Assembly: GCA_030833445.1 (NCBI GenBank)
Contig: JAURHD010000003.1
Location: 1 to 64,000 of the forward strand
Origin: Cephaloticoccus sp.
GTDB lineage: Bacteria > Verrucomicrobiota > Verrucomicrobiia > Opitutales > Opitutaceae
DNA length: 64,000 nucleotides
Reading direction: 5' to 3'
The translations under genes were made by a program, and so were the position numbers. A model generated the notes under the pieces. The model was not told the DNA's origin. It searched no databases and saw nothing but the letters and a program-made list of their open reading frames with translations. Shown piece after piece: positions 1-64,000 of this stretch. Every line of letters starts with the position of its first letter. The stretch's first letter is position 1.

Positions 1-811
1 GGCCGACCGGAGTCGGGGCAGCAGTAAGTTGGGCGGCGTAGTTCACGGGACTGCGATAACCAAGCCGACTATGGGGTCGGCGTGTATTGTAGTCGATGCG
101 GAAGTCCTCAATGACGACCCTGGCCTCCGTGAGGGTCCACAGTTGTTCGCGGTTGAGACATTCATCACGAAAGCGGCCGTGGAAGGATTCGACGAACCCG
201 TTCTGCCAGGGACTGGCCGGCTCGATGTAGATTGTCTTGATTCTCTCCCGAGCCAGCCACGCTTGGAGTTCATGGGCAATGAACTCCGAGCCGTTGTCCG
301 AGCGGATAAACTCAGGCGCGCCGTGCTGCTCGATGGCTTGGCCCACCAGGGCGATCACGTCGGTGGATTTCAAGGCCCGGTCGGCCCGCAAAACATGGCA
401 TTCACGCGTATGCTCATCGAGCACGGTCAGCATGCGTAGCGCACCGCCACGCACGGTCGCGTCCGCAATGAAGTCCCAGGTCCAGACATGGCCCCGGCGG
501 GCATACTTTCTTTTGGTCGGCGGCACCCGCAGACCTTCCAAACGGCGGAGTCGCTGCACCTGACGTTTGCCCGCCACCCAGCCTTCTTGCCGTAGTAAAG
601 CGGCAATCCGACGGTAACCGTAGCGCGGGTGCGCTGCGGACAGTGCCTGGAGTCGTGCCACCATCTGTTGCTGCCGATCGCTGCGCTGCCCAGCCCGATA
701 CCACAAAGTGGCCCGGGCTAGGCGCAGGATCTGACAAGCCTGTCGCCCGGAACACAGGCCGTCTGTCAGGACGGCCTGCACCATCTGTTTTCTGTGTCCC
801 GGGCTCACAAT
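1..811 (-). CDS. IS3-family transposase OrfB (integrase core), partial
   Basis: This is the catalytic half of the transposase, expressed as an OrfAB fusion by -1 frameshifting. Reading from GTG at 808 gives 269 residues without a stop up to the window edge. The catalytic triad is visible as D112 (TWDFIADAT), D171 (RSDNGSE) and E207 (FVESFHG). The last two are separated by 35 residues, the DD(35)E spacing of IS3 integrases. There is no good independent start codon with a ribosome site. The C-terminal RPHSRLGYRSP motif is also typical. The true end lies just outside the window. Confidence 0.88.
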   Translation of the reverse strand, partial: MVSPGHRKQMVQAVLTDGLCSGRQACQILRLARATLWYRAGQRSDRQQQMVARLQALSAAHPRYGYRRIAALLRQEGWVAGKRQVQRLRRLEGLRVPPTKRKYARRGHVWTWDFIADATVRGGALRMLTVLDEHTRECHVLRADRALKSTDVIALVGQAIEQHGAPEFIRSDNGSEFIAHELQAWLARERIKTIYIEPASPWQNGFVESFHGRFRDECLNREQLWTLTEARVVIEDFRIDYNTRRPHSRLGYRSPVNYAAQLTAAPTPVG

Positions 812-1071
812 TTTTTTTCGTTAACAAACCGCAGCACGCGGTTCTCCAGCAGCGAGTCGGCGAGCATCTTTTTTAGCTCCGTGTTTTCCTTTTCCAGTTC
901 CTTCAGTCGCCGAGCCTCGTTGACCTCCATCATGCCGAACTGGCGCTTCCAACGATGGTAGGTCTGCTCCGAGATGTTCTTCTCCTTGCAGACTTCTACG
1001 ATACTTTTGCCGCCATCGGCAGCCCGCAGGATGCGGATCTTATCTTCTGTCGTATGTCTTTTACCTTTCAT
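805..1071 (-). CDS. IS3-family transposase OrfA
   Basis: This small DNA-binding protein of about 88 residues recognises the IS ends. Residues 1 to 50 form a helix-turn-helix (the EVCKEKNISEQTYHRWKRQ region). They are followed by a heptad-rich leucine zipper (LKELEKENTELKKM) that would dimerise it and pair it with OrfAB. The ATG at 1071 is preferred over the upstream in-frame ATGs because AGAAAGGA sits 8 bases before it. The frame ends in FVNEKKL and a TGA, directly after a run of eight A residues where OrfB takes over in the -1 frame. Confidence 0.88.
   Translation of the reverse strand: MKGKRHTTEDKIRILRAADGGKSIVEVCKEKNISEQTYHRWKRQFGMMEVNEARRLKELEKENTELKKMLADSLLENRVLRFVNEKKL
811..817 (-). 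promoter_or_regulatory. Programmed -1 frameshift heptamer (A AAA AAA)
   Basis: The orfA codons GAA AAA AAA TTG TGA place the slippery heptamer A-AAA-AAA in the correct phase just before the orfA stop. Slipping back one base continues as ATT GTG AGC into the orfB frame. This is the classical IS3 frameshift window. A downstream stimulatory structure was not analysed. Confidence 0.75.
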
Positions 1072-1136
1072 GGTCTGGGTCCTTTCTGGGGCCCAGACTA
1101 ACATCAAAGGTGGCTCAAAATAGCGAGGTCAGGTCA

Positions 1137-1320
1137 CGGGGAAGGCCTAGCCATAGAGACTAGGAGCTATCAGGTGTCAGCAATCTGCCGTCAGCAAGAA
1201 ACGGAGGCGAATTTGTTAATGCTTATTGGCCAACTGTTATTTGCGCGCCATGGACTGAACCGATTCAATTGCGATCAGTAATCTTTGCGACTTTTTGCGT
1301 TTTTTTGCGGCTAATGGCTT
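1137..1320. repeat. Gap with degenerate short repeats
   Basis: No gene was seen. It contains GCTTATTGGCCAACTG and a T-rich unit repeated as TTTGCGAC-TTTTTGCG-TTTTTTTGCGGC (about 1285-1315). The same word types recur in the other gaps up to about 19 kb. Confidence 0.5.
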
Positions 1321-1776
1321 TTACTTGGCGACGAAGATCCGGTCCACGGCCGCACGACGATAGTCGAAGATGTGCCGGAGCTGGCGGCGAACCCAGAGCG
1401 TATGCGCCAGATCACCGAGCGGCCCCAGGGGCAGGGCATAGGTCACCGCATCGGACATCAGCACGCCGCCGTCTTTGGGTTCAAACGTGTGTTCGTGATA
1501 CCAGAGTCGATAGGGCCCGACGCGTTGTTCATCCACGAAACGGCGACCTTTCTCCACGTAGCGAATCTCCGTCAGCCAATTGACCCAGATCAAAGGCGCC
1601 ACGCGGATGCGATACGCGATCAATTGTCCGGCATGCAAGGGACCGGGTTCGCCAATCGTGCGGAATTTCAACTCCGGCGGGGTCAGCTCATTCAGATTCT
1701 GTGGCGTCGAGAAATACGCCCACACATTCTCCAGTGACGCGGGGATAAACTGAGCTTGGCTGAGAGTGTGGATCAT
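1321..1776 (-). CDS. SRPBCC (START-like) ligand-binding protein
   Basis: This 151-residue protein has the helix-grip fold signature of the SRPBCC superfamily. An N-terminal strand and helix (residues 5-30, IPASLENVWAYFSTPQNLNE) are followed by a run of beta strands (IAYRIRVAPLIWVNWLTEIRYVE) and a C-terminal helix rich in Arg and His. It resembles the stand-alone cell-division-inhibitor/polyketide-cyclase-like proteins found in many bacteria, often of about this length. The ligand is unknown. It is isolated between the IS element and a repeat-rich gap, so context gives no clue. The start is the only reasonable ATG; no clear ribosome site was seen. Confidence 0.8.
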   Translation of the reverse strand: MIHTLSQAQFIPASLENVWAYFSTPQNLNELTPPELKFRTIGEPGPLHAGQLIAYRIRVAPLIWVNWLTEIRYVEKGRRFVDEQRVGPYRLWYHEHTFEPKDGGVLMSDAVTYALPLGPLGDLAHTLWVRRQLRHIFDYRRAAVDRIFVAK

Positions 1777-2117
1777 GGTTGAGCGAGGAGCGGGAAGTCA
1801 GAAACGGTGGACGGTCGGACGGTGAATCGGTGGAAGAATCGAACTACAGCAACTGATACGAGCAGTTCGATCACAGGGATGCAGAAAATGTCTCACGCGG
1901 AGGCGCGAAGCCCCAGCAGAGGTTTGCCGCAAAAAAAGCTCAAAACACTCAAAAATCGAGCCACTGAAATTGAACCGTCCGACGCCCCACTCAGTTATGC
2001 CCTACCGTTTTACGGCTCCGTGTTGTTTCCAATAGAGAAAATGAATTTTTTCTCTAGGTGTCTCTGTAGTAAATCCAGTGCTGAAACCTGAACGCTGACA
2101 GCTGAAAGCCAAGTGAA
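1777..2117. repeat. Non-coding gap with degenerate repeats
   Basis: This 341-base stretch has no convincing gene. It contains family-B-like words (GCGGAGGCGCGAAG near 1899), a run CGCAAAAAAAGCTCAAAACACTC near 1930-1953, and a CTGAAACCTGAACGCTGACAGCTGAAAG tract near 2090-2112 built from a 6-8 base unit. No promoter could be assigned confidently. Confidence 0.5.
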
Positions 2118-2477
2118 TCAACTCCCGGCCGGCATGGGCACGAAGATCCCCTTGACCTCGGCTTCCTCGTAGGACTCCTCGGACTCCGCTTCCTCGATGG
2201 GGGCGAAACGCTCGGCCTTGAAGCCAAGTTCGGTGCCGGCGCAAAAGGGATCCTGTGGATTGCGCAATTCCTCGACGAGCAAGTAAATCTCCGGGTGGTT
2301 GTCACCCGCTCCGTTTTGCACCGGCTTGCCGTCAACAATGTGGAGCGGCTTGCCGCGGCCCGGGGACATGGAGCGAACCGTGTAGGTCTCACCCTTGACC
2401 GGCAGCGCGGTGTAGGTCTGATGCACCCAAGCCGGGAAAACATCATCGACACAGACTACCTTGGAACCGTTTTGCAT
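2118..2477 (-). CDS. Conserved hypothetical protein, 119 aa
   Basis: I do not recognise the family. The protein starts at an ATG (MQNGSKVVCVDDVFPAW) and appears to have a small beta-rich N-terminal domain with a KGETYTVR motif, like short phage-type hypothetical proteins. An acidic linker (EEAESEESYEE, about residues 93-103) and a short hydrophobic tail follow. It has no signal peptide, membrane segment or cysteine cluster. The reading frame continues 21 codons upstream, but the region before 2477 has lower coding quality and enters repeats, so the shorter start was chosen. It could be a mobile-element or phage remnant. Confidence 0.6.
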   Translation of the reverse strand: MQNGSKVVCVDDVFPAWVHQTYTALPVKGETYTVRSMSPGRGKPLHIVDGKPVQNGAGDNHPEIYLLVEELRNPQDPFCAGTELGFKAERFAPIEEAESEESYEEAEVKGIFVPMPAGS

Positions 2478-2847
2478 GAGGCGTAATGAATGGGTCGCCG
2501 GGATAAGGGCAAATCGAATCAGGTGGGAATCATTGGCCACGGAGACGCAGAGGCGCGGAGGAGGGAATTGCTTACTGCTTATTGGCTACCGCTTATTGCG
2601 AACGAAGAACTGAGCGGATTTTGCCGCAAAAAGGCGCAGAAGACTCAAAATCGATCCACTAATTTTTTAACCGCTAATGGACACTAATAGGCACGAATTG
2701 GATCCAGATCTCGGAATATCGTCTTTGCGGATTTTACGCTTCTTTGCGGCAAGGTCTTTTGGGGATCCGTGTGAATCTGTGCCTATCTGTGGTTAAAACT
2801 TGGGTTTAATCTTTCCGCTTAATGCTTTAGGCCTAACGCTTCGTCCC
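2478..2847. repeat. Non-coding gap with three repeat types
   Basis: This 370-base gap holds a copy of repeat B at 2536-2560 (GCCACGGAGACGC...), a GCTTACTGCTTATTGGCTACCGCTTATTGCG tract near 2568-2599, TTTGCGG/TTCTTTGCGGC words near 2725-2750, and a copy of the 32-base repeat A at 2765-2796 (three ATCyGTG-type 10-mers). No open frame looks coding. The promoter of the following binding-protein gene should lie here but could not be resolved. Confidence 0.6.
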
Positions 2848-3801
2848 ATGCGCTGCTTACCCCTGTTGCTCACACTGTTCGCTGCTACGTTGGCTCACGC
2901 TGCCGAGTCCTACAAAATCGCCGTGGTGCCGATGGGCACGACGCACCAATACTGGAAACAAATCCACGCGGGTGCACTCAAAGCCGAGGCGGAGCTCAAG
3001 GCAGCGGGCACGGACGTAGAAATCATTTGGAAGGGTCCACTGCGTGAGGACGACCGGGATCAACAAGTGCAGGTGGTGGAAAACTTCATGACGCGCCGGG
3101 TCAGTGGCATCGTGCTCGCTCCACTCGACAACCGTGCGCTCGCCGCTCCAGTCGAGCAAGCCGTCGCCGCCGGCATCCCGGTGGTCATCGTGGATTCGCC
3201 GCTCAAGTCCGACGCGCCGATCAGCACCATCGCAACCGACAATTACGTGGGCGGCCAACTCGCCGCGCGGCGGCTCGGCGAACTGCTCAACGGTCAGGGG
3301 AACGTGATCCTCCTGCGCGTGCAGGCGGGGTCCGCGAGTTGCGAGGCCCGCGAGGCCGGCTTCTTGGACGAGCTCGCGAAATCGTTTCCCGAAATCAAGG
3401 TGATATCTTCCAACCAACACGGCGGCGCCACGCGCAACACCGCGCTGGCCGCATCGCAGAACCTGCTGATCCGTTACGGTCAGGAAGTGAACGGGATTTT
3501 CACGCCAAACGAGTCGACCTGCGCTGGGATGATACTCGCGCTGAGCAATGCTGGTTTAGGGAAGGGCAAGGTGAAGCACGTGGGCTTCGCCAACAGTCAG
3601 GTCTTTGTCGACGCGATCAAGGACAACGAACTGCAAGGGCTCGTGCTGCAGGACCCGGTCAAAATGGGCTATCTCGGGGTAAAGACTGTCGTGGCTGCGC
3701 TACGTGGTGAAAGCGTGCCGAACCTGATCGATACGGGGGTGGTGGTTGCGACGGCGGACAACTTGTCCGATCCCACCGTGGCCGGTTTGATCGGACAGTA
3801 G
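2848..3801 (+). CDS. Periplasmic substrate-binding protein (RbsB-like), orphan
   Basis: This 317-residue protein belongs to the type I periplasmic binding proteins of sugar ABC transporters. The ATG at 2848 begins a clear signal peptide (MRCLPLLLTLFAATLAHA, cleavage after AHA). The mature part starts YKIAVVPMGTTHQYWKQIHAGA, the first strand and ligand-contact helix of the RbsB/Peripla_BP_4 fold. GIVLAPLDNRALAAPVEQA and the GIPVVIVDSPL strand follow. The ligand is likely a sugar or related small molecule. No permease or ATPase gene is nearby, so it either works with a transporter encoded elsewhere or feeds a sensor. A 16-codon upstream extension lacks signal character and was rejected. Confidence 0.85.
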   Translation: MRCLPLLLTLFAATLAHAAESYKIAVVPMGTTHQYWKQIHAGALKAEAELKAAGTDVEIIWKGPLREDDRDQQVQVVENFMTRRVSGIVLAPLDNRALAAPVEQAVAAGIPVVIVDSPLKSDAPISTIATDNYVGGQLAARRLGELLNGQGNVILLRVQAGSASCEAREAGFLDELAKSFPEIKVISSNQHGGATRNTALAASQNLLIRYGQEVNGIFTPNESTCAGMILALSNAGLGKGKVKHVGFANSQVFVDAIKDNELQGLVLQDPVKMGYLGVKTVVAALRGESVPNLIDTGVVVATADNLSDPTVAGLIGQ

Positions 3802-4008
3802 TTGTCAGCTCTAAGCGGTATACACTAAGCGGAAAGCCTTGGATGAACAGCCATGGACGCACAGAGACATGGAGCAGGGCACAGGCTTTCAGCGGTCAGT
3901 TATCAGCTCCGAAAGCGACAACCGTATTTTGGAGGTATTTTATCTGGAAACTAAGTGCTGATAGATGACGGCTGATAACTGATGTTTCCGATCTATCGCT
4001 TAGCCCGC
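3802..4008. repeat. Gap with degenerate TAAGCGG / CTGATAACTGA repeats
   Basis: Short words such as CTAAGCGGTATACACTAAGCGG (3812-3832), CAGCGGTCAGTTATCAGC (3889-3906) and GCTGATAGATGACGGCTGATAACTGATG (3957-3984) fill the space before the toxin-antitoxin promoter. There is no gene. Confidence 0.5.
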
Positions 4009-4036
4009 TTGACAATGTCTCATATGATACTATTAA
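4009..4036 (+). promoter_or_regulatory. Promoter of the RES-Xre operon
   Basis: A perfect -35 box TTGACA (4009-4014) is followed at 16 bases by TATTAA (4031-4036), a moderate -10 box that lies inside the operator palindrome. A repressor bound at 4020-4049 would therefore block RNA polymerase. Confidence 0.6.
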
Positions 4037-4049
4037 TAGTTGCATATGA
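4020..4049. promoter_or_regulatory. Palindromic operator over the antitoxin start codon
   Basis: The 30 bases are palindromic about 4034/4035, with 13 of 15 pairs matching. The core ACTATTAATAGT (4029-4040) is perfect, and CATATG occurs symmetrically at 4021-4026 and 4043-4048. The second CATATG contains the antitoxin ATG (4046). This is what an autoregulating Xre-type antitoxin dimer would bind. Protein binding is inferred. Confidence 0.7.
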
Positions 4050-4516
4050 AAAACCCACTCAAGAAGAAGACCGGAGGGGTCGTTGAGTTTTACACCCAGA
4101 GCGCTGCAGTGGCCCCTGCCGTAGCGGAACCACCGGCCGCCGATACCTATACGCCGGAGACGACACTCAAGGAGCTGCACAAGGGACTGCCGTTTGGAGA
4201 GCTCGAGGCCTTGCAGGCAAGCCTTGAGGTGCCGATGGAGAAACTGGCGCCCATGCTAGGTATATCCAAAGCCACGCTACATCGCCGCAAGACCGGTGGC
4301 CGGCTCGATATCGCCGAATCTGATCGAGTGGTGCGCTATGCCCGACTCATGGGCCTCGCAACGCAGGTCTTGGAAGGCCCCGAAGCAGCCCGGGGCTGGC
4401 TCAGCACGCCCAAGATCGGCTTGGGTGGGGCAATTCCGCTGGAATATGCCGAAACTGAATTTGGGGCCCGCGAGGTCGAGGACCTGTTGGGTCGCATCGA
4501 ATACGGCGTTTACTGA
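4046..4516 (+). CDS. Xre/MbcA/ParS-type antitoxin
   Basis: This 156-residue antitoxin would neutralise the RES toxin encoded 3 bases downstream and repress the operon. Residues 1-50 are a flexible, proline- and alanine-rich N terminus. A Xre-like helix-turn-helix follows (MEKLAPMLGISKATLHRRKTGGRLD). The C-terminal MbcA/ParS/Xre toxin-binding domain comes last (SDRVVRYARLMGLATQVLEG, then WLSTPKIGLGGAIPLEYAET). That final LGG-P-L-A-T/E-GA-V signature is diagnostic of RES-associated antitoxins. The ATG at 4046 sits in the operator; a TTG two codons earlier is also possible. Confidence 0.92.
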   Translation: MKNPLKKKTGGVVEFYTQSAAVAPAVAEPPAADTYTPETTLKELHKGLPFGELEALQASLEVPMEKLAPMLGISKATLHRRKTGGRLDIAESDRVVRYARLMGLATQVLEGPEAARGWLSTPKIGLGGAIPLEYAETEFGAREVEDLLGRIEYGVY

Positions 4517-4519
4517 ACC

Positions 4520-4978
4520 ATGCCGATTGCCTGGCGCTTGGTGAAGGAAGTGCATGCTCCCACGGCTTTTGGCGGTGAGGGGGCCGCGCGCGCCGGTGGG
4601 CGCTGGAATTCGCGCGGGCAGCACGTGGTCTATGCGAGCGCCACGCAGTCGCTGGCCGTGTTGGATGCGCTTGTGCACCTCGATTTTCCCATCGTATTCC
4701 ATTACGTGTTCTTTCGCATCGAATTCGCGGACCGCCTGATCACTACCCTCGGAGACAAGAGCCTGCCCCGTGACTGGCAGACTAATCCTCCCGCAGCCGC
4801 GTCGCAGAAACTTGGCGACCTGTGGTTGCAGATGGCTCACTCACCGGTCCTCGCGGTGCCCAGCGCCGTGGTGCCGACGGAAACGAACTTCGTGCTCAAC
4901 CCGAGCCACCCCGATTTTAAACAAATTAAAATCAGCAAACCCGTGCCGTTTACGATTGATGATCGCCTGCAGCGTTAG
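4520..4978 (+). CDS. RES-domain toxin (NAD+-depleting family)
   Basis: This 152-residue protein is the toxin of a type II RES-Xre pair; family members degrade NAD+ by hydrolysis or phosphorolysis. The signature FGGEGAARAGGRWNSRG (residues 17-33) carries the conserved Arg-Gly-Gly-Arg-Trp. VVYAS at 36-40 supplies the conserved Tyr, and a later TNFVLNPSHPDF block is typical. At the position where the family has its conserved Glu (11 residues after that Tyr, usually L-E-V/A-L-V-H) this protein has Asp49, a conservative change that could reduce activity. It lies 3 bases after the antitoxin and is clearly co-transcribed. Confidence 0.9.
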   Translation: MPIAWRLVKEVHAPTAFGGEGAARAGGRWNSRGQHVVYASATQSLAVLDALVHLDFPIVFHYVFFRIEFADRLITTLGDKSLPRDWQTNPPAAASQKLGDLWLQMAHSPVLAVPSAVVPTETNFVLNPSHPDFKQIKISKPVPFTIDDRLQR

Positions 4979-5185
4979 CGGTAAGCAGTAAGACCATGCT
5001 CCGCGCGAGGACTCTCAGGGCAGGCGATTAGCATTAAGCAATCAGCGTTGGCCAATGACCGTTGCTCTCCGTGTCTTGGGTGCCTCCGCGGCCAATTATG
5101 CTTACTCTGCGACTCTGCGGCTCTGCGTGAGTCTTCTGCGGATTTTGCGACTTTTTGCGGCCAATTCTGAAAGCTTATCGCGCAG
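4979..5185. repeat. Gap with repeat B and CTCTGCG tandem words
   Basis: TTAGCGGTAAGCAGTAAG (4975-4992) and GCGATTAGCATTAAGCAATCAGCG (5024-5047) are followed by an inverted copy of repeat B (5067-5093). A tandem run of three CTCTGCG words (about 5105-5127) and TTTTGCGACTTTTTGCGGCC come next. No gene is present. Confidence 0.6.
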
Positions 5186-6178
5186 CTACGCCTTGGCGTA
5201 GCCCTTGGGATTGGCCTCATGCCACTTCCAAGCGGTTTCCACGATGGCCTCAATGGACGTGAACTGCGGGGTCCAGCCGAGCTCTGTCTTGGCCTTGGTG
5301 GAATCGGCGTAAAGGGCCGGGGGATCACCGGCGCGGCGCGGTCCGGTGCTGCGGGGCACGGGCTTGCCGGTGACTTTTTCAACCGCCGCGATGATCTCCA
5401 AAACGGAGGTCGGTGTGCCGGTGCCGAGGTTGTAGAAAAGGGCGGCGCCGGGAGTGCTGAGCTTGGAGAACACGGCGATGTGCGCTCGACTCAGGTCGTC
5501 GACATGCACGTAGTCGCGGAGGCAAGTGCCATCGGGCGTGGGATAGTCATCACCGTAGATCTGAAGCGGAGGGCGGACGCCATTGGCCGCATCGATCGCG
5601 AGGGGAATCAGGTGGGTCTCGGGATCGTGATGTTCACCAATGGAGCCATCTTCGGCAGCGCCGGCCGCGTTGAAATAGCGGAAGGCGGCGAAGCTGAGCC
5701 CGTAGGCGTGGGCAAAGGACTTGAGGATATTCTCCACATCGAGCTTGGTCTGGCCGTAGGGATTGATCGGCGCCTGGGGCATGGTTTCGACCAGAGGCAT
5801 CTTTTCCGGGATGCCGTAAGTGGCGCAGGTGGAAGAGAACACGAACTTTTTGACCCCCGAACCGATCATGCAGCGCAGGAGGTGAAGGGTGGCGGCAACG
5901 TTGTTGAAATAATACTTCAACGGATCGGTTACGCTCTCTCCGACATAGGCGTAGGCGGCAAAGTGCATGACGAGTTCGATCTTCTCTTTGCGGAGGATTT
6001 TGCCGACTTCCTTCTCGTTGCCGAGGTTGGTCGGGTAGAAGGGGGTGTCCTCGGGGACCGCGGCCCGGTGTCCATAGACCAGGTTGTCGAGCACGACCGG
6101 TTTGTGGCCGGCGGCGATCAATTGACGGACACAGTGACTGCCGATGTAACCGGCACCTCCAACAACAAGAACGTTCAT
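5186..6178 (-). CDS. galE: UDP-glucose 4-epimerase
   Basis: This 330-residue enzyme interconverts UDP-glucose and UDP-galactose, feeding envelope polysaccharide synthesis and galactose use. The NAD-binding motif GGAGYIGSH is at residues 7-15. The extended-SDR catalytic Ser is in FSSTCATYG and the YxxxK motif in NPYGQTKLDVE. RYFNAAGA and the C-terminal RRAGDPPALYADSTKAKTEL block are typical of GalE, and the length matches the family. It is divergently oriented to the KS gene with 60 bases between the starts. It most likely has nothing to do with the lipid locus. Confidence 0.95.
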   Translation of the reverse strand: MNVLVVGGAGYIGSHCVRQLIAAGHKPVVLDNLVYGHRAAVPEDTPFYPTNLGNEKEVGKILRKEKIELVMHFAAYAYVGESVTDPLKYYFNNVAATLHLLRCMIGSGVKKFVFSSTCATYGIPEKMPLVETMPQAPINPYGQTKLDVENILKSFAHAYGLSFAAFRYFNAAGAAEDGSIGEHHDPETHLIPLAIDAANGVRPPLQIYGDDYPTPDGTCLRDYVHVDDLSRAHIAVFSKLSTPGAALFYNLGTGTPTSVLEIIAAVEKVTGKPVPRSTGPRRAGDPPALYADSTKAKTELGWTPQFTSIEAIVETAWKWHEANPKGYAKA

Positions 6179-6238
6179 TTCGAGAGCGTTGTATTGCTTT
6201 CGACGCCTGATTGGCTAGCGATTTCCCTTTTAATCGTG

Positions 6239-7477
6239 ATGAAGCAGACCCGTATCGTAATCACTGGCGTCGGTTTGACGGCCCCAAATGGCAATTCCCT
6301 GGCGGAATTTCGCCAGAATCTGTTGGCGGGTGTGGCCGGCATTGAGCGGATGGAAATTCGCTACATGGGCTCGCAGCTCGCGGGGGTATGCCATTACGAC
6401 GCACTTAAGTATCAGAAGAAGAAGGAGGTGCGTGTCGGCACGCGGGCGGGATCTATTTCGATTTACTGTGCACGAGAGGCATTGGCGGACAGCGGCGTAG
6501 ACTTTGAGGCCATGGCCAAGGACCGGGTTGGGATTTACATCGGCTGCACGGAGCACGGCAACGTCGAGACCGAGAACGAAATCTACAACATCTCGAAGTT
6601 CGACTACGATGTGAAGTTTTGGTCGCACTACCATAATCCCCGCACCGTCGCCAACAATCCAGCCGGGGAGGCTTCGCTCAACCTCGGGGTGACCGGGCCG
6701 GCCTACACGATCGGGGCGGCCTGCGCGGCGGGCAACATGGGGCTGATCCATGCTGCGCAGATGCTGCGGCTCGGCGAAGTGGATTTCGCGATCTGCGGCG
6801 GGATCAGCGAAAGTATCCACACATTTGGTATTTTCGCCGGTTTTAAGAGCCAGAACGCGTTGGCCACCCACGAGGATCCGCTCAAGGCCAGCCGGCCCTT
6901 CGACACGGCGCGCAACGGCATCGTCATTTCCGAGGGTGGGGCGCTCTATACGCTGGAGCGGCTCGAGGATGCCCAGGCCCGCGGCGCCAGGATTTACGGC
7001 GAAATCGGCGGTTACCACGTCAACAGCGACGCCAGCGACTACGTGCTGCCGAATCCGACGCGGCAGGCGGAGTGCATTCGGGCGGCATTGAAGAACGCGA
7101 ATCTGAACCCGGCGGACATCCATATCGTCAACACTCATGCTACAGCCACACCCTTGGGCGATATCCAGGAGTGCGAGGCGATCCGCGCGGTATTTGGCGA
7201 GGGCTGCCCGGATACATCGATCAACAACACCAAGAGCTATATCGGGCACTGCATGGGCGCAGCCGGAGCATTGGAGTTGGCTGGTAACTTGCCGTCTTTT
7301 GACGACCTGACGGTGCATCCGACGATCAATGTCGATAATCTCGATCCAAAGTGCGATCTGCCGGGCCTCGTGCTGAATCAACCGCGCAAGGTTGCGAAAG
7401 TGGACACTATCCTTAATAACTCCTTTGGTATGCTCGGGATAAATTCCACGTTGATTGTTAAACGCTTTGTTCCCTAA
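6239..7477 (+). CDS. Beta-ketoacyl-ACP synthase (FabF-like KS)
   Basis: This 412-residue condensing enzyme extends an acyl chain with malonyl-ACP. The catalytic triad is intact: Cys162 in YTIGAACAAGN, His300 in NTHATATPLGD and His337 in SYIGHCMGAAG, with Lys332 as in FabF/FabB. It begins MKQTRIVITGVG at ATG 6239; an open frame running further upstream lies antisense to galE and was discounted. Only 35 bases separate it from a dedicated acyl carrier protein. Residues 35-70 and 105-140 diverge from housekeeping FabF, suggesting a specialised KS. It opens a lipid locus with flavoproteins, FabZ, FabI, OleA and OleB. Confidence 0.9.
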   Translation: MKQTRIVITGVGLTAPNGNSLAEFRQNLLAGVAGIERMEIRYMGSQLAGVCHYDALKYQKKKEVRVGTRAGSISIYCAREALADSGVDFEAMAKDRVGIYIGCTEHGNVETENEIYNISKFDYDVKFWSHYHNPRTVANNPAGEASLNLGVTGPAYTIGAACAAGNMGLIHAAQMLRLGEVDFAICGGISESIHTFGIFAGFKSQNALATHEDPLKASRPFDTARNGIVISEGGALYTLERLEDAQARGARIYGEIGGYHVNSDASDYVLPNPTRQAECIRAALKNANLNPADIHIVNTHATATPLGDIQECEAIRAVFGEGCPDTSINNTKSYIGHCMGAAGALELAGNLPSFDDLTVHPTINVDNLDPKCDLPGLVLNQPRKVAKVDTILNNSFGMLGINSTLIVKRFVP

Positions 7478-7512
7478 GTTGCCTCCGCCTATACACCGAC
7501 CCGACACCGACT

Positions 7513-7770
7513 ATGACAAAAGACGAATGCAAACAGGTAGTGCTCGATATCATCGCGGACATCGCCCCCGATGAAGATTTGAGCAGCGTCAAACCCGACG
7601 TGCGCCTGCGTGACCAACTGGAACTCGATTCGATGGACTTCCTCGATATCGTCATGGAACTGCGCAAACAGCATGGCATCGAGGTCCCCGAGGCCGACTA
7701 TATCCAGCTCGCCTCGCTCGACTCCTGCGCGGAATACCTGACGCCGAAGTTTGAAGCCCTAGGCAAATAG
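7513..7770 (+). CDS. Acyl carrier protein
   Basis: This 85-residue carrier holds growing acyl chains on a phosphopantetheine arm attached to Ser40 in the LELDSMDFLDIV motif (the usual DSL/DSM signature). It is acidic, predicted to be four helices, and of ordinary ACP length. It is the partner of the KS gene 35 bases upstream and ends just before a strong terminator, so the two form a transcription unit. The sequence departs from standard AcpP (no IEEEFDIEIP-type region; instead LRKQHGIEVPEADYIQL), so it is probably a pathway-specific ACP. Confidence 0.92.
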   Translation: MTKDECKQVVLDIIADIAPDEDLSSVKPDVRLRDQLELDSMDFLDIVMELRKQHGIEVPEADYIQLASLDSCAEYLTPKFEALGK

Positions 7771-7803
7771 GCTATCAGCAATCAGCTTTGAGTAGCACCA
7801 GAG

Positions 7804-7827
7804 GCCGGGATCCGTCCCGGCTTTTTT
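7804..7827 (+). terminator. Rho-independent terminator after the ACP gene
   Basis: The stem GCCGGGA/TCCCGGC (7804-7810 with 7815-7821) has a TCCG loop and is followed by TTTTTTG. It ends the KS-ACP unit. Confidence 0.85.
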
Positions 7828-7858
7828 GTTTTTAAGCGCAAAGATGGTCAGTCAGTTT

Positions 7859-7957
7859 TTAACGACGGATGAACACAGATATACACAGATTCAGACCGAT
7901 CTACTGCCTTGGTCTGGTGGATTGTATCCGTGTTAATCTGTGTCCATCTGTGGTTAG
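7859..7957. repeat. Inverted pair of the 32-base repeat A
   Basis: Positions 7859-7890 (minus orientation) and 7926-7957 (plus orientation) are two copies of the same 32-base unit, matching at 25 of 32 positions, with 35 bases between them. Each is built of three 10-base words of the form ATCyGTGnnn. Other copies are at 2765-2796 (28 of 32 identical to the 7926 copy) and 9753-9784 (22 of 32). Confidence 0.75.
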
Positions 7958-8000
7958 TTCGATTCTGTTCCAGCATTCCTAAGTTCCACATTTAATCGCT

Positions 8001-9458
8001 TTGAATTCTTTTTCTCATTACGATGTAGCCATTATCGGCGCCGGCATGTCGGGCCTCGCGGCCGGGATCCGCTTAGCGCACTTCGGCAAGAAGGTCTGTA
8101 TCTTTGAGCGACACAACGCGGTCGGCGGGTTGAACAGTTTCTACAGCCTCGGCGGGCGCAAATACGACGTCGGCCTGCACGCGATGACCAACTTTGTGCG
8201 GCCGGGCGTGAAGGGCACGCCACTGACCAAGCTGCTGCGACAGCTGCGCATCGATCGCGAGGAATTCGCGTTGTGTGAACAGAAGGCGTCGCGGATCTCG
8301 TTCGGCCCGACCGGGGAGACGAACCTGACATTTACCAATGACTTTGCAATATTTGAGGCCGAGGTGGCCCGGGCATTTCCAGCGCAAATCGACGGATTTC
8401 GTCAGCTGGTCACTTTCATCCACGGTTACGATGACGTCTCACTCGATGCCCAACCGGAATCGGCGCGAACGGTCGTGCGTCGACACATCAGTGATCCCTT
8501 GCTGGAGGACATGCTGTTTTGCCCGGTGATGTATTATGGCAGCGCGCAGGAACGGGACATGGAGTTCGGGCAGTTCGTGATCATGTTCAAGGCGCTGTTC
8601 TTCGAGGGCTTTGCGCGGCCACTCGATGGTGTGCGGGTGATTCTGCGGGTGTTGCTGGAAAAATATCGTGCGGCGGGGGGTGAACGCCGGATGAAATGCG
8701 GCGTGCAGAAAATCATCCACCGCCATGGCCAGGTGGATACACTCGTGCTGGACTCCGGCGAGCACGTCACGGCCAAGCATGTGATTTCATCGATTGGGGC
8801 GCCGGAGACCTTTGCGATTTGCGGATTGGGTGAGCCGATCGGAGCGGAGGAATCCTCGCTGCAACCGGAGCTGCAGCATCAACCAGGACGGCATTCCTTC
8901 GTGGAGACGATCACGGTGCTGAATCGGCAACCGGCGGATCTGGGGTGGGGCAACGACACGATCGTGTTTTTCAACGATTCATCGAACTTCGATTATGCTT
9001 GTCCAACCACACAAGTGGATCCGCGCAGTGGCGTGATCTGTTTTCCCAATAATTTCAATTACGGCGATGGCGTGAATCTCGCCGAGGGATTTTTTCGCGT
9101 GACCTGTCTGGCGAATCCTCAGGCTTGGTTCGGGTTGGAAGAGGCGACTTATCATGCCGACAAGCAGCGTTGGTTTGGGGCGGTGCAGCAGAGCGCGCGG
9201 CGATTCCTGCCTGGGGTGCCCGATGACGCGCTGGGCAGCGCAATCGTAGCAACGGACATGTTTACGCCGCGGACAATCACGAAGTTTACCGGACATGTGA
9301 ACGGGGCGATCTACGGCGCACCGAAGAAAGTGCGGGACGGCAAAACAGCGCTGGCGAATCTGTATCTCTGCGGCACGGACCAAGGATTTCTCGGGATCGT
9401 CGGCGCAATGCTCAGTGGCATATCGATGGCGAATTATCATGTGCTGACGAAGCAGTGA
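8001..9458 (+). CDS. FAD-dependent oxidoreductase, phytoene desaturase-like (copy 1)
   Basis: This 485-residue protein is of the CrtI/retinol-saturase/amine-oxidase superfamily, which desaturates, saturates or isomerises polyene or acyl chains. The dinucleotide motif is at residues 9-37 (DVAIIGAGMSGLAAGIRLA, then VCIFERHNAVGG). The C-terminal FAD motif is NLYLCGTDQGFLGIVGAMLSG. TTG at 8001 is taken as the start because the next ATG falls inside the GxGxxG motif. No carotenoid synthesis genes (crtB, crtE) are nearby; the neighbours are KS, ACP, FabZ, FabI and OleA/B. I therefore infer action on an ACP- or CoA-bound chain. Confidence 0.85.
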   Translation: MNSFSHYDVAIIGAGMSGLAAGIRLAHFGKKVCIFERHNAVGGLNSFYSLGGRKYDVGLHAMTNFVRPGVKGTPLTKLLRQLRIDREEFALCEQKASRISFGPTGETNLTFTNDFAIFEAEVARAFPAQIDGFRQLVTFIHGYDDVSLDAQPESARTVVRRHISDPLLEDMLFCPVMYYGSAQERDMEFGQFVIMFKALFFEGFARPLDGVRVILRVLLEKYRAAGGERRMKCGVQKIIHRHGQVDTLVLDSGEHVTAKHVISSIGAPETFAICGLGEPIGAEESSLQPELQHQPGRHSFVETITVLNRQPADLGWGNDTIVFFNDSSNFDYACPTTQVDPRSGVICFPNNFNYGDGVNLAEGFFRVTCLANPQAWFGLEEATYHADKQRWFGAVQQSARRFLPGVPDDALGSAIVATDMFTPRTITKFTGHVNGAIYGAPKKVRDGKTALANLYLCGTDQGFLGIVGAMLSGISMANYHVLTKQ

Positions 9459-9878
9459 GCGTTAAGCTGTAAGCGATCAGTCGCCATCGTTCAGCTTTCA
9501 ACTATCAGCATATTTAGCCACGGAGCGCTGTCCATTTGTTAACGCTTATTGGCTATCGGCTATTGTAGAGTCATCAAACACTGAGCTTTCAGCTTCTAGG
9601 GTCTCCATTTTTTACCGCGGATTACGCGGATTATTTGGGTTGGGGTAGGGCGCGACCTCGGGGCGCGCCGGGAATTGCTTAATCGCAAAATCCACAAAGA
9701 AGAGTGACCCTTAGTGGTTAAAGATACTGTGTCCGCCTCTGTTCCCACAGCAATCCGTGTTTATCCGGTATTATTCGTGGTTAAAAACTAAGTGGATCGA
9801 TTCTGTGTTTTCCGTGTATTCTGTGGTCCATTTCACTCCGCGGCTCTGCGACTCTGCGCGAGACTCCTTGGTTACCGC
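9459..9878. repeat. Non-coding gap rich in dispersed repeats
   Basis: No gene is visible in these 420 bases. Contents in order: GCGTTAAGCTGTAAGCGATCAG and TTCAGCTTTCAACTATCAGC (9459-9508); GCTTATTGGCTATCGGCTATTG (9545-9566); GCGGATTACGCGGATT (9617-9632); a GC-rich hairpin GGCGCG/CGCGCC (9649-9669); repeat A (9753-9784); TTCTGTGTTTTCCGTGTATTCTGTGG (9801-9826); a CTCTGCG tandem (9836-9862); and CCGCTTAAAGCTTATCGCTTACCGC (9877-9899), which runs into the end of trhO. Confidence 0.65.
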
Positions 9879-10730
9879 TTAAAGCTTATCGCTTACCGCT
9901 GCTTTGTTCGCAACGCGATCAAAGCAATGCGGACAGATCTCGCCCGCGACGTAGCGCGGATCCTGTTGCTCCTCGACCTTCAACGGCATCTGACAGGTAA
10001 AACAGAGGGCGGAGTCGGTCTCCTTGAGTTCGGCGTCGACCCCAACGCGATAATCAAAAACGAAGCACTCGCCGTCGTAGTGCGCACCGCCGCACTCCTC
10101 GAAATATTTCAGGATACCGCCATCGAGTTGGTGAACATTGGTAAAGCCGGCCTTTTCCATGTAAGGCCCTGCCTTTTCACAGCGAATACCACCGGTGCAG
10201 AACATCACGATCGGCTGGTCTTTCAAGGCGGGATCGAGCTTGTCGACGGCGGCCGGAAAATCACGAAACTGGTCGATACCGGCGGGGACGGCACCCTTGA
10301 ACGTGCCCATGCGAACTTCGTAGTGGTTGCGGGTGTCCAGCAGAGTGACGGGACGGCCTTCGTCGAGCCATTGTTTCAAGGTCTTGGCGGGCAGTTTCGG
10401 CGCGGGGCGATTGGCCGGATCAATCCCTTCGATCCCGAAGGCTATGATCTCCTTTTTGATCTTAACCAGCATCTTGCTGAAAGGCTGCTTGGCACTCGGA
10501 CTTTCCTTTGGGGTCAGATCACCGAGACCGGGGAGGGTGCGCAACTCGGTCACCAGGGCATCGGTCGATTCACGCGTGCCGGCGACGAAGAGATTGATAC
10601 CCTCGGGGCTGAGCAAAATCGTGCCCTTGAGCTGGAGTTCGTTGGTCCGCGTCAACAGGCGTTCGCGCAGCGCCGGTAGATCGCCCAGCGGCGTGAATTT
10701 GTAGACCGAGAGGTTGACGAAATCGGGCAT
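9879..10730 (-). CDS. trhO: tRNA uridine(34) hydroxylase TrhO (rhodanese-like)
   Basis: This 283-residue protein of the UPF0176/YceA family uses a rhodanese domain in oxygen-dependent hydroxylation of uridine 34 in tRNAs, the first step to 5-oxyacetyl/methoxy-uridine. The N-terminal ferredoxin-like domain has the [17 protein letters not shown] motif (residues 35-51). The rhodanese domain has the active-site loop [12 protein letters not shown] with Cys178 and the conserved second Cys184. The C terminus carries a CxxC pair (CFTC and CPHC) that could bind zinc. It lies on the opposite strand, between the flavoprotein and methyltransferase genes, so it interrupts the lipid locus without obviously belonging to it. 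Confidence 0.93.
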
Positions 10731-10835
10731 GTTCAGAGCGGTAAGGTTAAGTTTTAAGCAGTTGGGTTAGGTCGGTTCAAGTCTGCGGATGAATCTCACC
10801 CATGGAGCTTGCCATGAGGCGGGCTTACCGTGGTC

Positions 10836-11534
10836 ATGCTGGGGATGAAGCCGCATATCAAACTAGCCGAGACCTCTACACCCGATGGCAAACGGCTTAC
10901 CCTGCATGTGCACGACGGCGACTTCAGCCTGCGCATCGAAGGGCGAGATTTGATGCACTCGTCCGTGGCGGCCTCGGAATTGCATCTCGGCCAATTGGCA
11001 GCCGAGCGCGTAAGTGGCAAGGAACCAGCCAAGGTGCTGATTGGCGGTTTAGGCATGGGATTTACACTCAAAAGCGTGCTGGCCGCGGCTGGACCGAATG
11101 TGGTTGTGATCGTGGCTGAACTCATCCCGGAAGTCGTCGAGTGGAACCGGACCCATATGGCTGGCCTGAACGGTGCACTACTGAATGATCCCCGGGTTAA
11201 AATCGTGATCGAGAATGTCGGCTCGGTATTGGGCCGGGCCAAACCGGGCGAATACGACGCCGTGCTGCTGGATATTGACAACGGCCCGACAGCGATGGTG
11301 CAGGCAGGTAATGCCAAACTTTATGATCGGCGCGGGGTAGCCCGGTTGATCAACGCCTTGAAACCTGGTGGGCGGGCCGCGGTCTGGTCCGCCAGCGTGG
11401 ACGAGAATTTTGCTGAGCGGATGCGCCTCGCCGCGGGTAATATCAAGCCGGTCCCGGCACGGTTGCACGCCAACGCCAAGCGCAGCACTTACCTGATCTA
11501 CGTAGCGGATAAGGCGGCGACCCCGACAAACTGA
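10836..11534 (+). CDS. Spermidine synthase-like / class I SAM methyltransferase-fold protein
   Basis: This protein of about 232 residues has a Rossmann-type methyltransferase fold. KVLIGGLGMGFTLKSVL is the SAM-binding loop, VAELIPEVVEWNR carries the acidic residue at the end of strand 2, and EYDAVLLDIDNGP is motif IV. It resembles the spermidine-synthase-like proteins that lack a polyamine partner gene, so the substrate is unknown. The start is uncertain: GTG 10830, ATG 10836 or ATG 10845 are all in frame. It lies upstream of the second flavoprotein gene on the same strand, 53 bases away, with a weak hairpin between. Confidence 0.75.
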   Translation: MLGMKPHIKLAETSTPDGKRLTLHVHDGDFSLRIEGRDLMHSSVAASELHLGQLAAERVSGKEPAKVLIGGLGMGFTLKSVLAAAGPNVVVIVAELIPEVVEWNRTHMAGLNGALLNDPRVKIVIENVGSVLGRAKPGEYDAVLLDIDNGPTAMVQAGNAKLYDRRGVARLINALKPGGRAAVWSASVDENFAERMRLAAGNIKPVPARLHANAKRSTYLIYVADKAATPTN

Positions 11535-11544
11535 GGTAAAAGCA

Positions 11545-11570
11545 CCTTGCCAGTGGAGGCAGGGGTTTGT
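11545..11570 (+). terminator. Weak possible terminator
   Basis: CCTTGCC (11545-11551) pairs with GGCAGGG (11558-11564) with one G-T pair, followed by GTTTGTTT. The U tract is broken, so termination may be partial. Confidence 0.3.
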
Positions 11571-11587
11571 TTCGCTAACCGTTTCAC

Positions 11588-13030
11588 ATGGCTTACGACT
11601 GGTTAAAAGGAGTGGCAGACGAATATGACGTAATCGTCATTGGCAGCGGCTTGGGCGGATTGACCGGTGCCAACTATCTGGCGAAGGCGGGCCACAAAGT
11701 GCTGCTTCTCGAGCACCACTACCAATACGGCGGCCTGGCCACTTGGTTTACGCGCAAGGGCGGCCATATTTTCGACATTTCCCTGCACGGATTTCCGTCC
11801 GGCATGAAAAAGAGCTGTCGTAAATATTGGACCAAGGAAATTGCCGATTCGATTCACCAATTGAAGGACATCCGGTTCGTAAATCCGCAGATGGATGTGT
11901 GGACGGATTTCACGCGCGAGGACTACACACGGGTGCTGGTCGAGCAGTTCAAAGTTGAGCCGGCCACGGTCGAGGCGTTCTACGATCACCTGCGGTCGAT
12001 GAATTTCTACGACAACAATCCGGAAACGACCGGGCAGATGTTTGAGCGTTTCTTCCCGGGTCGGCCCGATGTGCACCGGTTGTTGATGGAGCCAATTACC
12101 TACGCCAACGGATCCACACCAGAAGACCCCGCGATCACGTATGGCATCGTGTTTTCGAATTTCATGGGCGCCGGGGTATTCACCTTCCAAGGCGGATCGG
12201 ATTTGCTGATCAAGAAGATGGTGACGGAACTCAAGGCCAACGGCGTGGAGTGCCGCAAGCATGTGCTGGTGGACAAGGTTCTGGTCGAAGAACGCGACGG
12301 TCGCAAAGTCGCAACGGGAATCGTTGCTAGCAATGGCCGGGTAATCCGCTGTAAAGCGATACTGTCCAACGCAAACATCAAGAATACGATCTTCCGTTTG
12401 GCGGGTAAAGAGAGCTTCACGCCGGACTACATCGCGGCCGCGGTAGCCGTGCGGATAAACACCAGCTCTTGCCAAGTGTATCTCGGTATTCGCAAAGGCG
12501 AATCGATTCCGAATATCGGTGACCTCGTGTTTACGTCAGCCGCTCCGGTCTACAGCAGCGAGGAACTGGTCGACTTTCATACGACGAGCCGGACCTTCTC
12601 GGTCTATTATCCGGAAACCCGGCCAGGCTCGGATCGCTACACCGTGGTCGCTTCGCTCAACGGCAAGTATCCGGATTGGAATGATCTTTCGGAAGAAGAC
12701 TATGCGACACACAAGCAACGCCTGATCGACGAAGCGATTGAGTCACTGGAGAAGTTTATCCCCGACGTTCGTAGCAAGATTGATTGGATGGAAGCAGCTA
12801 CCCCACGGACGATCGAGCGCTACACCACGCACCTGCGCGGCACCTCGTTTGGCACAAAATTCGAAGGACTGAAAGTCTCGATGGATTTGCCCGACCAACT
12901 CCCCGGGCTCTATCACGCAGGCAGTGTGGGCATCATCATGTCGGGCTGGCTAGGCACGATCAATTACGGGGTGATCACGGCCAACAAAATCGACAAGATG
13001 CTTTATGAGGCATCGAAATCGACCGGGTAG
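11588..13030 (+). CDS. FAD-dependent oxidoreductase, phytoene desaturase-like (copy 2)
   Basis: This is the second CrtI-superfamily flavoprotein of the locus, 480 residues. The N-terminal FAD motif is [20 protein letters not shown], followed by [12 protein letters not shown]. The C-terminal motif is [20 protein letters not shown]. It is clearly homologous to copy 1 in architecture but not a recent duplicate: the middle regions and the C-terminal motif differ widely. It may be a desaturase, saturase or cis-trans isomerase. It sits between the methyltransferase-like gene and a broken sensor kinase. With no carotenoid genes around, an acyl-chain role is inferred from the KS, ACP, FabZ, FabI and Ole neighbours. 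Confidence 0.85.
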
Positions 13031-13209
13031 CGCTACGCGGCGGGACAGCTAGAACCGCGGACCGGTCGCACTGAATTATCGGGTCTTATTTAATGCGAAC
13101 AGTCAGGGGAGAGGTGCTATGCAATTGCCACCGGCAAAGCACCGAACCAACTTGGCGTGACATGAAGTGCACTGGCTCCAACTTTGATGGGTTCCGCCGC
13201 GGATTCCAA

Positions 13210-15626
13210 ATGGTCAAGTGGATCATGTTGGGTATCAGTATTTGCTTCCTGTCTAATCTGGTAACGGCGGCACCGTCACTTACGGAAAGGCCCACAGTTA
13301 TCCGGGTGGTAATGGATGACAATTACCCGCCGTATGTCTTTAAAAATGAGGATGGGCAGTTGCAGGGTATATTGGTTGATCAGTGGCAACAGTGGGAAAA
13401 AGTTACCGGCACGAAAGCGGAACTGCACGCCATGGATTGGAAAAGTGCTCTCGATCGCATGCAGGCGAGTTCGATGTCATTGATACAATTTTCAATACCC
13501 CGGAGCGGCGAGCGTGGCTGGATTTCACGGCCAGCTATGCCAACATCGACGTGGCCGTATTCTTCGACAAGCGGATCACCGGGATAGTGGATCTAAGCTC
13601 GTTACGCGGTTTTGCAGTGGCGGTGAAAGCCGGGGACACGGCCATTCTCCAGCTGCAAGCTGCGGGCGTAAACAACCTGCTGCTTTACCCCAGTTATGAA
13701 AGTATCGTGCAGGCCGCCGCCGACCTGAAGGTCAATGTCTTCGTGGTGGATGAACCTTGCGCGTATTACTACCTGAACAATCTGCAAATTCAGAATCAGT
13801 TCAAGTCCACCGCGCCGATAAATCAGGGTCAATTTTCCCGCGGAGTGACCAAGGGTAATACGGCCCTACTGAATTATGTCTCGCGGGGATTTTATCAAAT
13901 CAGTGCCGATGATCTGGAGGCCATCGAGAAGAAGTGGGGAGGGAGGGTGCTTCACGACGGACACATCCAGTATGTAATTTATGGCGCGGCCACCGCCGGA
14001 CTGATCATTCTGCTGCTGGTAGTTTGGAACCGGACACTCCAACGTCAGGTGGAGCGGCGCACGCGGTTGTTGAAAAACAGCGAACGACATTTGGCGGCGG
14101 AGCGAAATTTTGCCAGCGCCGTGGTGGATCACGCCGGGGTCATTGTCGTGGTATTGGATCGCGCCGGCTGCATTCGCCGATTGAATCTGACGGGGGAACA
14201 ATTGACGGGCTACAAAGAGGAGGAACTATTAGGCGAGCCCATCTGGTCCACGGGCCTGCTGCCGGTCGACGAAACCATTCTGGTGCAACGCGAGGCCTTT
14301 GATAAAATGTGGGTAGAAAAACTGAGGGCAAAGACGGGGCGCTACACCAATCATTGGCTCAATCGGGAGGGCAACCTGCACCTGATCGATTGGTTTAACA
14401 CCCTGCTCACGGATGCAAAAGGTGAGCCGGAGTTTATTGTCGCGGTCGGTGTTGATATTACCGAGCGACGGGCCTTGGAAGATCGGTTTATGAGATCCCA
14501 ACGCATGGAGGCCATGGGCTCACTCGTCGCCGGCATTGCTCATGATTTGAACAACATTTTCTCCCCAATCATCATGATCACGACGCTGCTCCGGCGGTCA
14601 GTAACCAACCCGGAAGAAGTGAAAATGCTCGATATGATGGATCAGAGCTCGAAACGCGGTGCCGGGATTATTCGTCAACTCGTGACCTACAGCCGCGGAT
14701 CCACACTGGAACGCAATGTGGTCGCAACGGGGGCGTTACTTGAGGAGATCGCAAGTTTGGCACGAGAGACTTTTCCCCGGGAAATTCGGTGCCGGACCCA
14801 ATTCAGCAGCGACCTCAACTGCATCCTGGCTGATGCCATTCAAATCCACCAAGTATTGCTGAATCTATGCGTCAACGCCCGTGATGCCATGCCAGACGGC
14901 GGTGAGTTGGAATTACGGGCCAGCAATGTGGAACTGTCTGATGACCAGGTTCAGACGCATGAAAAGGTTGCTCCCGGTTCGTTTGTGATGATTGCCGTCC
15001 GCGATACCGGCACTGGCATCCCTGCCATGGATTTAGAAAAAATATTCGAACCCTTTTTCACCACCAAACCACCCGGCAAAGGCACGGGCCTGGGTTTATC
15101 CACCACTATTGGGATCGTCCGGACACATGGGGGATTTATGGAGGTGCAGAGTGCCCTCGGGGAGGGCACCACGTTTAAAATCTATCTCCCCGCCACTAAG
15201 GAATCACCAGCTAATTCCAGTGCATTGCCCTTTGTGACTGATCGCAATGAGGGCATTGGCCGTATTCTACTGGTTGATGATGAACCACTCGTAGCCACTG
15301 CCGTGAGCCGATTGCTCGAGCAGCAAAATCACCAGGTGGTCACCGCAAGGGACGGTCTTGAGGCCTTGGCAAAATTGGCTGACGCGGGCCCGTTCGATCT
15401 TGTGGTCACCGATTTGGTCATGCCAAACATGAACGGTCTAGCCCTCATTCGTGAGCTGCGCAAACGTGAACCATCGCTCAAGGTCATAGCCTGCACCGGC
15501 ATGGCTCCGGAGGAAATGCAATTGGAGCTGGGCCGATTGGGCATCAAGCAAGTGTTACGCAAGCCGATTCTACCCCGCGATTTGCTTCAAGCGATCACGC
15601 AGGCGTTACAGAACGAGACCACCTGA
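13210..15626 (+). pseudogene. Hybrid sensor histidine kinase with SBP domain, frameshifted
   Basis: This two-component hybrid kinase would be about 800 residues long. In order: signal peptide (MVKWIMLGISICFLSNLVTA), periplasmic SBP_bac_3 amino-acid-binding-type domain, one membrane helix (YVIYGAATAGLIILLLVVW), PAS domain, HisKA with GIAHDLNN phospho-His, HATPase (NLCVNARDAM, DTGTGIP, GTGLGLS) and a C-terminal receiver (ILLVDDEP, VVTDLVMPN). The frame breaks at 13459-13466: the first frame reads RMQASSMS, whereas the expected RMQAGEFDVIDTIF continues one base back. A lost G, or loss of one of two tandem GGCG units, explains it. Both halves are otherwise open, so a very recent mutation or sequencing error is likely. 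Confidence 0.85.
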
Positions 15627-15673
15627 TTTCCAACCTTGCAGCCCACGGCTGCATTCAGTGTGGTTTTAACTCC

Positions 15674-16123
15674 ATGTCCGAAGTCATCACCGATCTCATT
15701 CCGCATCGTCCGCCGTTTCTTTTTGTGGACTCCATAGTCAGTGAAACGACCGAGGGACTGGTCGCCGAACGCACTTGGCGATCGGATGAGGATTTCTACA
15801 AAGGTCACTATCCGGATGCCCCGATCACGCCGGGGGTGCTGTTATGTGAATCCGTCTTTCAAACCGGCGCACTATTTATGGCCAAACAAGCTCTGGCCGC
15901 GGGAGCGAAACCGGGCGAGGGGGTGCCGTTGTTGGCCAAGATCAATGATGTGCGTTTCCGCAATCCGGTTTATCCCGGGGACACCGTGCACATTGAGGTG
16001 AAGAAGAAGGAAGCGATGGGCGGATTCACCATGATGGACGGGAATATCAAGAAAACCGATGGCACGCGGGTGCTGAATGTGAGTTTTGCGGTCGCTTGGA
16101 AAACCCCGGAAGGCCAAACATGA
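15674..16123 (+). CDS. FabZ-type beta-hydroxyacyl-ACP dehydratase
   Basis: This 149-residue hot-dog-fold enzyme dehydrates 3-hydroxyacyl-ACP to the trans-2-enoyl form. The family active site is visible as His45 in GHYPDAPITPGVL and Glu59 in LLCESVFQTG, the equivalents of His54 and Glu68 of E. coli FabZ. The N-terminal IPHRPPFLFVDSI is also diagnostic. It stands 47 bases after the kinase and 98 bases before fabI, in a locus with KS, ACP, OleA and OleB. Together these supply DH and ER steps; no ketoreductase (FabG) is in the locus, so it must be shared with general metabolism. Confidence 0.9.
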   Translation: MSEVITDLIPHRPPFLFVDSIVSETTEGLVAERTWRSDEDFYKGHYPDAPITPGVLLCESVFQTGALFMAKQALAAGAKPGEGVPLLAKINDVRFRNPVYPGDTVHIEVKKKEAMGGFTMMDGNIKKTDGTRVLNVSFAVAWKTPEGQT

Positions 16124-16221
16124 ATCTGACTGTTATAATGTGGAAATCAGGAAACCAGAAACCAAACCTTGGGTTCCGCCACTTGTCTTTTCCCTCCGTT
16201 TCTTGATTTTCACATTCAACC

Positions 16222-17034
16222 ATGCCTGATTTCCTCCAACTGACCGGCAAGACCTTCCTCGTCTTTGGCGTGGCCAACAAGAAGAGCGTGGCTTGGTGCA
16301 TCGCGTCCGCCTTGGAGGAGCAGGGGGCCAAGGTCATTTACAGCGTGCGCTCGGAGGCCCGAAAGACGTCTTTGGAAAAACTGTTAGCCGGCAAACCGGT
16401 GTTTATTTGTGACGTCGAAGATGAGTCTGCCGCACCGAAATTGGCGGAGGAAATTAAGGCGGCAGGCCACGCGCCGCTGCACGGTATCGTGCATTCGATC
16501 GCGTTCGCGAATTATAGCGAGGGTTTCAAGCCGTTCCACGAAACCAAACGCGCCGACTACCTGCAGGCCTCGGCCATTTCCTCATTTTCACTTGTTGAGG
16601 TCGCCAATGCGTTCAAGCCGTTGCTCGATCCTCAGGCCTCGGTCGTGACCATCGGAATTTCGTCCCTGCAAGTGACACCGGATAACTATGGTTACATGGG
16701 ACCGATCAAGGCGGCACTGGAATCAACCTCGCGATTTCTGGCCAAGTCTTTCAGCGCGGATACTGCCGTTCGCTTCAATGTCGTCGGGGCGGGCCCATTA
16801 AAGACCAGCGCATCGGCCGGCATCCCGGGTTATTTGGAAAGTTACCTCTATACCGAAAAACTGACATTCCGGAAAAAGAATCTTTCGACCGCGGAGGTCG
16901 CCAATACCGCCTTGTTCCTATTGAGCGAACGCAGCAGTGGCATCAACGGGGCCACTCTGGTGGTTGATGCCGGTCTCGGGTCTAATTTCTACGACAAGGA
17001 CATTGTGCACCTCACGATGAGACCGGAACGCTGA
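16222..17034 (+). CDS. fabI: Enoyl-ACP reductase FabI family, atypical
   Basis: This 270-residue SDR protein would reduce trans-2-enoyl-ACP with NAD(P)H. The nucleotide motif VFGVANKKSVAWCIA (residues 14-28) and the Tyr156 x6 Lys163 motif (NYGYMGPIKAALE) are those of FabI. The numbering matches E. coli FabI exactly, but the residue at 146, a conserved Tyr in FabI, is Ile here (VTIGISS). AGPLKTSASAGI is the substrate-loop region. Only 3 bases separate its stop from oleA, indicating translational coupling with the olefin genes. It is therefore perhaps a paralogue for an unusual chain rather than the housekeeping enzyme. Confidence 0.88.
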   Translation: MPDFLQLTGKTFLVFGVANKKSVAWCIASALEEQGAKVIYSVRSEARKTSLEKLLAGKPVFICDVEDESAAPKLAEEIKAAGHAPLHGIVHSIAFANYSEGFKPFHETKRADYLQASAISSFSLVEVANAFKPLLDPQASVVTIGISSLQVTPDNYGYMGPIKAALESTSRFLAKSFSADTAVRFNVVGAGPLKTSASAGIPGYLESYLYTEKLTFRKKNLSTAEVANTALFLLSERSSGINGATLVVDAGLGSNFYDKDIVHLTMRPER

Positions 17035-17037
17035 TCC

Positions 17038-18072
17038 ATGCGATTTAACCATACGTGCATCGAGACGCTAGCAGTGGCGTTACCGGATGAAGTGCTGACC
17101 TCGGCTGAGATCGAACTGCGGCTCAAACCTCTCTACGAACGGCTGCGTTTGCCGGAAGGCCGGTTGGAATTAATGACCGGCATCCGCGAACGCCGCATCT
17201 GGCCCGCCGGCACGCGTCCGTCCGATGCCAGCGCCAAGGCCGGATTGGCCGCGTTGGACAAATCAGGAATAGCGCCAGACCAAGTCGAATTATTCATTCA
17301 CGGTGCGGTTTGTCGCGACATGTTGGAACCGGCCACGGCTTCCTTTGCGCATCGCAAGATCGGACTCCCGCCCACCGCGCAGATTTTCGATGTCTCAAAT
17401 GCCTGTCTCGGTTTTCTGAATTCGCTGACAATTGCCGCCGGCATGATCGAATCCGGGCAGATCAGATGCGCCCTGGTCGTGGCGGGTGAAGACAGCCGGC
17501 CACTGGTCGAGCAAACTTTACGCACACTGAATGAGGCTCCGCTCGACCGAAATGGCATCAAACCGTATTTTGCCAACCTCACGATCGGTTCGGGGGCAGT
17601 TGGCGCAGTCGTGTGCCATGAAGATTTGGTTAAGGGTCGCAAGCATCGGCTGATCGGCGGGATCGCGCGGGCGGGCACCGCGCACAGCGAATTATGCCAA
17701 GGGGATTCCCACGGGGCCGATGCGCTGGCCATGCAGACCGATTCAGAGGCCTTGTTGATCGCGGGGGTGAATCTCGCTCAAGAAACGTGGCACGAGTTTT
17801 CTGCCCTGACCAGTTGGACCTCGGCCACGCCCGACCGTTTTATCTGCCATCAAGTCGGCAGCATTCACCGGCGTAAACTTTACGAGGCGCTGGGGCTCGA
17901 TTTGACGAAGGATTTTTCGACCTTCGAAACCCTAGGGAATACCGGGTCAGTCGCATTGCCGGCCACACTGGCGCTGGCGATCGAGCAGGGGGCGGTGAGT
18001 GAGGGGAGCAAAGTGGCGCTGCTCGGCATCGGTAGCGGACTGAATTGTCTGATGCTTGCGCTCGAATGGTAA
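17038..18072 (+). CDS. oleA: OleA-type thiolase (head-to-head acyl condensation)
   Basis: This 344-residue thiolase-superfamily enzyme should condense two acyl-CoA (or acyl-ACP) chains head to head into a 2-alkyl-3-ketoacid, the first step of long-chain olefin synthesis. Catalytic residues are Cys123 (DVSNACLGFLN), His271 (FICHQVGS) and Asn301 (LGNTGSV). Glu97 lies in the RDMLEPATASF block that in characterised OleA carries the special base Glu117. The C terminus ALLGIGSGLNC is an OleA hallmark. Ordinary FabH lacks that Glu and this tail. It overlaps oleB by 7 bases and follows fabI by 3. Confidence 0.9.
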   Translation: MRFNHTCIETLAVALPDEVLTSAEIELRLKPLYERLRLPEGRLELMTGIRERRIWPAGTRPSDASAKAGLAALDKSGIAPDQVELFIHGAVCRDMLEPATASFAHRKIGLPPTAQIFDVSNACLGFLNSLTIAAGMIESGQIRCALVVAGEDSRPLVEQTLRTLNEAPLDRNGIKPYFANLTIGSGAVGAVVCHEDLVKGRKHRLIGGIARAGTAHSELCQGDSHGADALAMQTDSEALLIAGVNLAQETWHEFSALTSWTSATPDRFICHQVGSIHRRKLYEALGLDLTKDFSTFETLGNTGSVALPATLALAIEQGAVSEGSKVALLGIGSGLNCLMLALEW

Positions 18073-18956
18073 CCACCTCCGCCATCCCAGACGCAGTGCG
18101 GGCACTGTATCCGTTCACACCGCAATCATTCGTTACGCCGCATGGCGCACGGATGAGTTACGTCGACACGGGAGGCGGTGACGAAGCCGTCCTATTGGTG
18201 CATGGCAATCCCACTTGGTCTTTTTATTACAGCCGTTTGATCCAAAATCTCGCGCCGGAGCTGCGCTGTGTGGCGCCGGACCACATCGGGATGGGCTTGT
18301 CGGATAAACCCGCTGATTATCCATATACGCTGGCCACGCGCATCGCAGATTTGGAAGCGCTGGTGGCGAAGCTCGGACTCAAACAAGTGCATCTGGTCGT
18401 GCACGATTGGGGCGGGGCGATCGGCTTAGGGTTTGCGACGCGTCATCCGGAATTGATCGGGCGAATCGTGGTGTTGAATACCGCGGCGTTTCCGTCACCT
18501 CACATCCCGTTTAGAATTGCGGCCTGCCGTTGGCCGGTGATCGGGCCCTTGCTGGTGCGGGGCACCAATGGTTTTGCCGGACCGGCAACTTGGATGTCGA
18601 TGCATCGGCGCAAATTGAGTGCCGCGGAAAAGATGGCGTTGTTGCTCCCGTATGATTCGTGGGCAAATCGGGTGGCGGTAAATGGATTTGTGCAGGATAT
18701 CCCGATGTCACCGGATCATCCCACTTGGAAAACGCTCCAATCTGTAAGTGACGGTCTGCCCCAATTGAAGAATTCACCGATGATGATCGTGTGGGGTGGT
18801 CGCGATTTCTGTTTCAACGATTACTTTTTCGCCGAGTGGACAAACCGATTTCCCCAAGCGGAGGTCCGCTATCTGCCGGATGCCGGGCATTACGTGCTGC
18901 TCGACGCGGCCGATGAAGTGGTGCCGCAAATCAGCGAGTTCCTGCTGACTGATTAG
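18066..18956 (+). CDS. oleB: OleB-like alpha/beta hydrolase (beta-lactone decarboxylase)
   Basis: This 296-residue hydrolase is of the haloalkane-dehalogenase group. In Ole clusters the enzyme removes CO2 from a cis-beta-lactone to give the final alkene. The nucleophile is Asp114 (VVHDWGGAIG), not Ser. The general base is His275 (DAGHYVLLDA), and the HGNPTWSFYY loop (47-56) gives Asn48 and Trp51. The ATG at 18066 overlaps the oleA stop, so the two are co-translated, and that linkage makes OleB more likely than a true dehalogenase. No oleC (beta-lactone synthetase) or oleD (ketoacid reductase) follows; the next gene is malQ on the other strand. Confidence 0.82.
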   Translation: MVTTSAIPDAVRALYPFTPQSFVTPHGARMSYVDTGGGDEAVLLVHGNPTWSFYYSRLIQNLAPELRCVAPDHIGMGLSDKPADYPYTLATRIADLEALVAKLGLKQVHLVVHDWGGAIGLGFATRHPELIGRIVVLNTAAFPSPHIPFRIAACRWPVIGPLLVRGTNGFAGPATWMSMHRRKLSAAEKMALLLPYDSWANRVAVNGFVQDIPMSPDHPTWKTLQSVSDGLPQLKNSPMMIVWGGRDFCFNDYFFAEWTNRFPQAEVRYLPDAGHYVLLDAADEVVPQISEFLLTD

Positions 18957-19121
18957 CCACGGAGACGCGGAGACACAGAGAACGAATAATTGGAGTAATC
19001 TGATCTTCATCCAACGTAGAACTCCGTGTAGAGCCGTCGCCGCTTGCAGCGCTTCACATAAAGCATCCTACCAACGGAAATCTTCTTGGGTTTGATCTCC
19101 GTGTCTTGGCGTCTCTGTGGC
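18956..19121. repeat. Inverted pair of repeat B between oleB and malQ
   Basis: The 25-base unit GCCACGGAGACGC... at 18956-18980 recurs inverted at 19097-19121 (21 of 25 identical), bracketing 116 bases with no gene, between the convergent oleB and malQ. Other copies are at 2536-2560 and, inverted, 5067-5093. The left arm overlaps the oleB stop codon. Confidence 0.7.
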
Positions 19122-19130
19122 CAAAAGCGC

Positions 19131-20669
19131 TCAGGATCGACCGTAAAGCTCGCCCAATTCAGCGAGATAATTGGCACTGCCGCGATGCAAGGATTCCAGT
19201 TCGACGGCGGAGTAGCGCCATTGCCAGTTACCCGCGGCGACGCCGGGAGTGTTCAAACGTGCTGCCGCGCCCAGACCGAGCAAATCCTGCAGGGGAAACA
19301 CCGCCAGTTTGCTGACGGCCGCGTAACCGGCGCGTAGAAAATCCCAGTTGATCTCATGGCCATCGATCCGGAAGTAGCGCCGCACATGGTCACGGGTTTT
19401 CTCATCGGCCGACTTATACCAGCCCAAGGTCGTATTGTTGTCGTGCGTGCCTGGATAGACGACGTTGTTAGCCGTCAGATTGTGCGGCAGGTAGGTATTC
19501 GCACTGTCACCGCCAAAGGCGAATTGTAGGATCGACATGCCGGGCAGACCGGTGGCGTGCCGCAAATCGTGCACGGACGGTGACAGTTCGCCAAGATCCT
19601 CGGCGATCAGACGGCAATCCGGCAGGGCGTTTTTGACCGCTTGGAAAAACTCCAGTCCGGGACCCTGCGCCCAGACTCCTGTCTTGGCGGTGAGCGCATC
19701 CGCCGGAATCGACCAGTAAGTATCGAAGCCACGGAAATGGTCGATGCGCACAATATCGCAGAGGGCAAAGTTGGCGCGCAGGCGCTCCAACCACCATGCG
19801 TAACCCGTAGCGGAATGTTTTTTCCAATCGTAGAGCGGGTTGCCCCAAAGCTGACCGTCCGCGGAAAAATAATCAGGAGGCACGCCGGCTACGGCCAAGG
19901 GTTCGCCAGATTTGGGGTTCAGCTGAAACAATTCAGGATGCGCCCAAACATCGGCACTGTCACGGGAAACGAAAATAGGGGCATCACCGATGATTGAGAT
20001 ATCAAGCGCAGCGGCCTTTTCGCGGACCCGCTGCCATTGACCGAAAAACAAATATTGCAGAAATTTGTGGGCGCGGGTGACGGCACCGACTTGGCGAGCG
20101 ACCGTCGAGTTGGCGGCAACTTGATAAAACCGCACGGTGCGATCCCATTGCCACCACGGTTGGCCTTTGAAGTGATCCTTAAGGGCCATAAACAGCGCGT
20201 AGGCATCTAGCCAGGACGCATGGGCAGTGCAGAATTTCTCAAAATCACCGTAAGGCAGGGCGCGCGGTGACTTCTCATAATTTGTATGGGCCTTGAAAAG
20301 CGCCGGCCATTTTTTGGCGTAGAGCTCGCCAAAATCAACCTGATCGACCGGTAATTTGCGCAACGGCAGCAAATCCGTGTCGTCCAGCAAACCGATCCGT
20401 TGCAAAGCGACTAAATCGATCAGATAGGGATTACCGGCAAATGCTGAGAAACATTGGTAAGGTGAATCGCCGTAGCCGGTAGGTCCAAGTGGACAAACCT
20501 GCCAGTAACGCAGTTTGGCATCTTTGAGAAATCGCAAGAGGCGATCCACGGATTCATCCAATACACCGATGCCTTGCGCACCAGGGAGTGATGTCGGATG
20601 CAGTAATAAACCTGCACTGCGTTGATTCAACCAATTGAAAAGGGGTGGTCGCAGATCGGGTTGGCTCAT
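19131..20669 (-). CDS. malQ: 4-alpha-glucanotransferase (amylomaltase)
   Basis: This 512-residue GH77 enzyme transfers maltosyl units between alpha-1,4-glucans in maltose/glycogen metabolism. The nucleophile is Asp in DIVRIDHFRGF, the acid/base Glu in LIAEDLGEL and the third carboxylate in PGTHDNNTT. The N-terminal LLHPTSLPGAQGIGVLD and WQVCPLGPTGYGDSPYQ blocks are typical. Length is standard for the shorter bacterial MalQ type. It is transcribed alone, from the gap after lepB that contains palindromes at 20740-20780. Its 3' end converges on oleB. Confidence 0.95.
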   Translation of the reverse strand: MSQPDLRPPLFNWLNQRSAGLLLHPTSLPGAQGIGVLDESVDRLLRFLKDAKLRYWQVCPLGPTGYGDSPYQCFSAFAGNPYLIDLVALQRIGLLDDTDLLPLRKLPVDQVDFGELYAKKWPALFKAHTNYEKSPRALPYGDFEKFCTAHASWLDAYALFMALKDHFKGQPWWQWDRTVRFYQVAANSTVARQVGAVTRAHKFLQYLFFGQWQRVREKAAALDISIIGDAPIFVSRDSADVWAHPELFQLNPKSGEPLAVAGVPPDYFSADGQLWGNPLYDWKKHSATGYAWWLERLRANFALCDIVRIDHFRGFDTYWSIPADALTAKTGVWAQGPGLEFFQAVKNALPDCRLIAEDLGELSPSVHDLRHATGLPGMSILQFAFGGDSANTYLPHNLTANNVVYPGTHDNNTTLGWYKSADEKTRDHVRRYFRIDGHEINWDFLRAGYAAVSKLAVFPLQDLLGLGAAARLNTPGVAAGNWQWRYSAVELESLHRGSANYLAELGELYGRS

Positions 20670-20739
20670 CGCAGAAGGTCGGAAACGTGGTTAGGCAGAT
20701 TTCCTCGACAGTAGCACGTCGTAAGCCGAATCGGACATT

Positions 20740-20780
20740 ATGCGCACTTGTTGTTTAAACATAATGTTTATTGTGCGCAT
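20740..20780. promoter_or_regulatory. Nested inverted repeats upstream of malQ
   Basis: ATGCGCAC (20740-20747) and GTGCGCAT (20773-20780) form 8-base perfect arms. Inside lies TAAACAT-A-ATGTTTA (20756-20770), with perfect 7-base arms. There is no T run, so this is not a terminator for lepB. The position, about 70 bases upstream of the malQ ATG, suits an operator for a sugar-responsive (LacI-type or similar) repressor; that role is inferred. Confidence 0.5.
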
Positions 20781-20789
20781 TAATATAGG

Positions 20790-22088
20790 CTATCTGGATG
20801 GACCCCAACGCTTTGTAAATGGATAATAAATGAAGATCGGACGGCCTACGACCTCTGAAGCCGGGACATATCCCCAATAACGTCCATCCTGACTGTTGGC
20901 CGAGTTGTCGCCTAAAGCCAGATAGCCATTGGCTGGGACCGTCATGGTCTGGCCGACATCCAATCCATGTTCATTGCGGTAACCCACAAAATGATCAGCG
21001 CGTTGGGCATTCTTCGCGAAGGCAGCGGCACCAGTGATCGGCTTACCGTTACGATAGAGGCCGTAATCCTTGATTTCCAAAGTATCTCCAGGGACGCCGG
21101 CCAGACGCTTCACGTAGTATTGATCGATTTGGCGGCCAGCGCTGTCCTGCATGTAAATGCTATCGATCTTGCCGGTTTTGAAGACGAACCCCTGCCCGAC
21201 CTTAGGCGGAAAGAAGTGGTAGCTCATCCGTTCCACAAAGAGCTGGTCCCCAGTCAGCACGTCAAACGCAAGGACCCGATCACCCTTTTTGACCATCTTA
21301 CCGGTCTTTAAGAACCGAAATCGGCCGGAACTATCGCGCAATTGGTCCTTCTGGGCGTTGAGGACCTGAGCGAGATCAGATTGGGCGGGATCCTGGTTGA
21401 CCTGGGTTTCCGGGAAAAACGCATTGCGAACGGTCCATTCGAAATCGAAATCTGCCGGCACTTGAAGGGTCACAGGTTTGCCACCGACCAACAGCGTGTA
21501 TTGCTTTTTGGTGGTAGGGAAAACCAGCCAATTGCGAGCCGCCACGGTTTCATACGGGATCGCCAACTTGTCATGGTTACCGAATACCGGGATCAGCACT
21601 TCGCCATCGGCCGGAGACTCCACGCGCACCGGACGGGCACCAAACAAAATAAAACGAACCCCTTCCAATAAGAGACCCGGTTCGTCAGCAGGACGCTCAA
21701 ATACTTCCGGTGTCATGCCGTAATAACTCGGCCACATGGAATTGGTCGGAATCTTGAACGGCTGGATAAAATAGGCCCGGAAACCCAGAATCACGATCGC
21801 GGCCACGAGGAAAAACTCGATGTTCTCGACCAGTGAACTTTTGGGATAATGGGTGCCGCCATGCTGCCGCAGCACGCCTTCAAGCGATTCAATGCCGAGC
21901 TTGAGTTTCATCTTGTCGGCCTTGTCCTTCACGAGCCGGCGCAGGTTATTCGCCGATTCATGCAACTCACCCAGTTCAGTATTGGTGAGTCGATCGCGGC
22001 GGTAATGATAGACCTTGTCGGCCACATCCAACCACTGCACGGCGTTGGCGCGCATCTTGCGGTCTTGGGAGGCAAATATTCCGAACAC
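20790..22088 (-). CDS. lepB: Signal peptidase I with long insertion
   Basis: This 432-residue membrane serine protease removes signal peptides from exported proteins. A cytoplasmic N-terminal region of about 90 residues precedes one membrane helix (IEFFLVAAIVILGFRAYFI). The catalytic Ser117 is in KIPTNSMWPS, and Lys327 is in YYVKRLAGVPGD. The GDNSANSQDGRYWG box lies near the end. About 210 residues separate Ser from Lys, against about 55 in E. coli LepB, so there is a large periplasmic insertion. The gene follows lepA by 12 bases in a lepA-lepB order and is probably co-transcribed with fabD-lepA. Confidence 0.93.
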   Translation of the reverse strand: MFGIFASQDRKMRANAVQWLDVADKVYHYRRDRLTNTELGELHESANNLRRLVKDKADKMKLKLGIESLEGVLRQHGGTHYPKSSLVENIEFFLVAAIVILGFRAYFIQPFKIPTNSMWPSYYGMTPEVFERPADEPGLLLEGVRFILFGARPVRVESPADGEVLIPVFGNHDKLAIPYETVAARNWLVFPTTKKQYTLLVGGKPVTLQVPADFDFEWTVRNAFFPETQVNQDPAQSDLAQVLNAQKDQLRDSSGRFRFLKTGKMVKKGDRVLAFDVLTGDQLFVERMSYHFFPPKVGQGFVFKTGKIDSIYMQDSAGRQIDQYYVKRLAGVPGDTLEIKDYGLYRNGKPITGAAAFAKNAQRADHFVGYRNEHGLDVGQTMTVPANGYLALGDNSANSQDGRYWGYVPASEVVGRPIFIYYPFTKRWGPSR

Positions 22089-22100
22089 GGGACGTCAGGT

Positions 22101-23897
22101 TTAATTGGTTTTCAGAACCTTGATAAAGGCATCCGATGGGATGGATACGCGACCGAATTGTTTCATCTTCTTTTTGCCCTCCTTCTGTTTGTCGAGGAGT
22201 TTGCGTTTACGGGAGATGTCACCGCCGTAGCACTTGGAGGTTACGTCCTTTCGCATTTCCTTCACGTTGTCGCGGGCAATGATCTTGCCCCCGATGGCCG
22301 CCTGGATCGCGACCTTGAACATTTGGGGTGGTATGATTTCGGCTAGTTTTTCGCACAGTTCGCGGCCCTTTCCCTCGGCCTTGTCGCGGTGCACGATCGA
22401 AGCAAAGGCATCGACGGGATCGCCGTTGATGAGAATTTCCATCTTCACCAGATCAGCTTCGCGATATTCACCCAGCTCATAATCCATCGAACCGTATCCA
22501 TGTGTGATACTTTTCAGCCGGTCATTGAAATCCACGAGGATCTCATTGAGCGGCAACGTGCAGGTCAGCATCACGCGCGTGGCATCCAAGGTGTCGGTAT
22601 GATCGATCGACCCGCGCTTCTCCATGATCAGCGCGAATATGTCGCCCATCGCATCGTTGGGAATATGGATGGATGCCGTGATCGTCGGCTCACGGATTTC
22701 CTCGATCGTGCCGGGATCCGGCAGATTGATCGGGTTGTCGACCTCGACCACGGAACCCCCGTGGTTGACGACCTTGTAGATCACGCTCGGATAAGTGGAA
22801 ATGATGTCGACGTCGTGCTCGCGGCGAATGCGCTCCTGAATGATTTCCATGTGCAACAGCCCGAGGAATCCACAGCGAAAGCCGAAGCCCAACGCGACGG
22901 AACTCTCCGACGAAAAGACAAACGCGGCATCATTGAGACGCAGCCGAGCGACGGCGGCCTTGAGCTTTTCGTAATCCGAAGTCTCCACCGGATAGAGACC
23001 GCAAAACACCATCGGACGCACTTCTTTGTAACCCGGCAGCATCTCGGTGGCCGGCTTGATATTGAGCGTAATCGTATCGCCGGTGTTTATGTCAGAAGTG
23101 TCCTTGATGGTTGAAACGAGATAACCCACATCCCCCGCATCGAGCGACTTGGTCTTGAGCATCTTAGGCGTGAACACCCCGACCTCTTTGACCTCGGATT
23201 TCATGCCGTTGCTCATCAGGAGCATCACGTCACCGGGTTTGATCGAGCCGGAAAATACGCGCACGTGGGCGATCACCCCGCGATAGGAATCATAAATGGA
23301 ATCGAACACCGAAGCGCGCGTGTGCGGATGATCACTCCACCGCGGCGATGGCACGCGCTGCACCACAGCCTCTAGAATTTCCTCGATGCCGATGCCGGCC
23401 TTGCCGCTGGCGAGAATCGCTTCTTCCGACGGAATCGCGAGGATGTCCTCCATCTGGCGCATGCAAAGATCGAGATTCGCCCCTGGCAGATCGATTTTAT
23501 TGATCACCGGGATAATTTTCAGGTTCTGGCCCATCGCGAGATGCGCATTGGCTACTGTCTGAGCTTCGACGCCTTGGGCGGCATCAATCAATAGGACCGC
23601 ACCTTCACACGCCGCGAGACTCCGGGATACCTCGTAGGAGAAATCCACGTGGCCGGGCGTATCCATGAGGTTGAGTTTGTAGATTTTTCCATCCTTGGCC
23701 GGATAGAGCATCGTGACCGGATGCGACTTGATCGTAATACCGCGCTCTTTCTCTAGATCCATCGAATCGAGATGCTGCGCGGTCAGCACCCGTTGCGTGA
23801 CCGTGTTGGTGTATTCCAACAAGCGATCAGAAAGCGTGGTCTTGCCGTGATCGACGTGGGCGACGATGCAAAAATTTCGTGTAAGGGTGACGTCCAT
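22101..23897 (-). CDS. lepA: Elongation factor 4 (LepA), back-translocating GTPase
   Basis: This 598-residue ribosome-associated GTPase assists translation and 30S assembly. G1 is AHVDHGKTTLSDR (residues 13-25), followed by RGITIKSHPV (switch I), DTPGHVDFSYEV (G3) and INKIDLPGA (G4). The C-terminal half has the EF4-specific domain with FGFRCGFLGLLHMEI and the lysine-rich tail SRKRKLLDKQKEGKKKMK. Length and motif order match EF4 throughout. It lies 9 bases after fabD and 12 bases before lepB, a lepA-lepB pairing seen in many bacteria. Confidence 0.97.
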   Translation of the reverse strand: MDVTLTRNFCIVAHVDHGKTTLSDRLLEYTNTVTQRVLTAQHLDSMDLEKERGITIKSHPVTMLYPAKDGKIYKLNLMDTPGHVDFSYEVSRSLAACEGAVLLIDAAQGVEAQTVANAHLAMGQNLKIIPVINKIDLPGANLDLCMRQMEDILAIPSEEAILASGKAGIGIEEILEAVVQRVPSPRWSDHPHTRASVFDSIYDSYRGVIAHVRVFSGSIKPGDVMLLMSNGMKSEVKEVGVFTPKMLKTKSLDAGDVGYLVSTIKDTSDINTGDTITLNIKPATEMLPGYKEVRPMVFCGLYPVETSDYEKLKAAVARLRLNDAAFVFSSESSVALGFGFRCGFLGLLHMEIIQERIRREHDVDIISTYPSVIYKVVNHGGSVVEVDNPINLPDPGTIEEIREPTITASIHIPNDAMGDIFALIMEKRGSIDHTDTLDATRVMLTCTLPLNEILVDFNDRLKSITHGYGSMDYELGEYREADLVKMEILINGDPVDAFASIVHRDKAEGKGRELCEKLAEIIPPQMFKVAIQAAIGGKIIARDNVKEMRKDVTSKCYGGDISRKRKLLDKQKEGKKKMKQFGRVSIPSDAFIKVLKTN

Positions 23898-23906
23898 GGA
23901 TGCGGC

Positions 23907-24812
23907 TCAGTTCGCCAAATCAGTAAATTCGGCGTAGCTCTTCACCACCCATGCCTTGTCGGTGCGTCGGGCCAGACCGGCCAACACGCCTCCGGGTCCC
24001 AGCTCCCAAAACTCCGTCGCGCCTGCGGCCGCCGTATTGCGCATGCAATCCTCCCACAACACGGAAGAAACCACCTGCTTCACCAAAGCCTCACGAATGG
24101 CGGACGGCTCGGTCACCGTTTGCCCGGTCGTGTTGGTGAATAGGGTAAATTTTGGGGCCGCGAACTCGATTCCGGCAAGGTAATCGGCAAAGGCCGACCG
24201 GGCCGGCTCCATCAAACGACTGTGGTAGGCTCCGGCGACATTCAACGGTATGACCTTTTTGATGCCGCGCTCCTTGGCCGCCGTCACGGCTGAGGTAACT
24301 TTTTCCTTTTCGCCAGATACTATGATCTGACCGGGGGCGTTAAAATTGGCGGCCTCAATATCAAACTCTGCGCACAACGCAGCGACGGCAGCGCGTTCCT
24401 CGCCCATGATTGCGGCCATGCCGCCGACCGTCTGTTCACAGGCGACCTGCATCAGACGTCCCCGCTCAGCTACGATTTTCAGCCCCGTGGAAAAATCAAA
24501 CACGCCGGCGACTGCACACGCCGTCACTTCACCCAGACTGAGTCCAAGCACGTAGGATACTTCCGGCAGTTTACCCTGCTCCCGTAACGCCGCCACCAAG
24601 GCCTGGCCATGCACGTAAAGGGCTGGTTGGCAGACCTTCGTTTGGGTCAGTTCGGCCTCAGGCCCCTCAAAACATAGCTTGGTTAACGACCAGCCCAAAA
24701 CTTGGTCCGCTTCGTCAAACAATGCCCGTGCCGCAGGTGATTGGGCGTAGAGCGACTGCCCCATACCTACCTTCTGGGCGCCCTGACCGGAGAATAAAAG
24801 TGCCAATGCCAT
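23907..24812 (-). CDS. fabD: Malonyl-CoA-ACP transacylase
   Basis: This 301-residue enzyme loads malonyl groups onto ACP for fatty acid synthesis. LFSGQGAQKVGMGQ (residues 5-18) is the N-terminal oxyanion region. The nucleophile is the Ser in VLGLSLGEVTA, the usual GHSLGE with the His replaced by Leu. The general base is His in NVAGAYHSRLM. The ATG at 24812 gives the canonical start MALALLFSGQGAQ; 12 upstream codons lack homology. The GHS to GLS change is worth noting but the rest is standard. It is the first gene of the fabD-lepA-lepB group and presumably supplies both general fatty acid synthesis and the KS/ACP locus. Confidence 0.93.
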   Translation of the reverse strand: MALALLFSGQGAQKVGMGQSLYAQSPAARALFDEADQVLGWSLTKLCFEGPEAELTQTKVCQPALYVHGQALVAALREQGKLPEVSYVLGLSLGEVTACAVAGVFDFSTGLKIVAERGRLMQVACEQTVGGMAAIMGEERAAVAALCAEFDIEAANFNAPGQIIVSGEKEKVTSAVTAAKERGIKKVIPLNVAGAYHSRLMEPARSAFADYLAGIEFAAPKFTLFTNTTGQTVTEPSAIREALVKQVVSSVLWEDCMRNTAAAGATEFWELGPGGVLAGLARRTDKAWVVKSYAEFTDLAN

Positions 24813-24858
24813 GATGTGAACCCGCAAGAAAATCGCCCGCGCGACCAAAAACCAAGCC

Positions 24859-25776
24859 CTAAAACCGCTTCAGCTGTGGGAAATAGCGCGCGTCCTCTTC
24901 CGGCTTCGACAAACCCGGGGGCATCACTTCCTTTTTGCGCTCTGCCGGGGTGAAAGAAGGCTGGATGTTCAGCGGCTTGGTTGCGACCGGAGTCTCAAAC
25001 TTCATCGGCACATCCAGAGTGGTCGCCGATGGGTTCGACAATTGACCGCCCCCCGGAGGCGAAACAATCAAATAGGGATTCTGTTCAACGCGAAAGAGCT
25101 CCCCGGGAGCACTGGCTGGACCTACGAAAACATTAGCAGGCAAATCGCGGCGCAGGGTGTCATTGGCCAATGAATCCGGTCTGGTGAACGATGTGTGCTC
25201 CATACCGTCTGAGGACGATTTGGTGTCGCCAAGCAACAGATCACGATCCCGGGCACTGACCCATCCGTCCATGTAAGCATTCAAAGGGTTCACTACACTG
25301 GCCGATAATTTCGCATCCGCCTCGGATTTTTGTGCGGCGGAAACCTCCGGTTCGCTGGGTCCCCGGAGATGCTCTGCAATCAACTTCTCCATCGGATCGA
25401 GATCCTTGTCCGCTTCAGCTTCCTCCGCATCCTTTTCATCGGTTGTGCGGTCATCATCGCGTCGATCTTTCATGACCGCATTGACCAGCCAGTTTGGATC
25501 ACGCACGGTGCCTTTCTTATCCTTGAGCGATTGTTCGCGAAGACTGGGTGCGACGTAGGTCAAATCGTCATGTCCGGCCGAAAGCCCACCCAATTGCGGC
25601 AGATCAAGTTTCGCGCGGTTGGATTTTAATTTTTCGTCTGACTTGAGCTGTTCGAATTCAGCTTGGGCCGCGGCCAGTCCCGACGCGGGCGGTTTGGTTT
25701 CCTCAGTCGCCAGTCCCGAACTACTGGTCAGCAACGTGACCACCAATCCCAAGCATGCAGTGAGGTTACGGCCCAT
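24859..25776 (-). CDS. Secreted hypothetical protein, 305 aa
   Basis: I do not recognise a domain. An N-terminal signal peptide (MGRNLTACLGLVVTLLTSSSGLA) is followed by a hydrophilic, largely disordered-looking chain. It has a charged stretch (KDRRDDDRTTDEKDAEEAEADKD, about residues 103-125) and a proline-rich C-terminal third ending PEEDARYFPQLKRF. There are few aromatics, no cysteines after the signal peptide and no membrane helix. It lies 6 bases after pilT on the same strand, so it may be an envelope or pilus-associated accessory protein, but this rests on position only. Confidence 0.7.
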   Translation of the reverse strand: MGRNLTACLGLVVTLLTSSSGLATEETKPPASGLAAAQAEFEQLKSDEKLKSNRAKLDLPQLGGLSAGHDDLTYVAPSLREQSLKDKKGTVRDPNWLVNAVMKDRRDDDRTTDEKDAEEAEADKDLDPMEKLIAEHLRGPSEPEVSAAQKSEADAKLSASVVNPLNAYMDGWVSARDRDLLLGDTKSSSDGMEHTSFTRPDSLANDTLRRDLPANVFVGPASAPGELFRVEQNPYLIVSPPGGGQLSNPSATTLDVPMKFETPVATKPLNIQPSFTPAERKKEVMPPGLSKPEEDARYFPQLKRF

Positions 25777-25782
25777 GGTGCA

Positions 25783-26871
25783 TCAAGACTTGATGAAGAT
25801 CCCCTTGAGGTTCATCTCGAGCGCCTGCGGATTTGGTGAAAAGCGCAACGCGTCGGCTTTGCTGATTTTACCCTCCTTGATGAGTCGATAGATATCCTTG
25901 TTGAACGAGAAACTATTACTGTCCCCACTGCCTTCCATGATGCCCTGCAGCTTGTCAAACTGGCCCTCCAGAATGAGGTTTTTCACCGTGGAATCGGCAT
26001 TTAGAATCTCATTGGTCGGCACGCGACCGCCCCCTTCGAGAGACGGGATCAGCTTTTGGCAGATAAAGCCGCGGATTGAACCGGCGATCTGACGGCGGGC
26101 CTGAATCTGCTGCTCAGGGGGGAAAAATTCACACAGACGCGTCAAGGCCTGAGATACGGTTGCCGCGTGCATGGTGGAAAAGACCAAGTGACCCGTTTCC
26201 GCGGCGGAAATGGCGGTTTCAAAGGTCTCCTTGTCACGCATTTCACCGATCAAGATGATGTCGGGATTTTGGCGAAGCACGGACTTGATGGCCAAGTCGA
26301 AATTCGGCACGTCCAAGCCAATTTCGCGCTGCTGGAAAAGCGATTTGTCGTCCTGAAAGGTATATTCGATCGGGTCCTCAATCGTGACGATATGCTTGTC
26401 CAGGTTCATGTTGATCCAGTTTAACATCGCGGCCATCGTGGAGCTCTTGCCCGATCCGGTCGCTCCGCATATCAGCAAAATCCCGTCCTTGGCTTTGGCG
26501 AGATGCAGTAAAGGATCACCGTTGAGCCCCAGGTCCTCAAACACCGGCACTTTGCTCTTAATGTGGCGCATCACAATACTGACCAAGCCGCGTTGATGGA
26601 AGCCATTGACACGAAACCGGCCCACACCATCGGCGGAATACGCGTAGTCCACCTGCCCGTCCTCCTTCCACCTCGAAAGGAATACTTTCGGGCAATGCTC
26701 CTCGATGAACGCCTGGGCTTCCGGACTGGAAATGGGGTCCATGTCCACCGGTTTGAGCCGGCCGGATAAACGCACGTATCCGGGTTTGTTCGCCTTGATG
26801 ACGATATCACTGGCCCCGCTATCCACCGCTAGTTTCAGCAGGTCGTTGATTATTTCAGTATGTGGCGTCAT
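25783..26871 (-). CDS. pilT: Type IV pilus retraction ATPase (PilT/PilU)
   Basis: This 362-residue hexameric ATPase of the secretion-NTPase family powers pilus retraction and twitching. Walker A is GATGSGKSSTMAAML. The Asp box is IVTIEDPIEYTF, Walker B DIILIGEMRDKETF and the His box TGHLVFSTMHAAT. The N-terminal PAS-like domain has GASDIVIKANKPGYVRLSG. The C-terminal extension after NLILEGQ resembles PilU/PilT variants. No pilin or assembly genes are in the window; only the downstream secreted hypothetical gene is linked. Confidence 0.93.
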   Translation of the reverse strand: MTPHTEIINDLLKLAVDSGASDIVIKANKPGYVRLSGRLKPVDMDPISSPEAQAFIEEHCPKVFLSRWKEDGQVDYAYSADGVGRFRVNGFHQRGLVSIVMRHIKSKVPVFEDLGLNGDPLLHLAKAKDGILLICGATGSGKSSTMAAMLNWINMNLDKHIVTIEDPIEYTFQDDKSLFQQREIGLDVPNFDLAIKSVLRQNPDIILIGEMRDKETFETAISAAETGHLVFSTMHAATVSQALTRLCEFFPPEQQIQARRQIAGSIRGFICQKLIPSLEGGGRVPTNEILNADSTVKNLILEGQFDKLQGIMEGSGDSNSFSFNKDIYRLIKEGKISKADALRFSPNPQALEMNLKGIFIKS

Positions 26872-26954
26872 AGGATTAGGTATGGTAAAAAAGCGTTGCG
26901 GAATTTGTAAATGACCCTGCTTTGTTCAGCAAGGCATCATTGCCCTCTTCCAGC

Positions 26955-27842
26955 ATGAAACATTCCCCGTTCACCGGCACCCTGACGGCCCTTGTAACGC
27001 CGTTCAACAAGCAACAGGTCGACTATGGCGACCTGCGTAAACTCGTTGAATTCCAAATCAAAGGTGGGATTGACGGTCTGGTGCCGGTTGGCACCACCGG
27101 GGAATCGCCCACCCTCGATCATGACGAACACATGGAGGTCGTGCGCGCCACCGTGGATCAAGCCCGTGGTCGCGTGCCGGTCATTGCCGGCACCGGTTCC
27201 AATTCCACCCGTGAGGCCGTTGCCCTCACCAAACTCGCCCATGATGCCGGTGTAAACGGCATGTTGGTCGTGGCGCCGTATTACAACAAGCCGAGCCAGG
27301 AAGGCTTGTTTTTGCATCTCTCCGCAGTCGCTGAGGCCACGGATCGTCCGATCGTGCTCTACTCGATTCCCGGCCGTTGCGGCATCGAGATTAGTGTCGG
27401 CGTGGTTGCACGACTCCGCGCCAAGTATCCGCATGTTTGTTACATCAAGGAAGCCGGTGGCAGTGTCGACCGGGTGGACCAGTTGAAGCAGGCCCTGGGC
27501 AAGGACATCACGGTGTTGAGTGGCGACGACGCCCTCACCCTGCCCTTCATCGCGGCCGGCGCGGAAGGCGTGATCAGTGTGGCCTCCAATCTGTTTGTTC
27601 GCGAGGTCGGCCAGATGGTAAAGACCGCGCGCAAAAACGATCTGAACGGCGCCGCCAAGTTGCACCGTAATCTCTATCCCATTTTCAAAGCCCTGTTCAT
27701 CGAACCGAATCCCGTGCCGATCAAAATCGCGTTGAGCAAGGCAGGGATAATCAAGTCCCCGGCGGTGCGGCTTCCGCTGGCACCCGCCACGGCGGAAAAT
27801 CGGAAAATTATCCTCAAGGCTCTCGCGGCCATGGGAAAGTAA
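26955..27842 (+). CDS. dapA: 4-hydroxy-tetrahydrodipicolinate synthase
   Basis: This 295-residue TIM-barrel aldolase condenses pyruvate with aspartate semialdehyde on the way to lysine and diaminopimelate. The pyruvate-binding GTTGESPTL motif is present. The Tyr of the proton relay is in APYYNKPSQEGL, and the Schiff-base Lys in VCYIKEAGG. The start ATG at 26955 gives the usual MKHSPFTGTLTALVTPF; 11 codons upstream were excluded. It is followed 6 bases later by dapB, so the two consecutive lysine-pathway genes form an operon with ruvA. Confidence 0.97.
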   Translation: MKHSPFTGTLTALVTPFNKQQVDYGDLRKLVEFQIKGGIDGLVPVGTTGESPTLDHDEHMEVVRATVDQARGRVPVIAGTGSNSTREAVALTKLAHDAGVNGMLVVAPYYNKPSQEGLFLHLSAVAEATDRPIVLYSIPGRCGIEISVGVVARLRAKYPHVCYIKEAGGSVDRVDQLKQALGKDITVLSGDDALTLPFIAAGAEGVISVASNLFVREVGQMVKTARKNDLNGAAKLHRNLYPIFKALFIEPNPVPIKIALSKAGIIKSPAVRLPLAPATAENRKIILKALAAMGK

Positions 27843-27848
27843 GCACAT

Positions 27849-28580
27849 ATGGCACTCTCCATCGCATTAGTTGGTTCGCGCGGTCGCATGGGCCAGACCA
27901 TTGCCGGTCTCGCCAAAGAAATGGGTATAACCGTCGCGTCCGCCACCGATGCCGGCGACGACCTGATGGCAGGCTTGGCCCAAGGTGACGTGATCGTTGA
28001 TTTCAGTTCCCACCACATAACCCGCGACATCATCGCGCAGGCCGTGGCCTTGAAGAAACCACTGATTATCGGCACGACCGGTCATTCCATCGCGGAACGA
28101 GCCGAGCTGCTCAAGGAGGCCGCCAAGGTGTCCTGTGTTTGGGCCGGCAATTATTCCGTGGGCGTCAACCTCCTTAACGCCCTCACCGAACAGGCCGCCA
28201 AGGTGCTTTCGAGTGATTATGATGCCGAGGTGGTTGAAATGCATCATCGCCTCAAAAAGGACGCGCCGAGCGGAACCGCAGCCCGCCTGTTGGAAATCAT
28301 TCTCGCCGCCCGTAAGCTCGGTCCCGAAGCTCTGCGGCACGGCCGCGAAGGTATTCCCGGCGAGCGAACAAGCAGTGAAGTCGGCATTCATTCTCTGCGC
28401 GGCGGCGATGTCGTCGGTGATCACACCGTGATTTTTGCCGCCATGGGCGAACGACTGGAACTGACCCACAAGGCAAGTGACCGCGCGATCTTTGCCCGCG
28501 GTGCGCTGAGGGCCGCCGAGTGGATCGTGGGGAAATCCCCTGCGGTTTACGATATGCTGGATGTATTGGAACTGCGCTAA
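27849..28580 (+). CDS. dapB: 4-hydroxy-tetrahydrodipicolinate reductase
   Basis: This 243-residue NAD(P)H-dependent reductase catalyses the step after DapA in diaminopimelate and lysine synthesis. The nucleotide motif is VGSRGRMGQTI (residues 8-18). The catalytic and substrate-binding motif is EMHHRLKKDAPSGTA, with the His-His pair and Lys. IHSLRGGDVVGDHTV is the conserved C-terminal block. It is slightly shorter than E. coli DapB (273), as in many non-proteobacteria. It sits between dapA (6-base gap) and ruvA (5-base gap). Confidence 0.97.
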   Translation: MALSIALVGSRGRMGQTIAGLAKEMGITVASATDAGDDLMAGLAQGDVIVDFSSHHITRDIIAQAVALKKPLIIGTTGHSIAERAELLKEAAKVSCVWAGNYSVGVNLLNALTEQAAKVLSSDYDAEVVEMHHRLKKDAPSGTAARLLEIILAARKLGPEALRHGREGIPGERTSSEVGIHSLRGGDVVGDHTVIFAAMGERLELTHKASDRAIFARGALRAAEWIVGKSPAVYDMLDVLELR

Positions 28581-28585
28581 ACGGA

Positions 28586-29191
28586 ATGATCACTTCCATT
28601 CAAGGCGTCCTCACCTCGGCGAGTCCGCTGCACGCTATCATCGAACTGAACGGTTTTGGATATGAGGTAAACATCCCCGTAACCACCGCTGAAAAACTGC
28701 CTGTCACTGGCGCGACCACCAAGCTGCACACCCACGTGGTTTATCGCGAAGATGCCCAGACCCTCTATGGTTTCGCCAGTCCAGCCGAACGGGATTTTTT
28801 CCGACTGATGATCGAGCATGTCAGCGGGGTCGGCCCCAAGGTTGCGCTGACAATCATGAGCAAACTTTCACTACCTGCCCTGGAGAGCGCCATCAGCGCT
28901 GGGGATATTGCCACCCTCTCCAAATGTCCCGGCATCGGCAAAAAAACCGCTGAACGCTTGGTGGTCGAACTGAAAAGCAAGGTCGGCGGTTCGGGCCTCA
29001 GCGTCAGCAATGGCTCGATTGCATCCGAGGGCACCGCCCTCCCCGGCAGCAATCGGCATAGTGACGCCGTGCTCGCCTTGACCGCCTTGGGTTACAAGAC
29101 CGCGGATGCGGACAAAGCTGTGCGCAACGCCGCCCTCGCTCTCGGCGCGGAAGCCAGCACCGAGGCCCTGATCAAAAAAGCACTGAATTAG
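28586..29191 (+). CDS. ruvA: Holliday junction DNA helicase subunit RuvA
   Basis: This 201-residue protein binds four-way DNA junctions and targets RuvB for branch migration. The N-terminal OB fold begins MITSIQGVLTSASP and contains VYREDAQTLYGFAS. The two helix-hairpin-helix motifs are GVGPKVALTIMS and CPGIGKKTAERLVVEL. The C-terminal RuvB-interacting domain is DAVLALTALGYKTADADKAV. It starts at ATG 28586, 5 bases after dapB, so an earlier in-frame ATG inside dapB was rejected. It converges with the anti-sigma gene, overlapping it by 4 bases at the 3' ends. ruvB and ruvC are not in the window. Confidence 0.96.
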   Translation: MITSIQGVLTSASPLHAIIELNGFGYEVNIPVTTAEKLPVTGATTKLHTHVVYREDAQTLYGFASPAERDFFRLMIEHVSGVGPKVALTIMSKLSLPALESAISAGDIATLSKCPGIGKKTAERLVVELKSKVGGSGLSVSNGSIASEGTALPGSNRHSDAVLALTALGYKTADADKAVRNAALALGAEASTEALIKKALN

Positions 29192-29859
29192 CGCTGAAAC
29201 TGAAAGGCCGTCATTTCGACGCGACCCTCAATCGGACGCTGACTGCGGAACGTGCGCTGACCATCTTGGACGGTAGGACGGACCTGAAATCCATAATCAT
29301 CGTCGGGATTGGTCGTATCCACGCGGTCCATCCATTCAAAGCGATTCCCTTGGGCATTTACATACATGGAACGGCTTGGTTGGGACGCCGGGGCAGAGTT
29401 TACCAAGGTAGGCGCAAAAACAGAATGCATCTCGGTGCCACGCGAACGGATGGGGGGCAATGAGTATACGGCCGGAGCGACTGCGACTTGTGTCGGGGCA
29501 GCTTGATTAGCCTGGGCCACAGAGGCTGGAACCACAGATGCAGATTCCCGGTTCAGGAGCACCACGGCAAAACAGGCGGCGGCCATCGCACCGAGCCCTA
29601 CGGTCCACGCCGCAAAATGACGGCGGGAGCTTTGATTCCGTCGCGCTGCCAGATCACGGGTTAAGTCTGCAGCACCGGCCCCTGCAAAGCTCGATGCCAG
29701 CTGGGCACAGCCCTTGTGTATCTGACAATACTGCCGATAAATCTCGCGGCGTTCCGGGTTTTGCTGGATCTCAGCCTCGAGTGCGGCCGCGTCCTCCATT
29801 CCAATCTCATGATCGAGGTAGAGGTTGAGTAATTCGGTGAACTTGGTGTTGGTCATCAT
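29188..29859 (-). CDS. Anti-sigma factor-like membrane protein
   Basis: This 223-residue protein is probably the membrane-bound inhibitor of the ECF sigma factor encoded directly upstream. The N-terminal region (TKFTELLNLYLDHEIGMEDAAALEAEI) resembles the anti-sigma domain of zinc-finger-type (DUF/ASD) proteins. A YCQIHKGC cluster could replace the usual HxxxCxxC. One membrane helix lies at about residues 82-101 (AAWTVGLGAMAAACFAVVLL), followed by a proline- and serine-rich periplasmic tail. The ATG overlaps the sigma stop codon as ATGA, so expression is coupled. The functional assignment comes mainly from position and topology. Confidence 0.75.
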   Translation of the reverse strand: MMTNTKFTELLNLYLDHEIGMEDAAALEAEIQQNPERREIYRQYCQIHKGCAQLASSFAGAGAADLTRDLAARRNQSSRRHFAAWTVGLGAMAAACFAVVLLNRESASVVPASVAQANQAAPTQVAVAPAVYSLPPIRSRGTEMHSVFAPTLVNSAPASQPSRSMYVNAQGNRFEWMDRVDTTNPDDDYGFQVRPTVQDGQRTFRSQRPIEGRVEMTAFQFQR

Positions 29860-30467
29860 TCTTCTTTCTTAAAATCTTCGCCAAGGGTGGCGCGCAGGCT
29901 TTCACGGGCGCGGGCAATCCGACTTTTTACCGTGCCGACGGAAATCTTAAGCACCTCGGCGATTTCTTCGTAGGACAGATTTTTGATATTACGAAGCACT
30001 AAAATCTCACGGTGTTTAGAGCCCAATCGCTCCATGCCTGCACCAATCCGGTCTACAAATTCTTGGGTGACGGTAATGTCATCCGGAGATTCAACTTGAG
30101 CTGGAATTACATCTGCAAGAGTCATATCTCCTTCGGTGCCAATAGGTTGATCAAAGGAAATGCTTTTATCGCGTTTGCGGCGCCACCAATACCAATAGCG
30201 ATTGCGCGCCAGATTGGTCGCAATCTGGTAGAGCCAAGTCGAAAACGCAGAGTCACCCCGAAAATTGACCAGACCACGATGTGCCCGGATAAAGGCGTCC
30301 TGGGTCACTTCTTCGGCGTCCTGCGTGTTTCGCAGCAGCTGATTTACCATGGAATAGATACGATCCCAATAGCGCGAAACCATTTCATCAAAGGCGGATT
30401 GATCGCCATTTTTGAATCGGTCCACGAGCAACCGGTCGAGAGCCACTTCCTGTGCTTTGGTTGACAT
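29856..30467 (-). CDS. ECF-type RNA polymerase sigma factor (RpoE-like)
   Basis: This 203-residue sigma-70 family protein has region 2 (FDEMVSRYWDRIYSMVNQLLRNTQDAEEVTQDAF) and region 4 (LVLRNIKNLSYEEIAEVLKISVGTVKSRIARARE). A long linker between them contains PIGTEGDMTLADVIPAQ. The start MSTKAQEVAL at 30467 was preferred over upstream codons without homology. It is followed, with overlap, by its probable anti-sigma gene. On the minus strand GGAAC (30505-30509 complement) lies 18 bases from TCAGA (30482-30486 complement). This could be an autoregulated ECF promoter but leaves a leader of only a few bases, so it is weak evidence. Confidence 0.92.
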   Translation of the reverse strand: MSTKAQEVALDRLLVDRFKNGDQSAFDEMVSRYWDRIYSMVNQLLRNTQDAEEVTQDAFIRAHRGLVNFRGDSAFSTWLYQIATNLARNRYWYWWRRKRDKSISFDQPIGTEGDMTLADVIPAQVESPDDITVTQEFVDRIGAGMERLGSKHREILVLRNIKNLSYEEIAEVLKISVGTVKSRIARARESLRATLGEDFKKEE

Positions 30468-30641
30468 ACGTTCTGTCTGGCTCTGATTCGTATATTTTTG
30501 GAATGTTCCCAAGTTTTGTGAAGTAGAGAGCAGAGATAGGCGCTGGATTATCGGCGGTCAAATGAAACGCCGCCTTTACCTCGGAGAAATTTCTTGCCAT
30601 CGTCTTCACTCAAAACCTATTTCGCACCCTTCCAGCAGCTT

Positions 30642-30716
30642 GGGTTGGTAGCTCAACGGTAGAGCAGTTGCCTTTTAAGCAATTGGTTCTGGGTTCGAAT
30701 CCCAGCCAACCCACCA
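30642..30716 (+). tRNA. tRNA-Lys (anticodon UUU)
   Basis: A complete cloverleaf of 75 bases with CCA encoded. The acceptor stem GGGTTGG pairs with CCAACCC (30706-30712). The D arm is TAGCTCAACGGTAGAGCA. The anticodon loop CTTTTAA gives anticodon TTT, and the T arm is CTGGGTTCGAATCCCAG. It stands alone between the divergent sigma gene and the response regulator gene. Confidence 0.97.
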
Positions 30717-30749
30717 CTCTGCAATCCATCACCCCCCCCGACAATACCT

Positions 30750-31397
30750 ATGAAACGCCTCGTAATTGTTGAAGACCAGACCGCTATCCGGGAGATGCTG
30801 GTGGAAATCCTCCGGCTCGACACCAACTATCAACTGGTCGGGGAAAGTGGCGACGGCCAGGACGCCCTGAACCTTTGCTTGGATACCAAACCCGACGTAA
30901 TTGTTCTGGATGCCAAGCTCCCCGGCCTCAATGGGGTCGATCTCCTCCGCCGCTTGGTCAAAAAGCTCACCACCGTGCGGGTGTTGGTCTTTTCGGGTCA
31001 CGAAAACCCGGTTTTAGTGCGGGAAATGCTCGAAGCCGGCGCCCATGGCTTTGTCGAAAAGACGGCTGGTTTGTTTGAATTTAAGAAAGGCCTCGAAACC
31101 GTCGCCAATGGCGGCACTTATTTCGGGCCTGCGGTGGCTTCCCTGCTCCGCAATGTGGTGGCCAACCCGGCCGCCAGCAGAGCCGCCGACTTCCTGACCG
31201 ACCGGGGGCGCGAGGTCCTCCAATTGGTGGCCGAAAGCCACAGCACCAAGGAAATCGCCGCCAAACTGGGCATCAGTATCAAGACCGTGGACAACCACCG
31301 GACCAACCTGATGCGGAAGCTAAATTTGCACGATGTGGCCAGTCTGACGCGCTATGCGTTGGAAATCGGCTTGGTCGAACACAAGAAATCCCCGTAA
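30750..31397 (+). CDS. NarL/FixJ-family response regulator
   Basis: This 215-residue DNA-binding regulator begins at ATG 30750, 33 bases after the tRNA. The N-terminal receiver domain has the acidic pair in VIVEDQTAI, the phospho-acceptor Asp in VIVLDAKLPGLNG, Ser in VLVFSGHEN and the Lys in GFVEKTAG. The C-terminal LuxR-type helix-turn-helix is LTDRGREVLQLVAESHSTKEIAAKLGIS followed by KTVDNHRTNLMRKL. No partner histidine kinase is adjacent, so it is an orphan regulator here; its targets are unknown. Confidence 0.93.
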   Translation: MKRLVIVEDQTAIREMLVEILRLDTNYQLVGESGDGQDALNLCLDTKPDVIVLDAKLPGLNGVDLLRRLVKKLTTVRVLVFSGHENPVLVREMLEAGAHGFVEKTAGLFEFKKGLETVANGGTYFGPAVASLLRNVVANPAASRAADFLTDRGREVLQLVAESHSTKEIAAKLGISIKTVDNHRTNLMRKLNLHDVASLTRYALEIGLVEHKKSP

Positions 31398-31457
31398 AAG
31401 CCTTGCCGCCGAGGGTGGCCTCGCCATACATCAGGAGAGCCTTCTATCCGTATTTCC

Positions 31458-32015
31458 ATGAATATCGCCTTCAAGAAACTTTCCGTTGTCATTGTCGCTG
31501 CCGCCGTGCTGCTGGCCGGCTGCTCCAAAAAGCCAAAGCGTCCGGACCCCAGTGCCACGATGCTCGGCCAAGGTGCTGATGGTGGTTACAACTCTCTGCA
31601 GCCGATGGATATTTCCACTGGCGCTGCTCCGGGCACTGGTTTGGAAGGGCGCGATGCCGGTTTCGATTTGAACGGCCAGATGCGCGGGGTGCTGGAATCG
31701 GTCTACTTCGATTTCGACAGCTCAAGCATCAAGGGTTCTGAACGAGGCAAGTTGGAAGCCGCCGCGGTGCATCTGCGTGACAATCCTACTCATCGCCTCC
31801 TGCTCGAAGGTCATTGCGACTGGCGCGGCACAGCCGAATACAATCTCGGTCTCGGTGATCGTCGTGCCGCCGCCGCCAAAGAATTCCTCGGCACCCTCGG
31901 TATTTCCACCGATCGCCTGGAAACCCTTTCCAAAGGCAGCCTCGAAGCCGTCAAGGATGCCGACAAAGGTGCCGCCGCGAAAGACCGTCGCGTCGAGCTC
32001 GTCGTCGTCCAGTAA
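31458..32015 (+). CDS. pal: Peptidoglycan-associated lipoprotein (Pal/OmpA-like)
   Basis: This 185-residue outer-membrane lipoprotein has a lipobox signal peptide (AAAVLLAGC, lipidated Cys22) and a flexible Gly- and Ser-rich linker to about residue 75. A C-terminal OmpA domain follows (VYFDFDSSSIKGSER, LEGHCDWRGTAEYNLGLGDRRA, KDRRVELVV) that binds diaminopimelate in the wall. The Asp and Arg peptidoglycan contacts are present. No tolB or tolQRA genes are in the window. It ends 24 bases before a strong terminator. Confidence 0.92.
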   Translation: MNIAFKKLSVVIVAAAVLLAGCSKKPKRPDPSATMLGQGADGGYNSLQPMDISTGAAPGTGLEGRDAGFDLNGQMRGVLESVYFDFDSSSIKGSERGKLEAAAVHLRDNPTHRLLLEGHCDWRGTAEYNLGLGDRRAAAAKEFLGTLGISTDRLETLSKGSLEAVKDADKGAAAKDRRVELVVVQ

Positions 32016-32039
32016 TCAATTTCTTTTTGCCATGCGCAA

Positions 32040-32070
32040 AGCCCCGGAGATTTCTCCGGGGCTTTTTTTT
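32040..32070 (+). terminator. Rho-independent terminator after pal
   Basis: A GC-rich hairpin (AGCCCCGGAGA paired with TCTCCGGGGCT, loop TT) is followed by eight T. It may also serve the convergent M20 peptidase gene. Confidence 0.9.
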
Positions 32071-32091
32071 GCCTGAGCAAGCCCGCAGTCT

Positions 32092-33465
32092 TTAGGGGTG
32101 TGCGGTGCGACGCAGGATTTCCTGAATCGTCACGATCCCCTTCTCCATCACCGCCAGATTAAATCCTTCGTTCGGCGCATGCAGATTATCTTCGGGCAGA
32201 AAGAGACCGAGTAGAATGGCGTCGAGGTTTAACTCCTTCTTCAAGTCGGCGATCAACCCCACGCTGCCACCTTCACGTAAATAGAGCGGTGCGCGACCCC
32301 AGATTTCCGAAACCGCGTCGTGTGTTGCCCGAAAAGCACGCGCTAGGACGGCCGGTTGATCCTTAGGCGTATTGCTCCGATCCGGCGGCACAACCAGATA
32401 CGGCGTGGATTCGTGCTGCTCGGTAATCTTAACCTTCAAACCGGCAGGCACACGTGAGCGGATCGCATCAAACACCAATGGCTTGATCGACTCCGGGGTC
32501 TGATTGGCCACAAGTCGGCAGCTGATTTTGACCCGAGCCTTGCTCGGGATCACCGTCTTGGAGCCTTCGCCCTGATAGCCGCCACCGAAACCGTTGAACT
32601 CAAGGGTCGGCAAGAACCGGATGGCCTCGAACGGAGTGTAACCCGGCGGCACATGGAAGCCCTTTACCCCAAGAAATTCGGCAAATTGTGCTTCGCTTTG
32701 ATCGAGCTGCTTGAGCTGTTCACGTTCCCATGGTTCCACATCGCACACCTCGTCATAGAAGCCGGGGATGTTAACGCGGCCGTCGGGCGTATGCAGAGAC
32801 GCGCAGACTTCGGCGAGTCCCTGAATCGGGTTCATCAATACGCCGCCATACATTCCGGAATGCAGATCGACCTTGGCATTCGTCAGCTCGACTTCGAAGC
32901 AAACCACCCCACGCAAGCCCACCGTCACCACCATTTGTTCAGCACTCGGGATACCCGTGTCGGATAGGAAAACAAAATCAGCCCCGGCGAGTTTGTCACT
33001 GTGCCGGCGCAGGAATGATTTGAAATTATGACTGCCGATTTCCTCCTCACCCTCGATTACGAAGGTAATGTTGAGGGGCAGATCGGGTTCTGCTTCCAGC
33101 AAACGTCCGACCGCGGTGACATGCGCCATCAACGGCCCTTTGTTATCAGCCGTGCCGCGGCCATAGAGACGACCATCCTTTTCCGTAGCTTCAAACGGCG
33201 GCGTTTCCCACAGATCCAACGGATCCGGAGGCTGCACATCGTAATGCCCGTAGATGATCACATGTGGCCAATCGGGATTACCCTTTCGCTTGGCGACCAA
33301 CACTGGATGCAGTTCGGTCGGCACGTATTCGACGGCAAAGCCTATTTCGGTCAGCAGGCCGCCAATGAATTCTCGCGCCCCTTTCATGCCCTCGGCAAAA
33401 GCTGGGTCGGCCGAAACGCTGGGGTAGCTGATATATTCTTTTAGTTTTTCAACAGGGTCGAACAT
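32092..33465 (-). CDS. M20-family metallopeptidase (dipeptidase)
   Basis: This 457-residue zinc peptidase of the M20 family, like carnosinase-type and PepV-like dipeptidases, cleaves small peptides in the cytoplasm. Zinc ligands are His in IIYGHYDVQP and Asp in YGRGTADNKGP. Glu is in FVIEGEEEIGS with the conserved EE pair, and Asp in VFLSDTGI. The bacterial dimerisation domain follows with the GLRGVVCFEVEL and DLHSGMYGGV blocks. It starts MFDPVEKLKEYI at 33465, with an AGGG 7 bases upstream; 12 earlier codons have no homology. It sits in a minus-strand run with the M48 peptidase and purH. Confidence 0.93.
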   Translation of the reverse strand: MFDPVEKLKEYISYPSVSADPAFAEGMKGAREFIGGLLTEIGFAVEYVPTELHPVLVAKRKGNPDWPHVIIYGHYDVQPPDPLDLWETPPFEATEKDGRLYGRGTADNKGPLMAHVTAVGRLLEAEPDLPLNITFVIEGEEEIGSHNFKSFLRRHSDKLAGADFVFLSDTGIPSAEQMVVTVGLRGVVCFEVELTNAKVDLHSGMYGGVLMNPIQGLAEVCASLHTPDGRVNIPGFYDEVCDVEPWEREQLKQLDQSEAQFAEFLGVKGFHVPPGYTPFEAIRFLPTLEFNGFGGGYQGEGSKTVIPSKARVKISCRLVANQTPESIKPLVFDAIRSRVPAGLKVKITEQHESTPYLVVPPDRSNTPKDQPAVLARAFRATHDAVSEIWGRAPLYLREGGSVGLIADLKKELNLDAILLGLFLPEDNLHAPNEGFNLAVMEKGIVTIQEILRRTAHP

Positions 33466-33513
33466 GCCAGCACCCTGCCCCAAAGCCATGCGGTGCGCCA
33501 ACTGAAAACCGCT

Positions 33514-34320
33514 TTATTCGTAACGACCGCGATTGGTCAGATAGAGTTGCGTGAAACGGGGAGCCGCCGCCCGCAAATTGGTTATGCGCTGCCCATTGGA
33601 TGGATGGGTCGACAACCATGCCGGCACCTTGCTCTGGCCGGATGCGGCCGCCATTTTCTGCCACAGGGTCACGGCGGCATCGGGATTGTAGCCGGCTTGG
33701 GCGGCATATTGCAGGCCCATCAAATCGGCTTCGCTTTCGTCGCCCCGCGAATGCGGCAACACATACCCCACCGTGGAAACACCGCCATAAGCCAAGGCAA
33801 ACAGCTGGGCTTTGTCCGATCCGTATTTCTTATCCACCGCTATGGACCCGGCAACCCCCACCAAGCCAACCATCGTTGCTTCGGTCATGCGTTTACCACC
33901 ATGCCGCGCGACCACGTGGCCAATTTCATGGCCCATCACCTGCGCCAACTCGTCGTCGGAAACGCCCAGATCAATCAGACCGGTGTAGATTCCCACTTTT
34001 CCCCCCGGCAAGGCGAAGGCATTGAGTTCGGCGGAATCAAACACCACGAACTCCCATTGCGCCCCGGGTAACTGGTTGCCAACCGCAGCGGCAATGCGTT
34101 TTCCAATCCGCTGGATTCGGGCGTTAACCTCGGGATTGCGACTGATCTTTTCCTGTTGCTTCACCTCGGCAAAAGCCTGGGCGCCAAGTTGCAGTTCTTC
34201 CCCCACTGAAGTCATCACCGCATACTGGCGGCCGGTTACGGGATTGGTGTAACACCCGGCCAAGGCCAGGACCAGTCCGACCATGATCAGGAGTTTGGCG
34301 CGATATCGAATGAGGCTCAT
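33514..34320 (-). CDS. M48-family metalloprotease lipoprotein (LoiP/BepA-like)
   Basis: This 268-residue envelope protease, anchored as a lipoprotein by the lipobox LVLALAGC (Cys22), belongs to the LoiP/YggG and BepA group that handles outer-membrane quality control. The zinc site is HEIGH in GHEIGHVVARHG, with the third ligand in DESEADLMGLQYAA. LNAFALPGGKVGIYTGL is the family block ahead of it, and LSTHPSNGQRITNL the C-terminal one. ATG 34320 gives the signal peptide; the long upstream extension overlaps the purH end and is unlikely. There is no TPR domain, unlike BepA. Confidence 0.93.
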   Translation of the reverse strand: MSLIRYRAKLLIMVGLVLALAGCYTNPVTGRQYAVMTSVGEELQLGAQAFAEVKQQEKISRNPEVNARIQRIGKRIAAAVGNQLPGAQWEFVVFDSAELNAFALPGGKVGIYTGLIDLGVSDDELAQVMGHEIGHVVARHGGKRMTEATMVGLVGVAGSIAVDKKYGSDKAQLFALAYGGVSTVGYVLPHSRGDESEADLMGLQYAAQAGYNPDAAVTLWQKMAAASGQSKVPAWLSTHPSNGQRITNLRAAAPRFTQLYLTNRGRYE

Positions 34321-34348
34321 GGAGGTAGTTGGACCGGGGTTTGGGTGA

Positions 34349-35896
34349 TTAGTGCTTAAAATGACGAATTCCAGTGAAGACCATGGCCATCCCACGTTCG
34401 TCGGCAGCGGCAATCACCTCGGCATCCCGGACCGACCCACCCGGCTGAATTGCACAGGTCGCTCCGGCTTCTGCAGCGGCGATCAGGCCATCGGCAAATG
34501 GAAAGAGCGCCTCACTCGCAACCACGGAGCCCTTGAGATCAAGTTTAGCTTCTCCGGCCTTCCAGACAGCGATACGCGAACTGTCCACCCGGGCCATTTG
34601 CCCGGCACCCACCCCGAGGGTTTGCTCACCGCGGCAATAAACAATCGCGTTGGATTTGACGTGTTTGCAGATTTTCCAACCGAAAATCATGGATGCCCAT
34701 TCCTCAGCCGTGGGCTGGCGCTTGGTCACCACCTTGAATTGCGCGGGATTACCGAGCGTCTTGTCGCGATCCTGCAGGAGGACGCCGCCAATCACACTGC
34801 GGATTTCCTGCAGGGATTCGGCGCCAATGCCCGCCTTGGCCACCATCAAGCGCAGGTTCTTCTTTTTCTTAAAGATTTCCAATGCTTCGTCGCTGAAACG
34901 CGGCGCAATGATAACCTCGGTGAAAATCTCTGAAATGGTTTTCGCCAATTCGCCGCCCAAGGTGTGGTTGACGATAATGATCCCCCCAAATGGGGCCTGT
35001 CGGTCCGTCGCATAGGCGAGTTCCCAAGCCGCTTCCAGAGTATCCGCACTGGCCACCCCGCAAGGATTGGTGTGCTTAAGTATGCCCACGGTCGGACGTT
35101 CAAAATCACCAATCAGATAAGTCGCCGAAGTGATATCCAAAATGTTGTTGAAGGAGAGTTCCTTGCCTTGGAGTTGCTCGAAGTGCTCGTGGAAAGTGCC
35201 GTAGAGTGCGGCCTGTTGGTGCGGATTTTCCCCGTAACGCAAGGTCTGCGCTTTTGCGTAATTCAGCGAGAGATTCGCCGGCAAACCGCTCAACGCAGCC
35301 ATGTCCGGCTCGGTGGCCTGGCCCTCGAGATATTGGGCGATGGCCGTGTCGTAACGCCCCGTGCGCTGAAACACCTTCAAGGCGAGCTTTCGGCGCAGTT
35401 CCTTCATTGCGGATTCGTCGTTCATCGCGGAAAGGACGGCATCATAGTCGCTGGGATCGCAGACCACCGTGACGCTGGCGTGATTCTTGGCCGCACTCCG
35501 CAGCATCGAGGGACCACCGATGTCGATGTTCTCGATGGCCAACTCAAATGTCACATTCGGTTTGGCCACGGTTTCCTCAAAAGGATACAGGTTCACGACC
35601 ACGAGATCGATCAGGGCAATGTCGTTTTGCTTCGCCTGGGCCAGATGCTCTGCACTGTCGCGGCGACACAACAACCCGCCGTGAATCATCGGGTGCAGGG
35701 TCTTGACGCGTCCTTCCATGATTTCCGGGAATCCGGTGTGCTCGCTTACTTCGGTCACCGGCAGTCCCTCGGCCAGGAGCATCTTCGCCGTGCCCCCGGT
35801 TGAAAGCAGCGTGTAGCCATGCTGCTTGACCAAGGCAGTGGCAAAAGCCGCCAAACCCTTTTTGTCGCTTACGGAGAGAAGAGCCAGTTTAGCCAT
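34349..35896 (-). CDS. purH: Bifunctional AICAR transformylase/IMP cyclohydrolase
   Basis: This 515-residue protein catalyses the last two steps of purine synthesis, formylating AICAR and closing the ring to IMP. The N-terminal cyclohydrolase domain (MGS-like, residues 1 to about 190) has [11 protein letters not shown] and [11 protein letters not shown]. The C-terminal transformylase has [12 protein letters not shown] and the catalytic [11 protein letters not shown] motif with its Lys-His. The ending [15 protein letters not shown] is diagnostic. The start at 35896 ([12 protein letters not shown]) is the standard one. It is 28 bases upstream of the M48 gene on the same strand. Confidence 0.97.
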
Positions 35897-35999
35897 ACCC
35901 GGATGATTTGGGCCATCGCGGCGCATCGTCGCAAGTGTGAAACCAGCCGCATGACACGTCTGACTTGCGCCGCGCCCATTCCCGGCTCTCTTTGTAGCC

Positions 36000-36383
36000 G
36001 TGTCCTCTTCCCGCGAAGTTCCCGGCCTCAGTGCCCGTCTCGATAAGCTGTGTTACCACCACGGTGGCTGCAGCCTGCCTGCGGACAAACCACACGCGTT
36101 CGTGTATTTTGTGACGGTGCACAACGGCTCCGACCACACCATCACTCTTTTGGGTCGCAAATGGGTCATCGAACAACCGGATGGGAGCCGGATGGTAATC
36201 GAAGGGGACAAAATCGTGGGCGAGACGCCCCGCCTCTCCCCCGGTGAGGAATTTTCCTACAACAGTTACCATGTTTCTGCCGACAACGCAGTGGCGCTTG
36301 GCTCATTTCACGGGGTGAATGAACTCGGACAACGAGTGCATGTGATGCTGCCGGCTTTTGCGATGCGTGTGCCGCGGGATTGA
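36000..36383 (+). CDS. apaG: ApaG-domain protein
   Basis: This 127-residue fibronectin-III-fold protein has the ApaG (DUF525) signature. [23 protein letters not shown] (about residues 52-74), [12 protein letters not shown] and a C-terminal ALGSFHG are the conserved blocks. ApaG binds pyrophosphate-containing ligands and is linked to magnesium/cobalt phenotypes, but its cellular role is poorly understood. The start is GTG at 36000; no ATG gives the conserved N terminus and no strong ribosome site was seen. It is divergent from purH and 44 bases upstream of the beta-CASP nuclease gene. Confidence 0.9.
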
Positions 36384-36427
36384 AAAATAGGTTTCCGTCG
36401 GACGGGTGTTCTGCTCCCCTGAGCTCA

Positions 36428-37786
36428 ATGAAGTTAACTGATCTGAATCCCGAAGGTGGCATCGGGGCCAATTCGACCCTGCTGCAACTCGGCGATCTGC
36501 GCATCCTGGTGGACTGCGGTCTGAATCCCAAGCTGGTCGGCCGCAAGGCCGCGCCCAATCTCAATCTGCTGCGCGACAAGCCGCTCGATCTGATCATTAT
36601 CACTCACTGTCACCTCGATCACATCGGCAGCTTGCCCATCGCGATGCGGGAACATCCTGACACGCCGGTCATCATGTCCACCTCGAGCCGGATGCTGATC
36701 GAACGCATGCTGCGCAATTCGGCCAGTGTGATGAAACGGCAAAAGGAAGATCAGAACATCCCCGACTATCCCCTCTTCACCCACGGTGAAGTGGAACGTT
36801 ACAGCGCCCGCATGACTGGTCTTGCCTTTGGGCACGCAAAAAAGTTCCGCGGCAATCGGGATGAAATCGAGGTCATTCTGCATCCCGCCGGCCACGTGGC
36901 CGGTGCCGCTGGCGTCGAGCTAAGGCACAAACACCGTCAGATTTTCATCACTGGCGATGTGCAATTTGAAAGCCAGCGCACCCTGCCCGGCGCGAAGTTC
37001 CCTTCCGGTCACTTTGATACCCTGATTATGGAGACCACCCGGGGTGATACCGAAAGCCTGAACAGTCGGACTCGAAGCGATGAACTCAACCGGCTCGTCG
37101 ACGCGATCAACGACACGATCAAGCGGGGCGGCTCCTTTCTGATTCCGATTTTCGCCCTCGGGCGCATGCAGGAAATCCTGACGGTGATTCACGATGCGCG
37201 TAAATTCGGCAAACTCGTGAATTGCCCAATCTTCGCTTCCGGGCTCGGCATGGATCTGGCCGACTATTTCGACGAAATTTCCCGCAAGACGAAGCATATC
37301 CAATTCAACCGCGGTATCATCAAGGAACTTCACGCCAATCCTCTGCCGCGCAAGATTCCGGCTGGCGTCGATCCACAACAGAACGCCCTCTACATCGTCA
37401 GTTCCGGCATGATGGTCGAGAACACCCCAAGCTATACCCTCGCTTCGGGCTTGGTCGGGCACACCCGCAATACGGTCGGGTTTGTCGGCTATTGCGATCC
37501 GGATACCCCCGGCGGAAAACTACTGGCCGCCAACACAGGCGATACCTTCCTTTTTGAAAAGGCCAACGTGAAGGTTAAGCTCAAGGCGCGGATCGATCGA
37601 TTTGAACTGAGCGGCCACGCCGACCGGGAAGACCTGTTGGAATTCGCCTTGCAGGCCACTCCACGCAGCATCGTGTTGACCCATGGTGATCAACCGGCGC
37701 GGGATTGGTTCACGGCTCAATTCGCGGAAAAAATTCCCAAGAGCAAGGTCCTCGACCCAGTGCCAGGAACCGAGTATCAGGTCTAA
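36428..37786 (+). CDS. Beta-CASP metallo-beta-lactamase-fold RNA nuclease
   Basis: This 452-residue cytoplasmic nuclease has the CPSF-73-like domain order. A metallo-beta-lactamase core contains HCHLDHIG and other metal ligands (LHPAGHVAGAAG, FITGDVQ). The beta-CASP insert (FALGRMQEIL, IVSSGMMVENTPSY) and the RMMBL tail (LSGHADREDLLEF, VLTHGDQPAR) follow. All metal-binding motifs are intact. Such proteins process or degrade RNA from 3' or internal sites. The start ATG at 36428 follows apaG closely. A second, shorter MBL-fold nuclease is encoded at 52206. Confidence 0.9.
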   Translation: MKLTDLNPEGGIGANSTLLQLGDLRILVDCGLNPKLVGRKAAPNLNLLRDKPLDLIIITHCHLDHIGSLPIAMREHPDTPVIMSTSSRMLIERMLRNSASVMKRQKEDQNIPDYPLFTHGEVERYSARMTGLAFGHAKKFRGNRDEIEVILHPAGHVAGAAGVELRHKHRQIFITGDVQFESQRTLPGAKFPSGHFDTLIMETTRGDTESLNSRTRSDELNRLVDAINDTIKRGGSFLIPIFALGRMQEILTVIHDARKFGKLVNCPIFASGLGMDLADYFDEISRKTKHIQFNRGIIKELHANPLPRKIPAGVDPQQNALYIVSSGMMVENTPSYTLASGLVGHTRNTVGFVGYCDPDTPGGKLLAANTGDTFLFEKANVKVKLKARIDRFELSGHADREDLLEFALQATPRSIVLTHGDQPARDWFTAQFAEKIPKSKVLDPVPGTEYQV

Positions 37787-38587
37787 TCAAACGCCGAGCA
37801 AGCGGCGCATTTCTGTCACTCCGGCCTGATCACCCGCCACGTAAAAAATTCGGCCCATCTGCAGGTCGAATTCGCGCAGGGGAAATGGTGACTTGCTGAC
37901 ATATTCCACCACCCCGCCGCCGGCCAATACGAGCGGCACCGCCGCAGCGATATCCCAAACCTTGACGTTGTGGTCCACCACGCCGTCAAAAAGTCCATTG
38001 GCCACGTAGGCCAAGTGGACGGTGCTCGTGCCCAAGCCACGGATTTTGAAATGATCCACCAAGATGGCGGCATGCGGAGCATATAGCTTGTCGTAGGGAC
38101 TGTGAAATCCCAACACGCTCTGTCGGTTCAATGATAGGCCTTTGATCTGCGCCTCGCGGTCCCCATCTTTGACCCCAAATCCGGGCCCGCCCTGAATCAG
38201 GGTGCGACGGGCCAGATCGTAGACAAAGCCGTAGATCGGTTGACCTTCTTTCAATAGGGCCAAGCCGATCGCACAATGGGGTATGCCCATGGCAAAATTG
38301 TTGGTGCCGTCGATCGGATCGAGCACCCAACAATAGCGGGCCGTTACCGGGATGGGCGTATCCGCCTCGGTCAGCTCCTCACTAAAAAACTGATCCTCGG
38401 GAAATTGTGCTGAGAGTTCACGAAAGATGCCTTCGGAAATGGCAATATCAACCGGCGTGACCCGAGTGCCGTCAGCTTTCCAATTACTCGTGGCCCGGCC
38501 AAATTCCCGGTGCAACAAATCCGTCTGCGCCATTACTGACACGCGGCCAGCCGCAATCCGGGACAAGAGTTTGGAATCATCAGCCAT
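37787..38587 (-). CDS. Inositol monophosphatase family phosphatase
   Basis: This 266-residue Mg-dependent phosphatase has the family motif order: EELTEAD (metal Glu), WVLDPIDGTNNFAMGIP (metal Asp residues, DPIDGT) and VWDIAAAVPLVLAGGG (third metal Asp). Candidate substrates are inositol phosphate, histidinol phosphate, or 3'-phosphoadenosine phosphate; the sequence alone does not decide. The start ATG at 38587 is taken over a 12-codon extension. It is the last gene of a minus-strand group starting at the DUF4252 gene near 41057 and including dinB (50-base gap). Confidence 0.9.
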   Translation of the reverse strand: MADDSKLLSRIAAGRVSVMAQTDLLHREFGRATSNWKADGTRVTPVDIAISEGIFRELSAQFPEDQFFSEELTEADTPIPVTARYCWVLDPIDGTNNFAMGIPHCAIGLALLKEGQPIYGFVYDLARRTLIQGGPGFGVKDGDREAQIKGLSLNRQSVLGFHSPYDKLYAPHAAILVDHFKIRGLGTSTVHLAYVANGLFDGVVDHNVKVWDIAAAVPLVLAGGGVVEYVSKSPFPLREFDLQMGRIFYVAGDQAGVTEMRRLLGV

Positions 38588-38637
38588 TCGATGAGTATTC
38601 GGCTCCGGATGGACTGCTGTCAAAATATCCCCGGAGA

Positions 38638-39816
38638 TTAGTCGGTGCTCAATGGGGTGCGCAGCTGATGCCCCCGCTTCAATACGCCGTCCTTGGTCTT
38701 CTGATTCAATTGATCCATCACCCGCGCGAGTTTACGGCGTTTTTCATCATCTTGACTGAACATTTCCAACTGCGCCGGACCGTCCTCGACATTTGAAAAG
38801 CGCACACTCACCAAACGCAACGGCCGACGTTTGCGCCAGGCCGCCTGTAACAGCGGTCGCACGTGGGCATAAAATGGCGCCTCAATGTCAGTCGCCTCAG
38901 TCAGGCTGTGGGCGTGCGATTCCTGGGTGAAGTCTGGATAACGCACTTTAATCGTAATGGTGCGCACGCGTTTGCGGTCCTGGCGGATTTTGCTGAGCAG
39001 ATCATCCACCATGCGCTTTAACACCCGTTCGATTTCCACGGCATCCAGGATGTCCTGCCCGAAGGTCTCCTGTTGCGAATAGCTTTTGGCATCCTCGTGA
39101 TCGATATGCACCTCGCCATCATCTTGGCCGCGGGCGGTCGCCAGCATATCGCGCCAGCCCCGACCAAAAATCGTCTCCAGTTCATTTTCATTCCGCGTCA
39201 GAATATCCCCGATCATGCGCACTCCCCTCGCCTGTAAGGCCGTCGCTGTTTTTTCACCAATCCCGGGCAGTTTACCAATAGGCAGCGGGGCCAAAAAGGC
39301 CTGCTCCTCTCCGGGCGGCACGGTCACAAACCCACGTGGCTTGCGCAATTTCGAAGCGATCTGTGAAACCAGTTTGTTTGTGGCGATACCGATGGAGATT
39401 GGAATCTGGAGTTCTGACCAGATACGGGTTTGCAATCCACGCATCTTGTCTTCGATTTCCGCAATACTCCGGCACCCACAGGGGCCAAGATCGAGGTAGC
39501 CTTCATCCACGGAATTGCGCTGCACCAAGGGCGTGATGGTTTCGCACAAATCGAACATCGCACGCGAGGTCTTCCCATAAAGACCCGACGTGTGGGGCAA
39601 CATGATCAGATCCGGACATACCTTCAACGCCCGCTGGGTTGGCATTGGAGTATAAACTCCGCAGGCACGGGCCTCATAGCTTGCGGATGAAATGATACCG
39701 CGTTCGCGACCACCTACCGCACATTTCGTCCCGCGTAGTTCCGGCCGCAATGCCAACTCGCACGATACGAAGAACGCATCGGCATCGAGGTGGACGATAG
39801 TAGGAATCCGGCTCAC
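38638..39816 (-). CDS. dinB: Y-family DNA polymerase IV
   Basis: This 392-residue translesion polymerase has catalytic acidic residues in VHLDADAFFVSCE (residues 8-20) and SVDEGYLDL, plus the YEARACGV steric region and RKPRGFVTVPPGEE. The helix-hairpin-helix (GIGEKTATALQARGV) and a little-finger domain complete it. FVSCE replaces the usual FASVE. The final RPLRLVSVRFSN block is standard. No clear SOS box was seen before it: the gene is fourth from uvrA on the same strand, 10 bases after a DUF4252-like gene, so it is probably read from the upstream promoter region near 41080. Confidence 0.93.
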   Translation of the reverse strand: MSRIPTIVHLDADAFFVSCELALRPELRGTKCAVGGRERGIISSASYEARACGVYTPMPTQRALKVCPDLIMLPHTSGLYGKTSRAMFDLCETITPLVQRNSVDEGYLDLGPCGCRSIAEIEDKMRGLQTRIWSELQIPISIGIATNKLVSQIASKLRKPRGFVTVPPGEEQAFLAPLPIGKLPGIGEKTATALQARGVRMIGDILTRNENELETIFGRGWRDMLATARGQDDGEVHIDHEDAKSYSQQETFGQDILDAVEIERVLKRMVDDLLSKIRQDRKRVRTITIKVRYPDFTQESHAHSLTEATDIEAPFYAHVRPLLQAAWRKRRPLRLVSVRFSNVEDGPAQLEMFSQDDEKRRKLARVMDQLNQKTKDGVLKRGHQLRTPLSTD

Positions 39817-39825
39817 GGCCCCAAG

Positions 39826-40470
39826 CTATCGCGGTCGCCCGAGCCCGCAATACGCCAATCGAATCTTTGAAATGGAAACCGGCAGCATACCCCGCCAATC
39901 ACCCTGCCCTTGGTGCAGCTTGATCAAATCAACCATAGCCGTGGGATCGAATTTCGCCGACACCACCACCAGCTGAGTCCCATCCACCACGGCCACACAA
40001 ACGCGCCCATCCGTCGCGGATTTTTGCGGGAAGAAGATCATGACAGTGGAAGAACTGTCTCTTACCCCTACAGCCCGCTCCCACCCGCGGCGGCGCATCA
40101 CCACATCGGCAGAATGCATGATATCAATTCGGGACTGAATCGTTGAATCAGTCTGTAACTGATAAACCCCGACACTCGCAGAGCGCACGGCGCGTAAGGC
40201 TTGGCGGGCCTCCAAGGTATCTTTACTGGGAAACGCCGCGAAACAGGACCGCAAAACCGCGAAGGTGGGACGACCGACACTAAATTGGACGGTCGTATCC
40301 CATTTCGCCTCGGTCGCCCGCATCACCTGGTGCCGCAGCACGCTGGCTTCGTGGTCCAAGGTCAGGTAGTTGAGCACTGCGCCGCCTACCAACACGAAAG
40401 GAGTCAAAAGAATGGCCAACACAATCCAGGGCCAACGCCGGCGACGTTTTGGGGTGATGGGAGTTTCCAT
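39826..40470 (-). CDS. Membrane-anchored DUF4252-like protein
   Basis: This 214-residue protein has an Arg-rich N terminus (TPKRRRRWPW), one membrane helix (IVLAILLTPFVLVGGAVLNYLTL) and an extracytoplasmic domain. Its core VVMRRRGWERAVGVRDSSSTVMIFFPQ followed by CVAVVDGTQLVVVSAKFDP matches by eye the layout of the next gene upstream (QGWEKIITVLE...NDVAIFMKP...VVTVIEKDGEAVVVNIVG). It therefore appears to be a divergent paralogue. The function is unknown. It lies 20 bases after its sister gene and 10 bases before dinB. Confidence 0.7.
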   Translation of the reverse strand: METPITPKRRRRWPWIVLAILLTPFVLVGGAVLNYLTLDHEASVLRHQVMRATEAKWDTTVQFSVGRPTFAVLRSCFAAFPSKDTLEARQALRAVRSASVGVYQLQTDSTIQSRIDIMHSADVVMRRRGWERAVGVRDSSSTVMIFFPQKSATDGRVCVAVVDGTQLVVVSAKFDPTAMVDLIKLHQGQGDWRGMLPVSISKIRLAYCGLGRPR

Positions 40471-40490
40471 GGAGGTTGGGCTGCTGAAGT

Positions 40491-41057
40491 TCAGGATTCA
40501 GCGGCAACTTTGAGTTTCCGCAGTGGCTTGATGTCGAATTTGTCACCCAGCTTCGCAATTTGCTCCGCCCGGATATTGCCGACGATATTCACCACGACAG
40601 CTTCACCGTCCTTTTCGATCACGGTGACAACGAGTCCCGCGATGGAATCGTCCCCATCCGGCTTCATAAAGATGGCGACGTCATTCTCAGATGCATCGGC
40701 GCCTTCAAGGACCGTGATGATTTTCTCCCAGCCCTGCTTTTCCAATTCGGCCCGGATCTTTGTGATGTGAGCCACGGTGGCGCTGCGATTCGTATCGTCC
40801 AGTCCTACCACATTTACCCGCACCAATTTCAGATTGCGGAGCAGTTCGGCTGCCTCGGGTTCTTCATAAGCCACGATGGTCGCGGCAATTTTGAGCAAGG
40901 CGGGCTTGAGATTGATTTCCACAAATTCACGACCGGCAGCCGCGGTGAATTTTCCAAGATCGACGTAACCGTCATCATGGGTGACATCGGCGAATACGGG
41001 AGTCGCAAGCGCGAGACCAGTGAAGAGTAAGCAAGAGCGGACAAGATGGTTTTTCAT
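40491..41057 (-). CDS. Secreted DUF4252-like protein
   Basis: This 188-residue protein has a signal peptide (MKNHLVRSCLLFTGLALATPVFA) and a mature domain with alternating helix and strand. The conserved-looking end is VVTVIEKDGEAVVVNIVGNIRAEQIAKLG, typical of DUF4252 proteins found next to stress regulators in many phyla. Its function is unknown. It is probably the first gene of a set with its membrane-anchored paralogue and dinB. A perfect 16-base palindrome lies 22 bases upstream of the start. Confidence 0.75.
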   Translation of the reverse strand: MKNHLVRSCLLFTGLALATPVFADVTHDDGYVDLGKFTAAAGREFVEINLKPALLKIAATIVAYEEPEAAELLRNLKLVRVNVVGLDDTNRSATVAHITKIRAELEKQGWEKIITVLEGADASENDVAIFMKPDGDDSIAGLVVTVIEKDGEAVVVNIVGNIRAEQIAKLGDKFDIKPLRKLKVAAES

Positions 41058-41078
41058 ATTTCGGGGGATTGATTTTTT

Positions 41079-41094
41079 CCGGGAAATTTCCCGG
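41079..41094. promoter_or_regulatory. Perfect 16-base palindrome upstream of the DUF4252 gene
   Basis: CCGGGAAATTTCCCGG lies between the end of uvrA and the DUF4252 start codon (at 41057), 22 bases upstream of the start. It has no following T run in the direction of uvrA transcription (six A on that strand), so it is not a rho-independent terminator. It may be a repressor or activator site controlling the DUF4252-dinB group; that is inference. Confidence 0.55.
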
Positions 41095-41169
41095 TGTTAT
41101 CCCCAGAACACACCCCCCGCGCCACAAGTTGCAGAAATATCCCAGGCTCGTTCCGTCAGCGACCCTGGA

Positions 41170-44019
41170 CTAGCGATGCGCCCACCGAGCCAAAGCCTGG
41201 CCGGTCTGCGATTCGGCTATTTCCTCGATACCTTCACGAGGACCGGCGTAAATCAGTTCGCCCCCGTGCTTGCCGCCGCCGGGACCGAGATCGATGATCC
41301 AATCCGCCAGATTCATTACATCGAGATTGTGCTCGATGATAATGATCGTGTTACCGGCATCGCGGAGCTTGAAGAGCAGATCCAACAATTTTTGGATATC
41401 GACCCAATGCAATCCGGTGGTCGGTTCATCGAGAATGTAAAGGGTTTCGCCTTGCTGACGTTTGCTCAACTCGAGCGACAGTTTCAATCGCTGAGCTTCC
41501 CCACCCGACAAGGTGGGCGCAGGTTGTCCAAGTTGCAGATAGCCCAGTCCAACGGCATCCAGCGTTTCCAATTTATCCAAGACCCGGGGGATGTTGCGGA
41601 AGAGGACGATCGCTTCCCGCACGGTCATGTTGAGGACATCGGCAATCGAGTGACCGTGAAACCGCACCTCCAGGGTTTCCCGATTGAAGCGCTGCCCCTC
41701 GCAGCTGGGACACGGGGCATACGCGTCGGCCATGAATTGCATGTCGAGTTTGATCACGCCATCACCCTGACAGCGCTCGCACCGTCCACCCCGCACATTG
41801 AAGGAAAATCGACTGGCCTTGTATCCACGCACCTTCGCCAAAGGAACCTGGGCAAACAGCGCCCGGAGTAAATCAAGCAGTCCGACAAAGGTCGCCGGAT
41901 TGGATCGTGGGCTGCGACCAATTGGGCTCTGGTCCACCAGCACCAGTTTCTCAAAGAAATCGAGATTCTCGATGGAGCGATGTTTGCCGGGAAAGCTCTT
42001 GGCCCCATTCAGTTTTCGGGCGGCTGCGACGGCCAAAATGTCATTCACGAGGGTGCTCTTACCAGAACCACTGACGCCTGTGACACAAGTAAGCAAACCG
42101 ATGGGGAATTTTGCATCCACGCCTTTGAGATTGTGTTCGCGGGCTTCACGCACGGTCAGCCATGCACCGTCAGGCAACTTGGTTTTGGCATCACATTCCA
42201 CCCGTAGTTTTCCCGAAAGATAGGCTCCCGTCTGCGACTGTTTGGCCGGCAGTTTGGCGCATTCGGCCGGCGTGCCCTGAAACAGGATCTCCCCGCCCTG
42301 CGTGCCTGCGCCCGGTCCTAGTTCGATCAATTCATCCGCGATGCGTATGGTATCCTCATCGTGTTCGACGACCAACACGGTGTTGCCACGGTCCCTCAAC
42401 TCACGGAGTTGCGAGAGCAACCGATCATTGTCCGCCGGGTGGAGCCCAACACTCGGTTCATCCAGCACATAAATCACGCCCATGAGGCCCATCCCCAATT
42501 GTGTGGCCAGCCGCACCCGCTGGGCCTCGCCGCCGGACAAACTGGAGTAATCGCGATCCAAGGCCAGATAGCCCAGTCCGGTTTCCACCAGAAATTGGAG
42601 GCGTTGCTCAATCCCTGTTACTACATCGCGCAAGGCCTCATTATCGCGATGCCGCGTCGCGACTTGAGCCGACCACTCCGCAGCCGCGGCTACATCCATC
42701 CCTAGAAATTCAGGGTAGCTGTGTTCAGAAAATTTCACCGCTGAGCTCCGGGCATTCAAGCGCGCGCCATGGCATTCGGGACAGTCCCCACTGATCATGA
42801 ACGTCGACAAACGGGCTCGGAATCCATCGCTTTCGGTATCGCGGAAGCTTTCTTCCAAATCTGCAATCACCCCGGCAAAGGGCATCGCCCGGGCCTCACG
42901 CATGCGCCGCAACTTGAAGGCGAACTCCCGGGTTCCGGCACCATGCAAAATGGCTTTGCGCGTGGCTTCCGGTAGTTCCGCCCAAGGCACATTCGGATCA
43001 TAGGGCAGTTGTTCAGCCAACTGCTTCAAAACTGCGTTGTGCTTGATGATGAGATTCTTTCCGCCAATTCGCCAGGGTTTCAGGGCTCCACCCCGCACAC
43101 TCTTAGTGGGATCCGGCACAATCAGGTCGGGCACAAACCGGAGTTTGCGGCCCAACCCACCACAGGTGCCGCAGGCGCCGGCATTATGATTCGAGGAAAA
43201 ATGCTGCGGGGTCAGCTTCTCGAAAGTATCGCCACACAGCTCACAGGCCAGGTGCTGGCTGAGCTGGACTTCACGCCAAGGAGCTTGCGCGTTTAATTGC
43301 GCCAAAACGACTGCCCGATCCTTGCCTTCGCGAAAGGCTAGTTCGAGTGAGTCTGCCAACCGGGAACGTTGGTCGGCACTGGCCATCAGACGATCGACGA
43401 TGAGTTCAACCACCACCGCCTTGGTGCCCTTCGGCACAATATCGCCTTCGTCCAAATTGTGCACTTCACCATCAATCCGCACCCGTTGGAATCCGCGCTG
43501 GCGCAATTGCGGCAATTCATCCCGCAGCACACTCGGTTTGGCCGTGATGAACGGGGCCAACAGCATGATGCGTTGGCCGGCGCATTGAGTCAGAATATGT
43601 TGGATGTTGTCGTCCAGTGATCGCCGGATCACCCGACCGCCGTCCTTGGGACAGAACTGTTCACCCGCTACCGCCCACAACAACCGCGCGTAATCCGCAA
43701 TCTCCGTGACACTGGCAATCGTGCTGCGGGGCGAGGATCCCCCGGTGCGTTGCTCGATGGCGAGAACCGGCGAGAGGCCGTGGATAAAGTCAATATCCGG
43801 CCGTTTGAGCTGGTCGAGAATCTGGCGGGCCTGGGTGGAAAGGGATTCCATGTATTTGCGGTAGCCCTCCGCGTAAATGGTATCAAAAGCCAGGGATGAC
43901 TTCCCTGACCCACTCGGACCGGTGAAGACCACCAATCGGCCACGCGGAATCTTCAACTCAAGGTTTCGTAAGTTGTGCTCCCGGGCTCCCTTGATGTGGA
44001 TATGGGTGGCGGCCTGCAT
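41170..44019 (-). CDS. uvrA: UvrABC excinuclease subunit A
   Basis: This 949-residue damage-recognition ATPase of nucleotide excision repair has two ABC cassettes. Walker A motifs are [14 protein letters not shown] and [13 protein letters not shown]; signature and Walker B blocks are [18 protein letters not shown] and [17 protein letters not shown] with [10 protein letters not shown]. Zinc modules are CELCGDTF...CGTCGGLG and [13 protein letters not shown]...[16 protein letters not shown] in the first cassette is a partial one. The C-terminal [12 protein letters not shown] is standard. The ATG at 44019 was chosen over 10 earlier codons. It is divergent from the DUF1302 gene. Confidence 0.97.
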
Positions 44020-44206
44020 GGATGGAAGTGGCAAGTTACGCAAAACCAACCAAGTTCAAAGCCGTAACTTTGGGTAATATTCCCCGCTTAAAAGTTGTTG
44101 GCTTGCACCGCAGGGACCCGCATAACTGGATTGTCATAGACGACCCCATTGACAAACCTCAACCCCGCCTGTTCTCGAAAGTAGAGCTCCAAGTTAACAA
44201 CCTCAA

Positions 44207-46183
44207 ATGAACGCACTACAAATATTTCGTGTTTTCAATCGACGTAGTCACGCCACGGCCGCCATTGCGATCAGCCTGCTGTTTCTCACCCAACCGGCCC
44301 ATGGCTTCCAATTTGGCGAAGGCGATTGGAGCGGCAGTTTTGATACGACCGTGTCCTTCGGTGGTCTCTACCGCCTGAAGGGGCCAGATCCGCACTATTA
44401 CGGACGCGCCAATGGCGGTCTGCAATACTCGGTCAATACCGACGACGGCAATCTCAACTACGATCAGGGTTGGGTGTCATCGCTGGCGAAGGCTTCGCAT
44501 GATTTTCAACTCAAATACCGCAACTACGGGGTATTCGTGCGCGGCTATTATTTCAGTGATTTCAGCAGCGACTCCACCCAGCGCACCGTTCTCTCCAACC
44601 AAGCCGAGGACCGCGTGGTGCAGGGCGGAGAATTTTTGGACATGTATGTCTATGGCCAGTTCGACATGGGTGACATACCGGTCGATCTGCGCTTCGGCCG
44701 CCAAGTATTGAGCCTGGGTGAAAGCACCTTCATTCCCAACGGCAACAACATCGTCAATCCGGTCGACCTCTCTAAGCTGCGCGTCCCCGGGGCCGAATTG
44801 AAAGAGGCATTCCTGCCGGTCAACATGCTGAAAGCTTCCATCGGTCTGACCAAGAATATCACGATCGAACCGTTCTGGTTACTTGAATTCCGCCGCAATG
44901 AACTTGAGCCGGCGGGCACCTATTTTTCGACCAATGACTTCGCCAGTCGTGGTGGGGACATGGTGTGGCTCGGCTTTGGCGGCATCAATGACCAGACGGG
45001 CGTGAACGGCACGGGACTGGGTGGAATCACCCGCGAAAAGGATCACGAGTATGGCAACTTCACCCAATACGGCATCTCCGCTCACATCTACACCGATAGC
45101 GGGTTGGACGTCGGCCTCTACTACGCCAAATACCACAGCCGTTCACCGGTTTTGAGCGCTCGCACCCCAACCGGTCCGGTCAGCTCTGCGCTGGTGGTCG
45201 GCACGGCTACGAGTCTGGCAACGGCGCAGTTGGCGCCTGCCATGGTCGGCGCAGGGTATCCCGCCGCCGGGGTTCCTGCAGCTCTAAGCACCCTGATTGG
45301 TGCGGCATTGACCAATGTGCCCATCGCCGCTCTCCCTGCGAGTTTGCAGCCATTCTATCCTTCCGCTCAGGCCATCGCTGCCGGGGCCAGTCAGATCGGA
45401 TTGCTGACCGCCGCCAAAACCGGTCACTTCGTGGTCGAATATCCGGATGGCATTGACATGCTCGGTGCCAGTTTCAACGGGACGGTCGGTAACACCGGCA
45501 TATCCTGGCAGGGAGACGTCTCCTACAAGCAGGACATGCCGCTACAGGTCGACGATGTGGAGCTGCTTTTTGCGACCCTGTCCTCCTTGGCGCCTCAATT
45601 TGGTGCGGCCAATCAGATCGGCAGCTATCTCGGTCAATACAACACCTACGTTCCCGGATACCGCCGGCATGATGTCTGGACCGCCCAATCCACCCTCACA
45701 AAAATCTTTGGTCCGACCCTTGGTTCAAGCCAACTCGCCCTCGTTGGCGAAGTGGGCGGAGTCTGGGCTGACCTTCCCGCCAAGAGCACCTTGCGTTACG
45801 ATGGCCCAGGAACTTTCAGCAGTGCCAGTGCGGCCAATATGACCACTGCCGGATTCGGCACCGTGCCCGCCACATCGGAAAGCGCCTTCGCCGACAGTTT
45901 TTCCTGGGGCTATCAGGTCCTGGCAAAACTGGAATACAACAACCTCTTTGCCGGTATCAATGTGTCGCCCTCCATCGCTTTCACGCATGATGCCGGCGGC
46001 AACACCCCGCTACCCGTCGGTAATTTTATCGATGGCCGCAAAAGTGTGACCGTCGCCGCTGAATTCGTATACCAGTATTCTTGGTCCCTTGAACTGCGCT
46101 ACGTGAACTATTTCGGCGCCAGGGATTACAATCTTCTGAGTGACCGTGATTATGTCGCGGCGACGATCAAATACTCATTCTAA
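44207..46183 (+). CDS. DUF1302-family outer membrane protein
   Basis: This 658-residue protein has a signal peptide cleaved near AHG and a predicted beta-barrel, ending in aromatic Phe (KYSF) as outer-membrane proteins do. Blocks such as FQFGEGDWSGSFDTTVSFGGLYRL, RFGRQVLSLGEST and NPVDLSKLRVPGAELKEA match DUF1302 proteins. Residues 323-405 form an Ala- and Pro-rich, weakly hydrophobic insertion with little beta character. It leads a set with DUF1329, YCF48 and MMPL genes; such sets are known next to steroid or hydrophobic-compound genes in proteobacteria. A porin-like role in moving a hydrophobic substrate is inferred. Confidence 0.88.
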   Translation: MNALQIFRVFNRRSHATAAIAISLLFLTQPAHGFQFGEGDWSGSFDTTVSFGGLYRLKGPDPHYYGRANGGLQYSVNTDDGNLNYDQGWVSSLAKASHDFQLKYRNYGVFVRGYYFSDFSSDSTQRTVLSNQAEDRVVQGGEFLDMYVYGQFDMGDIPVDLRFGRQVLSLGESTFIPNGNNIVNPVDLSKLRVPGAELKEAFLPVNMLKASIGLTKNITIEPFWLLEFRRNELEPAGTYFSTNDFASRGGDMVWLGFGGINDQTGVNGTGLGGITREKDHEYGNFTQYGISAHIYTDSGLDVGLYYAKYHSRSPVLSARTPTGPVSSALVVGTATSLATAQLAPAMVGAGYPAAGVPAALSTLIGAALTNVPIAALPASLQPFYPSAQAIAAGASQIGLLTAAKTGHFVVEYPDGIDMLGASFNGTVGNTGISWQGDVSYKQDMPLQVDDVELLFATLSSLAPQFGAANQIGSYLGQYNTYVPGYRRHDVWTAQSTLTKIFGPTLGSSQLALVGEVGGVWADLPAKSTLRYDGPGTFSSASAANMTTAGFGTVPATSESAFADSFSWGYQVLAKLEYNNLFAGINVSPSIAFTHDAGGNTPLPVGNFIDGRKSVTVAAEFVYQYSWSLELRYVNYFGARDYNLLSDRDYVAATIKYSF

Positions 46184-46203
46184 CCCCATTGAGTTGTTTA
46201 AAC

Positions 46204-47556
46204 ATGAACCCTTCCCTATTCCGCCTTACTACCCTGACGGTCGCACTCAGCACTACGGCATTGGCGGCCGTTTCCGAATCCGAAGCCGAACGATTGGGCA
46301 ATGACCTGACCCCGCTCGGCGGCGAGCGCGCCGGTAATGCCGCCGGGACCATCCCGGCCTGGGACGGTGGCATCACTACCCCACCGGCCAATTACAAACC
46401 CGGTGATCACCACCCCGATCCCTATGCCGGTGACCAACCACTCTACACCATCACCGCCGAGAATTTGAGCCAGTATGCAGATATCGTCACCGCCGGTCAT
46501 GCGGCGTTGATGAAGACCTATCCCGATTACAAACTGGTCGTCTACCCAAGCCATCGCAGTGCGTCCAATCCGGAGCGCATCTACGAAGCCACCCGGAAAA
46601 ACGCCACGACTGGCGTGCTGGTCAATAATGGTGACGGCTTCGCCAATGCGATCATCGGGGCACCCTTTCCAATTCCTCAAAATGGTCTTGAGGTAGTGTG
46701 GAACCACTTGACCCGCTATCGGGGCGTGGCCGCCACCCGCCATATTGGACAGGCGGCGCCGAATCGGAGTGGCAGTTACACCATGGTGGATTTCGAGGAT
46801 GAATTTCTTTTCAATTACGTGCGTGAGGGCATGACCCCTGAGAAACTCGACAACGTCCTGATCTACTTCAAGCAGACCGTGACAAGTCCGGCCCGTCTCG
46901 CTGGCACGATACTGCTCGCCCACGAAACCATGGACCAAATCAAAGAGTCACGGCGCGCTTGGGTTTATAACACCGGTCGGCGCCGGGTCAGTCGCGCGCC
47001 TAATGTCGCCTACGACAATCCGGGCACTGCCGCTGACGGCATGCGCACCAGTGATCAGTTCGACATGTATAACGGTGCCCCTGATCGCTATAACTGGGAA
47101 CTGGTGGGCAAAAAAGAAATGCTCGTGCCCTACAATTCCTACGCGCTGCACAGTGACAAAGTGAAGGACAAGGACATCCTCACCCCTCTTCATATCAACC
47201 AAGACTTGGCCCGCTACGAATTGCACCGCGTCTGGGTGGTCGAAGCCACCCTGAAGCCTGGCGCTTCTCATCTATATGCCCGCCGGACATTTTACGTGGA
47301 CGAGGACAGTTGGCAGATATTGGTCGCCGACCAATATGATTCCCGTGGCCAGCTCTGGCGCGTGTCCGAATCACATAATATCAACTATTACGATGCTCTC
47401 GTCTTTTGGAGCACGCTCGAGGTCCACACCGACTTGCAGGCGGGCCGCTACTTGGCAATCGGCTTGGATAACGAGAAAGAGATGTATGATTTCAATATCT
47501 CCCGTGAACCCGGCGACTACAGTCCGGACAGTCTGCGCCGTTCGGGGATCCGTTGA
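46204..47556 (+). CDS. DUF1329-family periplasmic protein
   Basis: This 450-residue exported protein has a signal peptide (NPSLFRLTTLTVALSTTALAA). The mature start is ESEAERLGNDLTPLGGERAGNAAGTIPAWDGGI, the DUF1329 signature. WVVEATLKPGASHLYARRTFYVDEDSW is the LolB/LolA-like half-barrel suited to lipid carriage. The start at ATG 46204 is 20 bases after the DUF1302 stop. Family members are thought to shuttle hydrophobic molecules between an MMPL transporter and an outer-membrane partner; this is based on gene context, not on biochemistry. A terminator follows. Confidence 0.9.
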   Translation: MNPSLFRLTTLTVALSTTALAAVSESEAERLGNDLTPLGGERAGNAAGTIPAWDGGITTPPANYKPGDHHPDPYAGDQPLYTITAENLSQYADIVTAGHAALMKTYPDYKLVVYPSHRSASNPERIYEATRKNATTGVLVNNGDGFANAIIGAPFPIPQNGLEVVWNHLTRYRGVAATRHIGQAAPNRSGSYTMVDFEDEFLFNYVREGMTPEKLDNVLIYFKQTVTSPARLAGTILLAHETMDQIKESRRAWVYNTGRRRVSRAPNVAYDNPGTAADGMRTSDQFDMYNGAPDRYNWELVGKKEMLVPYNSYALHSDKVKDKDILTPLHINQDLARYELHRVWVVEATLKPGASHLYARRTFYVDEDSWQILVADQYDSRGQLWRVSESHNINYYDALVFWSTLEVHTDLQAGRYLAIGLDNEKEMYDFNISREPGDYSPDSLRRSGIR

Positions 47557-47579
47557 CCCCTGCTCAGTTTAAACAAAAA

Positions 47580-47605
47580 GGCGGGCTGGCCAAGCCCGCC
47601 TTTTT
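47580..47605 (+). terminator. Rho-independent terminator between DUF1329 and YCF48 genes
   Basis: GGCGGGCT (47580-47587) pairs with AGCCCGCC (47593-47600) with a five-base loop and is followed by TTTTT. A-rich bases on the left also pair. The hairpin splits the cluster into two transcription units or lowers expression of the last two genes. Confidence 0.85.
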
Positions 47606-47624
47606 GATGCACCCATTGATTCAC

Positions 47625-48545
47625 ATGATGATCGTTCTGCGCTGGCTAGTCATCAGCCTGCTCACAGGCCTTGTTCTGCATGGCCAATCGGTGCAGGTCG
47701 ATACGCCTCGTATGCTGTTATTGAGCGCGACCTTGGCGGGTCAAAACGTGATCGCCGTGGGCGAACGTGGCACCATCCTCCGCTCCGATAATGAAGGCCT
47801 AAATTGGCAAGGGATACCCTCGCCGACCACCGCCACCCTGACTGCTGTGAAATTCAGTCAGGATGGACTACAGGGATGGGCCGTGGGACATGCAGCTTTG
47901 ATCATCGCGACCGATAACGGAGGCGCTTCTTGGCAGACCGTCTATCAGGGCGAAAATCTGGAGGATTCCTTTTTGGACCTCTGTGTGGTGGATGAGCACA
48001 CGATCATTGCCATTGGAGCATACGGTCAATGTGTCCGTAGCTTGGACGGCGGTAAAACTTGGCAACCCCACATGGTGCAGGACGATGACTCTCATCTAAA
48101 TCAGATCACTGCGGACCCAGATGGCACGCTGTATATTGCTGGAGAGCGCGGAACCCTGTTGTGCTCGCACGATCTCGGGGAAACCTGGGTTCCAATCCCC
48201 GCACTCTACGAAGGTTCGTTTTACGGGGTGCTCCCGCTGGGTGATAGCGCCCTGCTGGCTTATGGATTGCGCGGTCATATTTACCGCTCACTCGATAATG
48301 GTGACAGCTGGAAGGCCGTGCCCATTCCCTCCAAGCCATTACTCGCAACGGCCTGTCGCTTGGACGATGGCCAAATTGTGCTGGCCGGCCAATCCCGTGC
48401 TTTTCTACTCAGCAAGGATGCTGGCGTCACTTTTGAAGCTTGGCCGCAAAATCTGACCACCGGCGTGGCGTATCTGCTGCAAACTCCTTCCGGGCGTTTG
48501 CTGGCATTTGGCGAGGGTGGCGTCGCCTCACTTGATCAACCCTGA
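47625..48545 (+). CDS. YCF48-like beta-propeller protein
   Basis: This protein of about 306 residues has a signal peptide (MMIVLRWLVISLLTGLVLHG). A seven-bladed propeller is built from repeats of the form G-D/G-I-L/x-R-S-x-D-x-G-x-x-W, visible in ILRSDNEGLNWQGI, ATDNGGASWQTV, RSLDGGKTWQPH, CSHDLGETWVPI and RSLDNGDSWKAV. It resembles the PSII-stability YCF48/BNR family and is a periplasmic partner of the adjacent MMPL protein in comparable clusters. Three in-frame ATG codons (47607, 47625, 47628) lie between the terminator and the signal peptide. Its stop is 2 bases before the MMPL start. Confidence 0.85.
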   Translation: MMIVLRWLVISLLTGLVLHGQSVQVDTPRMLLLSATLAGQNVIAVGERGTILRSDNEGLNWQGIPSPTTATLTAVKFSQDGLQGWAVGHAALIIATDNGGASWQTVYQGENLEDSFLDLCVVDEHTIIAIGAYGQCVRSLDGGKTWQPHMVQDDDSHLNQITADPDGTLYIAGERGTLLCSHDLGETWVPIPALYEGSFYGVLPLGDSALLAYGLRGHIYRSLDNGDSWKAVPIPSKPLLATACRLDDGQIVLAGQSRAFLLSKDAGVTFEAWPQNLTTGVAYLLQTPSGRLLAFGEGGVASLDQP

Positions 48546-48547
48546 GC

Positions 48548-50965
48548 ATGCGCACGCGATTGGATAATTTTTCCACCTGGGTATTCAGCCAACGACTGAA
48601 ATTCATCATCGGCTTTACGCTGCTGACTTTGTGCATGGGCTGGTTTGCCAGCCGCACCCGGATTGACGCGAGCTTCAACAAACAGCTGCCGCTCCAACAC
48701 GAATACATAAAGAACTTCCTGAAATATCAGGATCAATTTGGCGGGGCCAATCGGGTCGTCATCGCGTTGACCGCGAAGCAAGGCACCATCTTCACCCCGG
48801 AGTTTTTTACGGTGCTCAAAGCAGTGACCGACGAAGTCTTTTACCTCCCCGGTGTCGATCGCACCCAGGTCCAGTCCCTCTTCACCCCCAATGTTCGCTA
48901 CATCGAGGTGATCGAGGATGGTTTTGCCGGTGGCAATGTAATCCCTGCCGGTTTTGAACCGACTCCGGAGGGTTTTGCGAAAGTCCGGGAAAATATCATC
49001 AAATCCGGCAAGGTCGGCCAGTTGGTGGCCAACGATTTTACGGGTGCCATTGTCAGTGCACAGTTGTTGGAGGTCGATCCCGCGACCGGTCAGCGATTGG
49101 ACTATATCCAAGTGGCCAAATACTTGGAGGAGAAAATCCGCGACAAGTATGCCGACCAGCCGAACCTCAATGTGTCGCTGGGCGTGCACATCATTGGTTT
49201 CGCCAAAGTCATCGGCGACATCAGTGCCGGCGCCCGGAACGTCATCTTTTTCTTTCTGCTCTCATTCGTCATCACGACGGCATTGGTCTGGTATTACTCG
49301 CAATCACTGCGTCTGACCATCCCCCCGATCACGTGCTCGATGATTGCCGTGCTCTGGCAATTGGGGGCGCTCAATGCCCTTGGGTTTGGTCTCGACCCGT
49401 TGTCGATTCTCGTGCCGTTCCTGGTCTTTGCCATTGGGGTGAGCCACGCCGTGCAAATGGTGCGCGCCTTCCGAATGGAAGTCTTCAATGGATCCAGTTC
49501 CCTCAAGGCTGCGGAATCTGCCTTCCGCCAAATCCTTGTGCCCGGCGGAGTCGCCCTGATCACAGATACCCTCGGATTTATCACCATGCTGGTGATCAAA
49601 ATCCCGATCATCCAGGAACTCGCCATCACCGCGAGTCTGGGCGTCGGGGTGGTAATCATCACGAATCTATTTTTGCTGCCAATTCTGCTCTCTTACCAAA
49701 AGTTGCCGGAGAATTACACGACCAAGGCTGATTGGACCAAGGCCCCATTTACCTCCCGTGAAGTCGCCACGGCCAAGACCGCCGCCATTGACCGCCTCTG
49801 GCGCCGGCTGTTGATCGTCACTCATCCCCGGGTTTCCTTGGTAATTATCGCGGTTTGGTTCGCGGCAGGAATTTACGGCTACATTCGGTCTAACGATGTA
49901 AAGATCGGTGATCTCCACAGTGGCGTGCCGGAACTGCGGCAAAGCTCCCGTTACAATCTGGACAGCGCGATCATCACAAAACGATTCAGCATTGGCGTGG
50001 ACATGATATCCGTGCTGGTCGTGGGCGACCCGGATGCCTGTGTGGATTACGAAGTCGTTTCCCTGATGGATCGCTTCGAAGGTTATATGCGCGAAGTGCC
50101 TGGAGTGCAGTCCGTCATCAGCCTGAGCTCAGCTGCGAAAATCATTAATAGTGGTTTCAATGAAATGTCGCTCAAGTGGCGGGTCTTGCCCCGCAATCCT
50201 CAGGCACTGGCCCAGGCTGTCTCGCCGATCGAAACCGCGACGGGACTTTTGAACAGCAATGGCAGTGTCATGCCCGTGATGATATTCCTCACCGATCACA
50301 AGGCGGATACCATCCGCGGCATCACCGATGCCGTGAAAAAATTCCGCGAAGACAATCCCACCCCCAAGGCGAATCTGCTCTTGGCCAGTGGAAATGTCGG
50401 CGTGATGGCCGCGACCAATGAAGTTGTCGCCGCGGCTCAGCGCCCGATCCTCTATTGGGTTTTTGGCACGGTGATTACCCTCTGTCTGATTACTTTCCGA
50501 TCCGTGCGCGCGACCATCTGTATCGTGGTGCCCTTGGCCATTGTGTCATTCCTCGCTTACGCGTTGATGGCCTGGCTCGAAATTGGATTGAAAACTTCCA
50601 CCCTCCCCGTGGTGGCCTTGGGCGTCGGGATCGGGGTGGATTACGGAATTTATATTTTCTCCAAGCTGCAGGATGCGCTAAAGCGGGGTGACTACTTTGA
50701 AGATGCCCTGTATGCCGCTTACACCCAGACCGGCAGTGCAGTCGTGTTTACCGGATTCACCTTGGCAATCGGCGTCAGCACCTGGATTTTTTCAGACCTG
50801 AAATTTCAGGCCGATATGGGCCTGCTGCTTGGATTCATGTTTTTGGTCAATATGCTCGGCGCCATCATTCTGCTACCCGCGATGGCCCGCTGGCTCTATC
50901 GACATCACACGGGGCGGACACAGGTGCCGTTTCCGATGACGCAGCCGACCAGTGATTCGAAATAA
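48548..50965 (+). CDS. RND superfamily exporter of the MMPL type
   Basis: This 805-residue inner-membrane transporter has two repeated RND halves. Each half has one N-terminal helix (FIIGFTLLTLCMGWFAS), a periplasmic loop and a cluster of five helices. The second-half cluster includes PILYWVFGTVITLCLITF, ATICIVVPLAIVSFLAY and VVALGVGIGVDYGIYIF; GVDYGIY and the first-half GVSHAVQM are the proton-relay positions. It is related to hopanoid and lipid transporters. With DUF1302, DUF1329 and YCF48 it forms a likely envelope-spanning lipid or hydrocarbon transport system. The direction and cargo are not known. Confidence 0.9.
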   Translation: MRTRLDNFSTWVFSQRLKFIIGFTLLTLCMGWFASRTRIDASFNKQLPLQHEYIKNFLKYQDQFGGANRVVIALTAKQGTIFTPEFFTVLKAVTDEVFYLPGVDRTQVQSLFTPNVRYIEVIEDGFAGGNVIPAGFEPTPEGFAKVRENIIKSGKVGQLVANDFTGAIVSAQLLEVDPATGQRLDYIQVAKYLEEKIRDKYADQPNLNVSLGVHIIGFAKVIGDISAGARNVIFFFLLSFVITTALVWYYSQSLRLTIPPITCSMIAVLWQLGALNALGFGLDPLSILVPFLVFAIGVSHAVQMVRAFRMEVFNGSSSLKAAESAFRQILVPGGVALITDTLGFITMLVIKIPIIQELAITASLGVGVVIITNLFLLPILLSYQKLPENYTTKADWTKAPFTSREVATAKTAAIDRLWRRLLIVTHPRVSLVIIAVWFAAGIYGYIRSNDVKIGDLHSGVPELRQSSRYNLDSAIITKRFSIGVDMISVLVVGDPDACVDYEVVSLMDRFEGYMREVPGVQSVISLSSAAKIINSGFNEMSLKWRVLPRNPQALAQAVSPIETATGLLNSNGSVMPVMIFLTDHKADTIRGITDAVKKFREDNPTPKANLLLASGNVGVMAATNEVVAAAQRPILYWVFGTVITLCLITFRSVRATICIVVPLAIVSFLAYALMAWLEIGLKTSTLPVVALGVGIGVDYGIYIFSKLQDALKRGDYFEDALYAAYTQTGSAVVFTGFTLAIGVSTWIFSDLKFQADMGLLLGFMFLVNMLGAIILLPAMARWLYRHHTGRTQVPFPMTQPTSDSK

Positions 50966-51010
50966 TATTTGGGCTGGTAAACTGTTATGGTGAATTGTCA
51001 CCTTCGGGGT

Positions 51011-52162
51011 ATGGCTGAAGCCACCGAACGCCGATTCTTTACCGACAGCCAAAGACGGGTTATCGGATTTGCGCTGACTCTACTCGCGGTGCTGGCCACG
51101 GCCGCACTGTTCGTGTTGGGCACGGTCGCCTTGGGTCGGTTGGCGAGATATTTCTCAGGGGTTATCTGGCCTCTGGCCTGTGCCGGGGTGCTGGCGCTCA
51201 TGCTCCGCCCCGTCGTAGAGATTTTCGAGCAGCGATTGAAAAACCGCCGCCTCGCCGCCGTAATTTTACTATACGGACTGTTTGTCATAGTAGTGGCGGG
51301 AGTGTTGGTCCTGCTGGTTCCTCCCCTGGTGGAGCAATTACTGAATTTCATCAGTTTCGCCCCAACCCTCTGGCAAAGTGCCACCGGTTATGTGGAGCAA
51401 AATTATCCGGACTGGATCGCCTTGGTGCAGCGCCAGATGGAGAATCCCGCCATCAAAAAGGTCGTCACGACCCTATCCCAAGAAGCGAACGACTTGCTCA
51501 CCCATGCGCTCCCTTCACTCAAGGCCGCCGGCGGCGGTCTTATTGGCATCTTCGGCTTCGCGGCGCATGTCGCGATTGTGCCGATCTACCTATTCTTTTT
51601 TCTGCTTTCGCGCAGTGAGCCTACCCGCCACTTGGATGAGAACCTTACTTTTTTCAGTGAGTCACTGCGGGAAGACATAGTCTTCCTCGTCAACGAATTC
51701 ATTTCGATCATCGTCTCGTTTTTCCGCGGGCAACTTTTGATCGGCCTGATTATGGGGGTGTTGCTCGCGCTGGGCTTTACCTTCGTCGGACTGAAGTTTG
51801 GCTTGGTGCTCGGGTTGGCATTGGGGATCCTCAATATTATCCCCTATCTAGGCACGATTATTGGCCTGGCCGTCACCCTGCCACTGGCCTTCTTTCAACC
51901 CGAGGGTGGCTGGCACATGCTGGGCATGGTGATCCTTGTCGTCATTGTCGTCCAAAGTATAGAAGGCTGGTATCTGACGCCAAAAATCATGAGTGACCGC
52001 ACTGGTCTCCATCCAGTCATGATCATTGTTGCTGTCTTTTTCTGGGGCACCGCCTTCAACGGCGTGCTCGGCATGCTCTTCGCCATCCCCCTCACCGCAT
52101 TTTTTGTGATCCTCTGGCGCTTGATACGGAGGAAATACTTCGTCAACGGCACGATTGGTTGA
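51011..52162 (+). CDS. AI-2E family transporter (PerM/TqsA-like)
   Basis: This 383-residue membrane protein has about eight helices and the family layout: two N-terminal helices (FALTLLAVLATAALFVLGTV, WPLACAGVLALML), a soluble loop of about 60 residues, then a dense hydrophobic C-terminal half with FGLVLGLALGILNIIPYLGTIIG and PKIMSDRTGLHP. Members export small molecules such as autoinducer-2 or act as ion antiporters; the substrate here is unknown. It starts 46 bases after the MMPL gene, so could be co-transcribed but is not part of the canonical cluster. An upstream TTG-style extension was excluded. Confidence 0.9.
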   Translation: MAEATERRFFTDSQRRVIGFALTLLAVLATAALFVLGTVALGRLARYFSGVIWPLACAGVLALMLRPVVEIFEQRLKNRRLAAVILLYGLFVIVVAGVLVLLVPPLVEQLLNFISFAPTLWQSATGYVEQNYPDWIALVQRQMENPAIKKVVTTLSQEANDLLTHALPSLKAAGGGLIGIFGFAAHVAIVPIYLFFFLLSRSEPTRHLDENLTFFSESLREDIVFLVNEFISIIVSFFRGQLLIGLIMGVLLALGFTFVGLKFGLVLGLALGILNIIPYLGTIIGLAVTLPLAFFQPEGGWHMLGMVILVVIVVQSIEGWYLTPKIMSDRTGLHPVMIIVAVFFWGTAFNGVLGMLFAIPLTAFFVILWRLIRRKYFVNGTIG

Positions 52163-52205
52163 GGCCATCGATTGACGCTCCGGTTGTCGGGGCTACGTTG
52201 CATCA

Positions 52206-53198
52206 ATGCCCTGGGAAGTGCAGTTCAAGAAAGGTCTTTGGTTGCCTCAAGTTGAGTGTTGGTTGGATGCGCAGAAATCGACTCTGTGTTCAGTGGTGTC
52301 CCATGCCCATGCGGATCATGTTGGCCGGCACAAGGAATTGATTTGTTCAGCCCCGACCGCCCGGCTCCTGCGTGCGCGGCTGCCCGGGCGCAGAATCGAA
52401 CATATATTGCCCTACGGTCGGGCGGAAAAGTTGACCCCGGACGCGACCATCACCCTGCATCCGGCCGGTCACATTCTCGGCTCGAGTTTGATCGAATTGC
52501 AAAGCGCAGCCGGCACCCTGCTCTACACGGGCGATTTCAAATTGCGGCCCGGACTCGCAGCCGAGCCCTGTGCTACTCCCCGAGCTGATTTGCTTATTAT
52601 GGAAACCACGTTCGGGTTGCCACGCTATGTGTTTCCTCCGGACGAAGAGGTCATCGGCCAGATCATTGATTTTTGTCATGACGCGATAAACGAAGGCCGT
52701 GTGCCGGTGCTGTATTGCTACAGTCTCGGCAAGACTCAGGAAGTATTGCGCGCACTCCTGCCGGCTGGATTGCCGGTGATGTTGCACGATAGTGCGCTTC
52801 GTCTGACCGGAATCTACGAACAGTTCGGTTATCAATTTCCAACCTACGGGAAATTTGATGCCACAACCGTGGGTGGACATGTGGTCATTTGCCCACCGCA
52901 ACACCAGCAAGGTGGTCTGCTCCGGCACATACCGGCCAGGCGAACCGCGATGATTTCCGGCTGGGCCTTGGATTCCGGAGCCACCTACCGTTTCCGCACC
53001 GACGCCGCATTCCCCTTGTCCGACCATGCAGATTTTAGCGATCTCCTGCGATTCGTTGAGGCGGTGAGACCCAAGCAGATCCTGACCCTGCACGGATTCG
53101 CGCGAGAATTCGCCCGCACTCTGCGAGAACGCGGCTGGGATGCCTCCGCGCTCGGTTATGAAAATCAACTCGATTTACCGCTGAACGCTGCGAGCTGA
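52206..53198 (+). CDS. MBL-fold exonuclease, ligase-associated type
   Basis: This 330-residue metallo-beta-lactamase-fold nuclease has CSVVSHAHADHVG (metal ligands His-x-His-x-Asp-His), LHPAGHILGSSLIEL, YTGDFKLRPG, METTFG and LSDHADFSDLL. It resembles the DNA exonucleases found beside ATP-dependent DNA ligases and Lhr-like helicases in some bacteria. Those partners are absent here, so a stand-alone role in DNA or RNA end processing is equally possible. It differs from the 452-residue beta-CASP protein at 36428 in length and lacks the longer tail. Confidence 0.85.
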   Translation: MPWEVQFKKGLWLPQVECWLDAQKSTLCSVVSHAHADHVGRHKELICSAPTARLLRARLPGRRIEHILPYGRAEKLTPDATITLHPAGHILGSSLIELQSAAGTLLYTGDFKLRPGLAAEPCATPRADLLIMETTFGLPRYVFPPDEEVIGQIIDFCHDAINEGRVPVLYCYSLGKTQEVLRALLPAGLPVMLHDSALRLTGIYEQFGYQFPTYGKFDATTVGGHVVICPPQHQQGGLLRHIPARRTAMISGWALDSGATYRFRTDAAFPLSDHADFSDLLRFVEAVRPKQILTLHGFAREFARTLRERGWDASALGYENQLDLPLNAAS

Positions 53199-53246
53199 TT
53201 GACTATTTAACTGCACCTGACTGCTTTTTCAGAGTCTGATTGAAAT

Positions 53247-54125
53247 ATGGAACGCTTCTTCTCTTTCCGCTGGTTCACCCGCCTGTTGCTATTGGGCTTT
53301 GTCGGCTTGGTGCCGGACGGCAATGCCGAAACCACGCCGGTGGCGTTGGGTGATGGCGAAGAGCTGACCTTCCGGGTCGGCTGGGGCATTTTCACCGGGG
53401 CCGGGGAAATCAAGATCGGCGCCGACCTTGAATCAACCGATACCGCATCCACGCTCCACGTGAACACGACCACAACCACCAAGGGTTTCCTGAAAAATTT
53501 CTTCCCGTTTGTGGCGCAGGCCGACGCATACTTCGATCCGCACTCCGGTCTGCTCCTTCACTCCACCGAGACCAGCAAGTCCAAGCGCAAGGAAACCCGG
53601 CAATCTTTGAGCTTTAACTATCAGGAACGTGTCGCGTCTTATTTGAACGAGGTTGAGCCTGAGAAATCCAAGGATGTAATCATCCCAGCCGGCGTGCCCA
53701 TGGATTTGATCACCAGTCTGGTTCAAACCCGCAGTTGGAACCTGGCGCCCGGTGAAAAACAGGATGCCCTGGTGATCTTTGATGATGATTTTTATGAACT
53801 GACCATTTATGCGGAGGCTTATGAAACCTTACGGACCCCACTCGGGGAATTCAAAACCCTGGTATTGGTGCCCAAGATGGAAAAGACCGAGCCCAAGGGC
53901 ATGTTCAAACGCGGCTCAACCGTTCGGGTCTGGATCTCGCAGGATGAACGCAAGCTTCCGGTGCGATTCGAAGTAGAGTTTAAGTTTGGGGCGGGTGTCG
54001 CCACCTTGGTCGCATACCAAGCTCCGAAGCCGAATGCGACCGTGTCCGATCAACTCAATGCAGGTCAGGATCAGGACTGCACCACTTCCGCCGAGCCGGA
54101 AGCTGTGGCAGAAAAGAAAAATTGA
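53247..54125 (+). CDS. DUF3108 domain-containing periplasmic protein
   Basis: This 292-residue protein is largely beta-strand and lipocalin-like in pattern. Its signal peptide is MERFFSFRWFTRLLLLGFVGLVPDGNA. The DUF3108 start is LTFRVGWGIFTGAGEIKIG. Repeated strands (ADAYFDPHSGLLLHSTE, VRVWISQDERKLPVRFEVEFKFG) match the family. Its function is unknown, but members are secreted and often associated with outer-membrane or polysaccharide genes. The stop overlaps the longest reading of the following MFS gene, so translation may be coupled. Confidence 0.85.
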   Translation: MERFFSFRWFTRLLLLGFVGLVPDGNAETTPVALGDGEELTFRVGWGIFTGAGEIKIGADLESTDTASTLHVNTTTTTKGFLKNFFPFVAQADAYFDPHSGLLLHSTETSKSKRKETRQSLSFNYQERVASYLNEVEPEKSKDVIIPAGVPMDLITSLVQTRSWNLAPGEKQDALVIFDDDFYELTIYAEAYETLRTPLGEFKTLVLVPKMEKTEPKGMFKRGSTVRVWISQDERKLPVRFEVEFKFGAGVATLVAYQAPKPNATVSDQLNAGQDQDCTTSAEPEAVAEKKN

Positions 54126-54193
54126 GGCATGACTTTTCCTCAATCACGGCCAATACGCTCGGCGTAGTGAATGCTAACAAGTCCGGCACTCGC

Positions 54194-55573
54194 ATGCCCA
54201 GTCTCTTGCGCAGCAATCTGCGGCTATGTTTGTGGGATGGTATATCCGCCATCCCGCTTACGTTGTTAAGCCAACCTGGCAATATCGTGCTGGCCGCCTT
54301 ATTGACTGGGATTTTTTCCCTTTCGGCCCGCAGTTACGGCATCATCGTATCCCTACCATTCTGGTTCAACTTTCTGCAGGTGTTACTCACCCCGCTACTC
54401 GCCCAACGGCTCGACGCCCGACGGCTCTGTATCGTCAGCGCTTGGTTGCATTGTGCTGGCTGGATCATCCTGACCTGCGCGCTGCCGTTCATCCCCAAGG
54501 CGGATACGCCCCTGACGTTATGGGTGTTTATCGGTGGCTTTTCCATCATATCACTCGCCAGTGCGATCAATGGCGTAGCCTGGAACGGATGGATGCAGGA
54601 AGTCGTTCCCGCCCGCTTAAGGGGAAAATATTTCGGGGTGCGCAACCGGCTGCTCTACATCTCGATGATCGTATTCCTGCTGTCGGTTTCCGGCCTGCTT
54701 GCGCTGATGAACGGCAAGATGACCGCCTACATCGTGCTGTTTGGCGTGGCGATCGTGTTGCGCGTGTTTTCGGTTTTGGCCCAGCAGCGCATGGCTGCAA
54801 GCACGGGCAAGCATCAACCAGCCGCCCAGCTACCGTGGCAGGAGCAGGTGAGAAATGTGCGCCGTGATCCCACCTTGGTGACGTTTATCGCATTTGCCGC
54901 CCTGATGGGTTTCACCATCAATCTATTTGGCCCGTTCTTCCCGGTGTTCATGTATGAACAGCTCCACATCACGGTGGCCAAGGCCAATTGGATCCTGTTG
55001 TTTGGTCCACTGGGAGCCGCGGTTTCCTTTCCGGCTTGGGGACGCTTGCTCGACAAGTTTGGCAACATCCCGGTGATGGTCGTCGCCCTGGCCCTCTGGC
55101 AATTGTTCAACTTGATCTGGTGTTTCGTCGACACCGGTAATCTCTGGTTGCTTTACGTGGTGGCGACCACCGGCGGCTTATTCAGTGCCGGCTATGGCAT
55201 CGGGGTATTCAATCTCCTCTTGAAGATAACCCCGCCCACCTCCCGGACGATGGGAATCGCCTTGTTCATTTCCTTCTCCTGCTTGGCTGCCGCGATGGGA
55301 CCGCCCTTGGGTGGTTATCTGATCAGCACCGCCAAGGCCCGCGGGTTTGATCCGATGACTGTATATCACACGGCCTTTATCTTTGCCCCGGTCTTCAGTC
55401 TGGCCAACTGCCTCGTGCTTCTGCGGATCCGGGAAGCCTCGGCGGCACGCATCACCGAAGTCATGGGGGCTATGCGGAATGTCCGGACGGTCGCTTCGTT
55501 GTTCGGCCTTTCATTTTTGGTCAATCAGGTGTTTTACCGCAGCACCAACCGTCGTAAGCGGCCCGCCACCTGA
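54194..55573 (+). CDS. MFS transporter
   Basis: This protein of about 459 residues has twelve predicted helices and the typical MFS pattern, with a central loop (RMAASTGKHQPAAQLPWQEQVRNVRR). SFPAWGRLLDKFG is the cytoplasmic loop motif between helices 8 and 9, and LRGKYFGVRNRLL the one after helix 4. The substrate is unknown; the closest apparent relatives are uncharacterised carbohydrate/drug carriers. The start is uncertain: ATG 54194 is used, but TTG 54122 and GTG 54167 are in frame. The stop overlaps the next ATG as TGATG, so the sugar-kinase gene is co-translated, which favours a sugar-like substrate. Confidence 0.82.
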   Translation: MPSLLRSNLRLCLWDGISAIPLTLLSQPGNIVLAALLTGIFSLSARSYGIIVSLPFWFNFLQVLLTPLLAQRLDARRLCIVSAWLHCAGWIILTCALPFIPKADTPLTLWVFIGGFSIISLASAINGVAWNGWMQEVVPARLRGKYFGVRNRLLYISMIVFLLSVSGLLALMNGKMTAYIVLFGVAIVLRVFSVLAQQRMAASTGKHQPAAQLPWQEQVRNVRRDPTLVTFIAFAALMGFTINLFGPFFPVFMYEQLHITVAKANWILLFGPLGAAVSFPAWGRLLDKFGNIPVMVVALALWQLFNLIWCFVDTGNLWLLYVVATTGGLFSAGYGIGVFNLLLKITPPTSRTMGIALFISFSCLAAAMGPPLGGYLISTAKARGFDPMTVYHTAFIFAPVFSLANCLVLLRIREASAARITEVMGAMRNVRTVASLFGLSFLVNQVFYRSTNRRKRPAT

Positions 55574-56481
55574 TGGGCATACCCCAAAAGATTTTCACCC
55601 TCACGGGCAATCTCCTCGCAGAGCGCACCCTCGTGTATGCGGATTGGGCGATCGGTCGCACCCAGCGCGCCGTTTCAGAAACCTTCAATACCCGGGGCAA
55701 AGGTGTAAACGTCTCCAATATGCTGGCCCGCCTTGGCACGCCGAGCATGGCTGTGCTCTTTGCGGGAGGGGCTTCCGGTGCGGAAAGCAAGGGATGGCTG
55801 CAACAACGTGGCATCGCATACAAGGCCTTCACGACCTTGGCCCCATCCCGCACCGGCACCGTAATCTGGAGCGATAAGCAGTCGGAGACCACTTTCCTCG
55901 GCCCCGACAGTCCACCCGACGCCGCGGCCGTGCAGGCCTGTGCCGATTACCTCGATGCTCAGCCCGATGGCCAGGTGCTGGCCCTGTCCGGCAGTTTCCC
56001 CGGTTGGCAGGCACCGCACTTTCTCGTATTGCATGAGGCCATTGAACGCTGGGGACAACGCGGCCGGCTGATGGCCGATGTGTATGGTCCACCTTTGCTG
56101 ACACTCACTCACAAGCCGGTCGAGTTAGTGAAGATCAACCAACAGGAATTTGATGCCATGTTCCCCGCCCACAGCAGCGGGCAGTCCATGCCGGACCGCC
56201 TGCCAGCCGTTCAACGCAAGTCCGCGGTGAAGAACTGGGTGATCTCGAATGGCGGTGAATCCGTCTGGATCCAGGCCGCAGGACAACCGACCTTGGAACT
56301 GCATCCACCCACGATACGCGAAGTATCCCCCACCGGCTCGGGCGATGTGTTTTTTGCCTGTATCTTGCACGCACTCGTAATGCAGGGCACTAACCTGATC
56401 GACGCGGTAAAATTTGCGATGCCCTTTGCCGCCGCGAATGCCGCTCACCCCGGCGTAGCGGATTTCGAGTTGCCGGCCTGA
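55573..56481 (+). CDS. PfkB-family carbohydrate kinase
   Basis: This 302-residue ribokinase-fold kinase resembles 1-phosphofructokinase/tagatose-6-phosphate kinase in having the FNTRGKGVNVSNMLARLG sugar-binding block and a C-terminal signature PTGSGDVFFACIL, where Asp is the catalytic base. The second Gly of the usual GAGD is preserved as GSGD. LTGNLLAERTL opens the protein in place of the standard VTLNPALD. Substrate is therefore uncertain. It overlaps the MFS gene by one base (TGATG), and may phosphorylate what that transporter brings in. Confidence 0.85.
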   Translation: MGIPQKIFTLTGNLLAERTLVYADWAIGRTQRAVSETFNTRGKGVNVSNMLARLGTPSMAVLFAGGASGAESKGWLQQRGIAYKAFTTLAPSRTGTVIWSDKQSETTFLGPDSPPDAAAVQACADYLDAQPDGQVLALSGSFPGWQAPHFLVLHEAIERWGQRGRLMADVYGPPLLTLTHKPVELVKINQQEFDAMFPAHSSGQSMPDRLPAVQRKSAVKNWVISNGGESVWIQAAGQPTLELHPPTIREVSPTGSGDVFFACILHALVMQGTNLIDAVKFAMPFAAANAAHPGVADFELPA

Positions 56482-56559
56482 CCTTGCCAAAGAACCCACG
56501 GCGCGTCAGTTTTTGACGAACCTCTGCAACCCAGCCGTGTCCACGGGGACGAACTCGTC

Positions 56560-57255
56560 ATGAAAAAAATTGTTACCGTATTGGTTATTCTCGTCCTCGG
56601 CCTTGGATTATATCTCGGTTATCGCGGCTACCGCGACTACCAGTCGGAACAAACCGCAGCCCTCGAGCGGATGCGCATCGCTGACGAGCAGGCTGCCCAA
56701 CAGGATCAAGCCCGACGCGCGGCTGCAGAATTGGAGGCCCATCGGCTGGCGGAGCTACAGGCGCGACAGGAAGCCGACGAAAGTGCCCGCCAACTCGCCC
56801 AACTGAAAGCTGAGCAAGTGGCCGCGGCCGAGGCCCTGAAAGCAGCCCAGGTTGAGGACGCCAGAATGAAGGCTCTGGCGGAACAACTCCGCATGGAAAA
56901 GGAAGCTGCTCAAGGTGAAGCCCTCCGCCTCGCTGAACTGCGTGAACAGGAGGCCGCCGAGGCCGACCGGGCCCGACAGGCTGCGTTGGAAAAATTAAAG
57001 GCCATGGAAGCCGACAAACGGGCCGCGGCCGACCGTGAAGCCGCCCGCTTGGCCGCCTTGGAATCCCAGCAGGCGCGTGAGGCGTTTCTCGCCAATCTGA
57101 CCCCACCGGCCTCGCGCATCATTTATCCGGCGGATTTCAAGCCCCGGGATCACCGTAATTTGCGATCGATCATTGAGTGGGAAGCCTATCGCCAGGAACT
57201 CGCGGAAGCTCAGGCGGCGGTCGAGGCTGGAAAGGCCGCGGAATTGGCAAAATAA
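56560..57255 (+). CDS. Membrane-anchored coiled-coil protein, 231 aa
   Basis: This protein has one N-terminal membrane helix ([18 protein letters not shown], residues 4-21) and then an Ala-, Glu- and Gln-rich coiled coil of about 150 residues ([25 protein letters not shown] and so on). A short C-terminal segment follows ([19 protein letters not shown]). The TolA-like composition suggests an envelope-spanning or spacer protein, but low-complexity helices match many families, so no function is proposed. It precedes rplU by 47 bases, likely with a promoter between. Confidence 0.75.
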
Positions 57256-57302
57256 ATCCTTGCTTTCGCTGCCTCAAAACAGCTCTATCTCCGGTTTTAT
57301 TT

Positions 57303-57617
57303 ATGAAAGCGACTATCAAAACCCAGGGCCAGCAGTTCACTGTTACCGAGGGCGACATCCTGATCGTAAACCGTTATCCAAACACGGAAGCTGGTGCTAC
57401 CGTGGAAATTAACGACGTTCTTGCGGCCGGGGAAGGTGAAAATTTCAAGGTCGGAGCTCCCCTGCTCGCCGGCGCTTCTGTTTCGGCCAAGGTGCTTGAA
57501 AACAAGCGTGGCAAGAAGGTAGTCGTCTTCAAAAAGAAGAAACGTAAGGGCATGGAACGCAAACGCGGCCATCGCCAGGAACTGTCCGTCATCAAAATTG
57601 AGTCCATCAAAGCTTAA
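57303..57617 (+). CDS. rplU: 50S ribosomal protein L21
   Basis: This 104-residue ribosomal protein begins [18 protein letters not shown] at ATG 57303. The L21 core is [28 protein letters not shown], whose Lys-rich stretch binds 23S rRNA and whose RGHRQ motif is diagnostic. It is a normal-length L21. It is followed 14 bases later by rpmA; together they form the widespread rplU-rpmA operon, which ends at the terminator near 57898. Confidence 0.97.
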
Positions 57618-57631
57618 GGAGATTATTCGTC

Positions 57632-57871
57632 ATGGCGCATAAAAAAGGTCAGGGAACATCCAGCAACGGTCGCGAGAGCCATTCCAAGCGTCTCGGCGTT
57701 AAGCGTTTCGGCGGTCAAGTCGTCGTCGCTGGCAACATCATCGTCCGTCAACGCGGCACCCGTATCCATCCGGGCAAGAACATTGGCGTCGGTCGCGATT
57801 GGACCCTTTTCGCCCTCACCGATGGGGTGGTCGAATACGACAAGTCCAAGCGCAGTGTGTCGATCGTCTGA
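57632..57871 (+). CDS. rpmA: 50S ribosomal protein L27
   Basis: This 79-residue ribosomal protein has the L27 signature: an N-terminal [24 protein letters not shown] that reaches the peptidyl-transferase centre, then [26 protein letters not shown]. Its N terminus needs no cleavage extension such as that of Firmicutes L27. It is preceded by AAGGAG 8-10 bases before the ATG. obgE, which often follows, is not next here. Confidence 0.98.
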
Positions 57872-57897
57872 ACGAGACACTCCAGTCACCCATTTAC

Positions 57898-57927
57898 AAC
57901 GCAGCCTGATTTAGGCTGCGTTTTTTA
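57898..57927 (+). terminator. Rho-independent terminator after rplU-rpmA
   Basis: AACGCAGCC (57898-57906) pairs with GGCTGCGTT (57914-57922), loop TGATTTA, then TTTTA. It ends the ribosomal operon. Confidence 0.88.
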
Positions 57928-57956
57928 TTGTCCCCGTATAACCCATCCACTGTCCG

Positions 57957-58298
57957 ATGGCCTCCGATCACCTCAATGAACTCCGCCGTCAGCGTGCGCT
58001 GGTGCAACAGCAGCTCGATTGGCTGGATCGGGAAATTGCCAAAGGTGATCCCACCGACCAAGTGCCGCCGGTCAAACCGACGATCCGCACAAGCCATGAA
58101 GCAGCCCCTGCTCAAGATGTCCTGATTCCTGAGCCCGCCCCCGTGGCTGCGAGTCAGGATGCCAAACGCGGTTGCCTGTTCGCCTTTTTTACTCTGATGG
58201 CCTTGTTGGCGGCCCTCATGGTGGCCTTGTATTTTTGGAAATATCGCGACCGACCGGTTTTGTTTGCAGATCGGACTGCGTCCGAGGCCAGTCCGTAA
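57957..58298 (+). CDS. Small membrane protein, 113 aa
   Basis: An N-terminal charged coiled coil (NELRRQRALVQQQLDWLDREIAK) is followed by a proline-rich linker, one membrane helix (GCLFAFFTLMALLAALMVALYFW, about residues 77-99) and a short tail. I do not recognise a family. It is the first of three genes on the same strand ending with the MamK-like actin (gaps 73 and 44 bases). It could be a membrane anchor for that filament, an idea based on position only. Confidence 0.65.
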   Translation: MASDHLNELRRQRALVQQQLDWLDREIAKGDPTDQVPPVKPTIRTSHEAAPAQDVLIPEPAPVAASQDAKRGCLFAFFTLMALLAALMVALYFWKYRDRPVLFADRTASEASP

Positions 58299-58371
58299 AT
58301 TATACGTCTAGGTTGGCCCGTTTGAATATTTGTTGAACCGGCTGCACCAACCGGGGTCTCAGGTGGCAACC

Positions 58372-58797
58372 TTGAGTGAAATTACCCGGACAGCCGACAA
58401 CCAGAACGCTACGGTTCTCAAAGATGCACTGGCTGTGCATCAGCGCATCTGTGTATTGCAGCATCAGCGCCGTTTGGATGAAGCGACCGCCATGCAGTCC
58501 GAGCATTTGCAACCACTGCTGGATCAAATTGCTGCACAAGGTCTGATTAGCCCCGATGAGCTGACCACCGCCCTGGAATCAGAGCGTAAACGCGTGGATG
58601 ATGCCGCATTGCTCGCCTGCTTACTCGCCCCACTACTGGCAGACCAATTGGGAACAAATACCGCCGGTCTCCAGTCATCCGATCTGACTTCACCGAAATC
58701 AATTTCCACTGCCCGTCCCCGGCCGCCACCTCCGGCGAATATCGCTGGGTTTATCGACGAGATGCTGTCCAAGCAAAAGTCAACCGGGCGACCCTGA
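58372..58797 (+). CDS. Hypothetical helical protein upstream of the MamK-like gene
   Basis: This protein of about 141 residues is mainly helical (LKDALAVHQRICVLQHQRRLDEATAMQSEHLQPLLDQIA), with a Pro- and Ser-rich linker (TARPRPPPPANIA) and a C-terminal helix GFIDEMLSKQKS. No domain was recognised. The start is unclear: TTG 58372 has AGGTGG six bases upstream, while TTG 58330 or GTG 58363 are alternatives; no ATG is in place. It lies 44 bases before the actin gene and is probably co-transcribed with it. Confidence 0.55.
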   Translation: MSEITRTADNQNATVLKDALAVHQRICVLQHQRRLDEATAMQSEHLQPLLDQIAAQGLISPDELTTALESERKRVDDAALLACLLAPLLADQLGTNTAGLQSSDLTSPKSISTARPRPPPPANIAGFIDEMLSKQKSTGRP

Positions 58798-58841
58798 AAC
58801 TACTCCAGCCGTCAACCAACCCGTAAAATAAAACCATACCT

Positions 58842-59990
58842 ATGACTACGACCACTGTAGAAAAAAACACGGCTAGTTCGGCTAATGTCGCAACCAGTGC
58901 AACCAATCCACGCCCATCGGCGGCCAAGACCAAAACCATTTTAGTGGGTTTTGATTTTGGCACCAACAAATCCTGCCTCCTGGCAAGCGCCGCCGGCAGC
59001 AAGGATATCACTGTGAGCAAGGTCATCCCAACCAGTGTTGGTTACGTGAAGGACGGCATCGTGGACGGCATCATCACGGGCAATGCGCAAATTCTCTTTG
59101 GTGAGGAAGCGGAGGAGAACATGCTGCACGTGAAACTGGTGGCGCCCCTTGAGGAAGGCTTCATTGCCCACCCCGATGCGGCCCATGATTTCCTTGGGCA
59201 CATTCGCTCGCTCGCTGATCCCTCCGGCCAAGCCGAAATCCGGGCGGTGATCGGCGTGCCCGCCAATGCCAATGAACCTGCCTTGGAAACCCTCCGGCAG
59301 TGTGCCCATGGCATTTTCGATAGCGTGCTGCTCATTCCGGAGCCGTTTCTGGCCGCACTCGGTTACCGTGACGATTCCCGGCTCGGTCAATCCAGTTACA
59401 TTGATCCTGTCGTCAATTCGCTTTTCATCGATATTGGTGGCGGCACCAGCGATCTCTGTCTGGTGCAAGGTTACTTCCCCACCAGTGATGACCAGATTAG
59501 CATTCCTTTCGCGGGCGACAGCATCGATCAAATCCTGCACTCCGATTTGAACCGCACATATCCCAACAACCGGCTGTCCCGGCATACCGTGCGCGATATC
59601 AAGGAGGAACACGCGTATGTTGGTCCATCGCGCAAACCCATCGACGTCAAGGTGGTCATGGGCGGCAAAGCCCACTCCTTGGAATTGGGCGATATCATCG
59701 GCAATGCCTCCAATCAGCTGATCGATAAAATCTATCCGGCCCTCACCACCTTGATCGCACGTGCCTCTTCGGATTCCGTCGTTGCCCTCCTGCAGAATAT
59801 CATCGTCACCGGTGGAGGTTCCCAAATCAAAGGGATCGACGCCATGTTGCAGAAGAAACTGACGGACGATGGCTTTGAATCGCCCAAGGTTCGTCTGGCG
59901 GGAGTCGACTACAAGCGTTACGTCGCCATCGGTGCGCTCAAAGCAGCTCAATCGGCCCGCGAAAATCAATGGCAGGTATTACTCGACTAA
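58842..59990 (+). CDS. MamK-like bacterial actin
   Basis: This 382-residue protein of the actin/MreB/Hsp70 ATPase fold has phosphate-1 GFDFGTNKS (36-44), phosphate-2 FIDIGGGTSD (195-204) and adenosine loop VTGGGSQIKG (322-331). Several blocks follow MamK, the magnetosome filament actin, rather than MreB: AVIGVPANAN, a PEPFLAALGY segment, FAGDSIDQIL, DIKEEHAYVG and LLQNIIVTGGGSQ. An N-terminal extension of about 30 Ser/Thr/Ala-rich residues is unusual. It is probably a filament-forming protein with an unknown cargo. No magnetosome genes are nearby. It overlaps the end of the Gfo/Idh gene by 4 bases. Confidence 0.85.
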   Translation: MTTTTVEKNTASSANVATSATNPRPSAAKTKTILVGFDFGTNKSCLLASAAGSKDITVSKVIPTSVGYVKDGIVDGIITGNAQILFGEEAEENMLHVKLVAPLEEGFIAHPDAAHDFLGHIRSLADPSGQAEIRAVIGVPANANEPALETLRQCAHGIFDSVLLIPEPFLAALGYRDDSRLGQSSYIDPVVNSLFIDIGGGTSDLCLVQGYFPTSDDQISIPFAGDSIDQILHSDLNRTYPNNRLSRHTVRDIKEEHAYVGPSRKPIDVKVVMGGKAHSLELGDIIGNASNQLIDKIYPALTTLIARASSDSVVALLQNIIVTGGGSQIKGIDAMLQKKLTDDGFESPKVRLAGVDYKRYVAIGALKAAQSARENQWQVLLD

Positions 59991-61006
59991 GCGTGGCTTG
60001 ACCACGCCTGCCAGACATCATCGGTGAAGCGCATGGTGCGCACCCCGGTGGCAAAATCCGTGAGCCGCACCGGTGCGCCGGTGCGGATTGAATTCACGAA
60101 ATCGGCCTCAACCTGCCAGTCCTGATAATCGGCTGGCAGGATTTTCACCGGTCGTTCTATCTCCCCCAGCGGGGTCGAGTGCAGGGTCACCGCGCCTACA
60201 TCAATCCGGAGGGCCCCTTTGGCGCCGTTGATCCGGACCTCATTGCGTGATGGACCCACCTCGACACCACTATGGTGCATAATCAAACGGGCGCCGTTCT
60301 GATAACGGCCCAACACCGTCAAGCTGTCGGGAATTCTCACCTCCGCCATGCTGCCATCAGGCCGCTTGCGTTCACCGGTGCTGATTGATGCCGTGGCAGC
60401 CTCTACACAGACATCCTCCTGCATCCAACGGAGCACGGCTTCATAATAAATACCGAGGGCCATGGTGTTATGCCCACTGAGCTCAATATCCTGGCGCCAC
60501 GTAAAAGCAGAGTTCGCGTCAGCTGCTGCCCCGGTCGTCTGCGTCACACATACTTCGCGTATTTCACCCAAGTCTCCGCCTGCGATCATGCGTCGAATGG
60601 TCTGGTCGAGCGGAAGGGTCATTGGCGATGGCACCACTTGCACGACCAAATCCGGTCTCGCCGCGGATGCCGCCAGCATCCGTTCCGCTTCCGGTAAATC
60701 ACGAGCCATCCGCGCCTCGGTCAAGACATGCTTGCCGGCCGCGAGTGCGGCGCAGGTGATCTCGGCATGCAAGTAGGGCCAGGTGCCGATGCAAATCGCA
60801 TCAATCGATTCATCGGCGATAATGTCCTGCCACTGGTCGACAATCCGCGGAATCTGAAATGCATCCGCGACCCGTTGGGATGATACGGCAGACCGATTGG
60901 CGACTACGGCAATCTCTACCTGAGGTATTGCTCGAAAACCTGGAATGTGACGATCACGCGTATTGGCACCGGCCCCAATCAGGCCAATTTTTAACGACTC
61001 CGACAT
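59987..61006 (-). CDS. Gfo/Idh/MocA-family oxidoreductase
   Basis: This 339-residue NAD(P)-dependent sugar-type dehydrogenase has the Rossmann motif GLIGAGANTRDRHIPGF (residues 8-24) and IDAICIGTWPYLHAEI. The motif that carries the catalytic Lys, usually HVLxEKP, reads HVLTEARM here, so that Lys is replaced. The middle of the protein has the family's beta-sheet domain with ITGERKRPDG-like loops. The substrate is unknown, and the missing Lys suggests a different chemistry or a non-catalytic role. It is 7 bases from pheA on the same strand. Confidence 0.85.
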   Translation of the reverse strand: MSESLKIGLIGAGANTRDRHIPGFRAIPQVEIAVVANRSAVSSQRVADAFQIPRIVDQWQDIIADESIDAICIGTWPYLHAEITCAALAAGKHVLTEARMARDLPEAERMLAASAARPDLVVQVVPSPMTLPLDQTIRRMIAGGDLGEIREVCVTQTTGAAADANSAFTWRQDIELSGHNTMALGIYYEAVLRWMQEDVCVEAATASISTGERKRPDGSMAEVRIPDSLTVLGRYQNGARLIMHHSGVEVGPSRNEVRINGAKGALRIDVGAVTLHSTPLGEIERPVKILPADYQDWQVEADFVNSIRTGAPVRLTDFATGVRTMRFTDDVWQAWSSHA

Positions 61007-61013
61007 GATCCGA

Positions 61014-62093
61014 TCAATTCACGGCCGGATAGCTGCCGAGCCATTTCACCAATGGGCAAAACTTTTTAAGATCGGCCAGTGCTTCCTTCATCGACGGGTC
61101 ATCAAAATGCCCGGTCACATCAATGAAGAAGTAATAATCCCACGGGCGCTTCTTGCTGGGGCGTGACTCAATCTTCGACAGATTCACCCCTCGTTCCGCC
61201 ATCGGCATGAGCATCTTGAGCAATGCGCCGGAATGAGAGGCCGCCTCATCGCCGAGAGAAATCAGAAAACTGCTGATATCCTTGCCGCCGCCGACCGGAC
61301 CGGCCGGTTTACGACCGATTACAAAAAACCGCGTGGTATTATCGGCCTTGTCCTGAATGTTTTTCACCAAAACGGGCACGCCGTAATGCTGTCCGGCCAG
61401 TTCGCCTGCGACGGCCGCCGTGCCGGCTTCATCGCGGGCAATCTGGACGGCCCGCGAGGTGCTCAAAGCGTCGATGAGCTGGGCATGGGGAAGATGCCGT
61501 TGCAACCAATGGCGGCACTGCGCCAGCGCCTGGTCCTTCGAGTAAACCTTGGTGATTTTTTCCAAAGGTGAGTTGGTGATCAGGGCGTGCGTCACCTCGA
61601 GATAGATTTGGGCGACAATCTTGAGGTCACTCTCGACGAAGCTATCGAGCGCCTCACGCACCGAACCCTCGGTCGAATTTTCAATCGGGATCACGGCGTA
61701 ATCCGCTTCGCCCTTTTCGACGGCGGTGAAGATATCACTGACCGTCGCCATCGCGTGATAATCCACACTTGCCCCGAATTTCTTCATGGCCGCGGCGTGG
61801 GTATTCGTCGCTTCTGGTCCCAGATAGGCAATCATCAGTGGCTTCTCCAAGGCAATGGCCGCCGACATGATCTCACGGTAGATCGCCCGCAAGGCCTCGT
61901 TCTTGATCGGTCCCTGGTTGTCCGAAGTGACCTTGCGCATGACCGCGTCCTCGCGCTCAGGCACGTAGATCTCGCCTCCGGTGCTGCGCTTGATCCGGCC
62001 GATCTCGGCGGCCAGTTCTAGCCGACGATTAATGATCTCGACCAACTGGTGGTCGAGTGCGTCTATTTTTTCGCGAATCGGGTTCAGATCCAT
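61014..62093 (-). CDS. pheA: Bifunctional chorismate mutase / prephenate dehydratase
   Basis: This 359-residue enzyme makes phenylpyruvate from chorismate for phenylalanine synthesis. The AroQ-type chorismate mutase domain is residues 1-85 (REKIDALDHQLVEIINRRLELA). The prephenate dehydratase domain follows (GPEATNTHAAAMKKF, IPIENSTEGSV and the catalytic TTRFFVIG). A C-terminal ACT domain (KIESRPSKKRPWDYYFFID) would sense phenylalanine and give feedback control. ATNTH replaces the more common GTFSH in the first PDT block. Its start overlaps the scpB stop by one base. Confidence 0.95.
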   Translation of the reverse strand: MDLNPIREKIDALDHQLVEIINRRLELAAEIGRIKRSTGGEIYVPEREDAVMRKVTSDNQGPIKNEALRAIYREIMSAAIALEKPLMIAYLGPEATNTHAAAMKKFGASVDYHAMATVSDIFTAVEKGEADYAVIPIENSTEGSVREALDSFVESDLKIVAQIYLEVTHALITNSPLEKITKVYSKDQALAQCRHWLQRHLPHAQLIDALSTSRAVQIARDEAGTAAVAGELAGQHYGVPVLVKNIQDKADNTTRFFVIGRKPAGPVGGGKDISSFLISLGDEAASHSGALLKMLMPMAERGVNLSKIESRPSKKRPWDYYFFIDVTGHFDDPSMKEALADLKKFCPLVKWLGSYPAVN

Positions 62094-62932
62094 TAGGAGA
62101 CTTTGTTTTCTTCTTCGACTGACTCCGTGTCGGGTTCCGCCGCGGTGGTGTGCTCCACACTCACTGCTTCCAGATTAGGGGTATCGCCTTCACCTTCCTC
62201 CAGTGGCAGGCCCATCTCGGCATCGGCCGATGGCAGGTTTGGACTCATCGCGGTCTGCAGCCATTCATCAATTTGACGGCTGGAAAGCACATCAGATGCC
62301 GGCAACTCGTCCAAGGACTTCACTCCGGAAAATTCCAAAAACTGATCGGTGGTGCCGTATTGAATCGGGCGGCCCGGCAGATCGGCCCGACCCACGATGT
62401 AAATCAACTCACGTTCCAACAATTTATTGATGCCGGCATCTGCGGAAACACCCCGAATGGTTTCGATCTCTGCACGAGTGACTGGTTGGCGATAAGCCAC
62501 AATCGACAAAGTCTCGAGAGCTGAGCGGCTCAATTTCAGGGGCGGCGGATCATTCCGTAGAATCCGGACCCATCGCGCAAAGCGGGGGTGCGTGACCAGC
62601 CGGTAACCGTTGGAGCCCTCAATCAGCAACAGGCTGTCATCGGCGGATCTCAGCTCGTTGGAAAGTTTATCCATCGCTTCCCGAATCTGGGCCGCGGTCA
62701 CCAAACTGGGCACTTCACCGTAGAGTTCCAAATCCTCGTCGTCTGTGATATCGATCTCGTCCGATTCCTCCAATATCGGCTCGGCCGGAGCATCCGCCGA
62801 TTCCAATTCCATTGCCGGTTTGGTCCCGACTTCGTGAAACCGGGTAAAGGCAGTTTGGATGTCTTTGATGGAGAGTGGTTGACTCGAAGAGAAGAGCAAC
62901 GCGCGGAGCACCTTTTTCAGATTAAAAGCCAT
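62093..62932 (-). CDS. scpB: Segregation and condensation protein B
   Basis: This 279-residue subunit of the SMC-ScpA-ScpB complex organises chromosomes. It starts MAFNLKKVLRALLFSSSQPLS and has two winged-helix regions. The core ESADDSLLLIEGSNGYRLVTHPRFA-like segment, LKLSRSALETLSIVAYRQPVTRAEIETIRGVS and LGRADLPGRPIQYGTT-like end match ScpB. It carries an acidic insert around residues 45-65 (EPILEESDEIDITDDEDLELYGE) and an acidic C-terminal tail, which make it longer than the usual 190-200 residues. scpA is not in the window. Confidence 0.93.
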   Translation of the reverse strand: MAFNLKKVLRALLFSSSQPLSIKDIQTAFTRFHEVGTKPAMELESADAPAEPILEESDEIDITDDEDLELYGEVPSLVTAAQIREAMDKLSNELRSADDSLLLIEGSNGYRLVTHPRFARWVRILRNDPPPLKLSRSALETLSIVAYRQPVTRAEIETIRGVSADAGINKLLERELIYIVGRADLPGRPIQYGTTDQFLEFSGVKSLDELPASDVLSSRQIDEWLQTAMSPNLPSADAEMGLPLEEGEGDTPNLEAVSVEHTTAAEPDTESVEEENKVS

Positions 62933-63076
62933 GCGATAATAGGGTGCTAGTGAATGCGCCCGCTCGGAGTTGAAGCAATCCCTAAACGAGATTCCTCACT
63001 CGTCAGCGTATGTCATAGGTCCGACATGTGGCTTGCCGCGTCCCAACCGGTCTGGTTCCCTGTCCGGGTTAACCCT

Positions 63077-64000
63077 ATGTGTGCCAAAAAATCCGCCAAA
63101 TCCTTACGCAAACATTCTTCCGTGATCACCGACGGACCGAGCCGGGCCGGTGCCCGCGCCTTCCTCCGGCCGGTCGGTTTCTCGGAAGCCGATTTCAAGA
63201 AGCCAATCATTGGGATCGCCTCATTGTGGAGCATGGTGACGCCCTGCAACATGCACTTGGACGAGTTGGCTCGCGAGGCCGAGTCCGGTGCGAATGCCGC
63301 CGGCGGCAAAGCCATTATTTTCGGCACCATCACCGTATCCGACGGCATCAGCATGGGCACACCCGGGATGCGCTATTCACTCGTTTCACGCGAAGTGATC
63401 GCGGATTCCATTGAGACCGTGGCTGGCGCCGAAGGATTTGACGCCGTCGTCACCGTGGGCGGCTGCGACAAGAACATGCCCGGTTGCATCATGGCCCTCG
63501 CCCGGCTCAACCGTCCCGGTGTATTCGTCTACGGCGGCACGATTCTCCCCGGAATCCATCCAGATTCCAAAAAGGAATGTGATGCCGTATCCGTTTATGA
63601 AGCGATCGGCCAACATGCGGCTCACAACCTGAGTAATGCCGGCCTAAAGAAAATCGAAGCCTGCTCCATTCCCGGCCCAGGTTCCTGCGGGGGCATGTAT
63701 ACCGCCAACACAATGGCTTCAGCCATTGAGGCATTGGGCATGAGTCTCCCCAATAGTTCGGCGCAAATCGCGATCAGTCGGGAGAAACGAGTGGATTGCC
63801 AACAGGCCGGAGCGGCCGCCATGGTGCTCCTCAAGGCTGACATCAAGCCAAGCGACATCATGACGCGAAAAGCCTTTGAGAACGCCATCACCGTCACGAT
63901 CGCACTCGGTGGTTCGACCAATGCCGTGTTACACTTGCTCGCCATCGCCCACTCCATTGGCGTCAAACTCAGCATCGATGACTTTAGTCGCGTTGGCAAA
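63077..64000 (+). CDS. ilvD: Dihydroxy-acid dehydratase, partial
   Basis: The first 308 residues of the iron-sulfur enzyme that makes the 2-keto acids of valine and isoleucine synthesis. Cluster and active-site blocks: TPCNMHL (first Cys), GGCDKNMPGCIM (second Cys) and IPGPGSCGGMYTANTM (third Cys). GGSTNAVLHLLAIAHSIGV follows near the visible end. The ATG at 63077 gives MCAKKSAKSLRKHSSVITDG. The reading frame is open to the window edge, where it is cut. It is divergent from scpB, with 144 bases between. Confidence 0.95.
   Translation, partial: MCAKKSAKSLRKHSSVITDGPSRAGARAFLRPVGFSEADFKKPIIGIASLWSMVTPCNMHLDELAREAESGANAAGGKAIIFGTITVSDGISMGTPGMRYSLVSREVIADSIETVAGAEGFDAVVTVGGCDKNMPGCIMALARLNRPGVFVYGGTILPGIHPDSKKECDAVSVYEAIGQHAAHNLSNAGLKKIEACSIPGPGSCGGMYTANTMASAIEALGMSLPNSSAQIAISREKRVDCQQAGAAAMVLLKADIKPSDIMTRKAFENAITVTIALGGSTNAVLHLLAIAHSIGVKLSIDDFSRVGK

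Follow-up and report, generated by a model that had tools for sequence, protein, structure and literature searches.

Gene content of the locus

The window is the whole stretch of 64,000 nucleotides analysed here (positions 1 to 64,000 of contig JAURHD010000003.1, Cephaloticoccus sp.), and the source genome comprises 2.9 Mb in 72 contigs with 97.75% completeness. Its gene for a MamK-like bacterial actin starts with ATG and occupies 58842-59990, the position given in a first-pass annotation of this DNA. Two small genes, here called A and B, precede it on the same strand, and the features of the locus are given below.

57898..57922, + strand: terminator-like stem-loop with a T run, behind rpmA and upstream of gene A (identified by pattern only; the region has 4 such sites against 3.6 expected)
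57957..58298, + strand: gene A, small protein with one membrane helix (a neighbour only; family in 83/120 genomes, with or without beeR)
58330..58797, + strand: gene B, partner gene of beeR, 155 aa, start TTG (uncertain), directly upstream of beeR (co-occurrence 71/75 vs 5/297)
58396..58653, + strand: predicted three-helix bundle of gene B, residues 23-108 (AlphaFold2; 10-residue-block pLDDT mostly 94-98, ends 77 and 84)
58741..58782, + strand: predicted C-terminal helix of gene B, residues 138-151, motif IAGFID (AlphaFold2; motif in 62/63 and 36/37)
58842..59990, + strand: beeR, MamK-like bacterial actin, 382 aa (NF053558, 581 bits; PDB 8r2n, phmmer E 3e-191)
58842..58937, + strand: N-terminal extension of BeeR, residues 1-32 (low complexity; sequence variable in a 28-row alignment; the BeeR and MamK models begin at residue 33)
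58938..59984, + strand: actin-fold core of BeeR, residues 33-381 (NF053558 positions 1-349 matched)

Among the genes typed from 52.2 to 62.9 kb are rplU, rpmA, a pfkB-type kinase gene, a Gfo/Idh oxidoreductase gene, a chorismate mutase/prephenate dehydratase gene and scpB. The stem-loop at 57898-57922 would separate A-B-beeR from rplU-rpmA. Upstream of rplU, 56560-57255 encodes a protein of 231 aa that has a hydrophobic stretch at its N terminus and a long, coiled-coil-like region rich in Ala and Glu; it is kept in 7 of 41 beeR loci, and its SpoIIIAH match is sub-threshold only.

The open reading frame 58842-59990 encodes a BeeR orthologue

BeeR was reported in PNAS in 2025 as an actin nearest to MamK that occurs in non-magnetotactic Verrucomicrobiota and has no known function (PMC11929497). 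Its N terminus consists of 30-50 unstructured residues, unresolved in PDB 8r2n, and its polymer is an ATP-dependent, hollow, three-stranded tube ~80 Å wide with a 25 Å cavity; polymerisation and filament structure were determined for the O. terrae protein (PDB 8r2n, UniProt B1ZZL4; PMC11929497). We compared the window protein with curated family models and found that it scored 581.2 bits to the NCBIfam BeeR equivalog NF053558 (cut-off 530), its residues 33-381 aligning to positions 1-349 of 349. The score was 211.7 bits to the NCBIfam MamK model NF040964 (cut-off 400), 47.2 and 45.2 bits to the NCBIfam MreB models (cut-offs 293 and 365.75, respectively) and 61.7 bits to Pfam MreB_Mbl. Membership of MamK was rejected because the protein falls below the MamK cut-off while passing that of BeeR, and membership of MreB because it reaches at most 47 bits against cut-offs of 293 and more.

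Phmmer searches ranked PDB 8r2n first (E 3e-191), MamK 5jyg next (1e-32) and T. maritima MreB 1jce after them (1e-11), a resemblance well past what chance would give. All 369 printed residues of 8r2n were found exactly in the protein of locus L063 (genome G011, taken as O. terrae on this match), with which the window protein shares 76.5% identity over 362 aligned residues. A quick-method tree of 34 of 85 rows separated MreB by a 100% branch, nested the window protein within BeeR and put MamK just outside; the support for BeeR as one group was only 63, with one MamK sequence in the tree. The same genome has a separate MreB-like gene, whose product shows 28% identity to the window protein over 96-339. 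Judged by sequence, the open reading frame is a BeeR orthologue. Given the 8r2n match and the published description, the actin itself adds one more member to a family already known, BeeR having been published as a MamK-like actin that occurs outside magnetosomes (PMC11929497).

The first-pass annotation had likened this protein to MamK rather than MreB by eye, and the blocks that it quoted are all present in the translation (AVIGVPANANEPA, PEPF, FAGDSIDQIL, DIKEEHAYVG, LQNIIVTGGGS and ALKAAQSARENQWQVL). The scores agree with it (212 vs at most 47 bits; 1e-32 to 5jyg vs 1e-11 to T. maritima MreB), and so does the phylogeny that it had proposed, which, run with MamK and MreB, does not place the window protein inside MreB (100% branch). 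The N-terminal extension that it described as disordered corresponds to ~32 variable, low-complexity residues that remain unaligned ahead of the core, and its idea of a filament-forming family outside magnetosomes accords with the published BeeR (PMC11929497).

Range of beeR and conservation of cross-strand residues

We counted beeR in 75 of 372 genomes of the order: 73 score at least 420 bits, and the other two, G299 and G332, are fragmented; all other matches reached at most 87 bits, and 32 genomes pass the BeeR cut-off. A sample of the phylum gave 17 matches to BeeR at 1e-50 in 387 genomes, all within the same order, and within the genus two of nine genomes (G000 and G006) carry the gene. 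We fetched 40 beeR loci, which with the window make up the 41-locus set.

The cross-strand contact residues of the BeeR filament were described as mostly conserved (PMC11929497). We compared ten of the twelve named residues, leaving out Arg252 and Asn380, which mismatch the numbering of L063. The window protein keeps 7 of the 10 positions with matching numbering, and the three changes relative to O. terrae BeeR are Arg157 to Gln, Ile277 to Met and Gln310 to Ala. Across 28 BeeRs, Glu occurs at position 153 in 23 and at position 149 in 9, Asn at 246 in 8 and Arg at 157 in 4; seven of the 28 have a gap at the Leu385 position, and the pocket positions 277 and 284 are hydrophobic throughout. The published contacts at positions 149, 157, 242, 246, 310 and 385 are poorly conserved among these members, so filament architecture may differ within the family, and the three-stranded arrangement may, from sequence comparison, not hold for all BeeRs.

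Gene B lies directly upstream of beeR and co-occurs with it

The B family was gathered by iterative profile search. Counting that of the window, 37 of 41 loci have a family member directly upstream of beeR on the same strand. The two genes are 21-181 bp apart at 34 of these loci and 335 bp apart at one, and they overlap by 4 at two, as measured to the start of the beeR match, which is not always the start codon. We also assembled a set of named genomes, the best 80 of 160 loci from a contig scan with the BeeR alignment; some organism names in it are doubtful ('Klebsiella pneumoniae' L156, 'Akkermansia muciniphila' L152) because these are binned metagenome contigs. B was directly upstream in 63 of these best 80 loci and missing from 17, one of which (L134, with 56 bp upstream) is uninformative, leaving 16 B-less loci among 79 informative ones. 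Fourteen of the 16 could be placed in a tree of 85 rows, two of them mistranslated (MreB_L030 and L175), which was used only for this placement; seven of the 80 named loci had no full BeeR open reading frame for it, and L134 was also left out. The 14 loci are confined to three places in the tree (L126/L130/L139, a ten-row group, and L180), so that few losses, or few unrecognisable B genes, suffice to explain them.

A B profile from an alignment of 34 rows was then applied to the same 372 genomes as BeeR. Both genes were detected in 71 genomes, beeR only in 4, B only in 5 and neither in 292 (Fisher p 7e-65, shared ancestry ignored). The gene at 58330-58797, one of the two upstream partners suggested by the first-pass annotation, is thus strongly conserved with beeR (71/75 vs 5/297 genomes). 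Two of the four beeR-only genomes (G151 and G195) have beeR at a contig end, and G195 retains the C-terminal part of B with its motif; in the other two, G021 and G036, which are whole genomes, a profile search at E 1 gave no B. Among the five B-only genomes, G108 carries B at the end of a contig, the B of G261 is decayed and contains stops, the G092 match is weak (6e-4) and probably lies outside the family, and G138 and G150, of one genus, have an intact, shorter B. B and beeR are on different contigs in the fragmented assemblies G035 and G038, and also in G227 and G232, but there with B at a contig end. The absence of B in G021 and G036 and beside beeR in 16 of 79 loci means that B is not strictly needed, or that it is unrecognisable there.

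B-family proteins of a beeR-less genus were seen at L212 4720-5112 and L213 4786-5199, with the bundle kept and the C-terminal motif absent; in our reading, these genes adjoin a CoaBC-like gene.

The genes flanking B-beeR vary by group, with rplU-rpmA in some and a pseudouridine-synthase-like gene in others. We clustered the open reading frames of 70 aa or more in the 41 loci (BLAST E 1e-8) and found that the clusters present in 12 or more loci were only beeR, B and reading frames antisense to beeR, with no third partner gene among them. The first-pass idea that the filament could position some other organelle or cell-envelope structure therefore gains no cargo candidate from these loci, and nothing here speaks against it.

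B and beeR are jointly absent from the site in congeners

The congeners G001, G002 and G004 have rplU, rpmA, gene A and the facing downstream Gfo/Idh oxidoreductase gene in place, gene A at the G004 site being diverged (E 7.5e-9). In the same stretch of these three genomes, the B and BeeR profiles found nothing significant (best E 0.049 and 0.27, both from open reading frames at other places within these stretches). The congener G006 has both B and beeR, and G003, G005, G007 and G008 have no close Gfo/Idh match to anchor the comparison. The joint absence of B and beeR at an otherwise kept site indicates that the unit gained or lost is B plus beeR.

Gene A is a neighbour from the rpmA region

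The gene A product combines one membrane helix with an RGC motif and, at its N terminus, a stretch that looks helical (RQRxLVQxHLxWLDREIA); it had no match in Pfam or NCBIfam. In the bacterial family, 83 of 120 genomes have a member of the gene A family, the beeR-less G002 among them, and so do 7 of the 41 beeR loci. Of 26 genomes with A and a placed beeR, A adjoins B-beeR in 8; in the other 18 it is on a different contig or separated by 100 kb or more (counted by eye). In G172 the two genes are 2.7 Mb apart on one contig (3.77 Mb against 1.09 Mb). Gene A directly follows rpmA in the beeR-less G001 and G002 and, more diverged, in G004. As a specific partner of BeeR it was rejected, since the family is common in relatives that lack beeR and its gene stands behind rpmA in congeners of this kind. 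Gene A is a neighbour that belongs to the rpmA region, and the membrane helix therefore drops out of the proposal below.

The first-pass annotation had described two small upstream genes, one with a membrane helix, as partners of the actin. Both genes are there on the same strand, the one at 57957-58298 with one hydrophobic segment, but the partnership does not extend to the membrane-helix gene at 57957-58298, whose family occurs in 83 of 120 genomes. Likewise, of the three-gene set 57957-59990, whose conservation it had proposed to check, the B-beeR pair is kept (37 of 41 loci), whereas gene A is not (7 of 41).

Predicted structure and C-terminal motif of the gene B product

B proteins are poorly conserved, with a mean column identity of 18-19%, and the family has no accepted relative in Pfam, NCBIfam or the PDB. 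A PDB sequence search with the B profile gave nothing better than E 0.42. NatB_MDM20 (Pfam, E 0.0065) and an NCBIfam c-di-GMP-motif family (E 0.0038) were each matched below the curated cut-off by one of 34 members, and a few other families by single other members; all were taken as chance.

We modelled the window B with AlphaFold2 from a 43-row alignment (mean pLDDT 81). The model has helices at residues 23-45, 49-70 and 75-108, which form the bundle, followed by a loose Pro-rich linker and then the helix at 138-151 (blocks 74-83). The distant B of Pelagicoccus (L170) was modelled with helices at 9-30, 34-55 and 58-130, a loose stretch and a low-confidence helix at 157-191, and the two models agree in layout. 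A Foldseek search with the B model had 0 matches at an E of 0.001 or lower. With VIA-align, Z reached 8.0 at most, the best being to flagellar proteins, which is within the noise stated for helical bundles.

The motif [ILVM]xx[MLIVFY][ILV][DE] was found in the last 70 residues of 62 of 63 and 36 of 37 B proteins encoded beside beeR, in two sets that overlap in species. Among shuffled tails of the same proteins, 4.5 and 3.7 matched on average, with maxima of 13 and 11. The motif was defined with the alignment already in view, so the shuffles exclude composition as its source and do not make it a prediction. The B proteins beside beeR that lack the motif are those of L125 and L100, the latter having undetermined residues at this place. 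The B of G035 falls outside the pattern, yet has a similar ending (IHFDDLESILNEAL). In the beeR-less congeners G138 and G150, the bundle of B is kept and the motif is absent.

Proposed role of the gene B product

From the orthology, the gene pair, the joint presence and absence, the predicted layout of B and the motif absence in one beeR-less genus, all obtained here, we infer a putative binding of B to BeeR, a candidate binding site on B and a possible purpose of the filament. B may be a soluble adaptor or regulator of BeeR filaments, its gene being placed like mamJ. BeeR would form the rigid, three-stranded, ATP-dependent tube shown for the O. terrae orthologue, on which B would dock by its amphipathic C-terminal helix (with a motif like IADFIDEML). 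The Pro-rich linker would serve as a tether, and the three-helix bundle would be the working end, either self-associating and so tuning filament nucleation or spacing, or binding cargo. That the open reading frame is a BeeR orthologue acting together with the gene B protein, and that the latter is most likely a soluble filament accessory docking by its C-terminal helix, we regard as likely. We lean, by a small measure, towards the stronger statement that gene B founds an accessory family dedicated to BeeR, that the two genes form a module gained and lost as a unit, and that the filament-binding site lies in the C-terminal helix, for which the case of the missing motif comes from one genus (G138 and G150).

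Several other explanations have to be weighed against a filament-bound accessory. B and beeR might be neighbours for historical reasons and do no joint work, B having been inherited with the locus. Most loci are indeed vertically inherited, the p-value ignores relatedness, and three places of the tree have beeR without a B nearby. However, B stays while the flanking genes change between groups, both genes are gone from the same site in three congeners, and in the fragmented assemblies G035 and G038 B is kept apart from beeR, on a different contig. In addition, 292 of the 297 beeR-less genomes have no B, and the rest are a contig end (G108), a decayed gene (G261), the motif-less pair G138/G150 and a weak match (G092). 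We therefore consider a shared history without shared function improbable. A different kind of joint work, in which B is a folding chaperone or a monomer-sequestering factor for BeeR and not a filament-bound adaptor, appears unlikely, but would suit a small helical bundle with a short C-terminal helix and the weak structural likeness to flagellar proteins including FliT (3a7m; Z 6.9-8.0, within helical-bundle noise). Against it, O. terrae BeeR produced in E. coli is soluble and polymerises, and the main text of that paper names no co-expressed partner (PMC11929497).

A membrane-anchored complex of A (through its membrane helix), B and BeeR would explain why 7 of 41 loci, including the O. terrae locus L063, have the three genes side by side on one strand. 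It is nevertheless very improbable, because gene A is widespread with or without beeR (83 of 120 genomes, including the beeR-less G002), lies 2.7 Mb from beeR in G172, and sits directly behind rpmA in the beeR-less G001, G002 and, diverged, G004. We give almost no credence to the reading of the window gene as a MamK orthologue in the remnant of a magnetosome cluster. Outside BeeR, no known actin is nearer than MamK (5jyg, 1e-32; MamK model, 212 bits), but that score is far below the cut-off of 400, whereas the BeeR cut-off is passed. A search of the whole genome with the MamK model found nothing above the cut-off, the best match being this one at 212 bits and the only other reaching 80.9 bits. 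No magnetosome gene cluster is present among the genes typed between 52.2 and 62.9 kb, where the neighbours encode L21, L27, a Gfo/Idh oxidoreductase, chorismate mutase/prephenate dehydratase and ScpB. The first-pass description of a region without magnetosome genes thus stands for MamK genome-wide and for the typed neighbours.

A soluble B docking on the BeeR filament remains our preferred reading. Gene B is unmentioned in the main text of PMC11929497, the sole BeeR paper among the matches listed in open-licence literature. The actin itself is known, and the new part is an undescribed small gene that nearly always accompanies it. Gene B is a first handle on the purpose of BeeR filaments, and a dedicated partner gene makes the question of BeeR function testable.

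Comparison with known systems

MreB belongs to the same actin superfamily, and Pfam MreB_Mbl matches the window protein at 61.7 bits. The window protein differs from it in scoring at most 47 bits to the NCBIfam MreB models, and the genome has its own MreB-like gene elsewhere. MamK is the nearest characterised actin to BeeR; the window protein, however, stays below the MamK cut-off, and there is no magnetosome setting among its typed neighbours. The genes mamJ and, in strain MV-1, mg-1g50 are reported to sit immediately upstream of mamK genes; both encode adaptors of low conservation (PMC10653835). A gene for a fast-evolving protein directly upstream of the actin gene is a feature shared with B and beeR, and the parallel between MamJ and gene B is one of gene position only. 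The closest counterpart is BeeR of O. terrae, from which the window protein differs in three of ten numbered contact residues, and with which it shares passage of the NF053558 cut-off, 76.5% identity, the N-terminal extension and, at locus L063, the same upstream genes A and B.
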